Of a DNA stretch of 43,587 bases, positions 1 through 43,587 are shown piece after piece (within the stretch, counting starts at the first letter, position 1; each line of letters opens with the position of its first letter). The notes below the pieces were generated by a model. That model was not told where the DNA came from, did no database searches, and saw only the letters and a list, made by a program, of their open reading frames with translations. The position numbers were made by a program, and so were the translations under genes. The stretch covers positions 1-43,587 of the forward strand of contig VGYC01000044.1 of the NCBI GenBank assembly GCA_016873095.1, in the 5' to 3' direction. This stretch comes from Planctomycetota bacterium. GTDB lineage: Bacteria > Planctomycetota > Planctomycetia > Gemmatales > Gemmataceae.

Positions 1-459
1 GTTGTCGACGAACTCCATCACGAGCAGGTGCGTGCCACCGACATCGTCGGCATCGAAGGCGCGGACGATGTTCGGATGCTCGAGCTGGGCGGCGGCGCGG
101 ATCTCGCGGTGAAAGCGCTTGACGGCCAGCGAGTTGGCCAGGCGGTCCTTGCGGATGACCTTGACGGCGACGATGCGGCCAAGGCCACGTTGCCGCGCCT
201 TGAACACCGTGCCCATGCCACCTTCGCCCAGACGCTCCAGGAGAATGTACGAACCCAGCACCAGTTCCCGGCCACGATCGAGAAAGAGTTGATTCACCTG
301 GTAAGGCGTCAGCCAGCCGCGCTGGATCAGGTCATTGGCCAGCTTCCGGGCATCGGCAAACATGGTCTGCAGCCGTGCGACCTCGGCCAGTTCGTCGGTC
401 TCGAGCAAGCCGGCAGCCCGAACGGCGTTGACGAGATCGGCGGGCGAAATCAATGCCAT
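1..459 (-). CDS. Ser/Thr protein kinase, N-terminal part (runs off the left edge)
   Basis: This frame is open from an ATG at 459 to the window edge and gives 153 residues. The first 65 or so residues form a helical leader (LANDLIQRGWLTPYQVNQLF) of the kind that precedes the kinase domain in many planctomycete Hanks-type kinases. The kinase domain then starts with the glycine loop GEGGMGTVFKA (about 79-89) and the ATP-binding lysine in VAVKVI (Lys100). It continues through the helix C region (FHREIRAAAQLEHPNIV) to the hinge (LLVMEFVDN). The catalytic HRD and DFG motifs lie outside the window. A GAGG-like ribosome site sits about 9 bases before the ATG. By family it should phosphorylate Ser/Thr on unknown partners. 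The kinase assignment is firm; the rest of the architecture is unseen. Confidence 0.93.
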   Translation of the reverse strand, partial: MALISPADLVNAVRAAGLLETDELAEVARLQTMFADARKLANDLIQRGWLTPYQVNQLFLDRGRELVLGSYILLERLGEGGMGTVFKARQRGLGRIVAVKVIRKDRLANSLAVKRFHREIRAAAQLEHPNIVRAFDADDVGGTHLLVMEFVDN

Positions 460-550
460 GACGGGACCCCTCGTTGCCCAGTGTCCGCTATTGTGTCACG
501 GCGGCCAAAGAGCGACAAGCCCCGAAATCCCCAGCCGGGCTGCTGGCCTC

Positions 551-2359
551 TCAGCCGCGCCAAGGCAAGCGCAGAGCGGGTGGGTTGACATAGCGGCTCA
601 TCGACAGGGTGAGCTTCGAGCCTGCGCCAGGGGCGAGGCGGACAGTGACCGTCGGCGTGTCGATCGCCTGCTTCTTGCCCGCGATCTCGACCGACTGAAA
701 CTGATGCTCGCCATAGGCGCCGCCTTGCACGACGACCTCGCGGCTGTGCAACGGACTGAGATTGATTAGCGTGACAGTCGCCGAGTTGTCCGAGAGTTTT
801 TCAACAAGGGCAGCGACATCATCCGGCAATCCCGCGCGGCGTTTCACCGGGTCGAAGTAGCGCAGCCGGCTGTGCAGGAGCACGCCGCGATTGCCGCACG
901 GCAGGCCGCCGAGCATCAGCCGCACCAGTGACTCGACGCTGGCCGGGTTGAACCTCATCGGGTCGTCGGCGAGCCGGGTGTCCGGCGTGGTGGTGTCGCC
1001 GCGCATGCCGGCCACCCGCAGGCGGATTCGGTCGAGGTCGCCTCGCAATGCCGCCTCCGGATAGGAAGGATTCTTGCCGTCCAGGTAGGCGACCCAGGGA
1101 TTGTCGGCGACGCGCTCGCGGTCTTCGGATTTCATCGACAGCACATAAAGCGGCAGGTCGCCGTGCTTGTACTTCTGCGGCGTGAAATGGTACCAGCCCT
1201 TGTCGCCGTACATGTGCGGATAGACTGCCTTGCCGTTGACAAGCTTCTTGTGCGAGTTGACGAGGTCGATCTGCTTGCGCCACGGATCAAGATACTTGTC
1301 GTCACCGGTGAGGAGATAGGCGTTCATGAAGCCATGCAGCGCCCGATCGTGGCCGTTGCGATGGGCAAGTTCTCCGGTCTGCGGGACGATGACGGAAAAG
1401 GCCCAGCCGTAGACGCCGCCGTACCACTTGCCGCCGGCGCTGGAGCCGATCTTGCCGTCCAGCCCGACGTTGCTGGGAATGATGCCGCCGTTATCGAGCA
1501 TGCGCTGTCGCCAGGCGCCCACGTACTCGAGCAGCCACTGCTTGTACTTCGGCTCGTGGTCGAGCATGAAAGCATTGACGGCCAGGCAAGTGGCGAGCAG
1601 GTTCTGCGGGTGATCGCCGATGATATCGTTGTAGTCCTTGAAGTGATCGAGCATTTCCTGGTAGGTGCGCTCGCCATGCCCCAGGCGAAAGCGGTTGCCA
1701 ATCTCGATGGGATCTCCGGCCCAGTCGAGGGCAGTGGCCTTGCGCAGCAGCGGACCACGGCTGCCGGTGAACATGCTGCGAATGATCTTGTGCCGGGCAT
1801 CGTAGTTGGGTGCGTCCGGGTCCTCGTTCATGTAGAAGCCGGCAAAGCGGCGGACGCGCTGACGGAAGCGCGCATCGTAGGGATCGGACAGGCCCTGCAG
1901 GTTGAAGACGCACAACCCCTCGCCGTTGTGCAGCCAGTCGAACATGACTGGGAATTCCTTGTAGTACATGCCGTCGCGCGCGAACGGGACCTTCTCCGTC
2001 CTGGCAAGGGTGTACTGCCGCAGATGTCCTTCCCAGGCTTTCTTGTAGAGGCGCAGGATGTCGTCGCTGCCGCCCAGGGCATGCAGTGTCGGCCAGTCCA
2101 TGAGGTTCTCGATGGCGTCGTCCGGGCCGTCGTCGCCGCCCCAGCGTTCGACGCAGAGCAGCCAGCCGCGCTCGTCGAAATAGCGGTTGTAGAACTCCTG
2201 GCACGCTTCATCGTTGGCCCGCAATAGCGCCCGCTGCAAGAGCGCCCACGCCGGCGGCGGCATGGGCGTGTCGATCGCCATGACGGCAGCGCGCGTGCCG
2301 GCGGGCAGGGAACCGATGGCGGATAGCACAAGGAGGATGGAGAGAAGCCTTGTTCGCAT
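551..2359 (-). CDS. Secreted protein, probable alpha/alpha-toroid (glycosidase-like) fold, function unknown
   Basis: This 602-residue protein has a clear signal peptide (MRTRLLSILLVLSAIGSLPA). The ATG at 2359 is preferred over an upstream TTG at 2371 because GGAGG lies 5 bases before it. The body is rich in Trp, Tyr and helices, with repeated motifs such as ERWGGDDGPDDA, MYYKEFPVMFDWLHNG, IIGDHPQNLLAT and SAGGKWYGGVYGW. This pattern suggests a six-hairpin or alpha/alpha-barrel glycan-active enzyme. The last 100 or so residues look like a beta-sandwich (SATVTLINLSPLHSREVVVQG). It follows the propeller gene by 34 bases, so the two are probably one transcript. I cannot name a substrate or a family; the fold is an inference from sequence texture. 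Confidence 0.8.
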   Translation of the reverse strand: MRTRLLSILLVLSAIGSLPAGTRAAVMAIDTPMPPPAWALLQRALLRANDEACQEFYNRYFDERGWLLCVERWGGDDGPDDAIENLMDWPTLHALGGSDDILRLYKKAWEGHLRQYTLARTEKVPFARDGMYYKEFPVMFDWLHNGEGLCVFNLQGLSDPYDARFRQRVRRFAGFYMNEDPDAPNYDARHKIIRSMFTGSRGPLLRKATALDWAGDPIEIGNRFRLGHGERTYQEMLDHFKDYNDIIGDHPQNLLATCLAVNAFMLDHEPKYKQWLLEYVGAWRQRMLDNGGIIPSNVGLDGKIGSSAGGKWYGGVYGWAFSVIVPQTGELAHRNGHDRALHGFMNAYLLTGDDKYLDPWRKQIDLVNSHKKLVNGKAVYPHMYGDKGWYHFTPQKYKHGDLPLYVLSMKSEDRERVADNPWVAYLDGKNPSYPEAALRGDLDRIRLRVAGMRGDTTTPDTRLADDPMRFNPASVESLVRLMLGGLPCGNRGVLLHSRLRYFDPVKRRAGLPDDVAALVEKLSDNSATVTLINLSPLHSREVVVQGGAYGEHQFQSVEIAGKKQAIDTPTVTVRLAPGAGSKLTLSMSRYVNPPALRLPWRG

Positions 2360-2393
2360 GGGTGCCTCCAACGTCGATCGACTGTGTGTCGAG

Positions 2394-3770
2394 CTACCGA
2401 ATGGCTTTGATCGACTCGATCTTCAACAGTGTGAATGGAGCCAGCACCGTGGCATAGATCGTTCCGTTCCGGGCGACGATCATGGCCAGGATTACGTGCA
2501 GCGGCGTCGGCGTGCCGTCCGGCAGCGTGTGATAACCGTGCCGCGGACGAAGCGAGCCGTCCGGATTCTTCGCATGCGGCCCCTTGAAGTCGAAAAAATT
2601 CGGGTTGCGAATGGCGAAAACGCCGAGGTCCTCCATGCGATTGGCCTTCGGATCGTGCCGCACGAGATGATGCAGGTAGCCGGTGCCGAACTTGGTGGTG
2701 TTATCGATGCGGATGGCCGAATACACTTTCCCGTCGGGGCCAAGACAGATCGAGCCGCGCGAATCGGGATGCACACCCTTGATGCGTTCGCCGAGGTTGG
2801 TCGCCATCACGGGCTTGCCGGCCGCGCCGGTCAAATCAACGCGAAACATGCGCAGATCGTCGAGCAGTTGCAGATACGCCGTTCGTCCATCCGGAGTGAT
2901 CCGCCAATCCGGATGCACGCGTTTGGCGCCGAGGAATTCGGCGAACGGCTTGCCGCCCACGAGCAGCGGATCGATGCTGACACGGTCCTTGGCCGGGTCG
3001 TAGCGTGCCACGCGATAATCGGCAGTGATGGCCGTGCCACGGCCCTGGGCATCAATGATCGTGTTTGGCTGGTCCTTGAGGATGGGGCCTAGCTCGCGAT
3101 AGCGATTGGTCCGCATGTCAAAAAGCATCCAGTGCTGATGCTCGCAGGTGATGACATATAGTAGGCCGCGGCGTTCGTCGGCAGTGACATCGATCACGCC
3201 TTCGCCCTCGGTGCGGCCGGCGGCGCGCAGCTTCTTGTCAAGCGGCATCGGCATGCCGAAGTTCTCTGTCGTGTCTGTGGCAGGATCATAGGCCAGGACA
3301 TAGCCGCCTTCGTAGACGGGGACCTTCTGCCCTTTCTTTTGCGCTGCAAGCTCTGCCTGCGAGAGATAGCCTTGCTTGGAGCCGACGTAGATCTTGCCCG
3401 ACGACCCAACGAAGTTGCGAGTGTGCAACTTCGCCTGCGCCGCGTAGCCGGTGGTCTTCTGGCCGACGACCTTGTGCGTGTCGAGGACGATGCGCATCCG
3501 CTCGGTGGTCGGGTCGAACTCGACGAGGTACGAGTTACGCCCATAGGCGGCGGTACCGACATAGATCTTGCCGTTGCGCCCCTCGCACAGCGAGAAGTAG
3601 CCGGACTCCTCCGTGGTGGTTTCCGGCGGGATGTGAAACGCCTTGGCCTGGACGTACGGGAACGGCGCCTTGGCGGGTTGCTGGGCGGCGAAAAGCTGGC
3701 GTGGGGCCAGGGTGGCGACACCGGCGCCGGCGAGGGCGGCTTTCATCAGCGTGCGTCGCGACTTGTGCAT
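2394..3770 (-). CDS. Tat-exported beta-propeller protein of unknown function
   Basis: This 458-residue protein starts with a twin-arginine-type signal (KSRRTLMKAALAGAGVATLA, cut near LFA-AQQ). The ATG at 3770 has AGGAG 7 bases upstream and is better than the TTG at 3776. The mature part shows repeated blade-like units: SLCEGRNGKIYVGTAAYG, YVLAYDPATDTTENFG, LLYVITCEHQHWMLFDMRT, and GSICLGPDGKVYSAIRID. These resemble seven- or eight-bladed propellers of the PQQ/SMP-30-like class. No catalytic residues can be assigned. It is probably co-transcribed with the secreted toroid-like protein downstream, so the two may act on the same periplasmic substrate. Tat export suggests folding, perhaps with a cofactor, before export. 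Confidence 0.82.
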   Translation of the reverse strand: MHKSRRTLMKAALAGAGVATLAPRQLFAAQQPAKAPFPYVQAKAFHIPPETTTEESGYFSLCEGRNGKIYVGTAAYGRNSYLVEFDPTTERMRIVLDTHKVVGQKTTGYAAQAKLHTRNFVGSSGKIYVGSKQGYLSQAELAAQKKGQKVPVYEGGYVLAYDPATDTTENFGMPMPLDKKLRAAGRTEGEGVIDVTADERRGLLYVITCEHQHWMLFDMRTNRYRELGPILKDQPNTIIDAQGRGTAITADYRVARYDPAKDRVSIDPLLVGGKPFAEFLGAKRVHPDWRITPDGRTAYLQLLDDLRMFRVDLTGAAGKPVMATNLGERIKGVHPDSRGSICLGPDGKVYSAIRIDNTTKFGTGYLHHLVRHDPKANRMEDLGVFAIRNPNFFDFKGPHAKNPDGSLRPRHGYHTLPDGTPTPLHVILAMIVARNGTIYATVLAPFTLLKIESIKAIR

Positions 3771-3800
3771 CGGCAAACTCCTTTGTTCTGTTTAGATCTT

Positions 3801-3840
3801 GCGTTCGCAGCACCGGCCGATGACAGGAGCCTGCGAACGC
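3801..3840. terminator. Perfect 10-bp inverted repeat downstream of aroF
   Basis: GCGTTCGCAG (3801-3810) and CTGCGAACGC (3831-3840) are exact reverse complements around a 20-base loop. The hairpin lies between the aroF stop (3878) and the start of the propeller gene (3770), all on the minus strand. It could end or process the aroF transcript. There is no T-run after it, so a classical intrinsic terminator is uncertain. Confidence 0.4.
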
Positions 3841-3877
3841 GAACGGCGAACGGGCCCCGACACTCGCTGTTGCCTTG

Positions 3878-4891
3878 TCAAAACGTCTTGCCCACCACCT
3901 CCGCCAATCGACGCACGCGCTCCATCAGTTCGGCATACTGCTTGGGCAAGAGCGCCTGAGGGCCATCGGACAGGGCCTTCTCCGGGCAGCTGTGGACTTC
4001 AATGTGGACACCGTCGGCCCCGGCGGCGACGGCGGCAAACGCCATCGACGGGATCAGGTCGGGCCGGCCGGTCGCGTGGCTGGGGTCAACGATGATGGGC
4101 AAGTGGCTCATGCTCTTGACGTTGGGCACGGCGCTCATGTCGAGCATGTTGCGGGTCGAGTCCTCGAACGAGCGCACGCCGCGCTCGCACAGGACCACGT
4201 TGGGGTTGCCCTCAGCCAGCACGTACTCGGCGGACATGAGCATGTCCTTGACGGTGGCGCTCATGCCGCGCTTCAGCAGCACGGCCCGGCGCGTCTGGCC
4301 GATCTCCTTCAAGAGATCGAAGTTCTGCATATTGCGGGCGCCGATCTGAAACATGTCGGCGTAGCGATCCACCAGCGCAATCTGCCGGATGTCCATGATC
4401 TCGGTCACGACCGGCATGTCGTGCTTGTTGCCCATATCGCGAAGAATCTTGAGCCCTTCTTCACCCAGCCCCTGGAAGCTGTACGGACTGGTGCGCGGCT
4501 TGAAGGCGCCGCCACGTAGGATATTGGCGCCGGCCTTCTTGATGTGCCCGGCAATCTCGTCGAGGACGGGCGCGTTCTCGATCGCGCATGGACCCGCGAT
4601 CTGCGCCATGTGTCCGCCGCCGATCTTGACCTTGCCGACGGCGACCACGCTGTCGCCCCGGCTGAACTCGCGGCTGGCGAGCTTGAACGGTTTCAAGATC
4701 GGCAGCACCTGCTCGACGCCGGGAATCGCCTGCAACGGCTCGGCTTGCAGCTTGTTCTCGTCGCCGATGACGCCGATGATGGTCCGCAATTCCCCTCGGC
4801 TCATGTGCGGCTTCAAACCCAGTTCCGTGATGCGCTGCACCACATGGTCAATCTGCTCGGAAGTGGAATCGGGACGCAAGACGATAATCAT
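3878..4891 (-). CDS. aroF: 3-deoxy-7-phosphoheptulonate (DAHP) synthase, type I-beta
   Basis: This enzyme condenses phosphoenolpyruvate and erythrose 4-phosphate to DAHP, the first step of the shikimate pathway. The 337-residue length fits the class with an N-terminal ferredoxin-like regulatory domain (about 1-70, [20 protein letters not shown]), as in Thermotoga maritima. Active-site signatures of the barrel are present: GPCAIE at 100-105 with the metal-binding Cys102, [11 protein letters not shown] at 131-141, DPSHATG at 269-275 and EVH at 298-300. An AAGGTG ribosome site precedes the ATG. The upstream neighbour on the same strand is pheA, so two aromatic amino-acid steps are paired. The spacer between them holds a palindromic repeat. 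The N-terminal domain suggests feedback control by an aromatic end product. Confidence 0.96.
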
Positions 4892-4902
4892 GGTGCACCT
4901 TA

Positions 4903-4993
4903 GTTTTCAATTTTCAGTGTTCAGGTTTCAGGAAGAGCCGACCGGCAAGAGCCGACCAGCTCGCTGAACACCAAAAACTGAACACTGAAAACT
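4903..4993. repeat. Family A palindromic repeat, copy 1 (pheA-aroF spacer)
   Basis: The left arm (about 4903-4925) carries TTTTCAGTGTTCAG and the right arm (about 4978-4993) carries its complement CTGAACACTGAAAACT, with extra half-copies (TTTCAG, CTGAACACC) next to them. The interior has a short direct repeat of AAGAGCCGACC. The element fills almost the whole 110-base spacer. A second copy with the same arms lies at 19174-19246. Confidence 0.85.
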
Positions 4994-5001
4994 ATTGTAG
5001 G

Positions 5002-6129
5002 CTACCCGCTCAGCTGCGCCATTGGAAATGAGCCGAGGATCACGATTTCTTCGCAGCGATCGTGCAAGGTGTTGAGTGCTTTTTTTACCTTGGGGTCCTC
5101 GAGATGCCCCTCGAAGTCCACAAAAAAAACATACTCCGGCTTGGGCAACCTGGCCGGGAAGGATTCGATCCAGGTGAGGTTGAGCTTGTTTTGCTTGAAG
5201 ACGTCGAGAGCGGAAACCAGGGTCCCGGGCTGATGAGCGACGCGGAACATCAGTGCCGTCTTGTCGTTTCCAGTACGCGGAGCTTCCTGATGGCCGATGA
5301 CGGCAAAGCGCGTCTCGTTGTGCGGAAAATCCTCGATGTCGGCAAACAAGATCCGAAGGTTGTATTTCACGGCCGCCTGCCGGCTGGCGACAGCGGCGGC
5401 ACCTGGTTCTTGCTGGGCGAGCTGGGCGGCGACTGCCGTGCTCGACACATCCTTGAGGTCCGCGTGCGGCAAGTTCTTGCTGAGCCAGTTACGGCACTGG
5501 GCCAGCGCTTGCGGCTTGCTGTACACGCGGCGGATCATCTCCTGCTCGGTGTTGGCCATCAGGTTGTGATGAATTCGCAGGCGGACCTCGGCCCCGATCT
5601 TGAGCTGCGGCAGCCGCATGAACATGTCCAGCGTATCGGAGACGCCACCGTCGGTTGAGTTTTCCAGCGGCACCACACCGAAATCGACATGACTGCGATT
5701 GACCTCCTCGAAGACCGAGGCGATGCTGCCAACGCGCATGTACTCGACGGCATTGCCGAAGCGCTCCAGGGCGGCCAGATGGCTAAAGCTATACTCCGGT
5801 CCGAGATAAGCCACCTTGATGATTTTCTGCAAGGCCCGCGAGCCGCTCATGATCTCGCGAAAAACCGCCCGCACGGTCGCCTCGTCCAGCGGTCCCTTGC
5901 TGGCGGCGATCACGTTGTGCAGTACCTCTTCCTCGCGCGCCGGCGAAAAAACCTCGGAACCGTGATCGTTCTTGAGCTTGCCGATCTCGGCAGCCAGCGA
6001 CGCCCGCTCATTGACGATCTTGAGGATTTGCAGGTCGAGCTTATCGATCTGGGTTCGCAGGCTTTTTACGGCAGCGGCGGTCTTGGGGGATGGCTCGGAG
6101 TCTTTGCGGGCCATAGGTTGTCTCACCAT
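5002..6129 (-). CDS. pheA: Bifunctional chorismate mutase / prephenate dehydratase (P-protein)
   Basis: This protein turns chorismate into prephenate and then phenylpyruvate for phenylalanine synthesis. Of 375 residues, about 20-100 form the AroQ-type chorismate mutase helices (LRTQIDKLDLQILKIVNERA). The prephenate dehydratase domain begins at KVAYLGPEYSFSHLAA (105-120), with VPLENSTDGGV (153-163), SSTAVAAQLA (229-238) and NETRFAVIG (271-279), the usual TRF region. A C-terminal ACT domain (about 290-372) has GTLVSALDVF and ESFPAR, the latter in the place of the ESRP motif that binds phenylalanine. That implies feedback inhibition, perhaps with altered affinity. The start could be the ATG at 6129 or at 6114; neither has a strong ribosome site. 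Confidence 0.95.
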   Translation of the reverse strand: MVRQPMARKDSEPSPKTAAAVKSLRTQIDKLDLQILKIVNERASLAAEIGKLKNDHGSEVFSPAREEEVLHNVIAASKGPLDEATVRAVFREIMSGSRALQKIIKVAYLGPEYSFSHLAALERFGNAVEYMRVGSIASVFEEVNRSHVDFGVVPLENSTDGGVSDTLDMFMRLPQLKIGAEVRLRIHHNLMANTEQEMIRRVYSKPQALAQCRNWLSKNLPHADLKDVSSTAVAAQLAQQEPGAAAVASRQAAVKYNLRILFADIEDFPHNETRFAVIGHQEAPRTGNDKTALMFRVAHQPGTLVSALDVFKQNKLNLTWIESFPARLPKPEYVFFVDFEGHLEDPKVKKALNTLHDRCEEIVILGSFPMAQLSG

Positions 6130-6612
6130 TGAGGGTTATGCGCGGGCCTTCGTCAATTTAATCGGCCAAGATACACCTGTCAACCAACAAGACACGTAAA
6201 AGCCACTTTCCTGACCTTTTTTCAGCGAACTCACGCAGTTTTGCAAACGATCCACTGAGAAGCGCGACATAACACGTTATGAAAACTTATGATACATATA
6301 CATCAGTATTGTGATGATGTTGATATTTTCACACAACTCGGTCGAGAATCGAAGTTCATGTCACTCCGGACCGGACGCTCGCGGCAGTGTCAGTCACAGA
6401 GTGAGCACAACCCATTTTGTCACCTTGGGTTGTGGTGCGGCGCAGGGTTTTTGAACGATTCATGCATGCCGACACGCGTTGCTTTCCCGGGGCGGCCGCG
6501 TCGATAGCTTCGTCATTCAGCTTGTTGAGGTGCGGACTGCTTCGCTTTTTCGTGCGGTCCGATATAAACTTCCCTGTCGCATGTTCAACCATTGATGTTT
6601 TCGGAGGCGGCC
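6130..6612. other. Non-coding region between divergent pheA and lysC
   Basis: These 483 bases separate the divergent pheA and lysC genes and are clearly more AT-rich than their surroundings, especially 6160-6360. I see no convincing gene on either strand. The region should hold promoters for both genes. Visible structure includes the CACAACCCA/TGGGTTGTG palindrome at 6406-6434 and a TATAAA hexamer at 6563-6568 in a plausible place for a lysC -10 box. No recognisable riboswitch core was found. Confidence 0.6.
6406..6434. promoter_or_regulatory. 9-bp perfect palindrome in the lysC upstream region
   Basis: CACAACCCA (6406-6414) and TGGGTTGTG (6426-6434) are exact reverse complements around an 11-base spacer. 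The position, about 180 bases before lysC and 280 bases before pheA, would suit an operator or an RNA hairpin in a leader. No known regulator site is recognised, so the role is open. Confidence 0.35.
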
Positions 6613-8442
6613 GTGGCGCTGGTGGTGCAAAAGTTTGGCGGGACAAGTGTGGCGACGGCGGAGCGGATCATGGCGGCGGCGCGGCGGGCCATCCGCGCCA
6701 GGAAGGCCGGCAATCAAGTCATCGTCGTCGTTTCCGCCCGTGGCGACACGACGGACGAGCTAATCTCTCTGGCCCGCGAGATCACCGATCAGCCGCCGGC
6801 ACGCGAGATGGACATGCTTCTTTCGACGGGTGAGCAGATCTCCATCGCGCTGATGGCCATGGCCATCCAATCAGCGGGCGAACCGGCCATTAGCTTTACC
6901 GGAGCGCAGATCGGCATCGTCACAGATAGCTTCCACACGAAGGCCCGCATCAAGAACATCTCGACGGAGCGCATCCGGCAAGCTCTCAACAAGGGAGACA
7001 TCGTCATCGTTGCCGGCTTTCAGGGGATCGATGACGAGTACAACATCACGACGCTGGGCCGCGGTGGCTCGGACACAACGGCTGTCGCCCTGGCGGCCGT
7101 GATGAAGCACGACCCCAGCGGCAACGGCGACGCCGGCTGTGAGATCTACACCGACGTGGACGGCGTCTACACCACCGATCCGCGGCTGGTCCCGGAAGCC
7201 CGCAAGATGGACTTCATCAGCTACGACGAGATGCTCGAGCTGGCCAGCGTCGGCGCCGGCGTCATGCATTCACGCAGCATTGAATTCGCCAAGAAGTTCA
7301 ACGTCCCCTTGCAAGTGCGCTCCTCGTTCTCGGATACGGAGGGGACCTGGATCGTCCCCGAAGCGGAATGGATGAGCGACGTCGTTGTCTGCGGCGCCGC
7401 CATCGTTCGCGACGAGGCGCGCATCAGCCTGGATCGCGTCCCGGATCAACCCGGCATCAGCCACAAGGTGTTCTCGGCCATTGCCGATCAGAACATCGTC
7501 GTGGACATGATCTGCCAGAACGTCGGTAGCGAGGGCAAGGCCAGCATCGGCTTCACCGTGCTCAAGAACGAGCTGCCGGCCACGCTGGCGGTACTGACGC
7601 CGCTGGCGGTCGAGCTGGGCGCCGCGGTCCAGCACGAGGAAGAGGTCAGCAAGGTGTCGATTGTCGGCACCGGCATGAGGACGCATACCGGCGTGGCCGA
7701 GCGCATGTTCGCCGCCCTGTCTGCCGCCGAGATCAACATGAAAATGATCACGACCGGCGATATCAAGATCTCGGTGCTGGTAAACAAGGCTGACGGAGCC
7801 AAGGCGCTGCGAGCCGTGCATCAGGCATTTCAACTGGAGAAGCCGAGGGCTGGAGCGGGGTTGCCCGGCCCCAGGACGCAACAAGCCGCCTTTCAGGTCC
7901 GGCCGATGAACCATCTCGAAGAGTCAGGCCGCGACCTTGCGGCGATAACCCAACGGCTTTCGAGCATGGAGGACATCGTCGTCAGCGATGTGTTGCTGAG
8001 CACCGACCAGGGACGCATTACGATCTTCGATCTGCCAGACCGTGTGGGCAATTGCCTGCATGTCTTCCAGGCGGTCGCAGCCGGCGGCATCGTGGTCGAT
8101 ATGATCGTGCAAAACCTGTCGGCGGCAGGCATGGCACAGCTCTCCTTCAGCGTGCCGCTCACCGATTTGGAGCGTGCCCGCAAGGTGACGGAACAGGCCG
8201 TGCGCCAGATCGACTCCAGTACGCGCGTGGTGGCCGAGGCTGATATCGCGAAGCTCTTTGTTCTTGGCGTCGGCATGCGGACGCACACCGGCGTGGCCCG
8301 GCGCATGTTCGGCGCGCTGGCCGCCCGCGGCATCAACATCAGCATGATCAACACCAGCGAGGTCCGCGTCAGCGCGGTTGTCGAAAAGAGCAAGGGAGAG
8401 GAAGCGCTAACGGCGTTAAAGGAGGCATTCAACGTCGTCTGA
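6613..8442 (+). CDS. lysC: Aspartate kinase with four ACT domains
   Basis: This enzyme phosphorylates aspartate, the first step toward lysine, threonine, methionine and diaminopimelate. The GTG at 6613 is chosen because GGAGG lies 7 bases upstream and the protein then begins MALVVQKFGGTSV, as usual for the family. An in-frame TTG/ATG at 6592/6595 lacks this support. The kinase domain (1-255) has KFGGTSV, FTGAQIGI, GRGGSDTTA and YTDVDGVYTTDPR. Two ACT pairs follow, at about 265-410 and 468-609, joined by a linker near 411-465. Both pairs contain GMRTHTGVA(E/R)RMF, so they look like an internal duplication. The usual length is about 410 residues with one pair; 609 residues matches the four-ACT form known in cyanobacteria. 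Strong allosteric control by lysine and/or threonine is expected. Confidence 0.96.
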   Translation: MALVVQKFGGTSVATAERIMAAARRAIRARKAGNQVIVVVSARGDTTDELISLAREITDQPPAREMDMLLSTGEQISIALMAMAIQSAGEPAISFTGAQIGIVTDSFHTKARIKNISTERIRQALNKGDIVIVAGFQGIDDEYNITTLGRGGSDTTAVALAAVMKHDPSGNGDAGCEIYTDVDGVYTTDPRLVPEARKMDFISYDEMLELASVGAGVMHSRSIEFAKKFNVPLQVRSSFSDTEGTWIVPEAEWMSDVVVCGAAIVRDEARISLDRVPDQPGISHKVFSAIADQNIVVDMICQNVGSEGKASIGFTVLKNELPATLAVLTPLAVELGAAVQHEEEVSKVSIVGTGMRTHTGVAERMFAALSAAEINMKMITTGDIKISVLVNKADGAKALRAVHQAFQLEKPRAGAGLPGPRTQQAAFQVRPMNHLEESGRDLAAITQRLSSMEDIVVSDVLLSTDQGRITIFDLPDRVGNCLHVFQAVAAGGIVVDMIVQNLSAAGMAQLSFSVPLTDLERARKVTEQAVRQIDSSTRVVAEADIAKLFVLGVGMRTHTGVARRMFGALAARGINISMINTSEVRVSAVVEKSKGEEALTALKEAFNVV

Positions 8443-8464
8443 CGCAGCACAGCTTCGTCAGACG
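8436..8464. terminator. Hairpin overlapping the lysC stop codon, probable bidirectional terminator
   Basis: CGTCTGACG (8436-8444) and CGTCAGACG (8456-8464) pair exactly around an 11-base loop. One more G-T wobble and one more G-C pair can extend the stem. The lysC TGA (8440-8442) lies in the left arm. lysC and the RND adaptor gene converge here with only 37 bases between them, which suits a shared terminator. There is no T-tract. Confidence 0.5.
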
Positions 8465-8479
8465 GCAATCCCCGACCGG

Positions 8480-9820
8480 TCACTGCAGCTCTTCGAGGCG
8501 TGCCGGAACGGCGACGGTATGCGAGCCTTCGCGAATGACGCCGTTGCCCTTGCGGACGATCAGCTCCTGGCCAGTAAAGCGGGGAGCGGTGATCTCGACG
8601 TTGACGCCGTCATCGAGACCGAGTTGCACTTCCATAGGCCGGACGATGCCGCGCGGCGGTTCGCCGGTCGGGTGGGAGATGTAGTAAACGAGGGTCTTCT
8701 CGCCGCGGCGGACCAGGGCGGTGGCCGGCACCGTGACGCCCTTGTGTTCGGCCAAGGTGACGGTGGCGGTGCCGGACATCTGCGGACGCAGGTAGCCGCC
8801 TGTATTGGGAAGGTGCATCTCGACGCGCATGGTTCGGGTAACAGGATCCAGGGCGGCGGCAGTGAGGGTGATGGTGCCCTTGAAGTCAAGCTCCGGGCGA
8901 GAATCGTGCAAGGCGGGCACAAACAGCGACACGCGATTGCCGCCATCCTTCGCGTCGCGATTCCTGAGGTAGCGCAGGTCGCGCTCGGGCACGTCCATGA
9001 TCACGCGCATGATGTCCGTGCGCATGACGGTCAGCAATGGGTGCATAGCGTCGCGCACAATGGCGCCGGTATCGACCCAGCGTTTGGTGACGACGCCGTC
9101 AAATGGGGCGCGAATCGTTGCAAAGCCGACCAGGGCCGTGACGCGCGCCAACTCGGCTTCGGCAACGGCTTTCTTGGTCGCGGCCACCTTGATTTCGACC
9201 TTGGCCGCCTCGTACTTGGCCTGCTTGGTCAGAATCTTGGCCTGTGCGGCCCGCACGGCGGCCTGGGCGGCCCCGAACTGCAGCTTGGCTTCGTCCGCTT
9301 GCTCCGGCGTCACGGTTCCCAGCTTGGCAAGCTGGGCAAAGCGCCCGTACTGCGACTCGCGGTACTTCATCTCGGCCTGATGTTTGGCTTCCTCGGCCTT
9401 GGCTTCGTTGATTTCCTCGGTGACCAATTGCAAGTTGTGCTGTGCCTGATCCTGCTGGGCGATGGACTGGTCAAGAAGTGCCTTCTTGTTTTGCTGATCG
9501 GCCAGGATGTCGGGAACGTCAAGAATCACCAGGGCCTCATTCTTCGTCACATTCCGGCCGATGTCGGCGTTGGGCGACATCACCTTGACTTCGCCGCGCA
9601 CGCGCGCAGTCAGCTCCGCTTTCTCCAGCGCGTCGATGATCACGGTGTAGCTGCGCTTGAGCACCAGGTGCGTCTGCTTTTCTGGATGGATGTACTCGAG
9701 ATGCGGCAATCGGTCTACCTCGGCGTTGCGGGCGGCCCGTTCCTTGCGCGAACCACAACCGGCGAGCGGCGGCAATGACAGCCCGAAAATGAGGACAAGG
9801 AGAACCTTGCTGGGATTCAT
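8480..9820 (-). CDS. RND efflux periplasmic adaptor (membrane fusion lipoprotein)
   Basis: This 446-residue subunit links the inner-membrane pump to the outer-membrane channel. The ATG at 9820 has AGGAG 7 bases upstream and gives a lipoprotein signal (LPPLAGC, Cys22); an open frame upstream to 9898 is not needed. A barrel/lipoyl half follows (about 50-100), then a long Ala/Lys/Gln-rich coiled-coil hairpin (about 103-235). The second lipoyl half contains FATIRAPFDGVVTKRWVDTG, the hallmark of HlyD-type adaptors. Beta-barrel and membrane-proximal domains complete it (VTRTMRVEMHLPN, GEKTLVYYIS). It is the last gene of the efflux operon, 78 bases after the pump gene. Confidence 0.95.
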   Translation of the reverse strand: MNPSKVLLVLIFGLSLPPLAGCGSRKERAARNAEVDRLPHLEYIHPEKQTHLVLKRSYTVIIDALEKAELTARVRGEVKVMSPNADIGRNVTKNEALVILDVPDILADQQNKKALLDQSIAQQDQAQHNLQLVTEEINEAKAEEAKHQAEMKYRESQYGRFAQLAKLGTVTPEQADEAKLQFGAAQAAVRAAQAKILTKQAKYEAAKVEIKVAATKKAVAEAELARVTALVGFATIRAPFDGVVTKRWVDTGAIVRDAMHPLLTVMRTDIMRVIMDVPERDLRYLRNRDAKDGGNRVSLFVPALHDSRPELDFKGTITLTAAALDPVTRTMRVEMHLPNTGGYLRPQMSGTATVTLAEHKGVTVPATALVRRGEKTLVYYISHPTGEPPRGIVRPMEVQLGLDDGVNVEITAPRFTGQELIVRKGNGVIREGSHTVAVPARLEELQ

Positions 9821-9898
9821 GTGAAGACTCCTGCCTGGGCTGCATCTGTTGAAATGCACGCCGTCATCTTGAGGCTCATGCGGCGCAATGGCATACAT

Positions 9899-12800
9899 CT
9901 ATTCTACGCTCGACGGCGAAGGTGCTTGTCGTCGCCGCTTCAACAGCACGTAGAGGACCGGGACGACAAACAACGTCAGGATCGTGGAGCCGGCGAGGCC
10001 GCCGATAATGGCGCGGCCAAGCGGCAGGTTCATCTCGTCGCCCGGGTGACGATGAATGGACATGGGCAACAGCGCGACGATGGCGGCTGCCGTCGTCATG
10101 AGGATCGGCCGCAAGCGCGTCCGCGCCGCCTGCGCGACGGCCTCGCAAGGGGTCAGTCCATCATGGAACTTGCGATTGGCAAACTCCAGCACGAGTACCG
10201 AGTTCGATACGCTGATGCCAATCATCATCAGCACGCCCATGCTCGACTGAATGTTCAGCGATGTGCCGGTGAGCCAGAGCGTGAAGACCACACCGATGAG
10301 CCCCAAGGGTGCGGCGACAATCATGATCAAGGGGTCCAGCCAGGAGCCGAACTGCGCTGCCAGGATCAGATACACCAGCACCACGGCCAGTACGAGATTC
10401 AGCCCCATCTCGCCGAACGAGTCGCGCATGGACGCAATCTCGCCCCGAACCTGGACCTCTATGTCCTTCGAGATTCGCAGGGGCATTGGATCGAAGCCAT
10501 AGTCCTGCTTGATCTTCTGGCGCATCCGGTCGCGGCCCTTCTTCGTGTAATAGGCCAGGTCTTCCAGGAACGCTTCGTTGTGAGCCAGGTCAAGGCTTTG
10601 CGGCGAGACCTTGTATTTTTCCTCGAGTTCCCGCCCGCTCTCGTCATTTTCATCCACAAAGTAAGATTCCAGGAGTTCGTACAAGTCGGCGTCCGTGTTG
10701 GGGTCACCCTTGTCCTTCGGGAATCTCGCGACGGCATGATCCAGGTACTTGCTGCGCGGCAACTTCCACAGGGCGTAGTTGACGGGCAGCTCGGCGACGA
10801 TTTCCTCCACCTTGCGGGCCGTGCCGGCAAGATCCTGATCGGCCACGCTCACATAGATTTGATTGACGCGATGCACGTCCTGGTGAAACAGTTCGACCGG
10901 CGCCTGCGTGCGCACCACCTTGGCCACGTCACGCAACAGCGGTACCCGGTCGGTGCCGCCAAGCTTTGTGGCCGATAATGGCACGTTTTCCAAAGTCTGG
11001 ATGTTCTCCACCAGGTGTTCGGCGTATTGCACGCCGATGATGTAGGGGTTGCCCGAGGCGGGGTCGATCCAGAAATTGGGTGACAGCTGGGCGCTGGACA
11101 TCAGAGCGGTGATGACATTGCGAATAACGTCCGTCTGCGAAAGTTTGAGCCGTGCCGCCTGGATCCGGTCAACCTCGATTCGCAGCTGGGACAGGTCCAT
11201 TGATTGCGGCAAGTAGGTATCGGTGACAAGTGGGAGACGGGAAATGCGCGTATCCAGAACGCGGGCAACGGCGCGCAGGCTTTCGGTGTCGCGACCGCTG
11301 ACTTGCACCTCGATGGGAGCGGCTGCCCCGCCATTGAGAATGCGGCGAATCATACCGCCCGTCTCGAAGAAGAAATCATCGCCGGGATAGCGTTCCTCCA
11401 CGACCGTGCGTAGCTTTTGCACATAGGCTCTCGTGGGCGTGCTACGGCCGTTGAAGCCGCTGCGCAATTGCACGCGGATGAAGGCAGCGTGCGGGCCATT
11501 GTTGGGCGTGTAAATGGCCGACCATCGCGACGACACACCCACATTGGCCAGCGTCAGTATCAGATCTTCCGGCGGGACAATCGGCGCGACGAGCTTTTCC
11601 TTGTGGTCGCCCGCGACGGTGTAGCCGTTGGCCTTGAGAGCCTGGGGATCCTCATTGGGCTTGATCTTCTCGCGCTGTGTGTAGCCGTGCGTGATGAGAC
11701 GCAGAATCTCGGAAACACGCTGCTCCGTCGTCTCGACGCGCGGCCCGCCCTTGAGCCGCATGTGCAGCGTGAACTCACTGGCGTCCACCTCGGGGAACAG
11801 TTCCTGGCTGATCCGACCTGTGCACCAGATGGCCGGCAGCAAGCAACCAACCAGGATCGCGGCCACCAGCGTCCAGCGACGCAAGCAGATGCGCAGCACA
11901 TTTTCGTACCAGTTCGTGAAGCGCTCGAAACCACGGTCGAAGCGCGGCGCCGCCCAGAAGAACACGGCCACCGCCAAAGTGATGCCGCCGACGATCACCA
12001 GGAGCGAATTGGAAACGTCGAACCATGCGCCCGATAACACGCGATCGAGCCGGCTGGCGGCCCCCTCGGGCAAGATTTCGACCAGGCCATCGCCAAGCAT
12101 CGGGATGCTGACACCAAGCACGATGGCCGCTACAGCCGCGACAACGACCCAGCGTGAGAACCGCTCTTCCTCGTGATGCGGCCGCAGCAGCATGGCGCAC
12201 AGCAGCGGCGACACGGATCGCGCCACGATGTAGGACGCCACCATGGCCAAGGTGGCGCTGACCGCCAGCGGCGTGAAAAGATACTTTCCCACACCGGTCA
12301 TGAACGTAAGCGGGAAGAAGACGATCACCGTGGTCACGGTGGCCATCAGCACCGGCAGCGAGACTTCCTCGGCGCTGTCGCGCGCGGCTTGCAACGGCCC
12401 CTTGCCCATGTTCAGGTGGCGAATGGTGTTTTCCACGTCCACGATGGCGTCGTCGACGACGCGGCCGAGGATCAGGGCCAATCCTCCCAGCGTCATGATG
12501 TTGAGCGTGTGACCGGTGAAATAGAGCCCGATCAAGGCCGCGCATACCGACAGCGGAATCGCCAGCGCGACATTCAAGGTCACGCGCAGATTCCCCAGAA
12601 ACAGCAGCACCACGAGGGCGGCCAGGACAGCGCCCAGGATGCCCTCCAGACGCAGATTATCCATGGCGTCGCGGACGGCACGCGACTGGTCGAAGGCAAC
12701 TTCGACCTTGATGTCCTCCGGAATGCTGGCAACCTTGTAGAGATGCTTGAGCTTGACGTGCACATTGTCCACGACGCGGATGGCGCTGGCGCCTGCCTGG

Positions 12801-13657
12801 CGCAGCAGTGGCATGTACACGGCGCGCTGGCCGTTGACCTGCACGATGTTGGTCCGCCAGCGGCTGCTATCGACGATCTCGGCCACGTCGCCGAGGAAGA
12901 CGATCTTTCGGCCGTCGTTGAAAAGCGGCAGCTTCTCGAAGTCCTTGGGCGTGCCCGCCATGCTGTTCGAGCTGACATAATACGTCTGATTGCCGATGCG
13001 GATTTCACCGGTGGGCAGCACCAGGCTTTGGTTGTTGACGATGCGAGCAACATCCAGCGGCGACAAGCGCAAGGCTTCCAGCGCGCGCGGATGCACGTAG
13101 ATCTGCACTTGCCGAAACACGCCGCCGAACACCGGAGCCGACGCCAAGCCATCGATGCCAGCCAGTTCCTCGCGCAGCCGGTGATCCGCGAAGTCGAGCA
13201 ACTCCTTGTCGCTCTTGCTGTCACTGGAGATCAGCAGGTTGCCGACGGGAATGGCACTGGCGTCGTATTTCATGATCGTGGGCGGCAACATGCCCGGCGG
13301 CATGTTTTGCATCTCACCGTTGACGATGGAGATGACCTGGCTGGTGGCCACATCCGGATCGACTTGCGGGCGAAAATAGACCTTGATGATGCCGATGCCA
13401 AGGATGGAGCGCGACTCGATGTGCTCCAGATGATCTACCTTGGTCAGAGCCCGCTCCAGGACGGTGGTGACGCTGCGCTCCATGTCCGGCGCCGGCATGC
13501 CGCGATAGGACAGGAATACCACGACCACGGGAGTGCGAATCTGCGGGAGAATGTCCGTCGGCGTTTCCAGGTAGCTGCGCCAGCCCAGCAGCACGGTGAG
13601 CATCATGCCGACGCCAATGGCGTATGGGTTCCGCAGCGCGAAATTGACAAGCCACAT
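9899..13657 (-). CDS. RND multidrug/solute efflux pump (AcrB-like permease), enlarged
   Basis: This inner-membrane pump exports substrates by proton antiport. It has 1252 residues, against about 1030-1050 for most AcrB relatives. The N-terminal helix and porter begin normally (NPYAIGVGMMLTVLLGW; ETPTDILPQI). The proton-relay pair is intact in GRVVDDAIVDVEN (Asp402, Asp403). Two additions stand out. Between transmembrane helices 6 and 7 there are two extra hydrophobic stretches (about 503-522 and 551-570). In the second periplasmic half there is a charged insert (about 965-1065, DLYELLESYFVDENDESGRE) just before the helix that enters the last membrane block (GEMGLNLVLAVVLVYLILAAQ). Substrate cannot be read. 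It is the middle gene of the operon, 52 bases downstream of the TolC-like gene. Confidence 0.95.
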   Translation of the reverse strand: MWLVNFALRNPYAIGVGMMLTVLLGWRSYLETPTDILPQIRTPVVVVFLSYRGMPAPDMERSVTTVLERALTKVDHLEHIESRSILGIGIIKVYFRPQVDPDVATSQVISIVNGEMQNMPPGMLPPTIMKYDASAIPVGNLLISSDSKSDKELLDFADHRLREELAGIDGLASAPVFGGVFRQVQIYVHPRALEALRLSPLDVARIVNNQSLVLPTGEIRIGNQTYYVSSNSMAGTPKDFEKLPLFNDGRKIVFLGDVAEIVDSSRWRTNIVQVNGQRAVYMPLLRQAGASAIRVVDNVHVKLKHLYKVASIPEDIKVEVAFDQSRAVRDAMDNLRLEGILGAVLAALVVLLFLGNLRVTLNVALAIPLSVCAALIGLYFTGHTLNIMTLGGLALILGRVVDDAIVDVENTIRHLNMGKGPLQAARDSAEEVSLPVLMATVTTVIVFFPLTFMTGVGKYLFTPLAVSATLAMVASYIVARSVSPLLCAMLLRPHHEEERFSRWVVVAAVAAIVLGVSIPMLGDGLVEILPEGAASRLDRVLSGAWFDVSNSLLVIVGGITLAVAVFFWAAPRFDRGFERFTNWYENVLRICLRRWTLVAAILVGCLLPAIWCTGRISQELFPEVDASEFTLHMRLKGGPRVETTEQRVSEILRLITHGYTQREKIKPNEDPQALKANGYTVAGDHKEKLVAPIVPPEDLILTLANVGVSSRWSAIYTPNNGPHAAFIRVQLRSGFNGRSTPTRAYVQKLRTVVEERYPGDDFFFETGGMIRRILNGGAAAPIEVQVSGRDTESLRAVARVLDTRISRLPLVTDTYLPQSMDLSQLRIEVDRIQAARLKLSQTDVIRNVITALMSSAQLSPNFWIDPASGNPYIIGVQYAEHLVENIQTLENVPLSATKLGGTDRVPLLRDVAKVVRTQAPVELFHQDVHRVNQIYVSVADQDLAGTARKVEEIVAELPVNYALWKLPRSKYLDHAVARFPKDKGDPNTDADLYELLESYFVDENDESGRELEEKYKVSPQSLDLAHNEAFLEDLAYYTKKGRDRMRQKIKQDYGFDPMPLRISKDIEVQVRGEIASMRDSFGEMGLNLVLAVVLVYLILAAQFGSWLDPLIMIVAAPLGLIGVVFTLWLTGTSLNIQSSMGVLMMIGISVSNSVLVLEFANRKFHDGLTPCEAVAQAARTRLRPILMTTAAAIVALLPMSIHRHPGDEMNLPLGRAIIGGLAGSTILTLFVVPVLYVLLKRRRQAPSPSSVE

Positions 13658-13709
13658 ATTGACAGCTTAAACAAAGTAGCGAGCGCTGCCTAGAGAACCT
13701 GGCCAGGGC

Positions 13710-15443
13710 CTATTCTTTCAGGGCGTCGATCCGACGTTGCTGCTCGTCGTCCTGGTCAGGCGGGGCCAGTTCGCCTGGTTGCGGCATGGCGGCCGGATCG
13801 AAAAGAGAGCCCGGCGGCAGGCCCAGTGCAATCAGCAGTCGAAAGCGCGAGCGCTCGAAGTCGGTGGCAGCCAGCGCGTACTTGTCGAGCAAATCGTAGA
13901 GCTGGACAATGGCATTCTGCACTTCCAGCGGCCGCGCGCCGGCCACGTTACGAATACGCGAGAAGTTCAATCGCAGCGACTCGAACACCGGGCCGCCGGC
14001 TTCGCCCTGTTCATCGAACAACGCCGAACGCGTGATGTCCAGCCGGGCCCGGCTGCCTTCGACCTGCTCCTTGGCTTGCACGACCTGCGTCATGACCAGT
14101 TCGAGGATCTGCATCTGACGGATTTCGCTCTGGTTGTACAGGGTGCGCGTTTCGCGGATCTCGGCAAGATTGCCGAAGCCCAGGTTTTGCAGGCGCCATA
14201 CCAAGGTGGCGTCGAAGTCGGTGCGGCCGCCGAATTCCTGGATATAGCCGGAATGTGTTTGCGGTCCGGCGGAACTCTTCGCCAGGCCTGTGCCGGGAAG
14301 GCGTTCCAGGAAATTCGGACCGCCGCCGAAGCCGCCGGCATTGAAATTTACCACAAAGGCCGGTGAGAGGGGCCGGTACTTGGCCAGGCGCCAGCGATTG
14401 AGCATGGCTCGAATCAAGGCCTGGTTCTCCGCCAAGTCGGGTCGGTTGCTGGCGGCAGTTTGCACGAGATTGTCCAGGTCCGCTGCCAACCACGATTGTC
14501 CCGGCAAGGGCATGGGAAACCGAAAATCTTCGATCGGCCACAGGAAGGTCCGTGGATCCAGATACAGGACGCGAGCCAGCCCTGCCGAAGCAACTTCGAA
14601 GTCTTGCAGGGCCTTGCGGCGATCTTCCTGTCGGCGAAAGACTTCCACCAGCACGCGGGCTTCATCGGCCTTCAGTGCATCGGCCCGGCCGGCTTTCACG
14701 AAATCACGCACCAGCGGATACAGTCCCTTGGCGCCGCCGCGCTTGGGACTCGGCGTGTCGGCCGTCAGGAAGTCGAGAGTTTCGTCTATCAGAGCCAGCT
14801 TGCGTCGAGCCAGCATGACGTTGAAGTAGGCATCGGCCACATCGAGAAAGGTGGCCAGCGTGACGCGGCCGACGCCTTGCTCCGCGGCGGCCACCTGTTG
14901 CCGCGCCGCCAGCGGCGCAAATAGCGCCTCGCTGAACTGAAAATTCACGCCCGGACCGCCGCCAACCCACAACGATTGCCGATTCGTGAACACGATGTTG
15001 CCAATCGCTTGCTGGATGCGCCCCGTATGATCGACATAAGTAGAGTTGGCGTTGGCGCTCGGAAGGGTCAAAACCTCGGCGCGCAGCAAGCCCGCTTCCA
15101 TCAAGTTCACGACCTGCCGGGCCTGCGCGATTTCCAGGTTGTTCGTCTGCGCCAAGCGCAGGGCCGTGCCGAAGTCGATCGGCAAGTAAGGTAGATTGAT
15201 CCCGGGATTCTTGGCAGCGTCCAGAATCGAGCCGGCGCCCCCCTTGATGGGTGGCCACTGCAGTTCCTTGGGCAACGGCGGTATCGCGGGTGGCTGGTCG
15301 GCAACCTGCAACTGCGCTGGCGGAACTACGTCAGCCGGCGGGGCCGCCGGCGCGCTGCTGAAGCCGGCGAAGGCCCAGCAGCCCGCAAGAACCAGCATTC
15401 CAACAGCCCCGGCTCCGGCCCGCGGCTGCTCCGCTGCGCGCAT
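13710..15443 (-). CDS. TolC-like outer-membrane efflux protein
   Basis: This 577-residue protein should form the outer-membrane channel of the tripartite pump. The ATG at 15443 follows a GGGGG-type ribosome site; an upstream in-frame ATG at 15506 would put 21 polar residues before the signal peptide and is less likely. The leader has a hydrophobic core (GMLVLAGCWAFAGFSSAPA). LVLAGC could be a lipobox, as in OprM-type proteins, but a signal peptidase I site at APA is also possible. The body is rich in long amphipathic helices with the expected repeat (LRLAQTNNLEIAQARQVVNL; AASNRPDLAENQALIRAML). It is the first gene of the operon, so all three efflux components are made together. Confidence 0.93.
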   Translation of the reverse strand: MRAAEQPRAGAGAVGMLVLAGCWAFAGFSSAPAAPPADVVPPAQLQVADQPPAIPPLPKELQWPPIKGGAGSILDAAKNPGINLPYLPIDFGTALRLAQTNNLEIAQARQVVNLMEAGLLRAEVLTLPSANANSTYVDHTGRIQQAIGNIVFTNRQSLWVGGGPGVNFQFSEALFAPLAARQQVAAAEQGVGRVTLATFLDVADAYFNVMLARRKLALIDETLDFLTADTPSPKRGGAKGLYPLVRDFVKAGRADALKADEARVLVEVFRRQEDRRKALQDFEVASAGLARVLYLDPRTFLWPIEDFRFPMPLPGQSWLAADLDNLVQTAASNRPDLAENQALIRAMLNRWRLAKYRPLSPAFVVNFNAGGFGGGPNFLERLPGTGLAKSSAGPQTHSGYIQEFGGRTDFDATLVWRLQNLGFGNLAEIRETRTLYNQSEIRQMQILELVMTQVVQAKEQVEGSRARLDITRSALFDEQGEAGGPVFESLRLNFSRIRNVAGARPLEVQNAIVQLYDLLDKYALAATDFERSRFRLLIALGLPPGSLFDPAAMPQPGELAPPDQDDEQQRRIDALKE

Positions 15444-15673
15444 GTTTTTCCCCCGCCCCCTGCTATTCCGTTGCTGTAGATTCCCGGCGCGGAAGGTGGA
15501 TAGCATGTTGCCTGGCCGCTGACAAGATTGAATGCGGGCAATTCCGACTTGCCCGGTCCACCCAGAACGGCCAATTCAGCCTGCCGACCCTCCATTCTGC
15601 GTGATTAGCAATATCCTGATCTCGGCGATCTTTGATCAGCACGGTATGAATCAGCTCGTTGACTGGAGCCATC

Positions 15674-17419
15674 ATGACAGCCACACCGAAGACGTTCACG
15701 ATCCTTTCTCTGGCAGGATTCGTTCTCATCGGCAGTGACGCCCTGAGGGCAGGCGACAAGACCGCTCCCGCAGTCACGACGCGATCGGCCGCCGCCGCCG
15801 TCGGCTTCGACAAGCTCACAGTCAACGGCAGCATCCAGCCACGCGGGCGGTTGACCACTTACTATTTCGAGTACGGTCCCACCGCCGCCTACGGCAAGAA
15901 GACAGCGGTGCGGCCGTTGCCGCCGCGCCTGGCGGCCTATTATCGTGAAAGCTGGGACGACGGCTTCGGCGGCTGGGCTAGCTGGTTCAAGAAGGAGCAC
16001 CACAAGGCCGGCGGCGACGCTGGCGGCTTTGTCCGCTTCGCCGAGCCCAGCAACCACGACCACAACCACGACGACGGCATCGGCACCGTCCATCTCACCA
16101 AGTATCTCTACCCAGGCACGCATCCGCCCTCGGTCTTCCTGGGCGGCGGCGATCCGGATTTCCGTGACGCCCGCATTCGCATTTCCGTCCGCGGCCACAA
16201 CTGGAAACCCAACGGCACGGAACTCCTCTGGTGGACGCAGAGCCAAATGGAACTGCCCATCGACCGCAAGGACTGGGTGCGTCCCAACTGGGCCTACACC
16301 GGTTACCTGCTCACCGACTTCCTCGCCGACGGCAAGTGGCACAAGGTGGACTACCGCCTGCGCAACGACGCCTCCGACTGGTCGTACACCGGCGGCAAGC
16401 GCGGCTACAAGTACGGTTCCATCGACTTCTGCCAGGAGCACCTCAACATCGATTGCTTCCACATGGTCACCTTCGTGGATACCAAGAACCCGCCGCAAGG
16501 GGCCATCGACTTCGACGAACTCACGATCGCCTATCGCAACAAGTCGCTCCTGTTCCCTGCCAACGGCGGCAAGCTCGAGAGCGCTCCCGGCGGCGGCGAC
16601 GATCCGGCCCGGCTCACCGACGGCTGGCGACACGGCAAGGACCATGCCTGGCGCAGCGCCGCCAAACCCGCCGCGCCGCTCGAGTTCGTCTACCGTTTCG
16701 CCAGGCCGGTCCGCATCGAGGCCGTGCAGCTACATCAGAATCCGGACTGGCCCGCGAAGGACGTGGCCGTGCTGACCTCGACCGACGGCAAGGACTACAA
16801 GCCGCTGGTCACCAAGGTCCTGCCCGCCAAGCACGAGCACGGCCCGAACTGGCTGTTCAGCATCGACCGCGGCCTGTCGGCAAAGGCCGGCTGGTTGAAG
16901 GTGATCGTGAAGTCCGGCTACCGCGCCGAACACTGGGGTCTGGGCGAAATCGAGGTCTTCGGCACGGGCGCCGACATGCTTCCTGACGATGACCTGTATT
17001 ACGTCAACACCGATCTTTCGGGCCTGGAGAAGGGCAAGCGGTATCACTATCGCCTGGTGGCCGTGCAAGACGGCAAGACGTTCGCCGGCGAGGACCGCAT
17101 CCAGACCATGCCCGCGGACGGCAAGCCGGTGTGTGCAACTGGCCCGGCCGGGCGTATCACCGCGACGTCGGCAAAGCTCGATGGCCGGGTCAATCCCCTC
17201 GGAGATTCGGCGAGCTTCTACTTCGAGTATGGACCGGACACCAGCTATGGCATGAAAACGGCCACCGGCTACGCGGGACAGCAGCTGGCCGGCCGGCTGG
17301 TGTTTGCCAGCGTGGCCGGCCTGTCGCCGGCAACGACGTATCACTACCGCCTGGTCGCCGTCAACAAGAACGGCACAACGTCAGGAGAGGACAGGACATT
17401 CGTGACACCAAAGAAATGA
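15674..17419 (+). CDS. Secreted protein with Fn3-like repeats and a discoidin-like domain
   Basis: The ATG at 15674 has GGAG 6 bases upstream, giving 581 residues with a signal peptide (TFTILSLAGFVLIGSDALRA). One Fn3-like unit near the start has YYFEYGPTAAYGKKT. A central part (about 80-290) is Trp/Asp-rich, looks like a beta-jellyroll and includes DDGFGGWASWF. A discoidin or F5/8 type C-like domain (about 300-435) has PARLTDGWRHGKDHAWRS, RPVRIEAVQLHQNPDW and WGLGEIEVFGTG. Two YHYRLVAV units close the protein, the last after FYFEYGPDTSYGMKT. Such modules usually bind carbohydrate or surface polymers. The function is unknown. The 3' end has a degenerate copy just downstream. Confidence 0.85.
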   Translation: MTATPKTFTILSLAGFVLIGSDALRAGDKTAPAVTTRSAAAAVGFDKLTVNGSIQPRGRLTTYYFEYGPTAAYGKKTAVRPLPPRLAAYYRESWDDGFGGWASWFKKEHHKAGGDAGGFVRFAEPSNHDHNHDDGIGTVHLTKYLYPGTHPPSVFLGGGDPDFRDARIRISVRGHNWKPNGTELLWWTQSQMELPIDRKDWVRPNWAYTGYLLTDFLADGKWHKVDYRLRNDASDWSYTGGKRGYKYGSIDFCQEHLNIDCFHMVTFVDTKNPPQGAIDFDELTIAYRNKSLLFPANGGKLESAPGGGDDPARLTDGWRHGKDHAWRSAAKPAAPLEFVYRFARPVRIEAVQLHQNPDWPAKDVAVLTSTDGKDYKPLVTKVLPAKHEHGPNWLFSIDRGLSAKAGWLKVIVKSGYRAEHWGLGEIEVFGTGADMLPDDDLYYVNTDLSGLEKGKRYHYRLVAVQDGKTFAGEDRIQTMPADGKPVCATGPAGRITATSAKLDGRVNPLGDSASFYFEYGPDTSYGMKTATGYAGQQLAGRLVFASVAGLSPATTYHYRLVAVNKNGTTSGEDRTFVTPKK

Positions 17420-17520
17420 AATCTGGCACGGTGTTGTGCATCCAGGAGCGACCATCCACCGGACTCGCCGTCAACAAGAACGGCACAAACGTCAGGCGAG
17501 GACAGGACAATTGTGACACC
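17354..17520 (+). repeat. Decayed tandem duplication of a 3' gene end
   Basis: The last coding stretch of the secreted protein gene (17354-17409) is repeated almost exactly at 17464-17520. The shared core is GCCGTCAACAAGAACGGCAC, followed by matching CGTCAGG and GAGGACAGGACA blocks. The second copy has two single-base insertions (AAACG, ACAATT) and a few substitutions, so it no longer reads in frame, and it lies after the TGA at 17417-17419. Confidence 0.85.
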
Positions 17521-17537
17521 GGGGATGGCCTGAGCGA

Positions 17538-17912
17538 CTACCGCTTCTTCGCCGGCTTTTTCTTCGTTGGCTTCGGCTTGAGGGACTTCACGTAGGCGTA
17601 GCTCAGGTCGAAATACTTCTTCAAATCCTGTGTCCGACGCAACAGCGTGGCCGGCACCTCGACGTATTCCGCCAGCACGGCGCCGTGTTGCTCGCAGAGC
17701 TTGGCCTTGTGTGCCTTCAGGAACGCCTCCCGTTCCTCGGCCGGCAGGCGCAGCGCCAGCGTTCCTGTCTTCGTCAGGAAGCTGAACATGTGACCGTTCA
17801 CGGACGTGTACGGCATGGCAGCGCCCTTGCTCTCGATGCTCGGGTTCGTCGCCACCAGCTGGTCGTACAGGTCCAGGATGTCGGCCGGCACGCTCGGAGT
17901 TGCCTTACCCAT
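17538..17912 (-). CDS. TfoX N-terminal-domain-like small protein
   Basis: The real gene is taken to start at the ATG at 17912, giving 124 residues (MGKATPSVPADILDLYDQLV). Longer open frames upstream only overlap the DUF1501 gene. The core KGAAMPYTSVNGHMFSFL and LALRLPAEEREAFLKAH matches the TfoX N-terminal / YjbR-like fold, in which a short helix precedes a mixed beta-sheet. A Lys/Pro-rich tail (KPKPTKKKPAKKR) ends the protein and may bind nucleic acid or acidic surfaces. The gene starts 13 bases after the DUF1501 stop, so it is the last gene of that operon. TfoX in gamma-proteobacteria regulates competence; no such role can be claimed here. Confidence 0.8.
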   Translation of the reverse strand: MGKATPSVPADILDLYDQLVATNPSIESKGAAMPYTSVNGHMFSFLTKTGTLALRLPAEEREAFLKAHKAKLCEQHGAVLAEYVEVPATLLRRTQDLKKYFDLSYAYVKSLKPKPTKKKPAKKR

Positions 17913-17925
17913 ATTGCATTCGATG

Positions 17926-19158
17926 TCACGCCCGGAACACATCCACCGGACGGAATTCCTGGCCCAGCACTTGCCGGCTGGGGACGCCGAGCCAGCGGTC
18001 GAGGATGGCGGCGTAGACCTGGCGGAAATCGGTATGGTGTCGAAGATTGTCCTGGTCCAGCTGGGTGAGGCTGGGGTGAGCGCCGACCAGGCCGTTGCGG
18101 ACGCGACCGCCGACGAGGAACATCGGAGCGGCGGCGCCGTGATCGGTGCCGCGGCTGCCGTTCTCGTGCACACGGCGGCCGAACTCCGAGAACGTCATCA
18201 CCAGCACCCGGTCGCGATGGCCACGGGCCGACATGTCGCGATAAAAGGCGCTGACCGCGTCCGACAGCGTGCGTAGCAGGTTGGTGTGCGACAGCGCCTG
18301 GGCGGCATGGGTGTCGAAATTGTCGAGCGAGGTGTAGAACAGGCGAGCGCCCAGCCCGCCGTCGATCAACTGGGCCGCCAGGCGCAGATGATTGCCCAGC
18401 GGTGTGTTGGGATAAGGCACGCGCGGCTGATAGCTGCGGCCGAGCTGTTCGAGCCGGCGGCTGCTGGCAAAGGTGTTGACCGCCGTGCGCTGCACGAAGT
18501 CGAGTAGGCCGCCGCTGCTCGCCGAGGATGGCGCCGCAGTGCTCTCGATCACCGAGCGCAGGCTCTGGCGATCGCGATTGCTCGACGCCTCGACGCGAAG
18601 CTGGAAGTCTTCGAGTGAGCGGATGGATGGCACGCGCACCGGGGCGCCGGTGAGGGCGAGCGGCGCCGACTCGTTGTTGTTGGCAAGATGGAAGGATGCC
18701 GCGCCGGGGATATTCCGCAGTGCCTTGCCGATCCAGCCCTCGGGGAGGTCGCGGGCCGTGCTGCCGGCCTGCCAGACATCCATCGAACGGAAATGCGACT
18801 GGCTCGGGTTCGGGTAACCGACGCCCTGGACGATGCACAGGGAATTGTCCTGGTGCAGGCCGTGCAGGGCATTCATGGCCGGGTGCAGGCCGATGTCGTC
18901 GTTGATGCGATGAATCTGGTTGGCGGGCTGGCGGAGCGTCGGGCGGGCCCGGTTGTAGGCATCGTCGCGAAAGGGGATGACGGTGTTGAGCCCGTCATTG
19001 CCGCCGGTGAGCTGGACGACAACCAGGATGGTGTCGCGGCCGCCGGGACGGTCCGAGGCCGGCGCCTGGGCCGCCGTGCGGTTCAGGAACAGCGGCACGC
19101 TACCGCCCAGGGCAACCATGCTGGACCCGGTCTTCAGAAAATCGCGACGCGTGAACAT
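17926..19158 (-). CDS. DUF1501 family protein, Tat-exported
   Basis: This 410-residue protein begins with a twin-arginine signal (TRRDFLKTGSSMVALGG). GGAG stands 6 bases before the ATG at 19158. The DUF1501 core is clear: ILVVVQLTGGNDGLNTVIPF (44-63), GLHPAMNALH, LFYTSLDNFDTHAAQ, VLVMTFSEFGRRVHENGSRG and TDHGAAAPMFLVGG. The family belongs to the alkaline-phosphatase/sulfatase-like fold and is very expanded in Planctomycetota, where it is usually encoded next to DUF1800 or DUF1549/1553 proteins. Its biochemical role is not established. The gene follows DUF1800 by 90 bases, and that spacer is almost entirely the family A repeat. Confidence 0.95.
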   Translation of the reverse strand: MFTRRDFLKTGSSMVALGGSVPLFLNRTAAQAPASDRPGGRDTILVVVQLTGGNDGLNTVIPFRDDAYNRARPTLRQPANQIHRINDDIGLHPAMNALHGLHQDNSLCIVQGVGYPNPSQSHFRSMDVWQAGSTARDLPEGWIGKALRNIPGAASFHLANNNESAPLALTGAPVRVPSIRSLEDFQLRVEASSNRDRQSLRSVIESTAAPSSASSGGLLDFVQRTAVNTFASSRRLEQLGRSYQPRVPYPNTPLGNHLRLAAQLIDGGLGARLFYTSLDNFDTHAAQALSHTNLLRTLSDAVSAFYRDMSARGHRDRVLVMTFSEFGRRVHENGSRGTDHGAAAPMFLVGGRVRNGLVGAHPSLTQLDQDNLRHHTDFRQVYAAILDRWLGVPSRQVLGQEFRPVDVFRA

Positions 19159-19173
19159 GTCATGCTCCAGTTA

Positions 19174-19246
19174 ACAGTGTTCAGTTTTCAGTGTTCAGTT
19201 GTCAGTGCCGGCAGCCTTCTTGCTGAACACTGAACACTGAAAACTG
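19174..19246. repeat. Family A palindromic repeat, copy 2 (DUF1800-DUF1501 spacer)
   Basis: The left arm has two tandem copies of CAGTGTTCAG joined by TTTT (19175-19198). The right arm (19222-19246) is the complement, CTGAACACTGAACACTGAAA. The loop is about 23 bases. The arms are the same as in the pheA-aroF spacer (4903-4993) and longer here, so a stable 20-24 bp hairpin can form in RNA. Confidence 0.88.
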
Positions 19247-19248
19247 CT

Positions 19249-20688
19249 TCAACTCAATTGAAACTCCGGCAACGTGAGTACCAAGTGACAGATGGCGCGG
19301 ACGCGTTGTTCCTCGGCGTCGCGCTGGCTCCAGTATACGGGAACCGGTCCATTATGGGCGCGGCGGGCGTATTCAAGCAAGCGATTTCGGGCGTTGGCCG
19401 GCACATCGTTTTGCAGGAACAGCCGCAGGAAGAAATCGACCACCTCCTCGTCGCTGCGGACGTTGTTATCCCGGGCCAGCCGGGCCGGGTCGGTGCGACG
19501 GCCGAAGCGATCGTCCGTCGTCGACGTCAGGCCAAGCGCGAGGTTATGGCGGAACAGCAACGTCTGGCCGTTGAGCCAGGCCCGGCCAGCATCCCAGCCG
19601 GCCACGGATGGGGGATAGAACGGCCGTTGCCCCAGCCCTTCCAGCACGGTCACCAGGGCTGTAGTCCCCATACGCCCCTGCAGGCCGCGGACAATCTCCA
19701 GCGCGAAGTCCACCGGCGGCTTGACGCGCGAGCGATACACCTGCGCCGAGAAGAACAGGTTCGAGCGCAGCACCGTCTCCAGCATCTCGCCAAAGTTGTA
19801 ATCGCTCTCGCGGAAGCGCCGCGCCAGTGGCTCGAGCAATTCCGGCGTTGCCGGGATGGTCTCACTCACCAGGAAGCGAAACAGCTTGGCAGCGACGAAG
19901 TAAGGAGCGGACTCCTGCTCGAGGCAGATGCGAACGATGTCGGCGGGCCGCCAGCGGCCGGTCTGGCCCAGGACGGTCTTCTCGCCGTCGTCGTGCTGGT
20001 TGGCACGGAAGCCGGATCGGCCGCCTTCCAGTCTCAGGCCCGTGAAGGCCCGCGCCGCCTGGCGGATGTCCTGCTCGGTGTAGTTGCGCTGTCCGGGCCG
20101 GCGGTAGTTGTTGATGCCGAGGCTGAACAGTTCCATCAGCTCGCGGGCGTAGTTCTCGTTGGGCTGGTTGCGCTGGCTCTGGTTGGTGTCCAGCCAGACC
20201 ATCATGGCCGGGTCCGTGGACATCTCGCGGAGCATGGTGCGGAAGCTGCCCTGGGCATGGCGGCGCATCAACTCGTACTGGCCGATCATGTAACCGGCGT
20301 TGTTCACCTTGCGGTTGCTGGTGGCGAAGTGGTTGTGCCAGAAGAGGGTGATCTTTTCGCGCAGCGGATGCGGCGCGTACATCATGCGATAGAGCCACCA
20401 GGCGGTGGCTTGCTGTCCACCACCCGCGCCGGCGGGAATGCCGAGCACCATCTCGGCGGTCACGCCCAGCAGGTTGTCGCGATCGGGCTTGCCCTGCAGC
20501 AGCAGGTCGACGGTGCGGTCCGGACCGGCGCGCAGGCCTTCTTCCAGCTCCGCCATCGTCGCACCGAACGCGGCCCGGCGATAGAGGTGTCCGACCTTCT
20601 TGACGTCCCACGGCGATGCATCCGTGGGCCGATACCGCTCCCATGCTGTGCGCGGGTCGATCTGCGGCTGCTCTGGTTTATCTGGCAT
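19249..20688 (-). CDS. DUF1800 family protein
   Basis: This 479-residue protein starts at the ATG at 20688 with GAGGAA upstream. Family signatures are clear: VGHLYRRAAFGATMAELEEG near the N-terminus, REKITLFWHNHFATSNRKV (about 110-128) and NENYARELMELFSLGINNY (about 177-195). It continues with RQAARAFTGL, PYFVAAKLFRFLV and PSVAGWDAGRAWLNGQTLL. No signal peptide is obvious, although the partner DUF1501 protein carries a Tat signal; export as a pair is possible but not shown. Family members are helical and of unknown biochemistry. Neighbours are the DUF1501 gene downstream and a secreted protein gene upstream, all on the same strand. Confidence 0.95.
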   Translation of the reverse strand: MPDKPEQPQIDPRTAWERYRPTDASPWDVKKVGHLYRRAAFGATMAELEEGLRAGPDRTVDLLLQGKPDRDNLLGVTAEMVLGIPAGAGGGQQATAWWLYRMMYAPHPLREKITLFWHNHFATSNRKVNNAGYMIGQYELMRRHAQGSFRTMLREMSTDPAMMVWLDTNQSQRNQPNENYARELMELFSLGINNYRRPGQRNYTEQDIRQAARAFTGLRLEGGRSGFRANQHDDGEKTVLGQTGRWRPADIVRICLEQESAPYFVAAKLFRFLVSETIPATPELLEPLARRFRESDYNFGEMLETVLRSNLFFSAQVYRSRVKPPVDFALEIVRGLQGRMGTTALVTVLEGLGQRPFYPPSVAGWDAGRAWLNGQTLLFRHNLALGLTSTTDDRFGRRTDPARLARDNNVRSDEEVVDFFLRLFLQNDVPANARNRLLEYARRAHNGPVPVYWSQRDAEEQRVRAICHLVLTLPEFQLS

Positions 20689-20717
20689 GGCTGGTTCCTC
20701 GCTTGCTTTCGGCCTTC

Positions 20718-20796
20718 GGGAGGGCGAGGCTCCTGCCGAGCCGATGCCCTCGCTGAACGTTGTCTGCTTACGGCTTGGCAGGAGCCTCGCCCTCCC
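20718..20796. repeat. Family B palindromic repeat, copy 1
   Basis: The 25-base arms at 20718-20742 and 20772-20796 match as reverse complements at 24 of 25 positions, and the mismatch is a G-T wobble. The core is GGGCGAGGCTCCTGCC. It fills most of the 122-base spacer between the secreted protein gene and DUF1800. A single arm of the same sequence occurs again at 32698-32720. Confidence 0.88.
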
Positions 20797-20810
20797 AATC
20801 GGAGCCTCGC

Positions 20811-22559
20811 CTAGTCCCTCGCTTCCCGTGCGTGGTCGAGATTCAGGCGGATGTCCAGGCGAAAATCGCCGGCCCCGTAATTGGTTTCAATGGTCAACAC
20901 GCCCAAGCGCTCCACCAGGGCGATGAGTTGTCGAATCTGGTCCTGCGCCTCCTTGGGGGAGAGCGCCTGGCTGAGGATGTACTGCGTGCGCAGTTGCTTC
21001 TCGGCGGAGCGTAGCGCGGCGGCGCCGCCGGTCGCGTAAAACTGCCAGTGCGTGCTCGCCGTGGAACCTCTGGTCGGCCCCTCCTGTGCGACCAGGTCGG
21101 CCAGTTCGCGGGCCAGCTCCACCGTCGAGCTCAGAATCATCTGCTTGCCTGACTTGACGAAGGCAGGGCTGAAGTTGAAGCGGATGCTCCCCGTGTCGTT
21201 GCCGAACTTCCTGTCCTCCGGAAAGCGATAGCTGACGATCTTGTGCGGCCCGTGCTTCTCCTCGACCATCTTGAGATTGGCCTGGGTGCTCGCCAGCAGG
21301 CCGGCGCCGCGGAGGATCGTCTCCATCGAGCGGGCAAATTCCGGGTCGCGCATCTCGATGACCCACGCAAAGCCGGGGATCGGCTGGTTCGGCGTGGTCT
21401 TGTAGACCGACTTGGTCTGCTGCACGGCCACGAGGCGATGATGGGCGCCAGCCTGCTTGAGCAGCGTGCTCAGCTTGACGCCGCCGAGGAACAGCGCCGA
21501 CGCCTTTTCGAGCTGATCAAGCTGCATGCCTTCCTGTTTACCTGGGATGAGCTTCTTGCGGTTCTCCCAGAATCTGCCGAGGTCAAGGTGGAAGCTGAGG
21601 CTTGCCAGCGTGTTGGCGGGTTTCAAGAGCGGCAGCGTCGACGCTTCCTTGGCGGACGGCATGAGCAGCGCCGCACGCTCCGACATGCCCTTCATGCCGC
21701 TGCCCATGCGCACCGTGGTCATGAACTCCTGGCCCTGCTGATAGATGCCGGCGGCCACGTAGGGCGAACGCTCGACCACGTCAGCTAACGGCCAGACTGG
21801 GAAAAACAACGGCTGCAGCGACACCGTCTTGATGCCCTCCTTGAACTCCGGTCTGGCATGGAACGGCTCCAGGTGCAGCCAGCCCCAGGCGAGCGGGCCC
21901 TTCGGCAGCGCCTTGCGGGCGTCGGCCAGGGCCTTCACCTTCGAGATGCTGCCGCTGCCGTCCTTGTAGCAATCGATGGCCGCCTTGAGAGCGTTCGACC
22001 TGGTGGCCAGCAGCATGGCATCACCGACGCGGGCGAAGGCGATCTTGTCGAAACCGTAAGCATCGACATCGCGGTACGTTTTCTTCTTGAAGCCACCCTT
22101 GACGTCTTGCCGTGCCAGTTCTTGCTCGGCGACGTCGAGCGCGATGGCGAAGAACTTCTTGACGACGGCCTCGTCCTTGCCCTGCACAATGAGCAGCACG
22201 GGGGGCGCGCCGCCGCCAAGCTCGGAAGCGACCGCAATGCCGCCGCCGGCCAGCTTGTCCAGCAACTCCAGCGTGCTCATGCCCATCTGCTTTTCAAAGT
22301 AGCTCAAGAGCTGATAGAAGCGGCGAGCATTGGTGGAATCGTACAGCTCCGCGACCACCTGGATGGCGCGAACCTGCCTGGATAGCTCGTGATTGAGAAA
22401 CAGGTCGGCGATCTTGCCGGGCTGCTCGACCTTGAAAATGGCGTTGGCCTTGTCGGGGACGAAGCGAAGGGGGTCGCCGGGCGCGTCAGCGCGAAGCGTG
22501 CTTGTGACGAGCAAGATGGCCAAACCGGCCAGCCAGCCGCCTTGTTGACGCGGTCGCAT
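20811..22559 (-). CDS. Large secreted protein of unknown function
   Basis: This 582-residue protein starts at the ATG at 22559, with GGAGG 8 bases upstream; an in-frame start at 22595 adds only a polar tail before the signal. The signal peptide is GWLAGLAILLVTSTLRA. The mature part begins with DPLRFVPDKANAIFKVEQPG, a motif shared with a group of planctomycete proteins and, in a looser form, with the truncated protein at 43130 (DLSFVPADAIGFAHVRLGDV). It continues with alternating strands and helices (GIAVASELGGGAPPVLLIVQ; AMLLATRSNALKAAIDCYKD). There are no catalytic motifs that I recognise. It is the first gene of the operon with DUF1800, DUF1501 and the TfoX-like gene, so a common envelope role is likely. 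Confidence 0.82.
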   Translation of the reverse strand: MRPRQQGGWLAGLAILLVTSTLRADAPGDPLRFVPDKANAIFKVEQPGKIADLFLNHELSRQVRAIQVVAELYDSTNARRFYQLLSYFEKQMGMSTLELLDKLAGGGIAVASELGGGAPPVLLIVQGKDEAVVKKFFAIALDVAEQELARQDVKGGFKKKTYRDVDAYGFDKIAFARVGDAMLLATRSNALKAAIDCYKDGSGSISKVKALADARKALPKGPLAWGWLHLEPFHARPEFKEGIKTVSLQPLFFPVWPLADVVERSPYVAAGIYQQGQEFMTTVRMGSGMKGMSERAALLMPSAKEASTLPLLKPANTLASLSFHLDLGRFWENRKKLIPGKQEGMQLDQLEKASALFLGGVKLSTLLKQAGAHHRLVAVQQTKSVYKTTPNQPIPGFAWVIEMRDPEFARSMETILRGAGLLASTQANLKMVEEKHGPHKIVSYRFPEDRKFGNDTGSIRFNFSPAFVKSGKQMILSSTVELARELADLVAQEGPTRGSTASTHWQFYATGGAAALRSAEKQLRTQYILSQALSPKEAQDQIRQLIALVERLGVLTIETNYGAGDFRLDIRLNLDHAREARD

Positions 22560-22727
22560 GAGAGGTCCTCCGCAAGGTGCTTTCGGGTTTCCCAAATGAT
22601 ACTTGGCCTGTCCTGGCCGGGTTTCGCAAAAGCTGAGATTGTCTGAAATGCCCGCTGGCGCTATACTTCTTTATTCAATGGAGTGCACGGTCGGCAAGGT
22701 AGCCGAGCGACAGAGTGAGGCAGCCCA

Positions 22728-22970
22728 ATGCGCAGAGCTCGCAAGAAAAAATCGCGGCAGATGCCGTTTCGTCTGCTGGCCTGGATGGTGGCACTGGTCC
22801 TCGCCCTCCTCAGCTGGTTCTTTCCCCATACTCAGCTCGGACTGCTTCTGCAGTTCTCGGCGGCATTTCTGTTCGCGCTCGGCGCCGTCTGGCCGCGACT
22901 GTTTCGCCAGCCCTATCGGCTGTTCGTCTCACCCGTGCGCCGCTGGGCCCGTCGCGCCTGGTTCTCCTGA
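22728..22970 (+). CDS. Small membrane protein
   Basis: This 80-residue frame has a basic N-terminus (MRRARKKKSRQ), two hydrophobic segments (LLAWMVALVLALLSWF about 16-31; LGLLLQFSAAFLFALGAVW about 37-55) and a basic C-terminus (RRWARRAW). That profile fits a small inner-membrane protein. A GAGG ribosome site lies about 8 bases before the ATG. Other frames over the same bases encode Ser/Arg/Pro-rich sequence and are less convincing. No family is recognised. It lies between a divergent secreted-protein gene and the YhaM-like gene. Confidence 0.6.
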   Translation: MRRARKKKSRQMPFRLLAWMVALVLALLSWFFPHTQLGLLLQFSAAFLFALGAVWPRLFRQPYRLFVSPVRRWARRAWFS

Positions 22971-23154
22971 GCCATTCGTCCGCGAGCATCCGACATTTTC
23001 AGCGTCATGACCAGTTGAAGACTCGAACGAGGTCGGCGCAGCAACATCCTCCGTCAACGCTCGGCCCAGCTCACAGCGTCGTCGAAAACCCTGTTTTCCT
23101 CGGACGGAGCAAGTAGAATGCACGCCGGACTGCTTGTCTGCCGGGAGGATCGCC

Positions 23155-24168
23155 GTGCCTCGCTCCAAGCCTCCGCTTGTGCCGCTACATGAATTGACCG
23201 TAGGTCAGGAGGCAGATTTCTTCGCCCTGCTGGCGGAGAAGGTTCGCGGCGCTCGCCGGGACGGCAAGCCGTTTTACACCTGCCGTTTTCGCGACGCCAG
23301 GCGAACCGTGGCCTTCATGGCCTGGAGCGACGGGCCGTATTTCGCGGCCTGCGAGCAGGACTGGCAGGAAGGCGACTTCTACAAGATTCGCGGCTGCTAC
23401 GAGGAACACAAGGTCTACGGCCCGCAGATCGCCATCGAGATGATCCGGCCAGTAACGCCGGCCGACCTGGCCGACGGCTTCGACCCCGGCCGTTTCATCG
23501 AGTGCTCGCGCTACGACCGCGACGCCATGTTTGCCGAATTGATCGGCCTGGCAGAAGCACACATCGGCGACGGCCCCCTGCGGAAGCTGGTGCTATCGTT
23601 GCTGGAGCGGCATCGCGACGCCCTCCGACGCATTCCGGCCACTCTCAAGCATTTCCATCCGTTCTGCGGCGGCTGGCTGGAGCACACGCTCTCGGTGACG
23701 CATAGCTGTCTACATCTCGTTTAAAAGTACGCGGCCCATTACCCGGACGCCAGGCCGCCGCTCAACAAGGACCTGGTAGTGGCCGGCGCGATTTTGCACG
23801 ACTTCGGCCGGGTCGTCGAGTTCAACGACAATGCCGCGAAACCGGACGCCACCGTTCCCGGCAGGCTGCTGGGCCATCTGCTGCTCGGCCGCGACCTGGT
23901 CCGCGATGCCGCCCGCGAGCAGGGCGACGTGAACGCCGAACTGTTGCAGATGCTCGAACACCTGATCGTGTTGCACCTGACGCTGCCGGAGTGGGGTTCG
24001 CCGCGACTCCCTCTCATTCCTGAATGCCTCATCCTCCATCACGCCGACGATCTCGACGCCAAGCTGGAGATGTACCTGCGCTGCCTGAGCCAGGACAAGG
24101 AACCGGGAGCGTTCACGGCCAGCGATCCGGTGCTGAAGAGACGGCTGCTCAAGGGGCGGAGCGTGTGA
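23155..24168 (+). pseudogene. YhaM-like 3'-5' exoribonuclease (OB fold + HD domain) with one in-frame stop
   Basis: Read from the GTG at 23155 (GGGAGG 6 bases upstream), the frame would encode about 337 residues, near the 314 of Bacillus YhaM. The N-terminal OB-fold part includes LVPLHELTVGQEADFFALL and FYTCRFRDARRTVAFMAW. The HD domain begins at GGWLEHTLSVTHSCLHLV. At 23722-23724 the codon is TAA. Directly after it the same frame continues as KYAAHYPDARPPLNKDLVVA, then ILHDFGRVVEF with the HD pair, EHLIVLHLTLPEWG and LILHHADDLDAKLEMYL to a TGA at 24168. The stop therefore replaces one sense codon, most simply GAA (Glu). Both halves are otherwise intact. It is either a fresh nonsense mutation or a base error. 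An intact protein would trim single-stranded RNA from the 3' end. Confidence 0.88.
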
Positions 24169-24425
24169 TGATAGCTCTTGGGCTTGCAATCGGCCCCCTC
24201 TCTACGGCTCAGAGCACCTAACACCCCAACTGCTTCTTTCGGCGCCGTTCGTCCAGGGCACCGAACATACGCCAGGTAACGCCAGCGTGTAAGCGCATGC
24301 CGCGTCGATGACTGCCCATGAGCGGCATTTACATCCCGGTTACAATCCTGACCTGCGCGCCGTTCGTCTAGTGTTTTAGAATGACCGCCCTGCTAGTATC
24401 CGGGCAATCACACAAGGAGAGACCC

Positions 24426-25565
24426 ATGTCTCGCGCGCTGCTGACGGCCTCCATCGTGACTCTTGCCGGTGTTGCCGGCTTGACCTATCTTCGGGCCGAT
24501 GCCCCACAGGGAGCCGCCCGGCCGGAGGTGGAAGTCGTCTTCTGTCTCGACACCACTGGCAGCATGTCCGGGCTGATTGACGCCGCCAAGCAGAAGATCT
24601 GGGCCATCTCGAATCAGATCGCCAGCGGCAACCCGACACCGCGCGTCAAGATTGGCCTGGTCGCTTACCGCGACCGCCGCGACGCCTATGTCACCAAGAT
24701 CACCGACCTCACCGACGATCTCGACGCCATCCACAGCGAACTCATGAGCTTCCGGGCCCAGGGCGGCGGCGACTTCCCCGAGAGTGTCAACCAGGCGCTC
24801 AACGAGGCGGTCACCAAGATTTCCTGGGGGAAGAACAAGAAATCGTTGAAGATCATCTTCCTGGTCGGCGACGCGCCGCCGCACATGGACTATCCCGACG
24901 ATGTGAAGTATCCGGAGACGTGCAAGCTGGCCGCCGGCAGCGGAATCATCATCAACACCATTCAGTGCGGCCATCACGCCGACACCAGAAACCACTGGGA
25001 GAAGATCTGCCGGCTGGCGGAAGGCTCCTACGTGCAGATCGACGCCAAGGGCGGGCCGATCGTGACCGTGGCCACGCCGTTCGACGCCGAGCTGGCCAGG
25101 ATCAACACCGAGCTGTCGCGCAAGACGCTGGTCTACGGTGACGAGCGCCGGCAAGTTACGGGCAAGAAGCAAGTCGAGGCCAACGTCGCGCTTCCCAAGG
25201 CTGCCGCCGCCGATCGCGCCGCCTTCTATGCCAATTCCATGCGCGGCGCCAGCTACGACCTGCTCGAATGCCTCAAGAACAAGAAGGTGAAGCTGGAGGA
25301 AATCAAGAAGGAGCACCTGCCCGCCGAACTGCAAAAGCTCGATCTCAAAGGACAACGTGCCTACCTCGAGAAGCTGGACAAGGAGCGTTCCGAACTCAAT
25401 CAGAAGGCCCGCGATCTGGACAAGAAGCGTGCCTCCTACATCGCCAAGAAACAGGCCGAGGACGACAGGAACCGGGCCCGCGACAGCTTCGACAACCGCG
25501 TCCTCAACATCCTGCAACGCCAGGCCATGCGTGCCAACATTCGCTACGGAGACGAGAAGAAGTAA
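24426..25565 (+). CDS. Secreted von Willebrand factor A domain protein
   Basis: The ATG at 24426 follows AAGGAG at a good distance, giving 379 residues with a signal peptide (ALLTASIVTLAGVAGLTYLR). The vWA domain (about 35-230) has the metal-site motif VVFCLDTTGSMSGLID (Asp42, Thr44, Ser46), then GLVAYRDRRDAYVTKITDL, RAQGGGDFPESVNQALNEAV and IIFLVGDAPPHMDYPDD. The domain binds a divalent ion and mediates protein contacts. A Lys/Glu-rich coiled coil fills about 285-365. The second vWA gene at 28145 has the same GGG(G)D(F/Y)PE and DAPPH motifs, so they are paralogues. A 32-bp perfect palindrome follows this gene. Confidence 0.92.
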   Translation: MSRALLTASIVTLAGVAGLTYLRADAPQGAARPEVEVVFCLDTTGSMSGLIDAAKQKIWAISNQIASGNPTPRVKIGLVAYRDRRDAYVTKITDLTDDLDAIHSELMSFRAQGGGDFPESVNQALNEAVTKISWGKNKKSLKIIFLVGDAPPHMDYPDDVKYPETCKLAAGSGIIINTIQCGHHADTRNHWEKICRLAEGSYVQIDAKGGPIVTVATPFDAELARINTELSRKTLVYGDERRQVTGKKQVEANVALPKAAAADRAAFYANSMRGASYDLLECLKNKKVKLEEIKKEHLPAELQKLDLKGQRAYLEKLDKERSELNQKARDLDKKRASYIAKKQAEDDRNRARDSFDNRVLNILQRQAMRANIRYGDEKK

Positions 25566-25580
25566 AGCCAATCTCCCTCA

Positions 25581-25665
25581 GACGGGCGTGGTTGAACGTC
25601 GCTTGGCGGTTTCGCGCACTGCCCCCCCGCGCGAAACCGCCAAGCGACGTTCAACCACGCTTGTC
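25581..25665. repeat. Family C palindromic repeat, copy 1 (32-bp perfect hairpin)
   Basis: The arms at 25586-25617 and 25629-25660 are exact reverse complements over 32 bases, with a core of GTTGAACGTCGCTTGGCGG and an 11-base C-rich loop (25618-25628). Five further bases on each side can pair if two G-U wobbles are allowed. It begins 15 bases after the vWA stop codon. A degenerate copy follows the second vWA gene at 29510-29591. Confidence 0.92.
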
Positions 25666-25751
25666 TTCCCTTTGGGATGGAATAAGTCCGCTCTCTCCGG
25701 CTCTTCGATGTAGTCGGTTCTGTACGAGTGCCGAAACCAAGGAGCCGTGGC

Positions 25752-28139
25752 ATGAACGTGGCCCGGGGCGTGCTGGCAGCGTGCCTGGTTTGCTCGTTGT
25801 TGCGCGCCGCCACAGCCGGCGAAGCGTCGAAACCCATTGACCTGGGCAAACAGGCTAAGAGCATCCTCAAGGCGCATTGCCATCGCTGCCATGGTCACGA
25901 TGGCGCCAGCGAGGGTGGCTTCAACTACGTCCTCGACCTGGGCCGGCTGGTGGAACGAAAGAAAGTCGTTGCGGGCCAACCGGGAAAATCAAAGCTGCTG
26001 CGGCGCATCATCGATACGGACGATCCCATGCCGCCGGCTGAGGAGAAGAGCCGGCCGACGAAGGACGAGATCGCATTGCTGAGGAAATGGATTGAGGCCG
26101 GAGCGTCGTCGGCCGACGCGCCGACAGACAGGCCATTTCAATCTCCAAACGACGTGTTTGAAGTCATCCGCCTGGACCTGGAAGAGTCGCCGCCCCGCGA
26201 TCGCCCGTTCCTGCGCTATCTGACGTTGACCCATCTCGCCAATGCGGGGCTTTCCGACGAGGAACTGCTCAGCTTCCGCCACGGCGTCGCCAAGCTCATA
26301 AATAGCCTGTCGTGGGGCAAGCGCATCGTCGTGCCGCGCAGCATCGATGCCAGCGGCGTCATCCAGTGCATCGATCTGCGCGATTTCGACTGGAACGAGA
26401 AAACCTGGGAGGTATTGCTGGAGCGCAATCCCTATGGCGTGAGCCTGGACACGGACGCGAACCGGCGGATCGCCGAACTGACGGCTTGCAAGCTGCCATA
26501 TGTTCGCGGCGACTGGTTCGTGGCGTCGGCGTCACGGCCGCCGCTCTATCACGACATCCTGCAACTGCCCAGGAGCGAGCGTGAGCTGGAGCGACTGCTG
26601 CGCGTGGACACGCTCGAGAACCTGCGCCAGGAACGCGCGGTCCGGGCGGGCTTCAACGGGTCCGGCGTGTCCCGCAACAATCGGCTCATCGAGCGCCATG
26701 AATCCGGCGCCACCGTCTACTGGAAGAGCTACGACTTCTCCGGCAACAGCGGCCGCAAGAATCTCTTCGCCCATCCGCTTGGCCCCGGCCGCCGGGACGA
26801 GCACTTCCTGCACGATGGCGGCGAGATCATTTTCTCGTTGCCCAACGGGCTGCAGGCCTACTTTCTCGCGGACGGCGAGGGCCGGCGCATTGACAAGGGG
26901 CCGACGGCCATCGTCAGCGATCCGCGCCGGCCGGACCGCGCCGTCGAGAACGGCCTGTCGTGCATGTCCTGCCATGCCCGCGGTATCATCGACAAGGCCG
27001 ACCAAGTCCGCGCCCATCTGGTGAAGAACGCCGACGCGTTCGCGGCGGGCACGCTGGAGACGGCCATGGCCCTCTATCCTGGGGAGGAAAAGATGCTGGC
27101 GCTGATGCGCGGCGACGCCAGGCGCTTTCAGGACGCGGTGAAGCGGACAGGAGCGCCGCTGACCGCCACCGAGCCGATTGCCGCACTGGCGGCACGATTT
27201 GAGGCAGAGATCGATCTGCCGCTGGCCGCAGCCGAGGTCGGCGTCAGGCCCGGCGAATTGCTGGAGGCGCTGCGAGCCCGCCCGCAGCTCGCGCAGTCGC
27301 TCGGTCCTTTGCGCGTCGCCGGCGGCACGGTCCAGCGGCAAGCCTTCGTGGACAGCTTCGGCGACCTAGTGGAGGCGCTCCGCATCGGCACGCACCTGGC
27401 GACGCGCAGCACCGCCGTGGCCCGCCTCGTCCGCAAGGGCAACGCGCTCCTGGCCAGTGACGCCGCCGAGGCGTTCAAGGCCTTCGCCGCCGCCCTGGAA
27501 CTGGATGCTGACGAGCCGCAGGCGCACGCCGGACAGGGGGAAACACATCGATTGCGCGGCGACCACGTCCGCGCGGTCGAGGCCTATTCCCGGGCCATCC
27601 GCCTCGACCCGCGTCTGCCGGTACTGTTCAACAACCGCGGCCTGGCGCTGCATGCCCAGGGCAAGGCGGAAGACGCGGTTGCCGACTTCACGGCTGCGCT
27701 CCGGCTCAATCCGCGCTTTGCGACTGCCTATCACAATCGCGGCGCCGTGGCCCTCGCTCAGGGAGAGCTGGAGAAAGCCATCGACGATTTCGACGAGGTC
27801 CTGCGTCTGCAGCCGCACTCGCCGCGGGCGCACAACGATCGCGGCTATGCTCACCTGGAGAGGAAGCAGTTCGGCAAGGCGATGGCCGACTTCAATCGCG
27901 CCATAGCGCTTGACGGCAAGCTGGCTGCCGCCTGGAACAATCGCGGACTCGGCCACCTGCGGCAAGATGAGCCGGCGCCGGCGATCCGTGACTTTTCGCG
28001 CGCCATCGAGCTCAGGCCGGATTTTGCTCACGCATATTTCAACCGCTCCGTCGCTTATTCCCGGCAAGGCGAAACGGCCCGTGCTGCCGCCGATCGCCGC
28101 CGTGCCATTCAACTCGATCCTTCGCTGGACAAGGAGTGA
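25752..28139 (+). CDS. Secreted c-type cytochrome-like protein fused to TPR repeats
   Basis: The ATG at 25752 (AGGAG upstream) gives 795 residues with a signal peptide (VARGVLAACLVCSLLRAATA). An N-terminal heme-attachment motif CHRCH lies at 43-47 in a context typical of planctomycete cytochromes (SILKAHCHRCHGHDGASEGG), with DPMPP near 92-96 offering a possible axial Met. A long middle part (about 125-390) of unknown fold precedes a second motif, CMSCH, at 394-398. Seven or so TPR units fill the C-terminus from about 560 (AVEAYSRAIRLDPRLPVLFN, AVADFTAALRLNPRFATAYH). It lies between two vWA genes on the same strand; the next gene starts 5 bases on. It probably acts in the periplasm as a redox or scaffold protein. 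Confidence 0.9.
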   Translation: MNVARGVLAACLVCSLLRAATAGEASKPIDLGKQAKSILKAHCHRCHGHDGASEGGFNYVLDLGRLVERKKVVAGQPGKSKLLRRIIDTDDPMPPAEEKSRPTKDEIALLRKWIEAGASSADAPTDRPFQSPNDVFEVIRLDLEESPPRDRPFLRYLTLTHLANAGLSDEELLSFRHGVAKLINSLSWGKRIVVPRSIDASGVIQCIDLRDFDWNEKTWEVLLERNPYGVSLDTDANRRIAELTACKLPYVRGDWFVASASRPPLYHDILQLPRSERELERLLRVDTLENLRQERAVRAGFNGSGVSRNNRLIERHESGATVYWKSYDFSGNSGRKNLFAHPLGPGRRDEHFLHDGGEIIFSLPNGLQAYFLADGEGRRIDKGPTAIVSDPRRPDRAVENGLSCMSCHARGIIDKADQVRAHLVKNADAFAAGTLETAMALYPGEEKMLALMRGDARRFQDAVKRTGAPLTATEPIAALAARFEAEIDLPLAAAEVGVRPGELLEALRARPQLAQSLGPLRVAGGTVQRQAFVDSFGDLVEALRIGTHLATRSTAVARLVRKGNALLASDAAEAFKAFAAALELDADEPQAHAGQGETHRLRGDHVRAVEAYSRAIRLDPRLPVLFNNRGLALHAQGKAEDAVADFTAALRLNPRFATAYHNRGAVALAQGELEKAIDDFDEVLRLQPHSPRAHNDRGYAHLERKQFGKAMADFNRAIALDGKLAAAWNNRGLGHLRQDEPAPAIRDFSRAIELRPDFAHAYFNRSVAYSRQGETARAAADRRRAIQLDPSLDKE

Positions 28140-28144
28140 CCGTC

Positions 28145-29506
28145 ATGCGCACGTTTTCCGTCGGCATCATCATGGTTGTCTGCGTCGCCTTCGGCATTGC
28201 AAGCGTTGGTTGCAGCAAGAAGGATAGCGCCCGCGAAGCGGGCGCCAGACGGTCGGCCCACTCCACGGACGGCGACGCGTCGCCGCACTGGAAAAACGCT
28301 GACAAGAAAGCCGCAGATGAAAAGAAAGGCGATCTTGGCACGAGAGATTCCTCAAAAATGACGGCGGCCGTGGCGGACGCCGCCAGCGGCGTCGAACGAC
28401 CGAAGCAGTCCAGGGAAAAAGACCCCGGTCTGCCTTCCGGCATCCTGACCGCTGGCAGCTTCGACGACAACCTCGATCCGAGGGTGTTTCTGTCGTTCAT
28501 CGACATGCGCGGCCAGGACCGCTACCTCGGCGACGCGCCGGGCAAGGTCCGCGGCCAGCGGCTCATGGTGATCGTCAAGGACCAGAGCGGCAAGCCGGTC
28601 AGCAATGCCCGCGTCAAGCTCGCGTCCAAGGATGCTTCGGCAGAGCTGATGACGCGCAGCGATGGTCGGGCGATCTTCGTGCTACCTTGGGACCGGCTGC
28701 CGGCCGATAAGGCGCTGACGGCGACGGTCCTGCCCCCCTGCGGCGGCATGCCGGCGACCGACACCATCCCACCAGGCAAGGAACGCTGGGAGATCGCGCT
28801 GCCAGGCGTGCAAACGCCGTTGCCCAGGGGCCTTGACCTTGCCATCATGCTTGACACGACCGGCAGCATGGGTGACGAGTTGCGACACTTGCAGGCGGAG
28901 ATTCGCGGCATCGCGACGGCGGTCCGCAAGAAGTTCCCGGAGGTCAACCAGCGTTACGCGCTCGTTCTGTATCGCGACGAGGGAGACGACTACGTGGTCC
29001 GACGCTTCGATTTCACATCATCGCTGGAGGAATTTCACGGGCGGCTGGCCAAGCAATCGGCGGGAGGCGGCGGCGACTATCCCGAGGCGGTGCATCGCGC
29101 CTTCGAGGAGGCCCAGCAACTGCGCTGGCAGGAGAGCGATACGGCCCGGGTGCTCTTCTGGGTGGCCGACGCTCCGCCGCACAGCCAGCATGTCGCTCGC
29201 GCCATGGCCGCCGCCGACAACCTCCGCAAGAACGGCGTCGTCATCTACCCCATCGCTTGCAGCGGCTACGACGACAGCACCGAGTTTCTCATGCGCTCCT
29301 GCGCCTTGCTCACTGGCGGGCAATTCCTCTTCCTGACGGATGACTCCGGCGTCGGCAATTCCCACGCCGAGCCGAAGATTCCCTACTACCAGGTCGAGCG
29401 CCTGGAAAGGCTCATCGTCCGCATGATCGCCGGCGAACTCTCCGGACGCCGCATCGATGCCGACCCGGCCGACATCATCCGGACCGTAGGCAAGAAAGTG
29501 AATTGA
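28145..29506 (+). CDS. von Willebrand factor A domain lipoprotein
   Basis: The ATG at 28145 is chosen because AAGGAG, inside the end of the previous gene, stands 8 bases before it; a GTG at 28136 overlaps the previous stop but lacks a site. Of 453 residues, the first 25 are a lipoprotein signal (CVAFGIASVGCSKKD). A charged, disordered linker follows, then a beta-rich part (RLMVIVKDQSGKPVSNARVK) resembling a carboxypeptidase-regulatory-like fold. The vWA domain starts at LDLAIMLDTTGSMGDELRHL, with LVLYRDEGDDYVVRRFDF, SAGGGGDYPEAVHRAFEEA and FWVADAPPHSQH. It is a paralogue of the vWA protein at 24426 and is probably translated together with the cytochrome/TPR gene. It should sit on a membrane facing the periplasm. 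Confidence 0.92.
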   Translation: MRTFSVGIIMVVCVAFGIASVGCSKKDSAREAGARRSAHSTDGDASPHWKNADKKAADEKKGDLGTRDSSKMTAAVADAASGVERPKQSREKDPGLPSGILTAGSFDDNLDPRVFLSFIDMRGQDRYLGDAPGKVRGQRLMVIVKDQSGKPVSNARVKLASKDASAELMTRSDGRAIFVLPWDRLPADKALTATVLPPCGGMPATDTIPPGKERWEIALPGVQTPLPRGLDLAIMLDTTGSMGDELRHLQAEIRGIATAVRKKFPEVNQRYALVLYRDEGDDYVVRRFDFTSSLEEFHGRLAKQSAGGGGDYPEAVHRAFEEAQQLRWQESDTARVLFWVADAPPHSQHVARAMAAADNLRKNGVVIYPIACSGYDDSTEFLMRSCALLTGGQFLFLTDDSGVGNSHAEPKIPYYQVERLERLIVRMIAGELSGRRIDADPADIIRTVGKKVN

Positions 29507-29509
29507 CGG

Positions 29510-29591
29510 ACAGGCGTGGTCAACCTCGCTTGGCAGTTTTGCGCACGCCACCCCCGCGCGAAACCGTCAAGCGTTATTCATTCAGGCTTGT
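29510..29591. repeat. Family C palindromic repeat, copy 2 (degenerate)
   Basis: The left arm (29510-29544) has GCGTGGTCAACCTCGCTTGG and the right arm (29557-29591) ends in GCGCGAAACCGTCAAGCG and a decayed tail. The order, loop composition and cores match the copy at 25586-25660, but the arms no longer pair perfectly. It starts 4 bases after the stop codon of the second vWA gene. Confidence 0.8.
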
Positions 29592-29676
29592 CTGGATCTT
29601 CTTGGCCGGTCGTCCGGAGCCACGGCAATTCCTTCCCAGGGAGATCAAGAATCGCAAGAAAACCTGGGAGGTTGAG

Positions 29677-30546
29677 ATGAGCCGTCTATTCCTGATCGCG
29701 GTGGTGGTGGGCATTTCCTTGACGGCGAGCGGCGTGGCCATGGCGCGTGGCGGCAGCGGCGGTCGCGGCAGTCATGGCGGGCATGGCATGCCCCATCGTG
29801 GCGGCCAGCACGCGACTCCGGCTCGCTATCATGCGCCGGCGCGTAGCCTTCACGCCCCGCGCGTCGTCAGTCGTTCGACGGCGACCCAGGCTCGGCCGCT
29901 GGCTTCCCATGTCCGCGCAGCCGCTCCCATCAGCCGCGCGGTCTCACGCACGGCACAACCGATCGCGCGTGCGGGCAAGACAGTTGCCGGCAAGCCCATC
30001 GGCCTGACCACCCGCGTCACCGCCACGTCGGCGCGGGCGCTGTCGGCCCAGTCAACCAGGACACTGCAACGGTTGGCGGCGACGGCCGGCCTGAACGCCG
30101 CCACGCGTGTTGCCATCGGCGCTGCCCTGACTGGCCGGGCCTTGACGCTACGGCAACGCATGCTGCTGATGGTTGCCGCCCGCGGCAACGGCGGCCTGTC
30201 GGCAGCCGAGCGTGGCGAACTCGCCGACGATCTCGCCGGCGACGACGAGGGCCCAGATGGCGACGCCGAGGAACCGCAAGAGACCGAGTCGCTGCTGGGT
30301 ATGGAGATACAGGATATGTCGGACGGCCCGGCTCTGCGTCAGGGCATGAAGGTGGGCGACATCATCCTGGCCATCGACGGCGCCGCCACGCCGGACTTCG
30401 ATTCGCTTCGGGCCGCCCTCGAAGCCGCAGGCCCGCAAGCGGATGTAATCTTCATCAACGTGGACAACGGGCAGACCGAACGCGTCATGCTGCCCGTCGA
30501 GGACACCCGCATTGGCGCCACCGTCGAGCAGGTGCAAGTCAATTAG
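29677..30546 (+). CDS. Secreted protein with basic low-complexity region and PDZ-like domain
   Basis: The ATG at 29677 follows GGGAGG and gives 289 residues with a signal peptide (SRLFLIAVVVGISLTASGVAMA). Residues about 25-150 are Arg/His/Ala/Gly-rich (GGSGGRGSHGGHGMPHRG), with no predicted fold. A short helical part (LTLRQRMLLMVAARGNG) and an acidic stretch (DDLAGDDEGPDGDAEE) follow. The last 85 or so residues look like a PDZ domain, with LGMEIQDMSDGPALRQGMKV, GDIILAIDGAATPDFDSL and a closing strand. PDZ domains bind C-terminal peptides. It is the last plus-strand gene of the vWA/cytochrome group, and separation by the family C repeat suggests possible separate control. Confidence 0.8.
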   Translation: MSRLFLIAVVVGISLTASGVAMARGGSGGRGSHGGHGMPHRGGQHATPARYHAPARSLHAPRVVSRSTATQARPLASHVRAAAPISRAVSRTAQPIARAGKTVAGKPIGLTTRVTATSARALSAQSTRTLQRLAATAGLNAATRVAIGAALTGRALTLRQRMLLMVAARGNGGLSAAERGELADDLAGDDEGPDGDAEEPQETESLLGMEIQDMSDGPALRQGMKVGDIILAIDGAATPDFDSLRAALEAAGPQADVIFINVDNGQTERVMLPVEDTRIGATVEQVQVN

Positions 30547-30696
30547 CGAACCCAGCCTGGAGAAGACCTGAGACTGAGTATCATTATTAAGTCCATATAT
30601 TTCAATATGTTATGTAAACGGCGCCTCTTGTTTTCGGCGGAGCTATTCTCTATGATGCTGAAAGAAGGCTTCACCGAATGTTCCAGGAGGATTGTT

Positions 30697-31173
30697 ATGC
30701 AGGGCAACACAGAAATCATCGAGGGGCTCAACCGAGCCCTCACCATCGAACTGACTGCGATCAACCAGTATTTCTGCCAGGCCAAGATGTGCAAGAACTG
30801 GGGATACATGAAACTGGCCGACAAGCACTACCACGAGTCGCTTGGAGAGATGAAGCACGCGGAGAAGCTGATCGACCGCATTCTGTTCCTGGAGGGAGTC
30901 CCGGAGATTGCCCGCTACGATGTGATTCGCGTCGGCACGGACATCAAGGAGCAGTTTCAGAACGACCTCGCCCTGGAGATGAATGGCGTTCGCTACTACA
31001 ACACGCTCATTGACCTGTGCATCAAGGTCAAGGACAATGGCACGCGCGAGTTGATCGATCCGATCCTCGCCGAATCCGAGGAACACGTCGATTGGCTGGA
31101 AACGCAGATCGGACTCATCGAAGCCATCGGCTTGCAGAACTACTTGTCGGAGCAGATGGGCGAGCAGAAATAG
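30697..31173 (+). CDS. bfr: Bacterioferritin with a variant ferroxidase site
   Basis: This iron-storage protein forms a 24-mer shell and binds heme between subunits. The ATG at 30697 has AGGAGG 7 bases upstream and gives 158 residues, the same as E. coli Bfr. Glu18, Glu51, Met52 (heme ligand in GEMKHAEK), His54, Glu94 and His130 align by position, as do Tyr25, Trp35 and Tyr45. The expected Glu127 of the ferroxidase centre is Ser127 here (LAESEEHVDWLE), with Glu126 and Glu128 beside it. Iron oxidation may therefore use a shifted ligand. The upstream 150 bases (30547-30696) are AT-rich and probably hold the promoter. Ferredoxin and ferrochelatase genes follow. Confidence 0.95.
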   Translation: MQGNTEIIEGLNRALTIELTAINQYFCQAKMCKNWGYMKLADKHYHESLGEMKHAEKLIDRILFLEGVPEIARYDVIRVGTDIKEQFQNDLALEMNGVRYYNTLIDLCIKVKDNGTRELIDPILAESEEHVDWLETQIGLIEAIGLQNYLSEQMGEQK

Positions 31174-31327
31174 CCCTGGGCGGCGGCCGTGTGATCTGGC
31201 CATTGACGCGAAAATTCCTAGGGATATGGTTACGGGACGAAGTACGGCTCAATCCTGGGAAGTCCCCACAAGATTGGGCCATTCTCTAACATTTCTGACC
31301 AGATTTCGGTCTGGGGGTGGGAAAAGA

Positions 31328-31636
31328 ATGACGCACACTGTCTGCGAACCCTGCAACGACTGCAAGTACACCGATTGCGTGGCAGTTTGCCCGGTCGAGT
31401 GCTTCTATCAGGACGACATGATGTTGTACATCGACCCGAATGACTGCATCGACTGCGAGGCCTGCGTGCCGGAATGCCCGGTTGAGGCGATCTTCGCGGA
31501 AGCCAACGTGCCGTCGCAGTGGACCAGCTGGACTGCGTTGAATGCCGAGAAGTCGGCCGCTATCAAGGCCTCCGGCGACGGGCATATCACCGAGAAGCAG
31601 GACGCCAAGGAAGGGCCAGGGTGCAAGAAGAAGTGA
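31328..31636 (+). CDS. fdxA: 7Fe (3Fe-4S/4Fe-4S) ferredoxin, FdxA type
   Basis: This 102-residue electron carrier starts at the ATG at 31328, with a GGGTGGG stretch upstream. The Cys pattern is CEPCNDCKYTDCVAVCPVEC followed by DCIDCEACVPECPVEAIF. That matches FdxA proteins, which hold one 3Fe-4S and one 4Fe-4S cluster; extra Cys residues lie at the N-terminus (Cys6, Cys9). The C-terminus (WTALNAEKSAAI) is the usual amphipathic tail. It lies between bacterioferritin and ferrochelatase, so it could deliver electrons for iron release from bacterioferritin, although a Bfd-type ferredoxin usually does this. The stop overlaps a possible GTG start of the next gene. Confidence 0.94.
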   Translation: MTHTVCEPCNDCKYTDCVAVCPVECFYQDDMMLYIDPNDCIDCEACVPECPVEAIFAEANVPSQWTSWTALNAEKSAAIKASGDGHITEKQDAKEGPGCKKK

Positions 31637-32655
31637 GCGAATCTCAACCAGGCCCACGAGGCGACGCCCAGTCGGGCCACCCTCGTGGGCTTGGCGTTCT
31701 CCTTATTCAGCTGGGCACGCCTGATGCCCCCACGCCTCAAGCACTGCGCCCCTATCTCAAGCAATTCCTGAGCGACCGCCGCGTCATCGAAGTCCCGGCC
31801 TGGAAGTGGTGGTTCATCCTCAATCTCTTCATCTTGCGACGCCGGCCAGCCGAGTCCGCCGCCAAGTACCAGCGCATCTGGGACAGCACGAGCGGTTCGC
31901 CGCTGCTGCACTGGACCAAACGGCAGACCGAGTTACTGCAAGTGCAATTCCCGCGTTTGCCCGTGCGCTTCGGCATGCAGATCGGCAATCCGGCGGTGAG
32001 CAAGGTTGTTTCCGAAATGATTGCAGCCGGCCTTGAACGGCTCATTGTCTTGCCGATGTATCCACAGTATTCCGCGACGACATGGGCATCCGCAACCGAC
32101 ACACTCTTCAAAGCTTTGATGAAAGAGCGACGAGTCCCAGCGCTGCGCGTGGTGCCGCCTTATCACGAGCACGCTGCCTATATTGACGCCATGGCGGCCG
32201 TCATTCGCGACGAGTTGGGCCGGCTTGGCTGGACTCCGGACCATTACATCCTCAGTTTCCATGGCATCCCGATAAAATACGCTCAGGCCGGCGATCCCTA
32301 TGCCACACATGTGAAGAGGACGACGGCCCTGCTCGTCGACAAGCTAGGCTGGCCGCGCGGTCAATGGACGCAGACGTTTCAATCGCTGTTCGGCCGCGAT
32401 CGCTGGTTGCGGCCCTACACCGAGGAAAGACTCATCCAGCTTGCGAGGGAGGGCAAGAAGCGCATCTTCGTCGCCATGCCTGGTTTCACGGCTGACTGCC
32501 TGGAGACGCTCGATGAGATCGGCTTCGAGGCGCGCGAGGCGTTTCAGCACGCCGGAGGCGAGGCCTTGCACGCCTGCCCATGCTTGAACGAGCACCCACG
32601 CTGGATAGACGCCATGGCGCAACTGGTAATGGAGGAAGGTCAGGGCTGGCTCTGA
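31621..32655 (+). CDS. hemH: Ferrochelatase
   Basis: This enzyme inserts Fe2+ into porphyrin in heme synthesis. The length is about 344 residues from the GTG at 31621 (AAGGA about 9 bases upstream) or 340 from the GTG at 31633, which overlaps the fdxA stop. The sequence after a non-conserved leader is typical: GLGVLLIQLGTPDAPTPQAL, LPMYPQYSATTWASATD, the catalytic His in YILSFHGIPIKYA, and MPGFTADCLETLDEIG with the conserved acidic residue. It belongs to the iron/heme group with bacterioferritin and ferredoxin. No start lies after the hairpin at 31652-31690 in the conserved frame, so that hairpin is inside the coding sequence. Confidence 0.95.
   Translation: MQEEVSESQPGPRGDAQSGHPRGLGVLLIQLGTPDAPTPQALRPYLKQFLSDRRVIEVPAWKWWFILNLFILRRRPAESAAKYQRIWDSTSGSPLLHWTKRQTELLQVQFPRLPVRFGMQIGNPAVSKVVSEMIAAGLERLIVLPMYPQYSATTWASATDTLFKALMKERRVPALRVVPPYHEHAAYIDAMAAVIRDELGRLGWTPDHYILSFHGIPIKYAQAGDPYATHVKRTTALLVDKLGWPRGQWTQTFQSLFGRDRWLRPYTEERLIQLAREGKKRIFVAMPGFTADCLETLDEIGFEAREAFQHAGGEALHACPCLNEHPRWIDAMAQLVMEEGQGWL
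31652..31690 (+). promoter_or_regulatory. 10-bp perfect hairpin in the start of hemH
   Basis: GCCCACGAGG (31652-31661) and CCTCGTGGGC (31681-31690) pair exactly around a 19-base loop, just after the possible hemH starts. The leader residues it encodes are not conserved. It could modulate translation coupling from fdxA to hemH. Its regulatory role is not shown. Confidence 0.35.
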
Positions 32656-32697
32656 TGACCTGTCAAGGCTCGAAGTTGGAGTTGCGCGCCCGTAACA

Positions 32698-32720
32698 GAG
32701 GGCGAGGCTCCTGCCGAGCC
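32698..32720. repeat. Family B repeat, single arm
   Basis: These 23 bases match the left arm of the palindrome at 20718-20742. No right arm is visible nearby. The repeat lies in the 137-base spacer between hemH and the inositol-monophosphatase gene. Confidence 0.85.
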
Positions 32721-32792
32721 ATCAAGCGACCTCAAGCGTCCAGTGACAAGCGCCGCGGCTAGCGAACGCAGAGTACGGAGTGGCAAGAACGC

Positions 32793-33635
32793 ATGTCAAC
32801 AATCTCCATCGCCGAGTGCCTGGACGCTGCTTGCGAAGCAGCGTTGCGTGCTGCCGTCGTCCTCGACGACTGGCGCAAGCGCTTCTCGGTGCGTGAGAAA
32901 GGGCGAGCGGATCTCGTCACGGACGCCGACCTCGCCTCGCAAAAAACGATTCACGAATACCTGTGCAGCCGATTCCCGGATCACCAGTTCCTTGGCGAGG
33001 AAGATCTGGCAAGCCGCGACTCCACGAGCCACCTCACGGCGAGCCGGGAGCGTAAGCGACCGGAGGACGCTGCCACGGATGACCGGCCAACCTGGATCGT
33101 CGATCCCATCGACGGCACGACCAACTACGTTCACGATTGCCCAATGTACTGCGTGTCCATTGGTTTGCAAGTCGGCGGACAGCTTATCGCCGGCGTGGTT
33201 TATGATCCGCGCCAGAAGGAGATGTTCTCGGCCGCACAGGGCATGGGCGCCTGGCTGAATGACGAGCGCATTCAGGTCAGCGCCTGCGACAAGCTCGAGG
33301 ACGCGCTGCTCGCCACCGGCTTTCCGCCCGACCTGCGCGGACAGGAGCGGGCCCTCGATTGGTGGCGCCACTTCTCCTTGCGCACGCGCTCGCTGCGACG
33401 GACGGGCTCAACGGCGCTCAACCTCGCCTACGTCGCCGCCGGACGGTTTGACGGCTACTGGGCGTTCGATAATCATGTGTGGGACGTAGCCGGCGGCACC
33501 GTGCTGGTGCGCGAAGCCGGCGGCGTCATCAGCGACGTTGACGGCGCCGCGTACAATCCCTACACTCCCGATGCACTGGCCAGCAATGCCCGTTTGCACC
33601 CCATCTTGCTGAAGGCGCTTGCCGAGGGTCCCTGA
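32793..33635 (+). CDS. Inositol-monophosphatase-family phosphatase with an inserted repeat
   Basis: This 280-residue enzyme should remove phosphate from inositol phosphate, histidinol phosphate or a similar sugar. The ATG at 32793 has GGAG upstream. Metal-binding signatures are intact: DLVTDADLASQ, FLGEE (66-70), WIVDPIDGTTNY (101-112) and VWDVAGGTVLVREAGG near the C-terminus. Between GEE and WIVDP there are about 30 residues, against about 12 in E. coli SuhB. The surplus contains TASRERKRPE, encoded at about 33033-33066, which looks like a mobile repeat taken up in frame. The loop lies outside the metal site, so activity may remain. The true substrate is not known from sequence. Confidence 0.9.
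   Translation: MSTISIAECLDAACEAALRAAVVLDDWRKRFSVREKGRADLVTDADLASQKTIHEYLCSRFPDHQFLGEEDLASRDSTSHLTASRERKRPEDAATDDRPTWIVDPIDGTTNYVHDCPMYCVSIGLQVGGQLIAGVVYDPRQKEMFSAAQGMGAWLNDERIQVSACDKLEDALLATGFPPDLRGQERALDWWRHFSLRTRSLRRTGSTALNLAYVAAGRFDGYWAFDNHVWDVAGGTVLVREAGGVISDVDGAAYNPYTPDALASNARLHPILLKALAEGP
33033..33066 (+). repeat. Family D repeat inserted in frame in a coding gene
   Basis: A stretch beginning CTCACGGCGAGCCGGGAGCG and ending CGACCGGAGG encodes the surplus TASRERKRPE segment of the phosphatase. I recall closely similar sequence as a dispersed element in planctomycete genomes, but I see only one copy in this window. It adds whole codons and leaves the frame open. Confidence 0.6.
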
Positions 33636-33657
33636 TTCATCTCCTCGCGGAGCCAAC

Positions 33658-34476
33658 ATGACGCACCCCAGAACCATCTGTTCCTGTATCGGGCTGCTTG
33701 TGGTCGCTTGCTCCACTTGCGCCCAGGAGGCTTCGAGCAAGGACCTGAACACGCTGAGCATGGAAATCGCGGCCATGCGCAAGCTCGACAGCCTGTCGAT
33801 CACTCCGGAACAGCTGAAAATCATTGCCGGCTGGGTCAACGAGACTGCCGAGAAGCCGCGCGACCGCGATCCGGCGCGAGTCAATCTCAAGTATCGCAAG
33901 GCCGTCCTCGATCTGCACGCCGCGCTGGCCCAGAAGAAGGCTGCCGACGCAGTTGTTGCCTTGCAGATCAAGGTCAACGACATCAAGGCCGTTGATCGCG
34001 TCGAGCTGGACGACGATCACGGCACGACGGCTCCGGCGCGCAAGCGTGCCGCGGAGCTGTTCAAGACCTTGAAGACCCCGCAGGTCGCCGCCTTGCTGAC
34101 CAGTGCGGAAGACTCCGAGCCGGAAGAATTGCTCTGGACCGCTCTCAAGCAAAGCCGGGAACTCAAGGACAAGGAATGGCGCGACGCCCGCGACGAGGCG
34201 GGGACCGAACTGGCCCATTCCCTGGCGGGCACCGACGATGCCATGGCTCAAAGACTCAAGGAACAGGTGGTGCAGTTGCTCGACAAAGCTCATGCCATGT
34301 CGAAGGACGATTTCGCCAAGTCGGAACGCGACTTTCAGCGGCAGATCGCCAAGCTGGCGGGTATGGCGACACCAATTGACGTGTTGCGTAACCGGGCCGT
34401 GCTGAATCTTGCGACGGTGCTGTCAAACCCGACCCTGCCGGCGGTCGTGGAGATACGACTGAAGGTGAAGGAATGA
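33658..34476 (+). CDS. Secreted helical protein, possible lipoprotein
   Basis: This 272-residue protein starts at the ATG at 33658 (GGAG upstream), 22 bases after the phosphatase stop. The leader (TICSCIGLLVVACSTCAQEA) has a lipobox-like VVAC, but ordinary cleavage after CAQ or AQA is also possible. The rest is highly charged and helical (LKYRKAVLDLHAALAQKKAA; SRELKDKEWRDARDEAGTEL; FAKSERDFQRQIAKLAGMA), which suggests coiled coils or a helical bundle. I recognise no family. It may share a transcript with the phosphatase and the iron/heme genes upstream. Confidence 0.78.
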   Translation: MTHPRTICSCIGLLVVACSTCAQEASSKDLNTLSMEIAAMRKLDSLSITPEQLKIIAGWVNETAEKPRDRDPARVNLKYRKAVLDLHAALAQKKAADAVVALQIKVNDIKAVDRVELDDDHGTTAPARKRAAELFKTLKTPQVAALLTSAEDSEPEELLWTALKQSRELKDKEWRDARDEAGTELAHSLAGTDDAMAQRLKEQVVQLLDKAHAMSKDDFAKSERDFQRQIAKLAGMATPIDVLRNRAVLNLATVLSNPTLPAVVEIRLKVKE

Positions 34477-34495
34477 ATTGCGGGCGGTCGGCTGA

Positions 34496-36100
34496 CTAAT
34501 TCTGCAGAAGCTTCGGAAGCAGGATGAAGAGCACATAGATGCCGGCGGCGGTGAGCAGCGTGTAGCCGGCGCAACGCAGGAAAATGCCGCCCCAGTAGCT
34601 CAAATTGGATGCCTCTGGAATCTCCTTATTCTGCTTTAATTCGCGATTCTTCTCCTGCTCTTCGATCTTTTTGTACAAATTGCGATAACGTACGGTCTTC
34701 TCATCGACTGTCGAGCGGGCGGTGCGGGCCAGAACGATGTTCTGAAACTCGCGGTAGGTCGCCAGCGAGCGGAAACCTTCGTTGCGGTTGCGGCTGGCGC
34801 TGGTGGCCTCCGCATCGAAGTCCCTGGCGGCGATGAGTTTGAAAACCTCCGCGGTGCTTACCTGTCGGACAATGGCCTTGCCGTTAGGCGTGGACAGGCG
34901 GACAAACCAAACGTCGGCGACTTCGGTTTCCCTGAGAGCTGCAGGCGGCGCGGCGCCTTCCAGGGTTTTGTCAACGCTGATGCGCGTGGCCGTTGGCCGT
35001 GGCGTCGGCGTCTCGGCTTCGAGAAAGCTCAAGCACGCATTGGCCAGGTCGAGGCTTTCCAGGGCGTCGATCACTTCGCCGCAGTCGGCATAGCGGTTGC
35101 GCGCCAGTTTCTGCGTCATCTTGAAAATGATCAAGTCCAGCTTCTCGGGCACTTCCGGATTCCGCTGCCGCGCGGGCGGGAACGTGCCCGCTTCTTTCGC
35201 CTGAATGACCTCGACAATCGTGCGTCCAACAAAAGGCGGTTGCCCGGTGAGCAAACAATAGAGCATGCAGCCAAGGGCATAGATGTCGCAGCGCAGGTCG
35301 GCGTCCTTGGCGCTGCGGGCCTGCTCCAGCGGCATGTACCAGGGCGTGCCCACGGCATGGCCTGTCGCGGTCAACGACATGTCCTCTTCTTCCAGCTTCA
35401 CCATGCCCAGATCGGTGACCTTCACCTGGCCCTTGGAATTGACGAGGATGTTGTCCGGCTTGATGTCGCGGTGGATGTGCCCTTCGTCGTGTGCGTATTT
35501 CAAGGCCTGGGCGCACGCCAGCGTGACGTGCAAGGCGTCGCCGACGCTCAGTCGCCCCAGGCGATTCAGCACATCTTGCAAGTTCCCGCCATCGACGTAC
35601 TCCATGGCGATGAAATGCCGGCCTTCGATCTCATCGATGGCGTAGCTTTGCACGATGTTAGGGTGGTCCAGGGCAAACATGACATCGCTCTCGCGCTTCA
35701 AACGAGCGCGCAACTTGGGGTTGTTGGCCACGTGCGGGAACAGGACCTTGAGGGCGACCTCGCGATTGAAGCTCGGTTGATAGGCGCGATAGACCATGCC
35801 CATCGCACCCTCGCCAACCTTTTTCAGAATGCGAAACTCGCCTAGCTTCTTGAGGTCCTCGGTTAACGGCGGCAATACCGTGTCATCGCTTTCCAGCGAA
35901 GTAGAAGTGTCGGGGCGGGGGGATGTGATGGCTTGCGCAGCCGGGTCGGAAGCAATGATGCGTGTGGCGCCGAGGTCGTCGGCAGCCTGGCCGCGCGCCG
36001 CACTTCCCGTATTGCCCGCGTCCTTGTCGGCGCTGGCTCCCGGCGCACGCTGCTCCGAGCGGCGCCCGACACCAGATGGGGAACGCGGTGATTGTTCCAT
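34496..36100 (-). CDS. Membrane-anchored Ser/Thr protein kinase
   Basis: This 534-residue kinase starts at the ATG at 36100 with AGGAG upstream. Residues 1-85 are a disordered leader rich in Ala, Ser and Asp. The kinase domain (about 88-350) has GEGAMGMVYRA, the ATP lysine in VALKVL (Lys118), HRDIKPDN (210-217), and DLG (230-232) in the place of DFG. The activation segment ends in PLEQ instead of APE. A linker of about 150 residues (KAIVRQVSTAEVFKLIAA) and a Glu/Lys/Arg coiled stretch precede one C-terminal transmembrane helix (YTLLTAAGIYVLFILLPKLL). The C-tail location puts the kinase in the cytoplasm. It is the third gene of a minus-strand kinase group, 166 bases after the Gfo-like gene. 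Confidence 0.94.
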   Translation of the reverse strand: MEQSPRSPSGVGRRSEQRAPGASADKDAGNTGSAARGQAADDLGATRIIASDPAAQAITSPRPDTSTSLESDDTVLPPLTEDLKKLGEFRILKKVGEGAMGMVYRAYQPSFNREVALKVLFPHVANNPKLRARLKRESDVMFALDHPNIVQSYAIDEIEGRHFIAMEYVDGGNLQDVLNRLGRLSVGDALHVTLACAQALKYAHDEGHIHRDIKPDNILVNSKGQVKVTDLGMVKLEEEDMSLTATGHAVGTPWYMPLEQARSAKDADLRCDIYALGCMLYCLLTGQPPFVGRTIVEVIQAKEAGTFPPARQRNPEVPEKLDLIIFKMTQKLARNRYADCGEVIDALESLDLANACLSFLEAETPTPRPTATRISVDKTLEGAAPPAALRETEVADVWFVRLSTPNGKAIVRQVSTAEVFKLIAARDFDAEATSASRNRNEGFRSLATYREFQNIVLARTARSTVDEKTVRYRNLYKKIEEQEKNRELKQNKEIPEASNLSYWGGIFLRCAGYTLLTAAGIYVLFILLPKLLQN

Positions 36101-36266
36101 GAACTCCTCGCGAGGGAACGGGCGGGCGCGCTCCGACGGCTGTCTGAGAGATTATAGCACGCCGCGCGCCGTCAAGGAGGTTAAAGTTGAATTAAACTCT
36201 GCACTTTCGCCAACTTGGTTACCATCGATTCATTGGGGAATGTGCACCTGCCCAGGCTGAGGGACT

Positions 36267-37553
36267 TCACTTGTCCGTCACTTTCTCTGCCGAGTTTGGC
36301 ACCGCCCAGCGGAAGAGTTGCATCAACAAGAAGATGCCGAACACCGGGGCGATCAGCCAGCCGAGCCAGGGCAGCCAGATTGAGAAAATCAGCAGCGCCA
36401 GGCTTAGCCAGATCAGGCTGCAGCCGACCAATGTCATGGCCCCCTTGAAGCCAACCTCCTCGGACGCCTCCTGAAAGTCGAGCGTACTGGCCCGTCGGCG
36501 TTCGACGCTGCGGTGAGCGGCGTCGTTCAGCTCCAGGCCGCGGACCTCGTCTTGCCAGAGCACGCGTGGTTCCGAGGAGCCGATCAGCGACGCCGACCGG
36601 TGCTTACCGGTATCGACGATCGATTCCGGCGTGAACCGTCCGAGCGCGGCCTCGAAAACCGCGACAAGCGCCGGCCATGGATTCCAGGCGTCCCAGTGTT
36701 CATGTCGAGGCGTCAGGGCATCGTCCGTCCACATCAAGGTCGCCGGTCCCGGCCAGCCCTGCGGAAAGATGACATCGAAACGGCGTGAGCGCTTTACCAG
36801 CGTCCAGCGCCAGCGTGATTCGCTCTGCCGGGGCACGAAGGCAGCGCGAAACATGCCTCCTCGTAGAAAGCGACCGGTCACCAGCACGAGTTCACCGGGA
36901 ACGATCTCCTCCTCGCTGGTCAGGCCGAACACCTCCACGATCTCCCCGCCGAGCATCCTGGCCACGTTCCAGCCGGGCAAGTCCAGTTGCTCGGCATCGC
37001 GCTCGTCGCCGGCAAAGACGGTCTCCGTGGTGCAAAGTTCCATGTCGAGCCGGTCGAACGCGGCCCCGGGCGCAGCGGCTGGACGTGAAGCCGGCCCCAC
37101 GGACTCGGTGATGGCCGTGCTGCTTGTCGGCGTCGGCGCTGGTCCCGCAACGGCATCTGTAAGCTCGGCGAGTCGGAGAAAGGCGGGATGCAGCGCCTCG
37201 GGCAGTAACGGCAGCAAGAGTCTGCGGGCGTCCTTTTGCAACATGCCGGCTTCATAAGCGCCGTCCATGTCCAGGGGATGCACACACAGGACATGGTGCT
37301 CGGATTGCAAGGCTCGCCTTAGCTGGTTCATGCGATCCGCGGGACTGCCGGCGACGATGACGGCTTCGACTTGCGGATCGGCGAGCGCCTCCTCCACATC
37401 GCCCACGCGCGGCGGCGACAGCTGCCAGCGACGCAAGCGCTCCATCCCGAGCGCCCCGCCGCAATACACGGCCAGTTCGTGCCGCCCGGTCCCCACTAGG
37501 GCCCAGGCCATGTCGAGACCATCCGGATGTTCGCCGAGCAGCGCGAAACGCAT
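36267..37553 (-). CDS. Gfo/Idh/MocA-like protein without EKP motif, with C-terminal membrane anchor
   Basis: The ATG at 37553 gives 428 residues and a Rossmann start (MRFALLGEHPDGLDMAWALV); a GTG at 37604 overlaps the previous stop but adds a non-conserved leader. The first 130 residues follow the Gfo/Idh/MocA pattern, with EEALADPQVEAVIVAGSPAD and HHVLCVHPLDMD. In active members the last block has EKP with a catalytic Lys; here it is VHP (about 91-93). The middle (about 200-340) is a different domain with GELVLVTGRFLRGGMFRAAF. The C-terminus has two hydrophobic segments (LIWLSLALLIFSIWLPWLGW, LIAPVFGIFLLMQLF). It looks like a membrane-bound pseudoenzyme that may sense a nucleotide or sugar for the flanking kinases. 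Confidence 0.72.
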   Translation of the reverse strand: MRFALLGEHPDGLDMAWALVGTGRHELAVYCGGALGMERLRRWQLSPPRVGDVEEALADPQVEAVIVAGSPADRMNQLRRALQSEHHVLCVHPLDMDGAYEAGMLQKDARRLLLPLLPEALHPAFLRLAELTDAVAGPAPTPTSSTAITESVGPASRPAAAPGAAFDRLDMELCTTETVFAGDERDAEQLDLPGWNVARMLGGEIVEVFGLTSEEEIVPGELVLVTGRFLRGGMFRAAFVPRQSESRWRWTLVKRSRRFDVIFPQGWPGPATLMWTDDALTPRHEHWDAWNPWPALVAVFEAALGRFTPESIVDTGKHRSASLIGSSEPRVLWQDEVRGLELNDAAHRSVERRRASTLDFQEASEEVGFKGAMTLVGCSLIWLSLALLIFSIWLPWLGWLIAPVFGIFLLMQLFRWAVPNSAEKVTDK

Positions 37554-37600
37554 GAGCCTTGCTGGATCCCCTTCGAATGAAGTAGTCTTGAAACAGGTTG

Positions 37601-40600
37601 TCACTGCGGCAATCGGGCCGTATCGGCGCCTGGCCGGGGCTGGCCCGGCGGCGGTTGTGCTCCCTTTGGCAGCACGAGCCGGAGCAATGACGGCGGGTCG
37701 TCAACACCGAGCAGTTTCGCACCGCCGGCTGGTGCATCGAACAGCAACGACTGCTGCTCACCGATAGCACCCCATAGGTTCACCCATTGTAAATGCGTTG
37801 CCAGCGTCGCCTCGCGATCGGCAAGGTTCACGTAAGCGGAGAGACGCTTCTGGTCGAAGGCGTTGTTCTTGCCGCGCCACAGCATCGAACCGTGAATCAG
37901 CCAGTCACCGCGGCAGCGCAGCAAGGACGTGGCCCGCGACGGGTCCTGAAAGGGTGTCAGGAACAGATTGCTCATGCTGTGGATGGACAGGGAGGGCGAA
38001 GCCGCGGCGTTTGCCGGCAAGAGGTCACTGACGTCAATCAGGTCGCCCGCGAAGGCGAAGGTGCTCTCCTCCCATAGCCACAGGTGGTTCAGCGCCGTCG
38101 GAGTTGACGGCGCCTTGACCTGAATGCCGTCCTCGCCGGATACCAGAAGGCTGTGCTTGATGCGCATCGCTGATCGGTTGCCGGAGATCATGATGAGTTT
38201 CTTGTCGGAGATCAGCACCGACTCGTTGATGGCCAGCGCGTCCGGCGTGGTCGATTGCAAGTCGATGAGGCCGACGTATTCCCTGGGCCCCTTGCGCATG
38301 GGGCCGATGAGCGAAGACTTGCCCAGGCGCAAGGAACCGTTCTTGACGCGGATGAGTCGCTGTGGCCCCGGCGCAAAGCGCGAGTTTTCCAGGCGCAAGC
38401 GGGCATTGATGATTTCCAGGTTGCCGTCCTCGACGTCAATCAATGCTTCGACACCGGCGGTCGCCTGTGGTTGCGGCGCCAGCGACAACGGCTTGGTCCT
38501 GGCAGGCTCAAAGTACATCACAAGTTCTTTGACGCCCTTGACACGAATGGGCGAGGTCAGTCGCTCTCCCTGTCCGGTAAGGTGCAAGACGATGCGCGGC
38601 GGCGGCCGGCCGTCCTTGAGACGCGATTCCAGAAATCTTCCGAGATCGATCTTGTTGAGGTCGAGCCGTTCCGCGCCGGCTTGGGGGAACGACACTGGCA
38701 GTGGAATCGTTGACGCTTCCGGCGAAGCAAAGGTGCGTTTGAGCCAGGCGTGCGGTCCGGCAGGTACAGCGGCGGTCTCGCAGCCAAGCGGCACATCGTT
38801 GCTCGTTGCCGCAAACGCCAGCTGGGTGCCGTGTGTGGCATAAGCCCCGGCCTCGATTTCGTCGATTGCAGTTATCCCGAGTCGCGGCGGCCAGGTCGCA
38901 TCCTGTACACGATCTCCTTCGGTGTACTTCCAGCGTTCCTGAAAAGCTTTCAGCGCGGCGGGTACGATGACGCGGCCTTCTACGTCCAGCAAGTTTCGCC
39001 AGCCAGCGTAAAGGCAATTGTAGACTCGCCAGCCCAGGCGCTCCGAGTTCCCGCTGGCGCCGAGTCGGAGCATTGCCGTGGTGGGCGACGGGCCGACCGC
39101 GGCAAACAGGGCATCCCAGGCGAGCAGCTTCACGCTGCCGCCGCCGAGCGGGGCGGGAATCTCCAGCAGCGCATCGCCTGCAACCAGGGTCGAGCGGACC
39201 ACGCGAATCATTGCGGGCGCGTCGCCTCCGCGCATCAACGGCGCTTGCGCGCCGACGATCAGGGTGCCGTCGAGCAGTGCCTCGCCGCCACGCTGCAAGT
39301 CGAGGGCGGTAAGGTTGCCGCCACGCGCGTAGCACTGGCTCAAGCGGCAACGTGGCTGCCGGGCGGCATACGGCTCGAGACGTGCGAGTGCGACGCCACC
39401 TGATTGCTTGCCAGCGACCGAGAACGTGCAGCGCTGCGCTTGCAAGTCGCTGCCTTGCAGGTGAAAGAAGCTGACCTGGCCGGGTAGCTCCTGGCAGCGG
39501 GCGACCACATCGACGTTCACAAGCTGCAACTGACTGCTGGTCAACGACAGCATGCGCTCGCCAGCGTCGCCGTTCTCCTTGAGCGGCTTCGCGTCCCAGG
39601 CGAGCAAGGGACGAAAGCCGTCGCCGCCGCGAATGACGATGTTGCGATCCTGAATCGGAGGCAACGACGGCATGATCAGCGGCCCTTGATCCAGAATCTC
39701 GATTACGGTCTGACCTGGACCGGCACTGGCAATGGCTTCCGCCAGCGAGGCGAAGGACCCTGGCCCGGCGGACGCTACACGGCTGACACGAAACAACGTC
39801 GCGCCGGGCGCCGGCTGCGGAAACGCGCCAAACGAGCCATAAAACTCCTTGACCAGTGCCGCCGGATCGGGTGCCTTCGCCGGATCGAACAGACGCGGAT
39901 ACTTGCCTTGCTTTTGCTTGTCCAGCGGCCTGGGATCGACTTTCGGCTCGACGTCCTTGTCCTTGCTCTTCGCCTGAGGTTCGGGATCCTTTTTGACGAG
40001 GCCTGGATCGATGCTGGGGTCTTTCTTTGCCGGCGCCGGCTCGCGCGACGTGAGCTTCAAGCCAATGTAGATGAGCAGGCCTGCAAGCACGACCATGCCG
40101 ACGGCCAGCAAGATGCCGGTGTGATTGACGCCCGCCGGCTTGTCGCTGCGCAGCGATTCCTCGTCGAGCTTTTTCGGTCGCGGCGGCATCCTGGGAACGG
40201 GCCGGGGCTTGGGCTTCGACGTCGTAGTTTCTTGACGTGCTGGCCTGTCTGCCTCGGTCTTCGGGTCGTCTGCTTCCTCGGGAGGATGGTCGGGGAAGCC
40301 GGGCTCATGCTCCTCGTCCATGTCCGTCCGGCGGCGCAATTTGCCCTTGCTCGGTGCTGGATGAGTCACATCGCCCGCGAGGGCGGCCAGCGACGCCAGA
40401 CTCTCCGCGCGATCGCGCGTCAGCCGCAGCTTCTTGTAGTTCTCGAGATCGTCCAGTAACTCGGCGGGCGTCTGGTAGCGGTCCGATGGCTTCTTGGCCA
40501 GCATCTTTCCAAGGATCACGACAAGCCCGTCCGGCACGGACTTGTTCAGCGTCCGGATATCGGGTGGGTCGTCTTCCGCATGCTTGTTGAGACGCTCGGG

Positions 40601-41284
40601 CAAGCTCCCTTCCGGAAACGGCGCCATGCCGGCCAGCATGTGGAATAACGTGCAGCCAAGCGAATAGATGTCACTGCGACTGTCGGCAGCGCGGCTATCG
40701 CGAGCCTGCTCGGGCGACATGTAATCGACGGTACCAACGGTTGTGCTCGGGGCCGTGACGCGGAACTCATCGTCTTGCACCGGCCGGGCCAGCCCCATGT
40801 CGGTCAGCTTTAGAATGAAGCAATCTTGTCCCTTGGCGAGCAAGAAATTCGACGGCTTGATGTCCCGGTGCACGATGCCCTGCTGGTGCGCATGGTCCAG
40901 GGCACGGGTCGCCTGGATGAGAATCTGCCTTGTTTCCTCCGGCTTTAGCATGCCCTTGCGAGTGATGTACTCGTGCAGATCGATTCCCTCCACGAACTCC
41001 ATGGCAAGGAAGTGCATGTCGCCATCTTGACCGACGTCATAGATGGCGACGATGTTTTCGTGGCGCAGCCTGGCCGCCGCGCGAGCCTCGCGGCGAAAGC
41101 GCTCCAGCATGTTTGGCTTGGAGGCCAGTTCCGGGTGCAGGATCTTCAATGCCACCTGGCGCTGCAATTCGGTATCGATGGCCTTGTAGACGGCCCCCAT
41201 GCCGCCGTTGTTGATGTGCTTGACGATCTGATACTTGCCGATCCGCTGATAGCGCTGGCCCTTGTTTCTTGCGTCCGCGGCCAT
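37601..41284 (-). CDS. Transmembrane Ser/Thr kinase with large beta-helix-like extracytoplasmic domain
   Basis: This 1227-residue protein is taken from the ATG at 41284; an in-frame TTG at 41332 is less likely. The kinase domain (about 15-285) has NNGGMGAVYKA, Lys47 in VALKIL, HRDIKPSN (139-146), DMG (162-164) in place of DFG, and SPEQARD. A Pro/Lys/Glu-rich linker leads to one transmembrane helix (about 390-410). Outside the membrane a charged stalk precedes about 750 residues with repeated short strands and turns (NIVIRGGDGFRPLLAWDAK, SQLQLVNVDVVARCQELPG, GEALLDGTLIVGAQAPLM). This resembles a right-handed beta-helix of the pectate-lyase/NosD type. It would be a receptor kinase that senses a surface or glycan ligand. 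Confidence 0.9.
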   Translation of the reverse strand: MAADARNKGQRYQRIGKYQIVKHINNGGMGAVYKAIDTELQRQVALKILHPELASKPNMLERFRREARAAARLRHENIVAIYDVGQDGDMHFLAMEFVEGIDLHEYITRKGMLKPEETRQILIQATRALDHAHQQGIVHRDIKPSNFLLAKGQDCFILKLTDMGLARPVQDDEFRVTAPSTTVGTVDYMSPEQARDSRAADSRSDIYSLGCTLFHMLAGMAPFPEGSLPERLNKHAEDDPPDIRTLNKSVPDGLVVILGKMLAKKPSDRYQTPAELLDDLENYKKLRLTRDRAESLASLAALAGDVTHPAPSKGKLRRRTDMDEEHEPGFPDHPPEEADDPKTEADRPARQETTTSKPKPRPVPRMPPRPKKLDEESLRSDKPAGVNHTGILLAVGMVVLAGLLIYIGLKLTSREPAPAKKDPSIDPGLVKKDPEPQAKSKDKDVEPKVDPRPLDKQKQGKYPRLFDPAKAPDPAALVKEFYGSFGAFPQPAPGATLFRVSRVASAGPGSFASLAEAIASAGPGQTVIEILDQGPLIMPSLPPIQDRNIVIRGGDGFRPLLAWDAKPLKENGDAGERMLSLTSSQLQLVNVDVVARCQELPGQVSFFHLQGSDLQAQRCTFSVAGKQSGGVALARLEPYAARQPRCRLSQCYARGGNLTALDLQRGGEALLDGTLIVGAQAPLMRGGDAPAMIRVVRSTLVAGDALLEIPAPLGGGSVKLLAWDALFAAVGPSPTTAMLRLGASGNSERLGWRVYNCLYAGWRNLLDVEGRVIVPAALKAFQERWKYTEGDRVQDATWPPRLGITAIDEIEAGAYATHGTQLAFAATSNDVPLGCETAAVPAGPHAWLKRTFASPEASTIPLPVSFPQAGAERLDLNKIDLGRFLESRLKDGRPPPRIVLHLTGQGERLTSPIRVKGVKELVMYFEPARTKPLSLAPQPQATAGVEALIDVEDGNLEIINARLRLENSRFAPGPQRLIRVKNGSLRLGKSSLIGPMRKGPREYVGLIDLQSTTPDALAINESVLISDKKLIMISGNRSAMRIKHSLLVSGEDGIQVKAPSTPTALNHLWLWEESTFAFAGDLIDVSDLLPANAAASPSLSIHSMSNLFLTPFQDPSRATSLLRCRGDWLIHGSMLWRGKNNAFDQKRLSAYVNLADREATLATHLQWVNLWGAIGEQQSLLFDAPAGGAKLLGVDDPPSLLRLVLPKGAQPPPGQPRPGADTARLPQ

Positions 41285-41614
41285 GAGTTGTTCGCCGTCT
41301 GGAAGATCGTGCCCGAAAGATGCCCAGGTCAATTCTAGCTTGGATCACGAAGATCCGTCAACGACGAGGCGATCAAACCATCAAACCGTCACATGCCGCA
41401 AGAGATGCATTCGCACATCAAGAAAATGGACGGGACGCCGATGCAGTATTGTAGCGGCTTCGAGGCGTGCTGGCTCCAGCATTGGGTGGTGCGCGAGGGA
41501 TCGTGAAAATTGTGGTAATGCATCAGGTTCGACCGCACGAAGCATAAGATGTCAACATGCAAGCACGACGGCGATGCTGTCGTTCCGGACAGACCATCCG
41601 CGGGAGACACAGGC
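41285..41614. other. Non-coding region between divergent kinase and cupin genes
   Basis: These 330 bases hold the start regions of the kinase (-) and cupin (+) genes. Short open frames occur but look like chance reading (mixed composition, no ribosome sites). GGGAGA about 8 bases before the ATG at 41615 supports the cupin start; an earlier ATG at 41549 has no such support. I see no repeat or RNA gene here. Confidence 0.5.
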
Positions 41615-42085
41615 ATGGTTAGCGTGTCAGGCAGTTGTGAGAGCGGCACAGACGCCGCAATTACGGCGCAGAGTCAGACGGCGCAGGGCCAGACGGCGCC
41701 GCGTTCACGCGTGATGCGCATGCAGCCGGGTTTTCGCTGGGAAGGCGTGGCCGTCGCTGAATACCAGGCACCCGCCGATCACTGGTGCGGCATTTCGCGC
41801 CAGGTGCTGGCCGGCGCGCAAGGCGAGCGTACGCGCTTTCAAGTCCGCTATTTCGAGATCGCTCCCGGCGGCTTCAGCGCGCTGGAGCATCACGTTCACG
41901 AACATGTGGTGGTGGTGCTGCGCGGCGCGGGACAGGTTCAGCTCGGCGACGTGCAGCACGATCTGGCCGGCGGCGACGCCGTCTACGTGGCTCCGGACGA
42001 AATCCACCAGTTTCGCAATCCTTCGACCGCGGAGCCATTCGGGTTCCTGTGCATCGTGGATGCCGAGCGCGCCGCGCCGGCGTAG
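41615..42085 (+). CDS. Cupin-domain protein
   Basis: This 156-residue protein has a single cupin barrel at about 70-145. Motif 1 is FEIAPGGFSALEHHVHEHVV, with the His pair and Glu that bind a metal, and motif 2 is APDEIHQFRNPS with the second His. Such small cupins bind metal and bind or modify small molecules. The first 35 or so residues are Ser/Gln/Thr-rich and not conserved; a start at 41714 (GTGATGCGCATG) would remove them. The CHAD gene follows 4 bases after the stop, so the two are co-translated. The substrate is unknown. Confidence 0.86.
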   Translation: MVSVSGSCESGTDAAITAQSQTAQGQTAPRSRVMRMQPGFRWEGVAVAEYQAPADHWCGISRQVLAGAQGERTRFQVRYFEIAPGGFSALEHHVHEHVVVVLRGAGQVQLGDVQHDLAGGDAVYVAPDEIHQFRNPSTAEPFGFLCIVDAERAAPA

Positions 42086-42089
42086 TCGC

Positions 42090-43019
42090 ATGGCCGAAAG
42101 CAAATGGATGATCGAGCTGGACGGGGACACGCCGCTGGACGAGGCGGCGAGGCAGGTGCTTGCGCAGCGGCTGAGCATCGTGCCGGAACGGCTGGCCGGC
42201 GCCCTGGCCGAGGCCGATCTCGACCTCGAGCACGTGCATCAGTTGCGGGTGGCGACACGCCGCGCTGGAGCCGCGCTGGCGGTTTTCTCCGGATGCTTGC
42301 CGCCGCGCGATTTCGAGCGGGCACGGCGGCGCTTGCGGCGGCTGCGCCGTGCTGCCGGGGCTGCCCGCGATGCCGACGTCTTCGTTGCCATGATCGCGGC
42401 GCGATCCACACGGGTCCGCTCCGACCAGCGTCCCGGACTCGACTATCTGCTGGGCTTCGCCAGCGGACAGCGTGCCGCGGCGCAGCAAAACCTCATCCGG
42501 GCCACGCACCGCAAGCCGCACGACTGGCAGCAGTATTTCGCCGATGTCCTCGATGCCGTCACGCAACCAGACGAGCCGCGAACGCTCGGCCGGCTAGCGA
42601 GGCCGCACCTGGCCCGACTGGTTGCCGACCTGGAATCCGCGGCACGCCAGGACCTGCAGGAATACGAGCACCTGCACCAGGTCCGCATTCTGGGCAAGCA
42701 GCTCCGCTACGCCATGGAGATTTTTGCCGGCTGTCACCAGGCCGAATTTCGCGAGTGCTTTTATCCCGCCATCGTGGAAATGCAAGAAATCCTGGGAGAT
42801 GCCAATGACAGCTATGTCGCCAGCAATCGCCTGTCCAAGCTGCGCGCGAACCTGGAGGCGACTCAGCCGCGCTTCTGGAAGCGATTGCGCGCTGGACTGG
42901 ACGGAGTGCTCCATTATCATCAACGACGTCTTCCCCGGTGCCGGCGCCAGTTCCAGGACTGGTGGAGACGCTGGCTTGAGCTGAACATGGTTGGGCACTT
43001 GCAGCTTTTCGTCGCGTGA
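42090..43019 (+). CDS. CHAD-domain protein
   Basis: This 309-residue protein starts at the ATG at 42090, right after the cupin stop. The CHAD domain is helical and rich in conserved His and basic residues: LDLEHVHQLRVATRRAGAAL near 45-65, ARRRLRRLRRAAGAARDADV, LEHVHQLRVATRR repeated in kind as EYEHLHQVRILGKQLRYAME, and EMQEILGDANDS. CHAD proteins bind polyphosphate, and some are fused to CYTH triphosphatases. No CYTH domain is present here. The basic C-terminal part (RRLPRCRRQFQDWWRRWLE) suits binding to a polyanion. The cupin partner has no known link to polyphosphate. Confidence 0.92.
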   Translation: MAESKWMIELDGDTPLDEAARQVLAQRLSIVPERLAGALAEADLDLEHVHQLRVATRRAGAALAVFSGCLPPRDFERARRRLRRLRRAAGAARDADVFVAMIAARSTRVRSDQRPGLDYLLGFASGQRAAAQQNLIRATHRKPHDWQQYFADVLDAVTQPDEPRTLGRLARPHLARLVADLESAARQDLQEYEHLHQVRILGKQLRYAMEIFAGCHQAEFRECFYPAIVEMQEILGDANDSYVASNRLSKLRANLEATQPRFWKRLRAGLDGVLHYHQRRLPRCRRQFQDWWRRWLELNMVGHLQLFVA

Positions 43020-43129
43020 CCCGCCGCGGCTCACGTTCCGCTCCAGGAGCTCCGTGTCGCTGCAAGCCGCAGTATTCAATAGGCTATCGTTGCTGGACAA
43101 TCCATTTCTGACTCTACCGGAGGATCGCC

Positions 43130-43510
43130 ATGTCGCGCTTGCTCGTGCCATTGCTGTTGTGCCTGCTGACGGTGCCGACATCATTCCTGGCGGGGCAAAA
43201 GACCGGCCCCTCGGACCTGAGCTTTGTGCCGGCCGATGCCATCGGCTTCGCGCACGTGCGCCTGGGCGATGTCTGGAGGAGTTCGCAGTTCAAGGAATGG
43301 CGCACCACCGTTCTCAAGGCGGGCGAGAAGATGCTCTCCGCGTTCGACAGGCGATTCTTCCCAACGCCTTCGAGCCTGGACCGCGTGACGATCTTCGCGG
43401 TGCCGGGTCAGGACGAAAAGCCCGAAGGACCGTTTGTGATCGTGGCGACGACAAAGGTAAGGATCATCCGACTAGAGCGTATTTCGTCTGATGAATGGCG
43501 AGGATCTTGA
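43130..43510 (+). pseudogene. Secreted protein gene truncated by an insertion sequence
   Basis: The ATG at 43130 has GGAGG 6 bases upstream and begins a good signal peptide (LLVPLLLCLLTVPTSFLAG). The mature part (PSDLSFVPADAIGFAHVRLG; KEWRTTVLKAGEKMLSAF) resembles the opening of much longer planctomycete secreted proteins, such as the 582-residue one at 20811. From about codon 110 (VIVATTKV) the frame enters the end of a transposon, and the last residues (RIIRLERISSDEWRGS) are read from it. The original gene is therefore broken, and its remaining part should lie beyond the insertion, outside the window. Confidence 0.8.
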
Positions 43511-43587
43511 GTTTGAAGAACTCGTGATCTCGGAAGCCATAGGCTTGGCGTTTCATGGTCTGGATCTTATTGTTGGTTCCCTCCAGA
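43464..43587 (-). mobile_element. ISL3-family transposase, C-terminal end (runs off the right edge)
   Basis: The minus strand encodes 40 residues that end at a TGA (43464-43466): EGTNNKIQTMKRQAYGFRDH, then EFFKLKILAIHQTKYALVG. This matches the conserved C-terminus of ISL3-type DDE transposases (EGxNNKIK...RxAYGFRD...LKIL). The frame is open to the window edge. The end of the element should lie just left of 43464, about 43440-43463, and it interrupts the gene that starts at 43130. The target-site duplication and the terminal repeat cannot be confirmed without the other end. Confidence 0.88.

Follow-up and report, generated by a model that had tools for sequence, protein, structure and literature searches.

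A conserved gene pair for a putative di-heme cytochrome/TPR protein and a likely vWA lipoprotein in one planctomycete clade

A gene pair encoding a cytochrome/TPR protein (positions 25752-28139) and a vWA protein, vWA2 (28145-29506), is the conserved unit of the locus analyzed here, since the flanking vWA1 and PDZ-like genes and the genes further downstream were not found beside the seven other pairs retrieved. The window, that is, the whole stretch of DNA under study, comprises 43,587 nucleotides and corresponds to contig C44; the genome measures 8.36 Mb and is assembled in 548 contigs. In agreement with a preliminary description of this DNA, the ORF list and the sequence place the genes for vWA1, the cytochrome/TPR protein, vWA2, and the PDZ-like protein within the range given there (24426-30546), all on the plus strand and within a span of 6.1 kb; their products look exported by eye, and a ribosome site was likewise seen by eye ahead of each of the four starts. 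We propose, with a probability of roughly 45%, that vWA2 docks on the TPR tail of the cytochrome and tethers a secreted di-heme head at the membrane. The first gene would give rise to a secreted protein with two covalent hemes, composed of a His/Met cytochrome c of the PSCyt1 kind, a second heme domain, and a TPR superhelix, and the second gene to a lipoprotein in which a long flexible tether precedes a beta domain and a vWA domain that binds metal. Docking may occur through either the metal site or the extended tether and, under this proposal, the di-heme head would therefore be held at the membrane beside an electron partner; heme 1 would act as the electron relay that links heme 2 with a partner, and the vWA metal could gate binding. 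The metal-dependent complex with a redox subunit that had been suggested for all four proteins is a reasonable prediction for the cytochrome/vWA2 pair only.

The two proteins of the pair

The cytochrome/TPR protein has 795 residues counted from its ATG, begins with a signal peptide, and is probably secreted; signal peptides and the lipobox of the window proteins were judged by eye. By its first domain, which scores 27.4 bits against a Pfam cut-off of 22 (PF07635), it belongs to the PSCyt1 cytochromes, and TPR also lies above the Pfam cut-off. Both heme motifs reported earlier are present in the sequence, CHRCH at residues 43-47 (25878-25892) and CMSCH at residues 404-408 (26961-26975). The two cysteines and the histidine of each are invariant in all 60 rows of the core alignment presented in the next section, with the exact string CMSCH in 34 rows, and since both CxxCH motifs are kept throughout, they are not due to chance. 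The sole invariant methionine of the 60 rows, M93 (26028-26030), is likely the axial ligand of heme 1, and the sole invariant histidine outside the CxxCH motifs, H316 (26697-26699), is likely the distal ligand or an active-site residue of heme 2, both assignments being made from the alignment. One of the two search patterns by which the core relatives were collected, SG[VI][SA][RKQ]NNR[LIV][IL], ends directly ahead of H316, so the conservation of this stretch is enriched by selection. Several Arg, Asp, and Glu residues of the core are also invariant.

The second heme motif lies in an unannotated domain (residues ~131-550, 26142-27401) without a Pfam match in the window sequence at E ≤ 10, a search in which the HMMER filters drop most weak matches; in four of the five relatives tried, this domain gave below-cut-off Pfam matches only. 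Two matches to the cytochrome c assembly family PF01578 were found above cut-off in the same genome. The model of the cytochrome/TPR protein (pLDDT 91.9, pTM 0.78) contains seven TPR helix pairs with 34-residue spacing, in line with the approximately seven repeats counted earlier, and five of the seven were found in register by a text pattern alone. This superhelix (residues ~555-792, 27414-28127) is indicated by Pfam, by the model, by the repeat pattern, and by its likeness to the TPR domain of OGT, which was the best of the matches listed (Z 28.8, rmsd 2.7, 245 residues aligned), with LGN complexes also among the matches listed at Z ~24. The TPR part therefore resembles, among the matches listed, superhelices that bind extended peptides (OGT, LGN), and TPR-type matches were also among the 50 listed for the full model by Foldseek plus VIA. 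TPR position 6, which in two of the listed repeats is an Asn throughout the eight orthologs, is reminiscent of the asparagine ladder of OGT.

The ATG of vWA2 lies 5 bases past the cytochrome stop, as previously stated, and AAGGAG, which forms the last two cytochrome codons, is likely the vWA2 ribosome site. vWA2 is likely a lipoprotein: a signal sequence with a Cys (by eye) is followed by a predicted disordered tether, and beta and vWA domains make up the remainder. Its lipobox, SVGC, is weak at -3; a Cys after a hydrophobic stretch recurs in the five vWA2 orthologs with a placeable start. In the vWA2 model (pLDDT 75.8, pTM 0.76), the 71 residues after the Cys (residues 24-94, 28214-28426) fall below a pLDDT of 50 and are predicted to be a disordered tether, on an alignment of only 8 rows. 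The vWA domain proper (28832-29320) carries DTTGS, GGGGDYPE, and ADAPPH, and the motifs DTTGS, GGGD(F/Y)PE, and DAPPH, said to be common to vWA1 and vWA2, do occur in both sequences. Judged by its Pfam score, vWA2 belongs to VWA_4 (PF25106), with 47.9 bits for vWA2, 46.6 bits for vWA1, and a cut-off of 27. Human CMG2 matched the vWA2 model at Z 16.6, rows within 1 Z being tied among the matches listed. Classical vWA domains have a Thr as third metal-site residue, and this residue is not evident in vWA2.

A di-heme core with exchangeable tails

The N-terminal PSCyt1 heme domain and the ~400 Pfam-less residues after it, which include the second heme site, appear to constitute an unnamed module; we refer to it as the core and regard it as a candidate new domain family. 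A scan of a species-genome collection returned 463 stretches with a core relative, 80 of which were kept as loci; the core alignment comprises 59 of these loci and the window (60 rows), 21 loci having been left out. Cores occur in Planctomycetota and Candidatus Poribacteria, as well as in a single Blastocatellia MAG and a single MAG labelled Bacteroidales. The last of these (locus L156) is likely misbinned or transferred, because its core groups with Fimbriiglobus, among Gemmataceae, in the tree. A match to PF07635 at E ≤ 0.001 was obtained for 56 of the 60 rows, and a CxxCH followed by a conserved Met is present in all 60. A second core paralog of the same genome (46% identity) is encoded on contig C15 at 34109-35743 and has a WD40-like tail by eye.

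The protein was compared with known heme proteins as follows. (i) The likeness to PSCyt1 cytochromes consists in the N-terminal heme domain above the Pfam cut-off; what follows here is instead a second heme motif in a partner domain without a named Pfam family, a TPR tail, and the vWA2 partner. The usual PSCyt1 partner domains, PSCyt2 and the PSD families, were not detected in the domain of the window protein (Pfam, E ≤ 10) and are absent among the 24 Pfam families matched by the 60 rows. The passages of PMC5615132 examined treat PSCyt1-3 along with PSD1-5, name WD40 among the interaction domains fused in PSCyt genes, describe the functions of PSCyt proteins as wholly unknown, and do not mention the core. 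(ii) At E ≤ 0.01, the core profile matched PDB sequences (FoxE and cytochromes c) in no part other than the N-terminal heme domain; matches elsewhere were weaker, with E values of at least 0.19. Two stretches of FoxE (PDB 5mab), one with a heme motif, match this N-terminal part, and FoxE has no match to the second-heme domain, the TPR part, or vWA2. (iii) The di-heme peroxidase/MauG family (PF03150, CCP_MauG) reached 15.0 bits against a cut-off of 25.6 in one of seven proteins and is absent from the 24 families of the 60 rows (E ≤ 0.001). (iv) Cytochrome P460 (PF16694) has a beta-rich domain with one CxxCH near its end and may in this respect be similar to the second-heme domain. P460 profiles built from two sequences each aligned with that domain over 8 to 28 columns around the CxxCH, which take in the heme motif and few residues besides. 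Titles and abstract openings listed by searches of the open-licence literature contained nothing that describes the core or the pair, nor did the passages of PMC5087111 examined.

The tails were scanned in 76 of the 80 loci and the window (77 tails), four tails shorter than 40 residues being left out; nine tails and one neighbor protein were also scanned singly. WD40 was found in 30 of the 77 tails, and TPRs in the window and its seven relatives. The single scans identified FGE-sulfatase (L183, L185), Peripla_BP_6 (L180), LRR with cohesin and dockerin (L191), an L7/L12-like end (L152), and WD40 (L137), with no match for L126; a text pattern detected an FGE-like end at 9 of the 80 loci. The head is constant, and the tail is exchanged. 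Two Poribacteria cores also bear TPRs, in L153 by Pfam and in L158 by a match to the TPR part of the window protein, and vWA2 adjoins neither of them; a TPR tail therefore does not need vWA2.

These tails bear on the leading alternative to docking and tethering, namely, that the core is an enzyme head, such as a peroxidase or oxidase, in which heme 1 would be the electron entry and heme 2 the catalytic site, the tails would pick the substrate or the place, and vWA2 would be the substrate or a carrier. The attachment of one head to tails as different as WD40, TPR, FGE-sulfatase, Peripla_BP, and LRR/cohesin/dockerin is consistent with this alternative, as are the one invariant Met, the one invariant non-motif His, and the several invariant Arg, Asp, and Glu residues of the core. 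However, no known heme enzyme family scored above cut-off, and H316 could be a mere bis-His ligand. We consider the enzyme head unlikely, at perhaps half the weight of the docking proposal. A wider reading appears similarly doubtful: the core would be a new exported redox head that serves as a plug-in in Planctomycetota, Poribacteria, and others, with exchangeable recognition tails that each recruit their own partner, the TPR/vWA lipoprotein pair being the first such pair seen and the vWA metal switching attachment. The two fixed candidate heme ligands, the defined partner gene, and the natural tail swaps offer a direct experimental way in.

Recurrent neighbors of the core were also inspected in the 12 largest groups listed. 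The largest of these in Planctomycetota are a kinase-like family (7 loci) and a family that by eye is DUF1501-like (6 loci), encoded mostly on the opposite strand; the Poribacteria groups span up to 12 loci and reflect a shared neighborhood. Genes for TPR proteins closely follow the core gene in Poribacteria (L153, 10322-12079; L158; L187; and others), and in L153 a gene with TIR_2 plus TPR starts within ~30 bases of the core stop. Genes that resemble those for prepilin peptidases, pseudopilins, and response regulators (by eye) lie near Poribacteria cores on the same strand.

Conservation of the pairing and the role of vWA2

We searched 95 genomes of the family with vWA2 (E ≤ 1e-20), with core residues 131-550 (E ≤ 1e-60), and with vWA1 (E ≤ 1e-60). 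Orthologs of vWA2, with 54-64% identity, were found in 8 of the 95 genomes, including that of the window; the remaining matches, in those 8 and 15 further genomes, had at most 35% identity. In each of the eight genomes, the vWA2 gene directly follows that of a cytochrome/TPR ortholog, with which it shares contig and strand, as checked with full-length proteins. Core matches were present in 61 of the 95 genomes, the best eight (63-100% identity) being those of the eight vWA2 genomes, and the next-best match (61%, G008) has no adjoining vWA2 and a tail without a Pfam match. Among the 80 named loci, vWA2 is present at 7, all in the TPR/vWA2 clade, and at none of the 73 others, 52 of which have at least 2 kb of downstream sequence; the genomes of these 7 named loci are identical to 7 of the 8 family genomes. 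The named relatives of the pair are labelled Gemmataceae or Planctomycetota bacterium, with one Singulisphaera sp. In the tree of 60 cores, the eight TPR/vWA2 forms constitute one clade (support 97/85; 0 of 500 shuffles as low). All eight genomes belong to a single clade of one family, so the conserved pairing represents few events. The gap between the two genes ranges from 5 to ~350 nt in the six cases with a placeable vWA2 start, starts having been chosen by us, and tight coupling is therefore not general.

Adjacency inherited without function would be compatible with the restriction to one clade, yet we deem it highly improbable, since the pairing is kept in all eight cases at 52-62% cytochrome identity to the window protein while the other neighbors look dissimilar by eye in all but the near-identical loci L123 and L124.

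A functional relationship of another kind has somewhat less in its favor than the enzyme head and is also unlikely in our judgment: vWA2 may help to assemble the cytochrome or to load it with metal, and be no lasting partner. The vWA proteins MxaC/L, NorD, and CoxE serve other redox enzymes in this way and work with a MoxR ATPase. That a vWA gene adjoins the gene of a redox protein in all 8 cases would fit such a role; against it, vWA2 looks exported, and no MoxR ATPase was found among the window genes scanned. The combination of vWA and TPR also recalls the Bat proteins, in whose locus TPR proteins are encoded beside the vWA protein BatB; the pair may work in a similar way and is at most a candidate member of that system. 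BatB (3ibs) was the best bacterial chain for vWA2 among the matches listed (Z 16.4, rmsd 2.8, 174 residues aligned), tied with many vWA domains, and the closeness of the modeled fold to BatB is non-specific. Bat proteins are not known to contain heme, and vWA2 differs from them in its lipoprotein-like character; neither the MoxR ATPase nor the membrane-spanning vWA proteins of the Bat system were seen among the window genes scanned. According to the part of PMC3557215 considered, Leptospira biflexa with all bat genes deleted had no oxidative-stress phenotype.

Flanking genes and dispersed palindromes

The genes at the two ends of the four-gene run encode exported-looking proteins that are neighbors outside the conserved unit: vWA1 (24426-25565, plus strand) and the PDZ-like protein (29677-30546, plus strand; PDZ_6 27.7 bits versus a cut-off of 27). 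The start at 29503 given by the ORF caller for the latter is too early, because an ATG with a ribosome site is located at 29677. Neither gene was detected by tblastn in the retrieved flanks of the other seven pairs, the downstream flank in G086 being only ~0.5 kb long, and beside the pairs the vWA1 query matched nothing but vWA2, a cross-match that was to be expected. vWA1 matched at 28 places in 22 of the 95 genomes at E ≤ 1e-60, and only one of these places, that in the window, is on the same contig as a core match; as several assemblies are fragmented, a separate contig is weak evidence alone. Three of the eight pair genomes (G086, G087, and G012) have no vWA1 at this threshold, and the retrieved flanks of four vWA1 orthologs contain no pair-type neighbor. 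A paralog with 67% identity to vWA1 is encoded in the same genome (contig C69, 28757-29827).

The run is further divided by copies of a palindrome that set vWA1 and the PDZ-like gene apart from the pair and cut it into three. The copy in the vWA1-cytochrome gap (25580-25666) is 87 bp long, has 38-nt arms that are 95% complementary, and gives a predicted RNA fold of -78.1 kcal/mol (z -14.9), and that in the vWA2-PDZ gap (29509-29593) folds at -45.1 kcal/mol (z -5.8). In the genome, 77 matches at 40 or more places were found, some of half length, and the count is a lower bound because 40 of 134 candidates were scored. We read these palindromes as putative REP-like elements located at the ends of transcription units.

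Synteny led us to reject vWA1 and the PDZ-like protein as members of the unit. The four-gene envelope module of the preliminary description, for which four exported-looking products of one strand within 6.1 kb speak, as does the location here of two of the four genome places that match these vWA proteins (E ≤ 0.001), has very little probability left, given the absence of vWA1 and the PDZ-like gene beside the other seven pairs, the lack of vWA1 in three of the eight pair genomes, and the division by palindromes. Among the genomes searched, the suggested order vWA1-cytochrome-vWA2 was found in the window alone; what stands of it is cytochrome/TPR followed by vWA2, for 8 of 8 vWA2 orthologs. We also rejected a defense system, the four proteins having no PADLOC match.

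Several further features were noted. Genes for bacterioferritin, an FdxA-like ferredoxin, and ferrochelatase are consecutive at 30607-32655 of the window; a functional link to them was rejected, as none was found beside the other seven pairs (tblastn), and a ferredoxin match was seen at 1 of 73 other core loci (L129). On C15, a palindrome copy (35944-36024) is located directly upstream of the second core paralog. The same contig contains an ORF with CIMPNHVH (L051, 4311-5078) that appears by eye to be like REP-associated transposases and has no Pfam match at E ≤ 1e-4. Upstream of vWA1, at 23134-24168 on the plus strand, an OB/HD-like protein (YhaM-like by eye) is encoded, the first half of which has no Pfam match at E ≤ 1e-4; its gene has an in-frame stop at 23722-23724, beyond which the same frame is open. 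On the minus strand, at 17926-20688, DUF1501 and DUF1800 genes adjoin.
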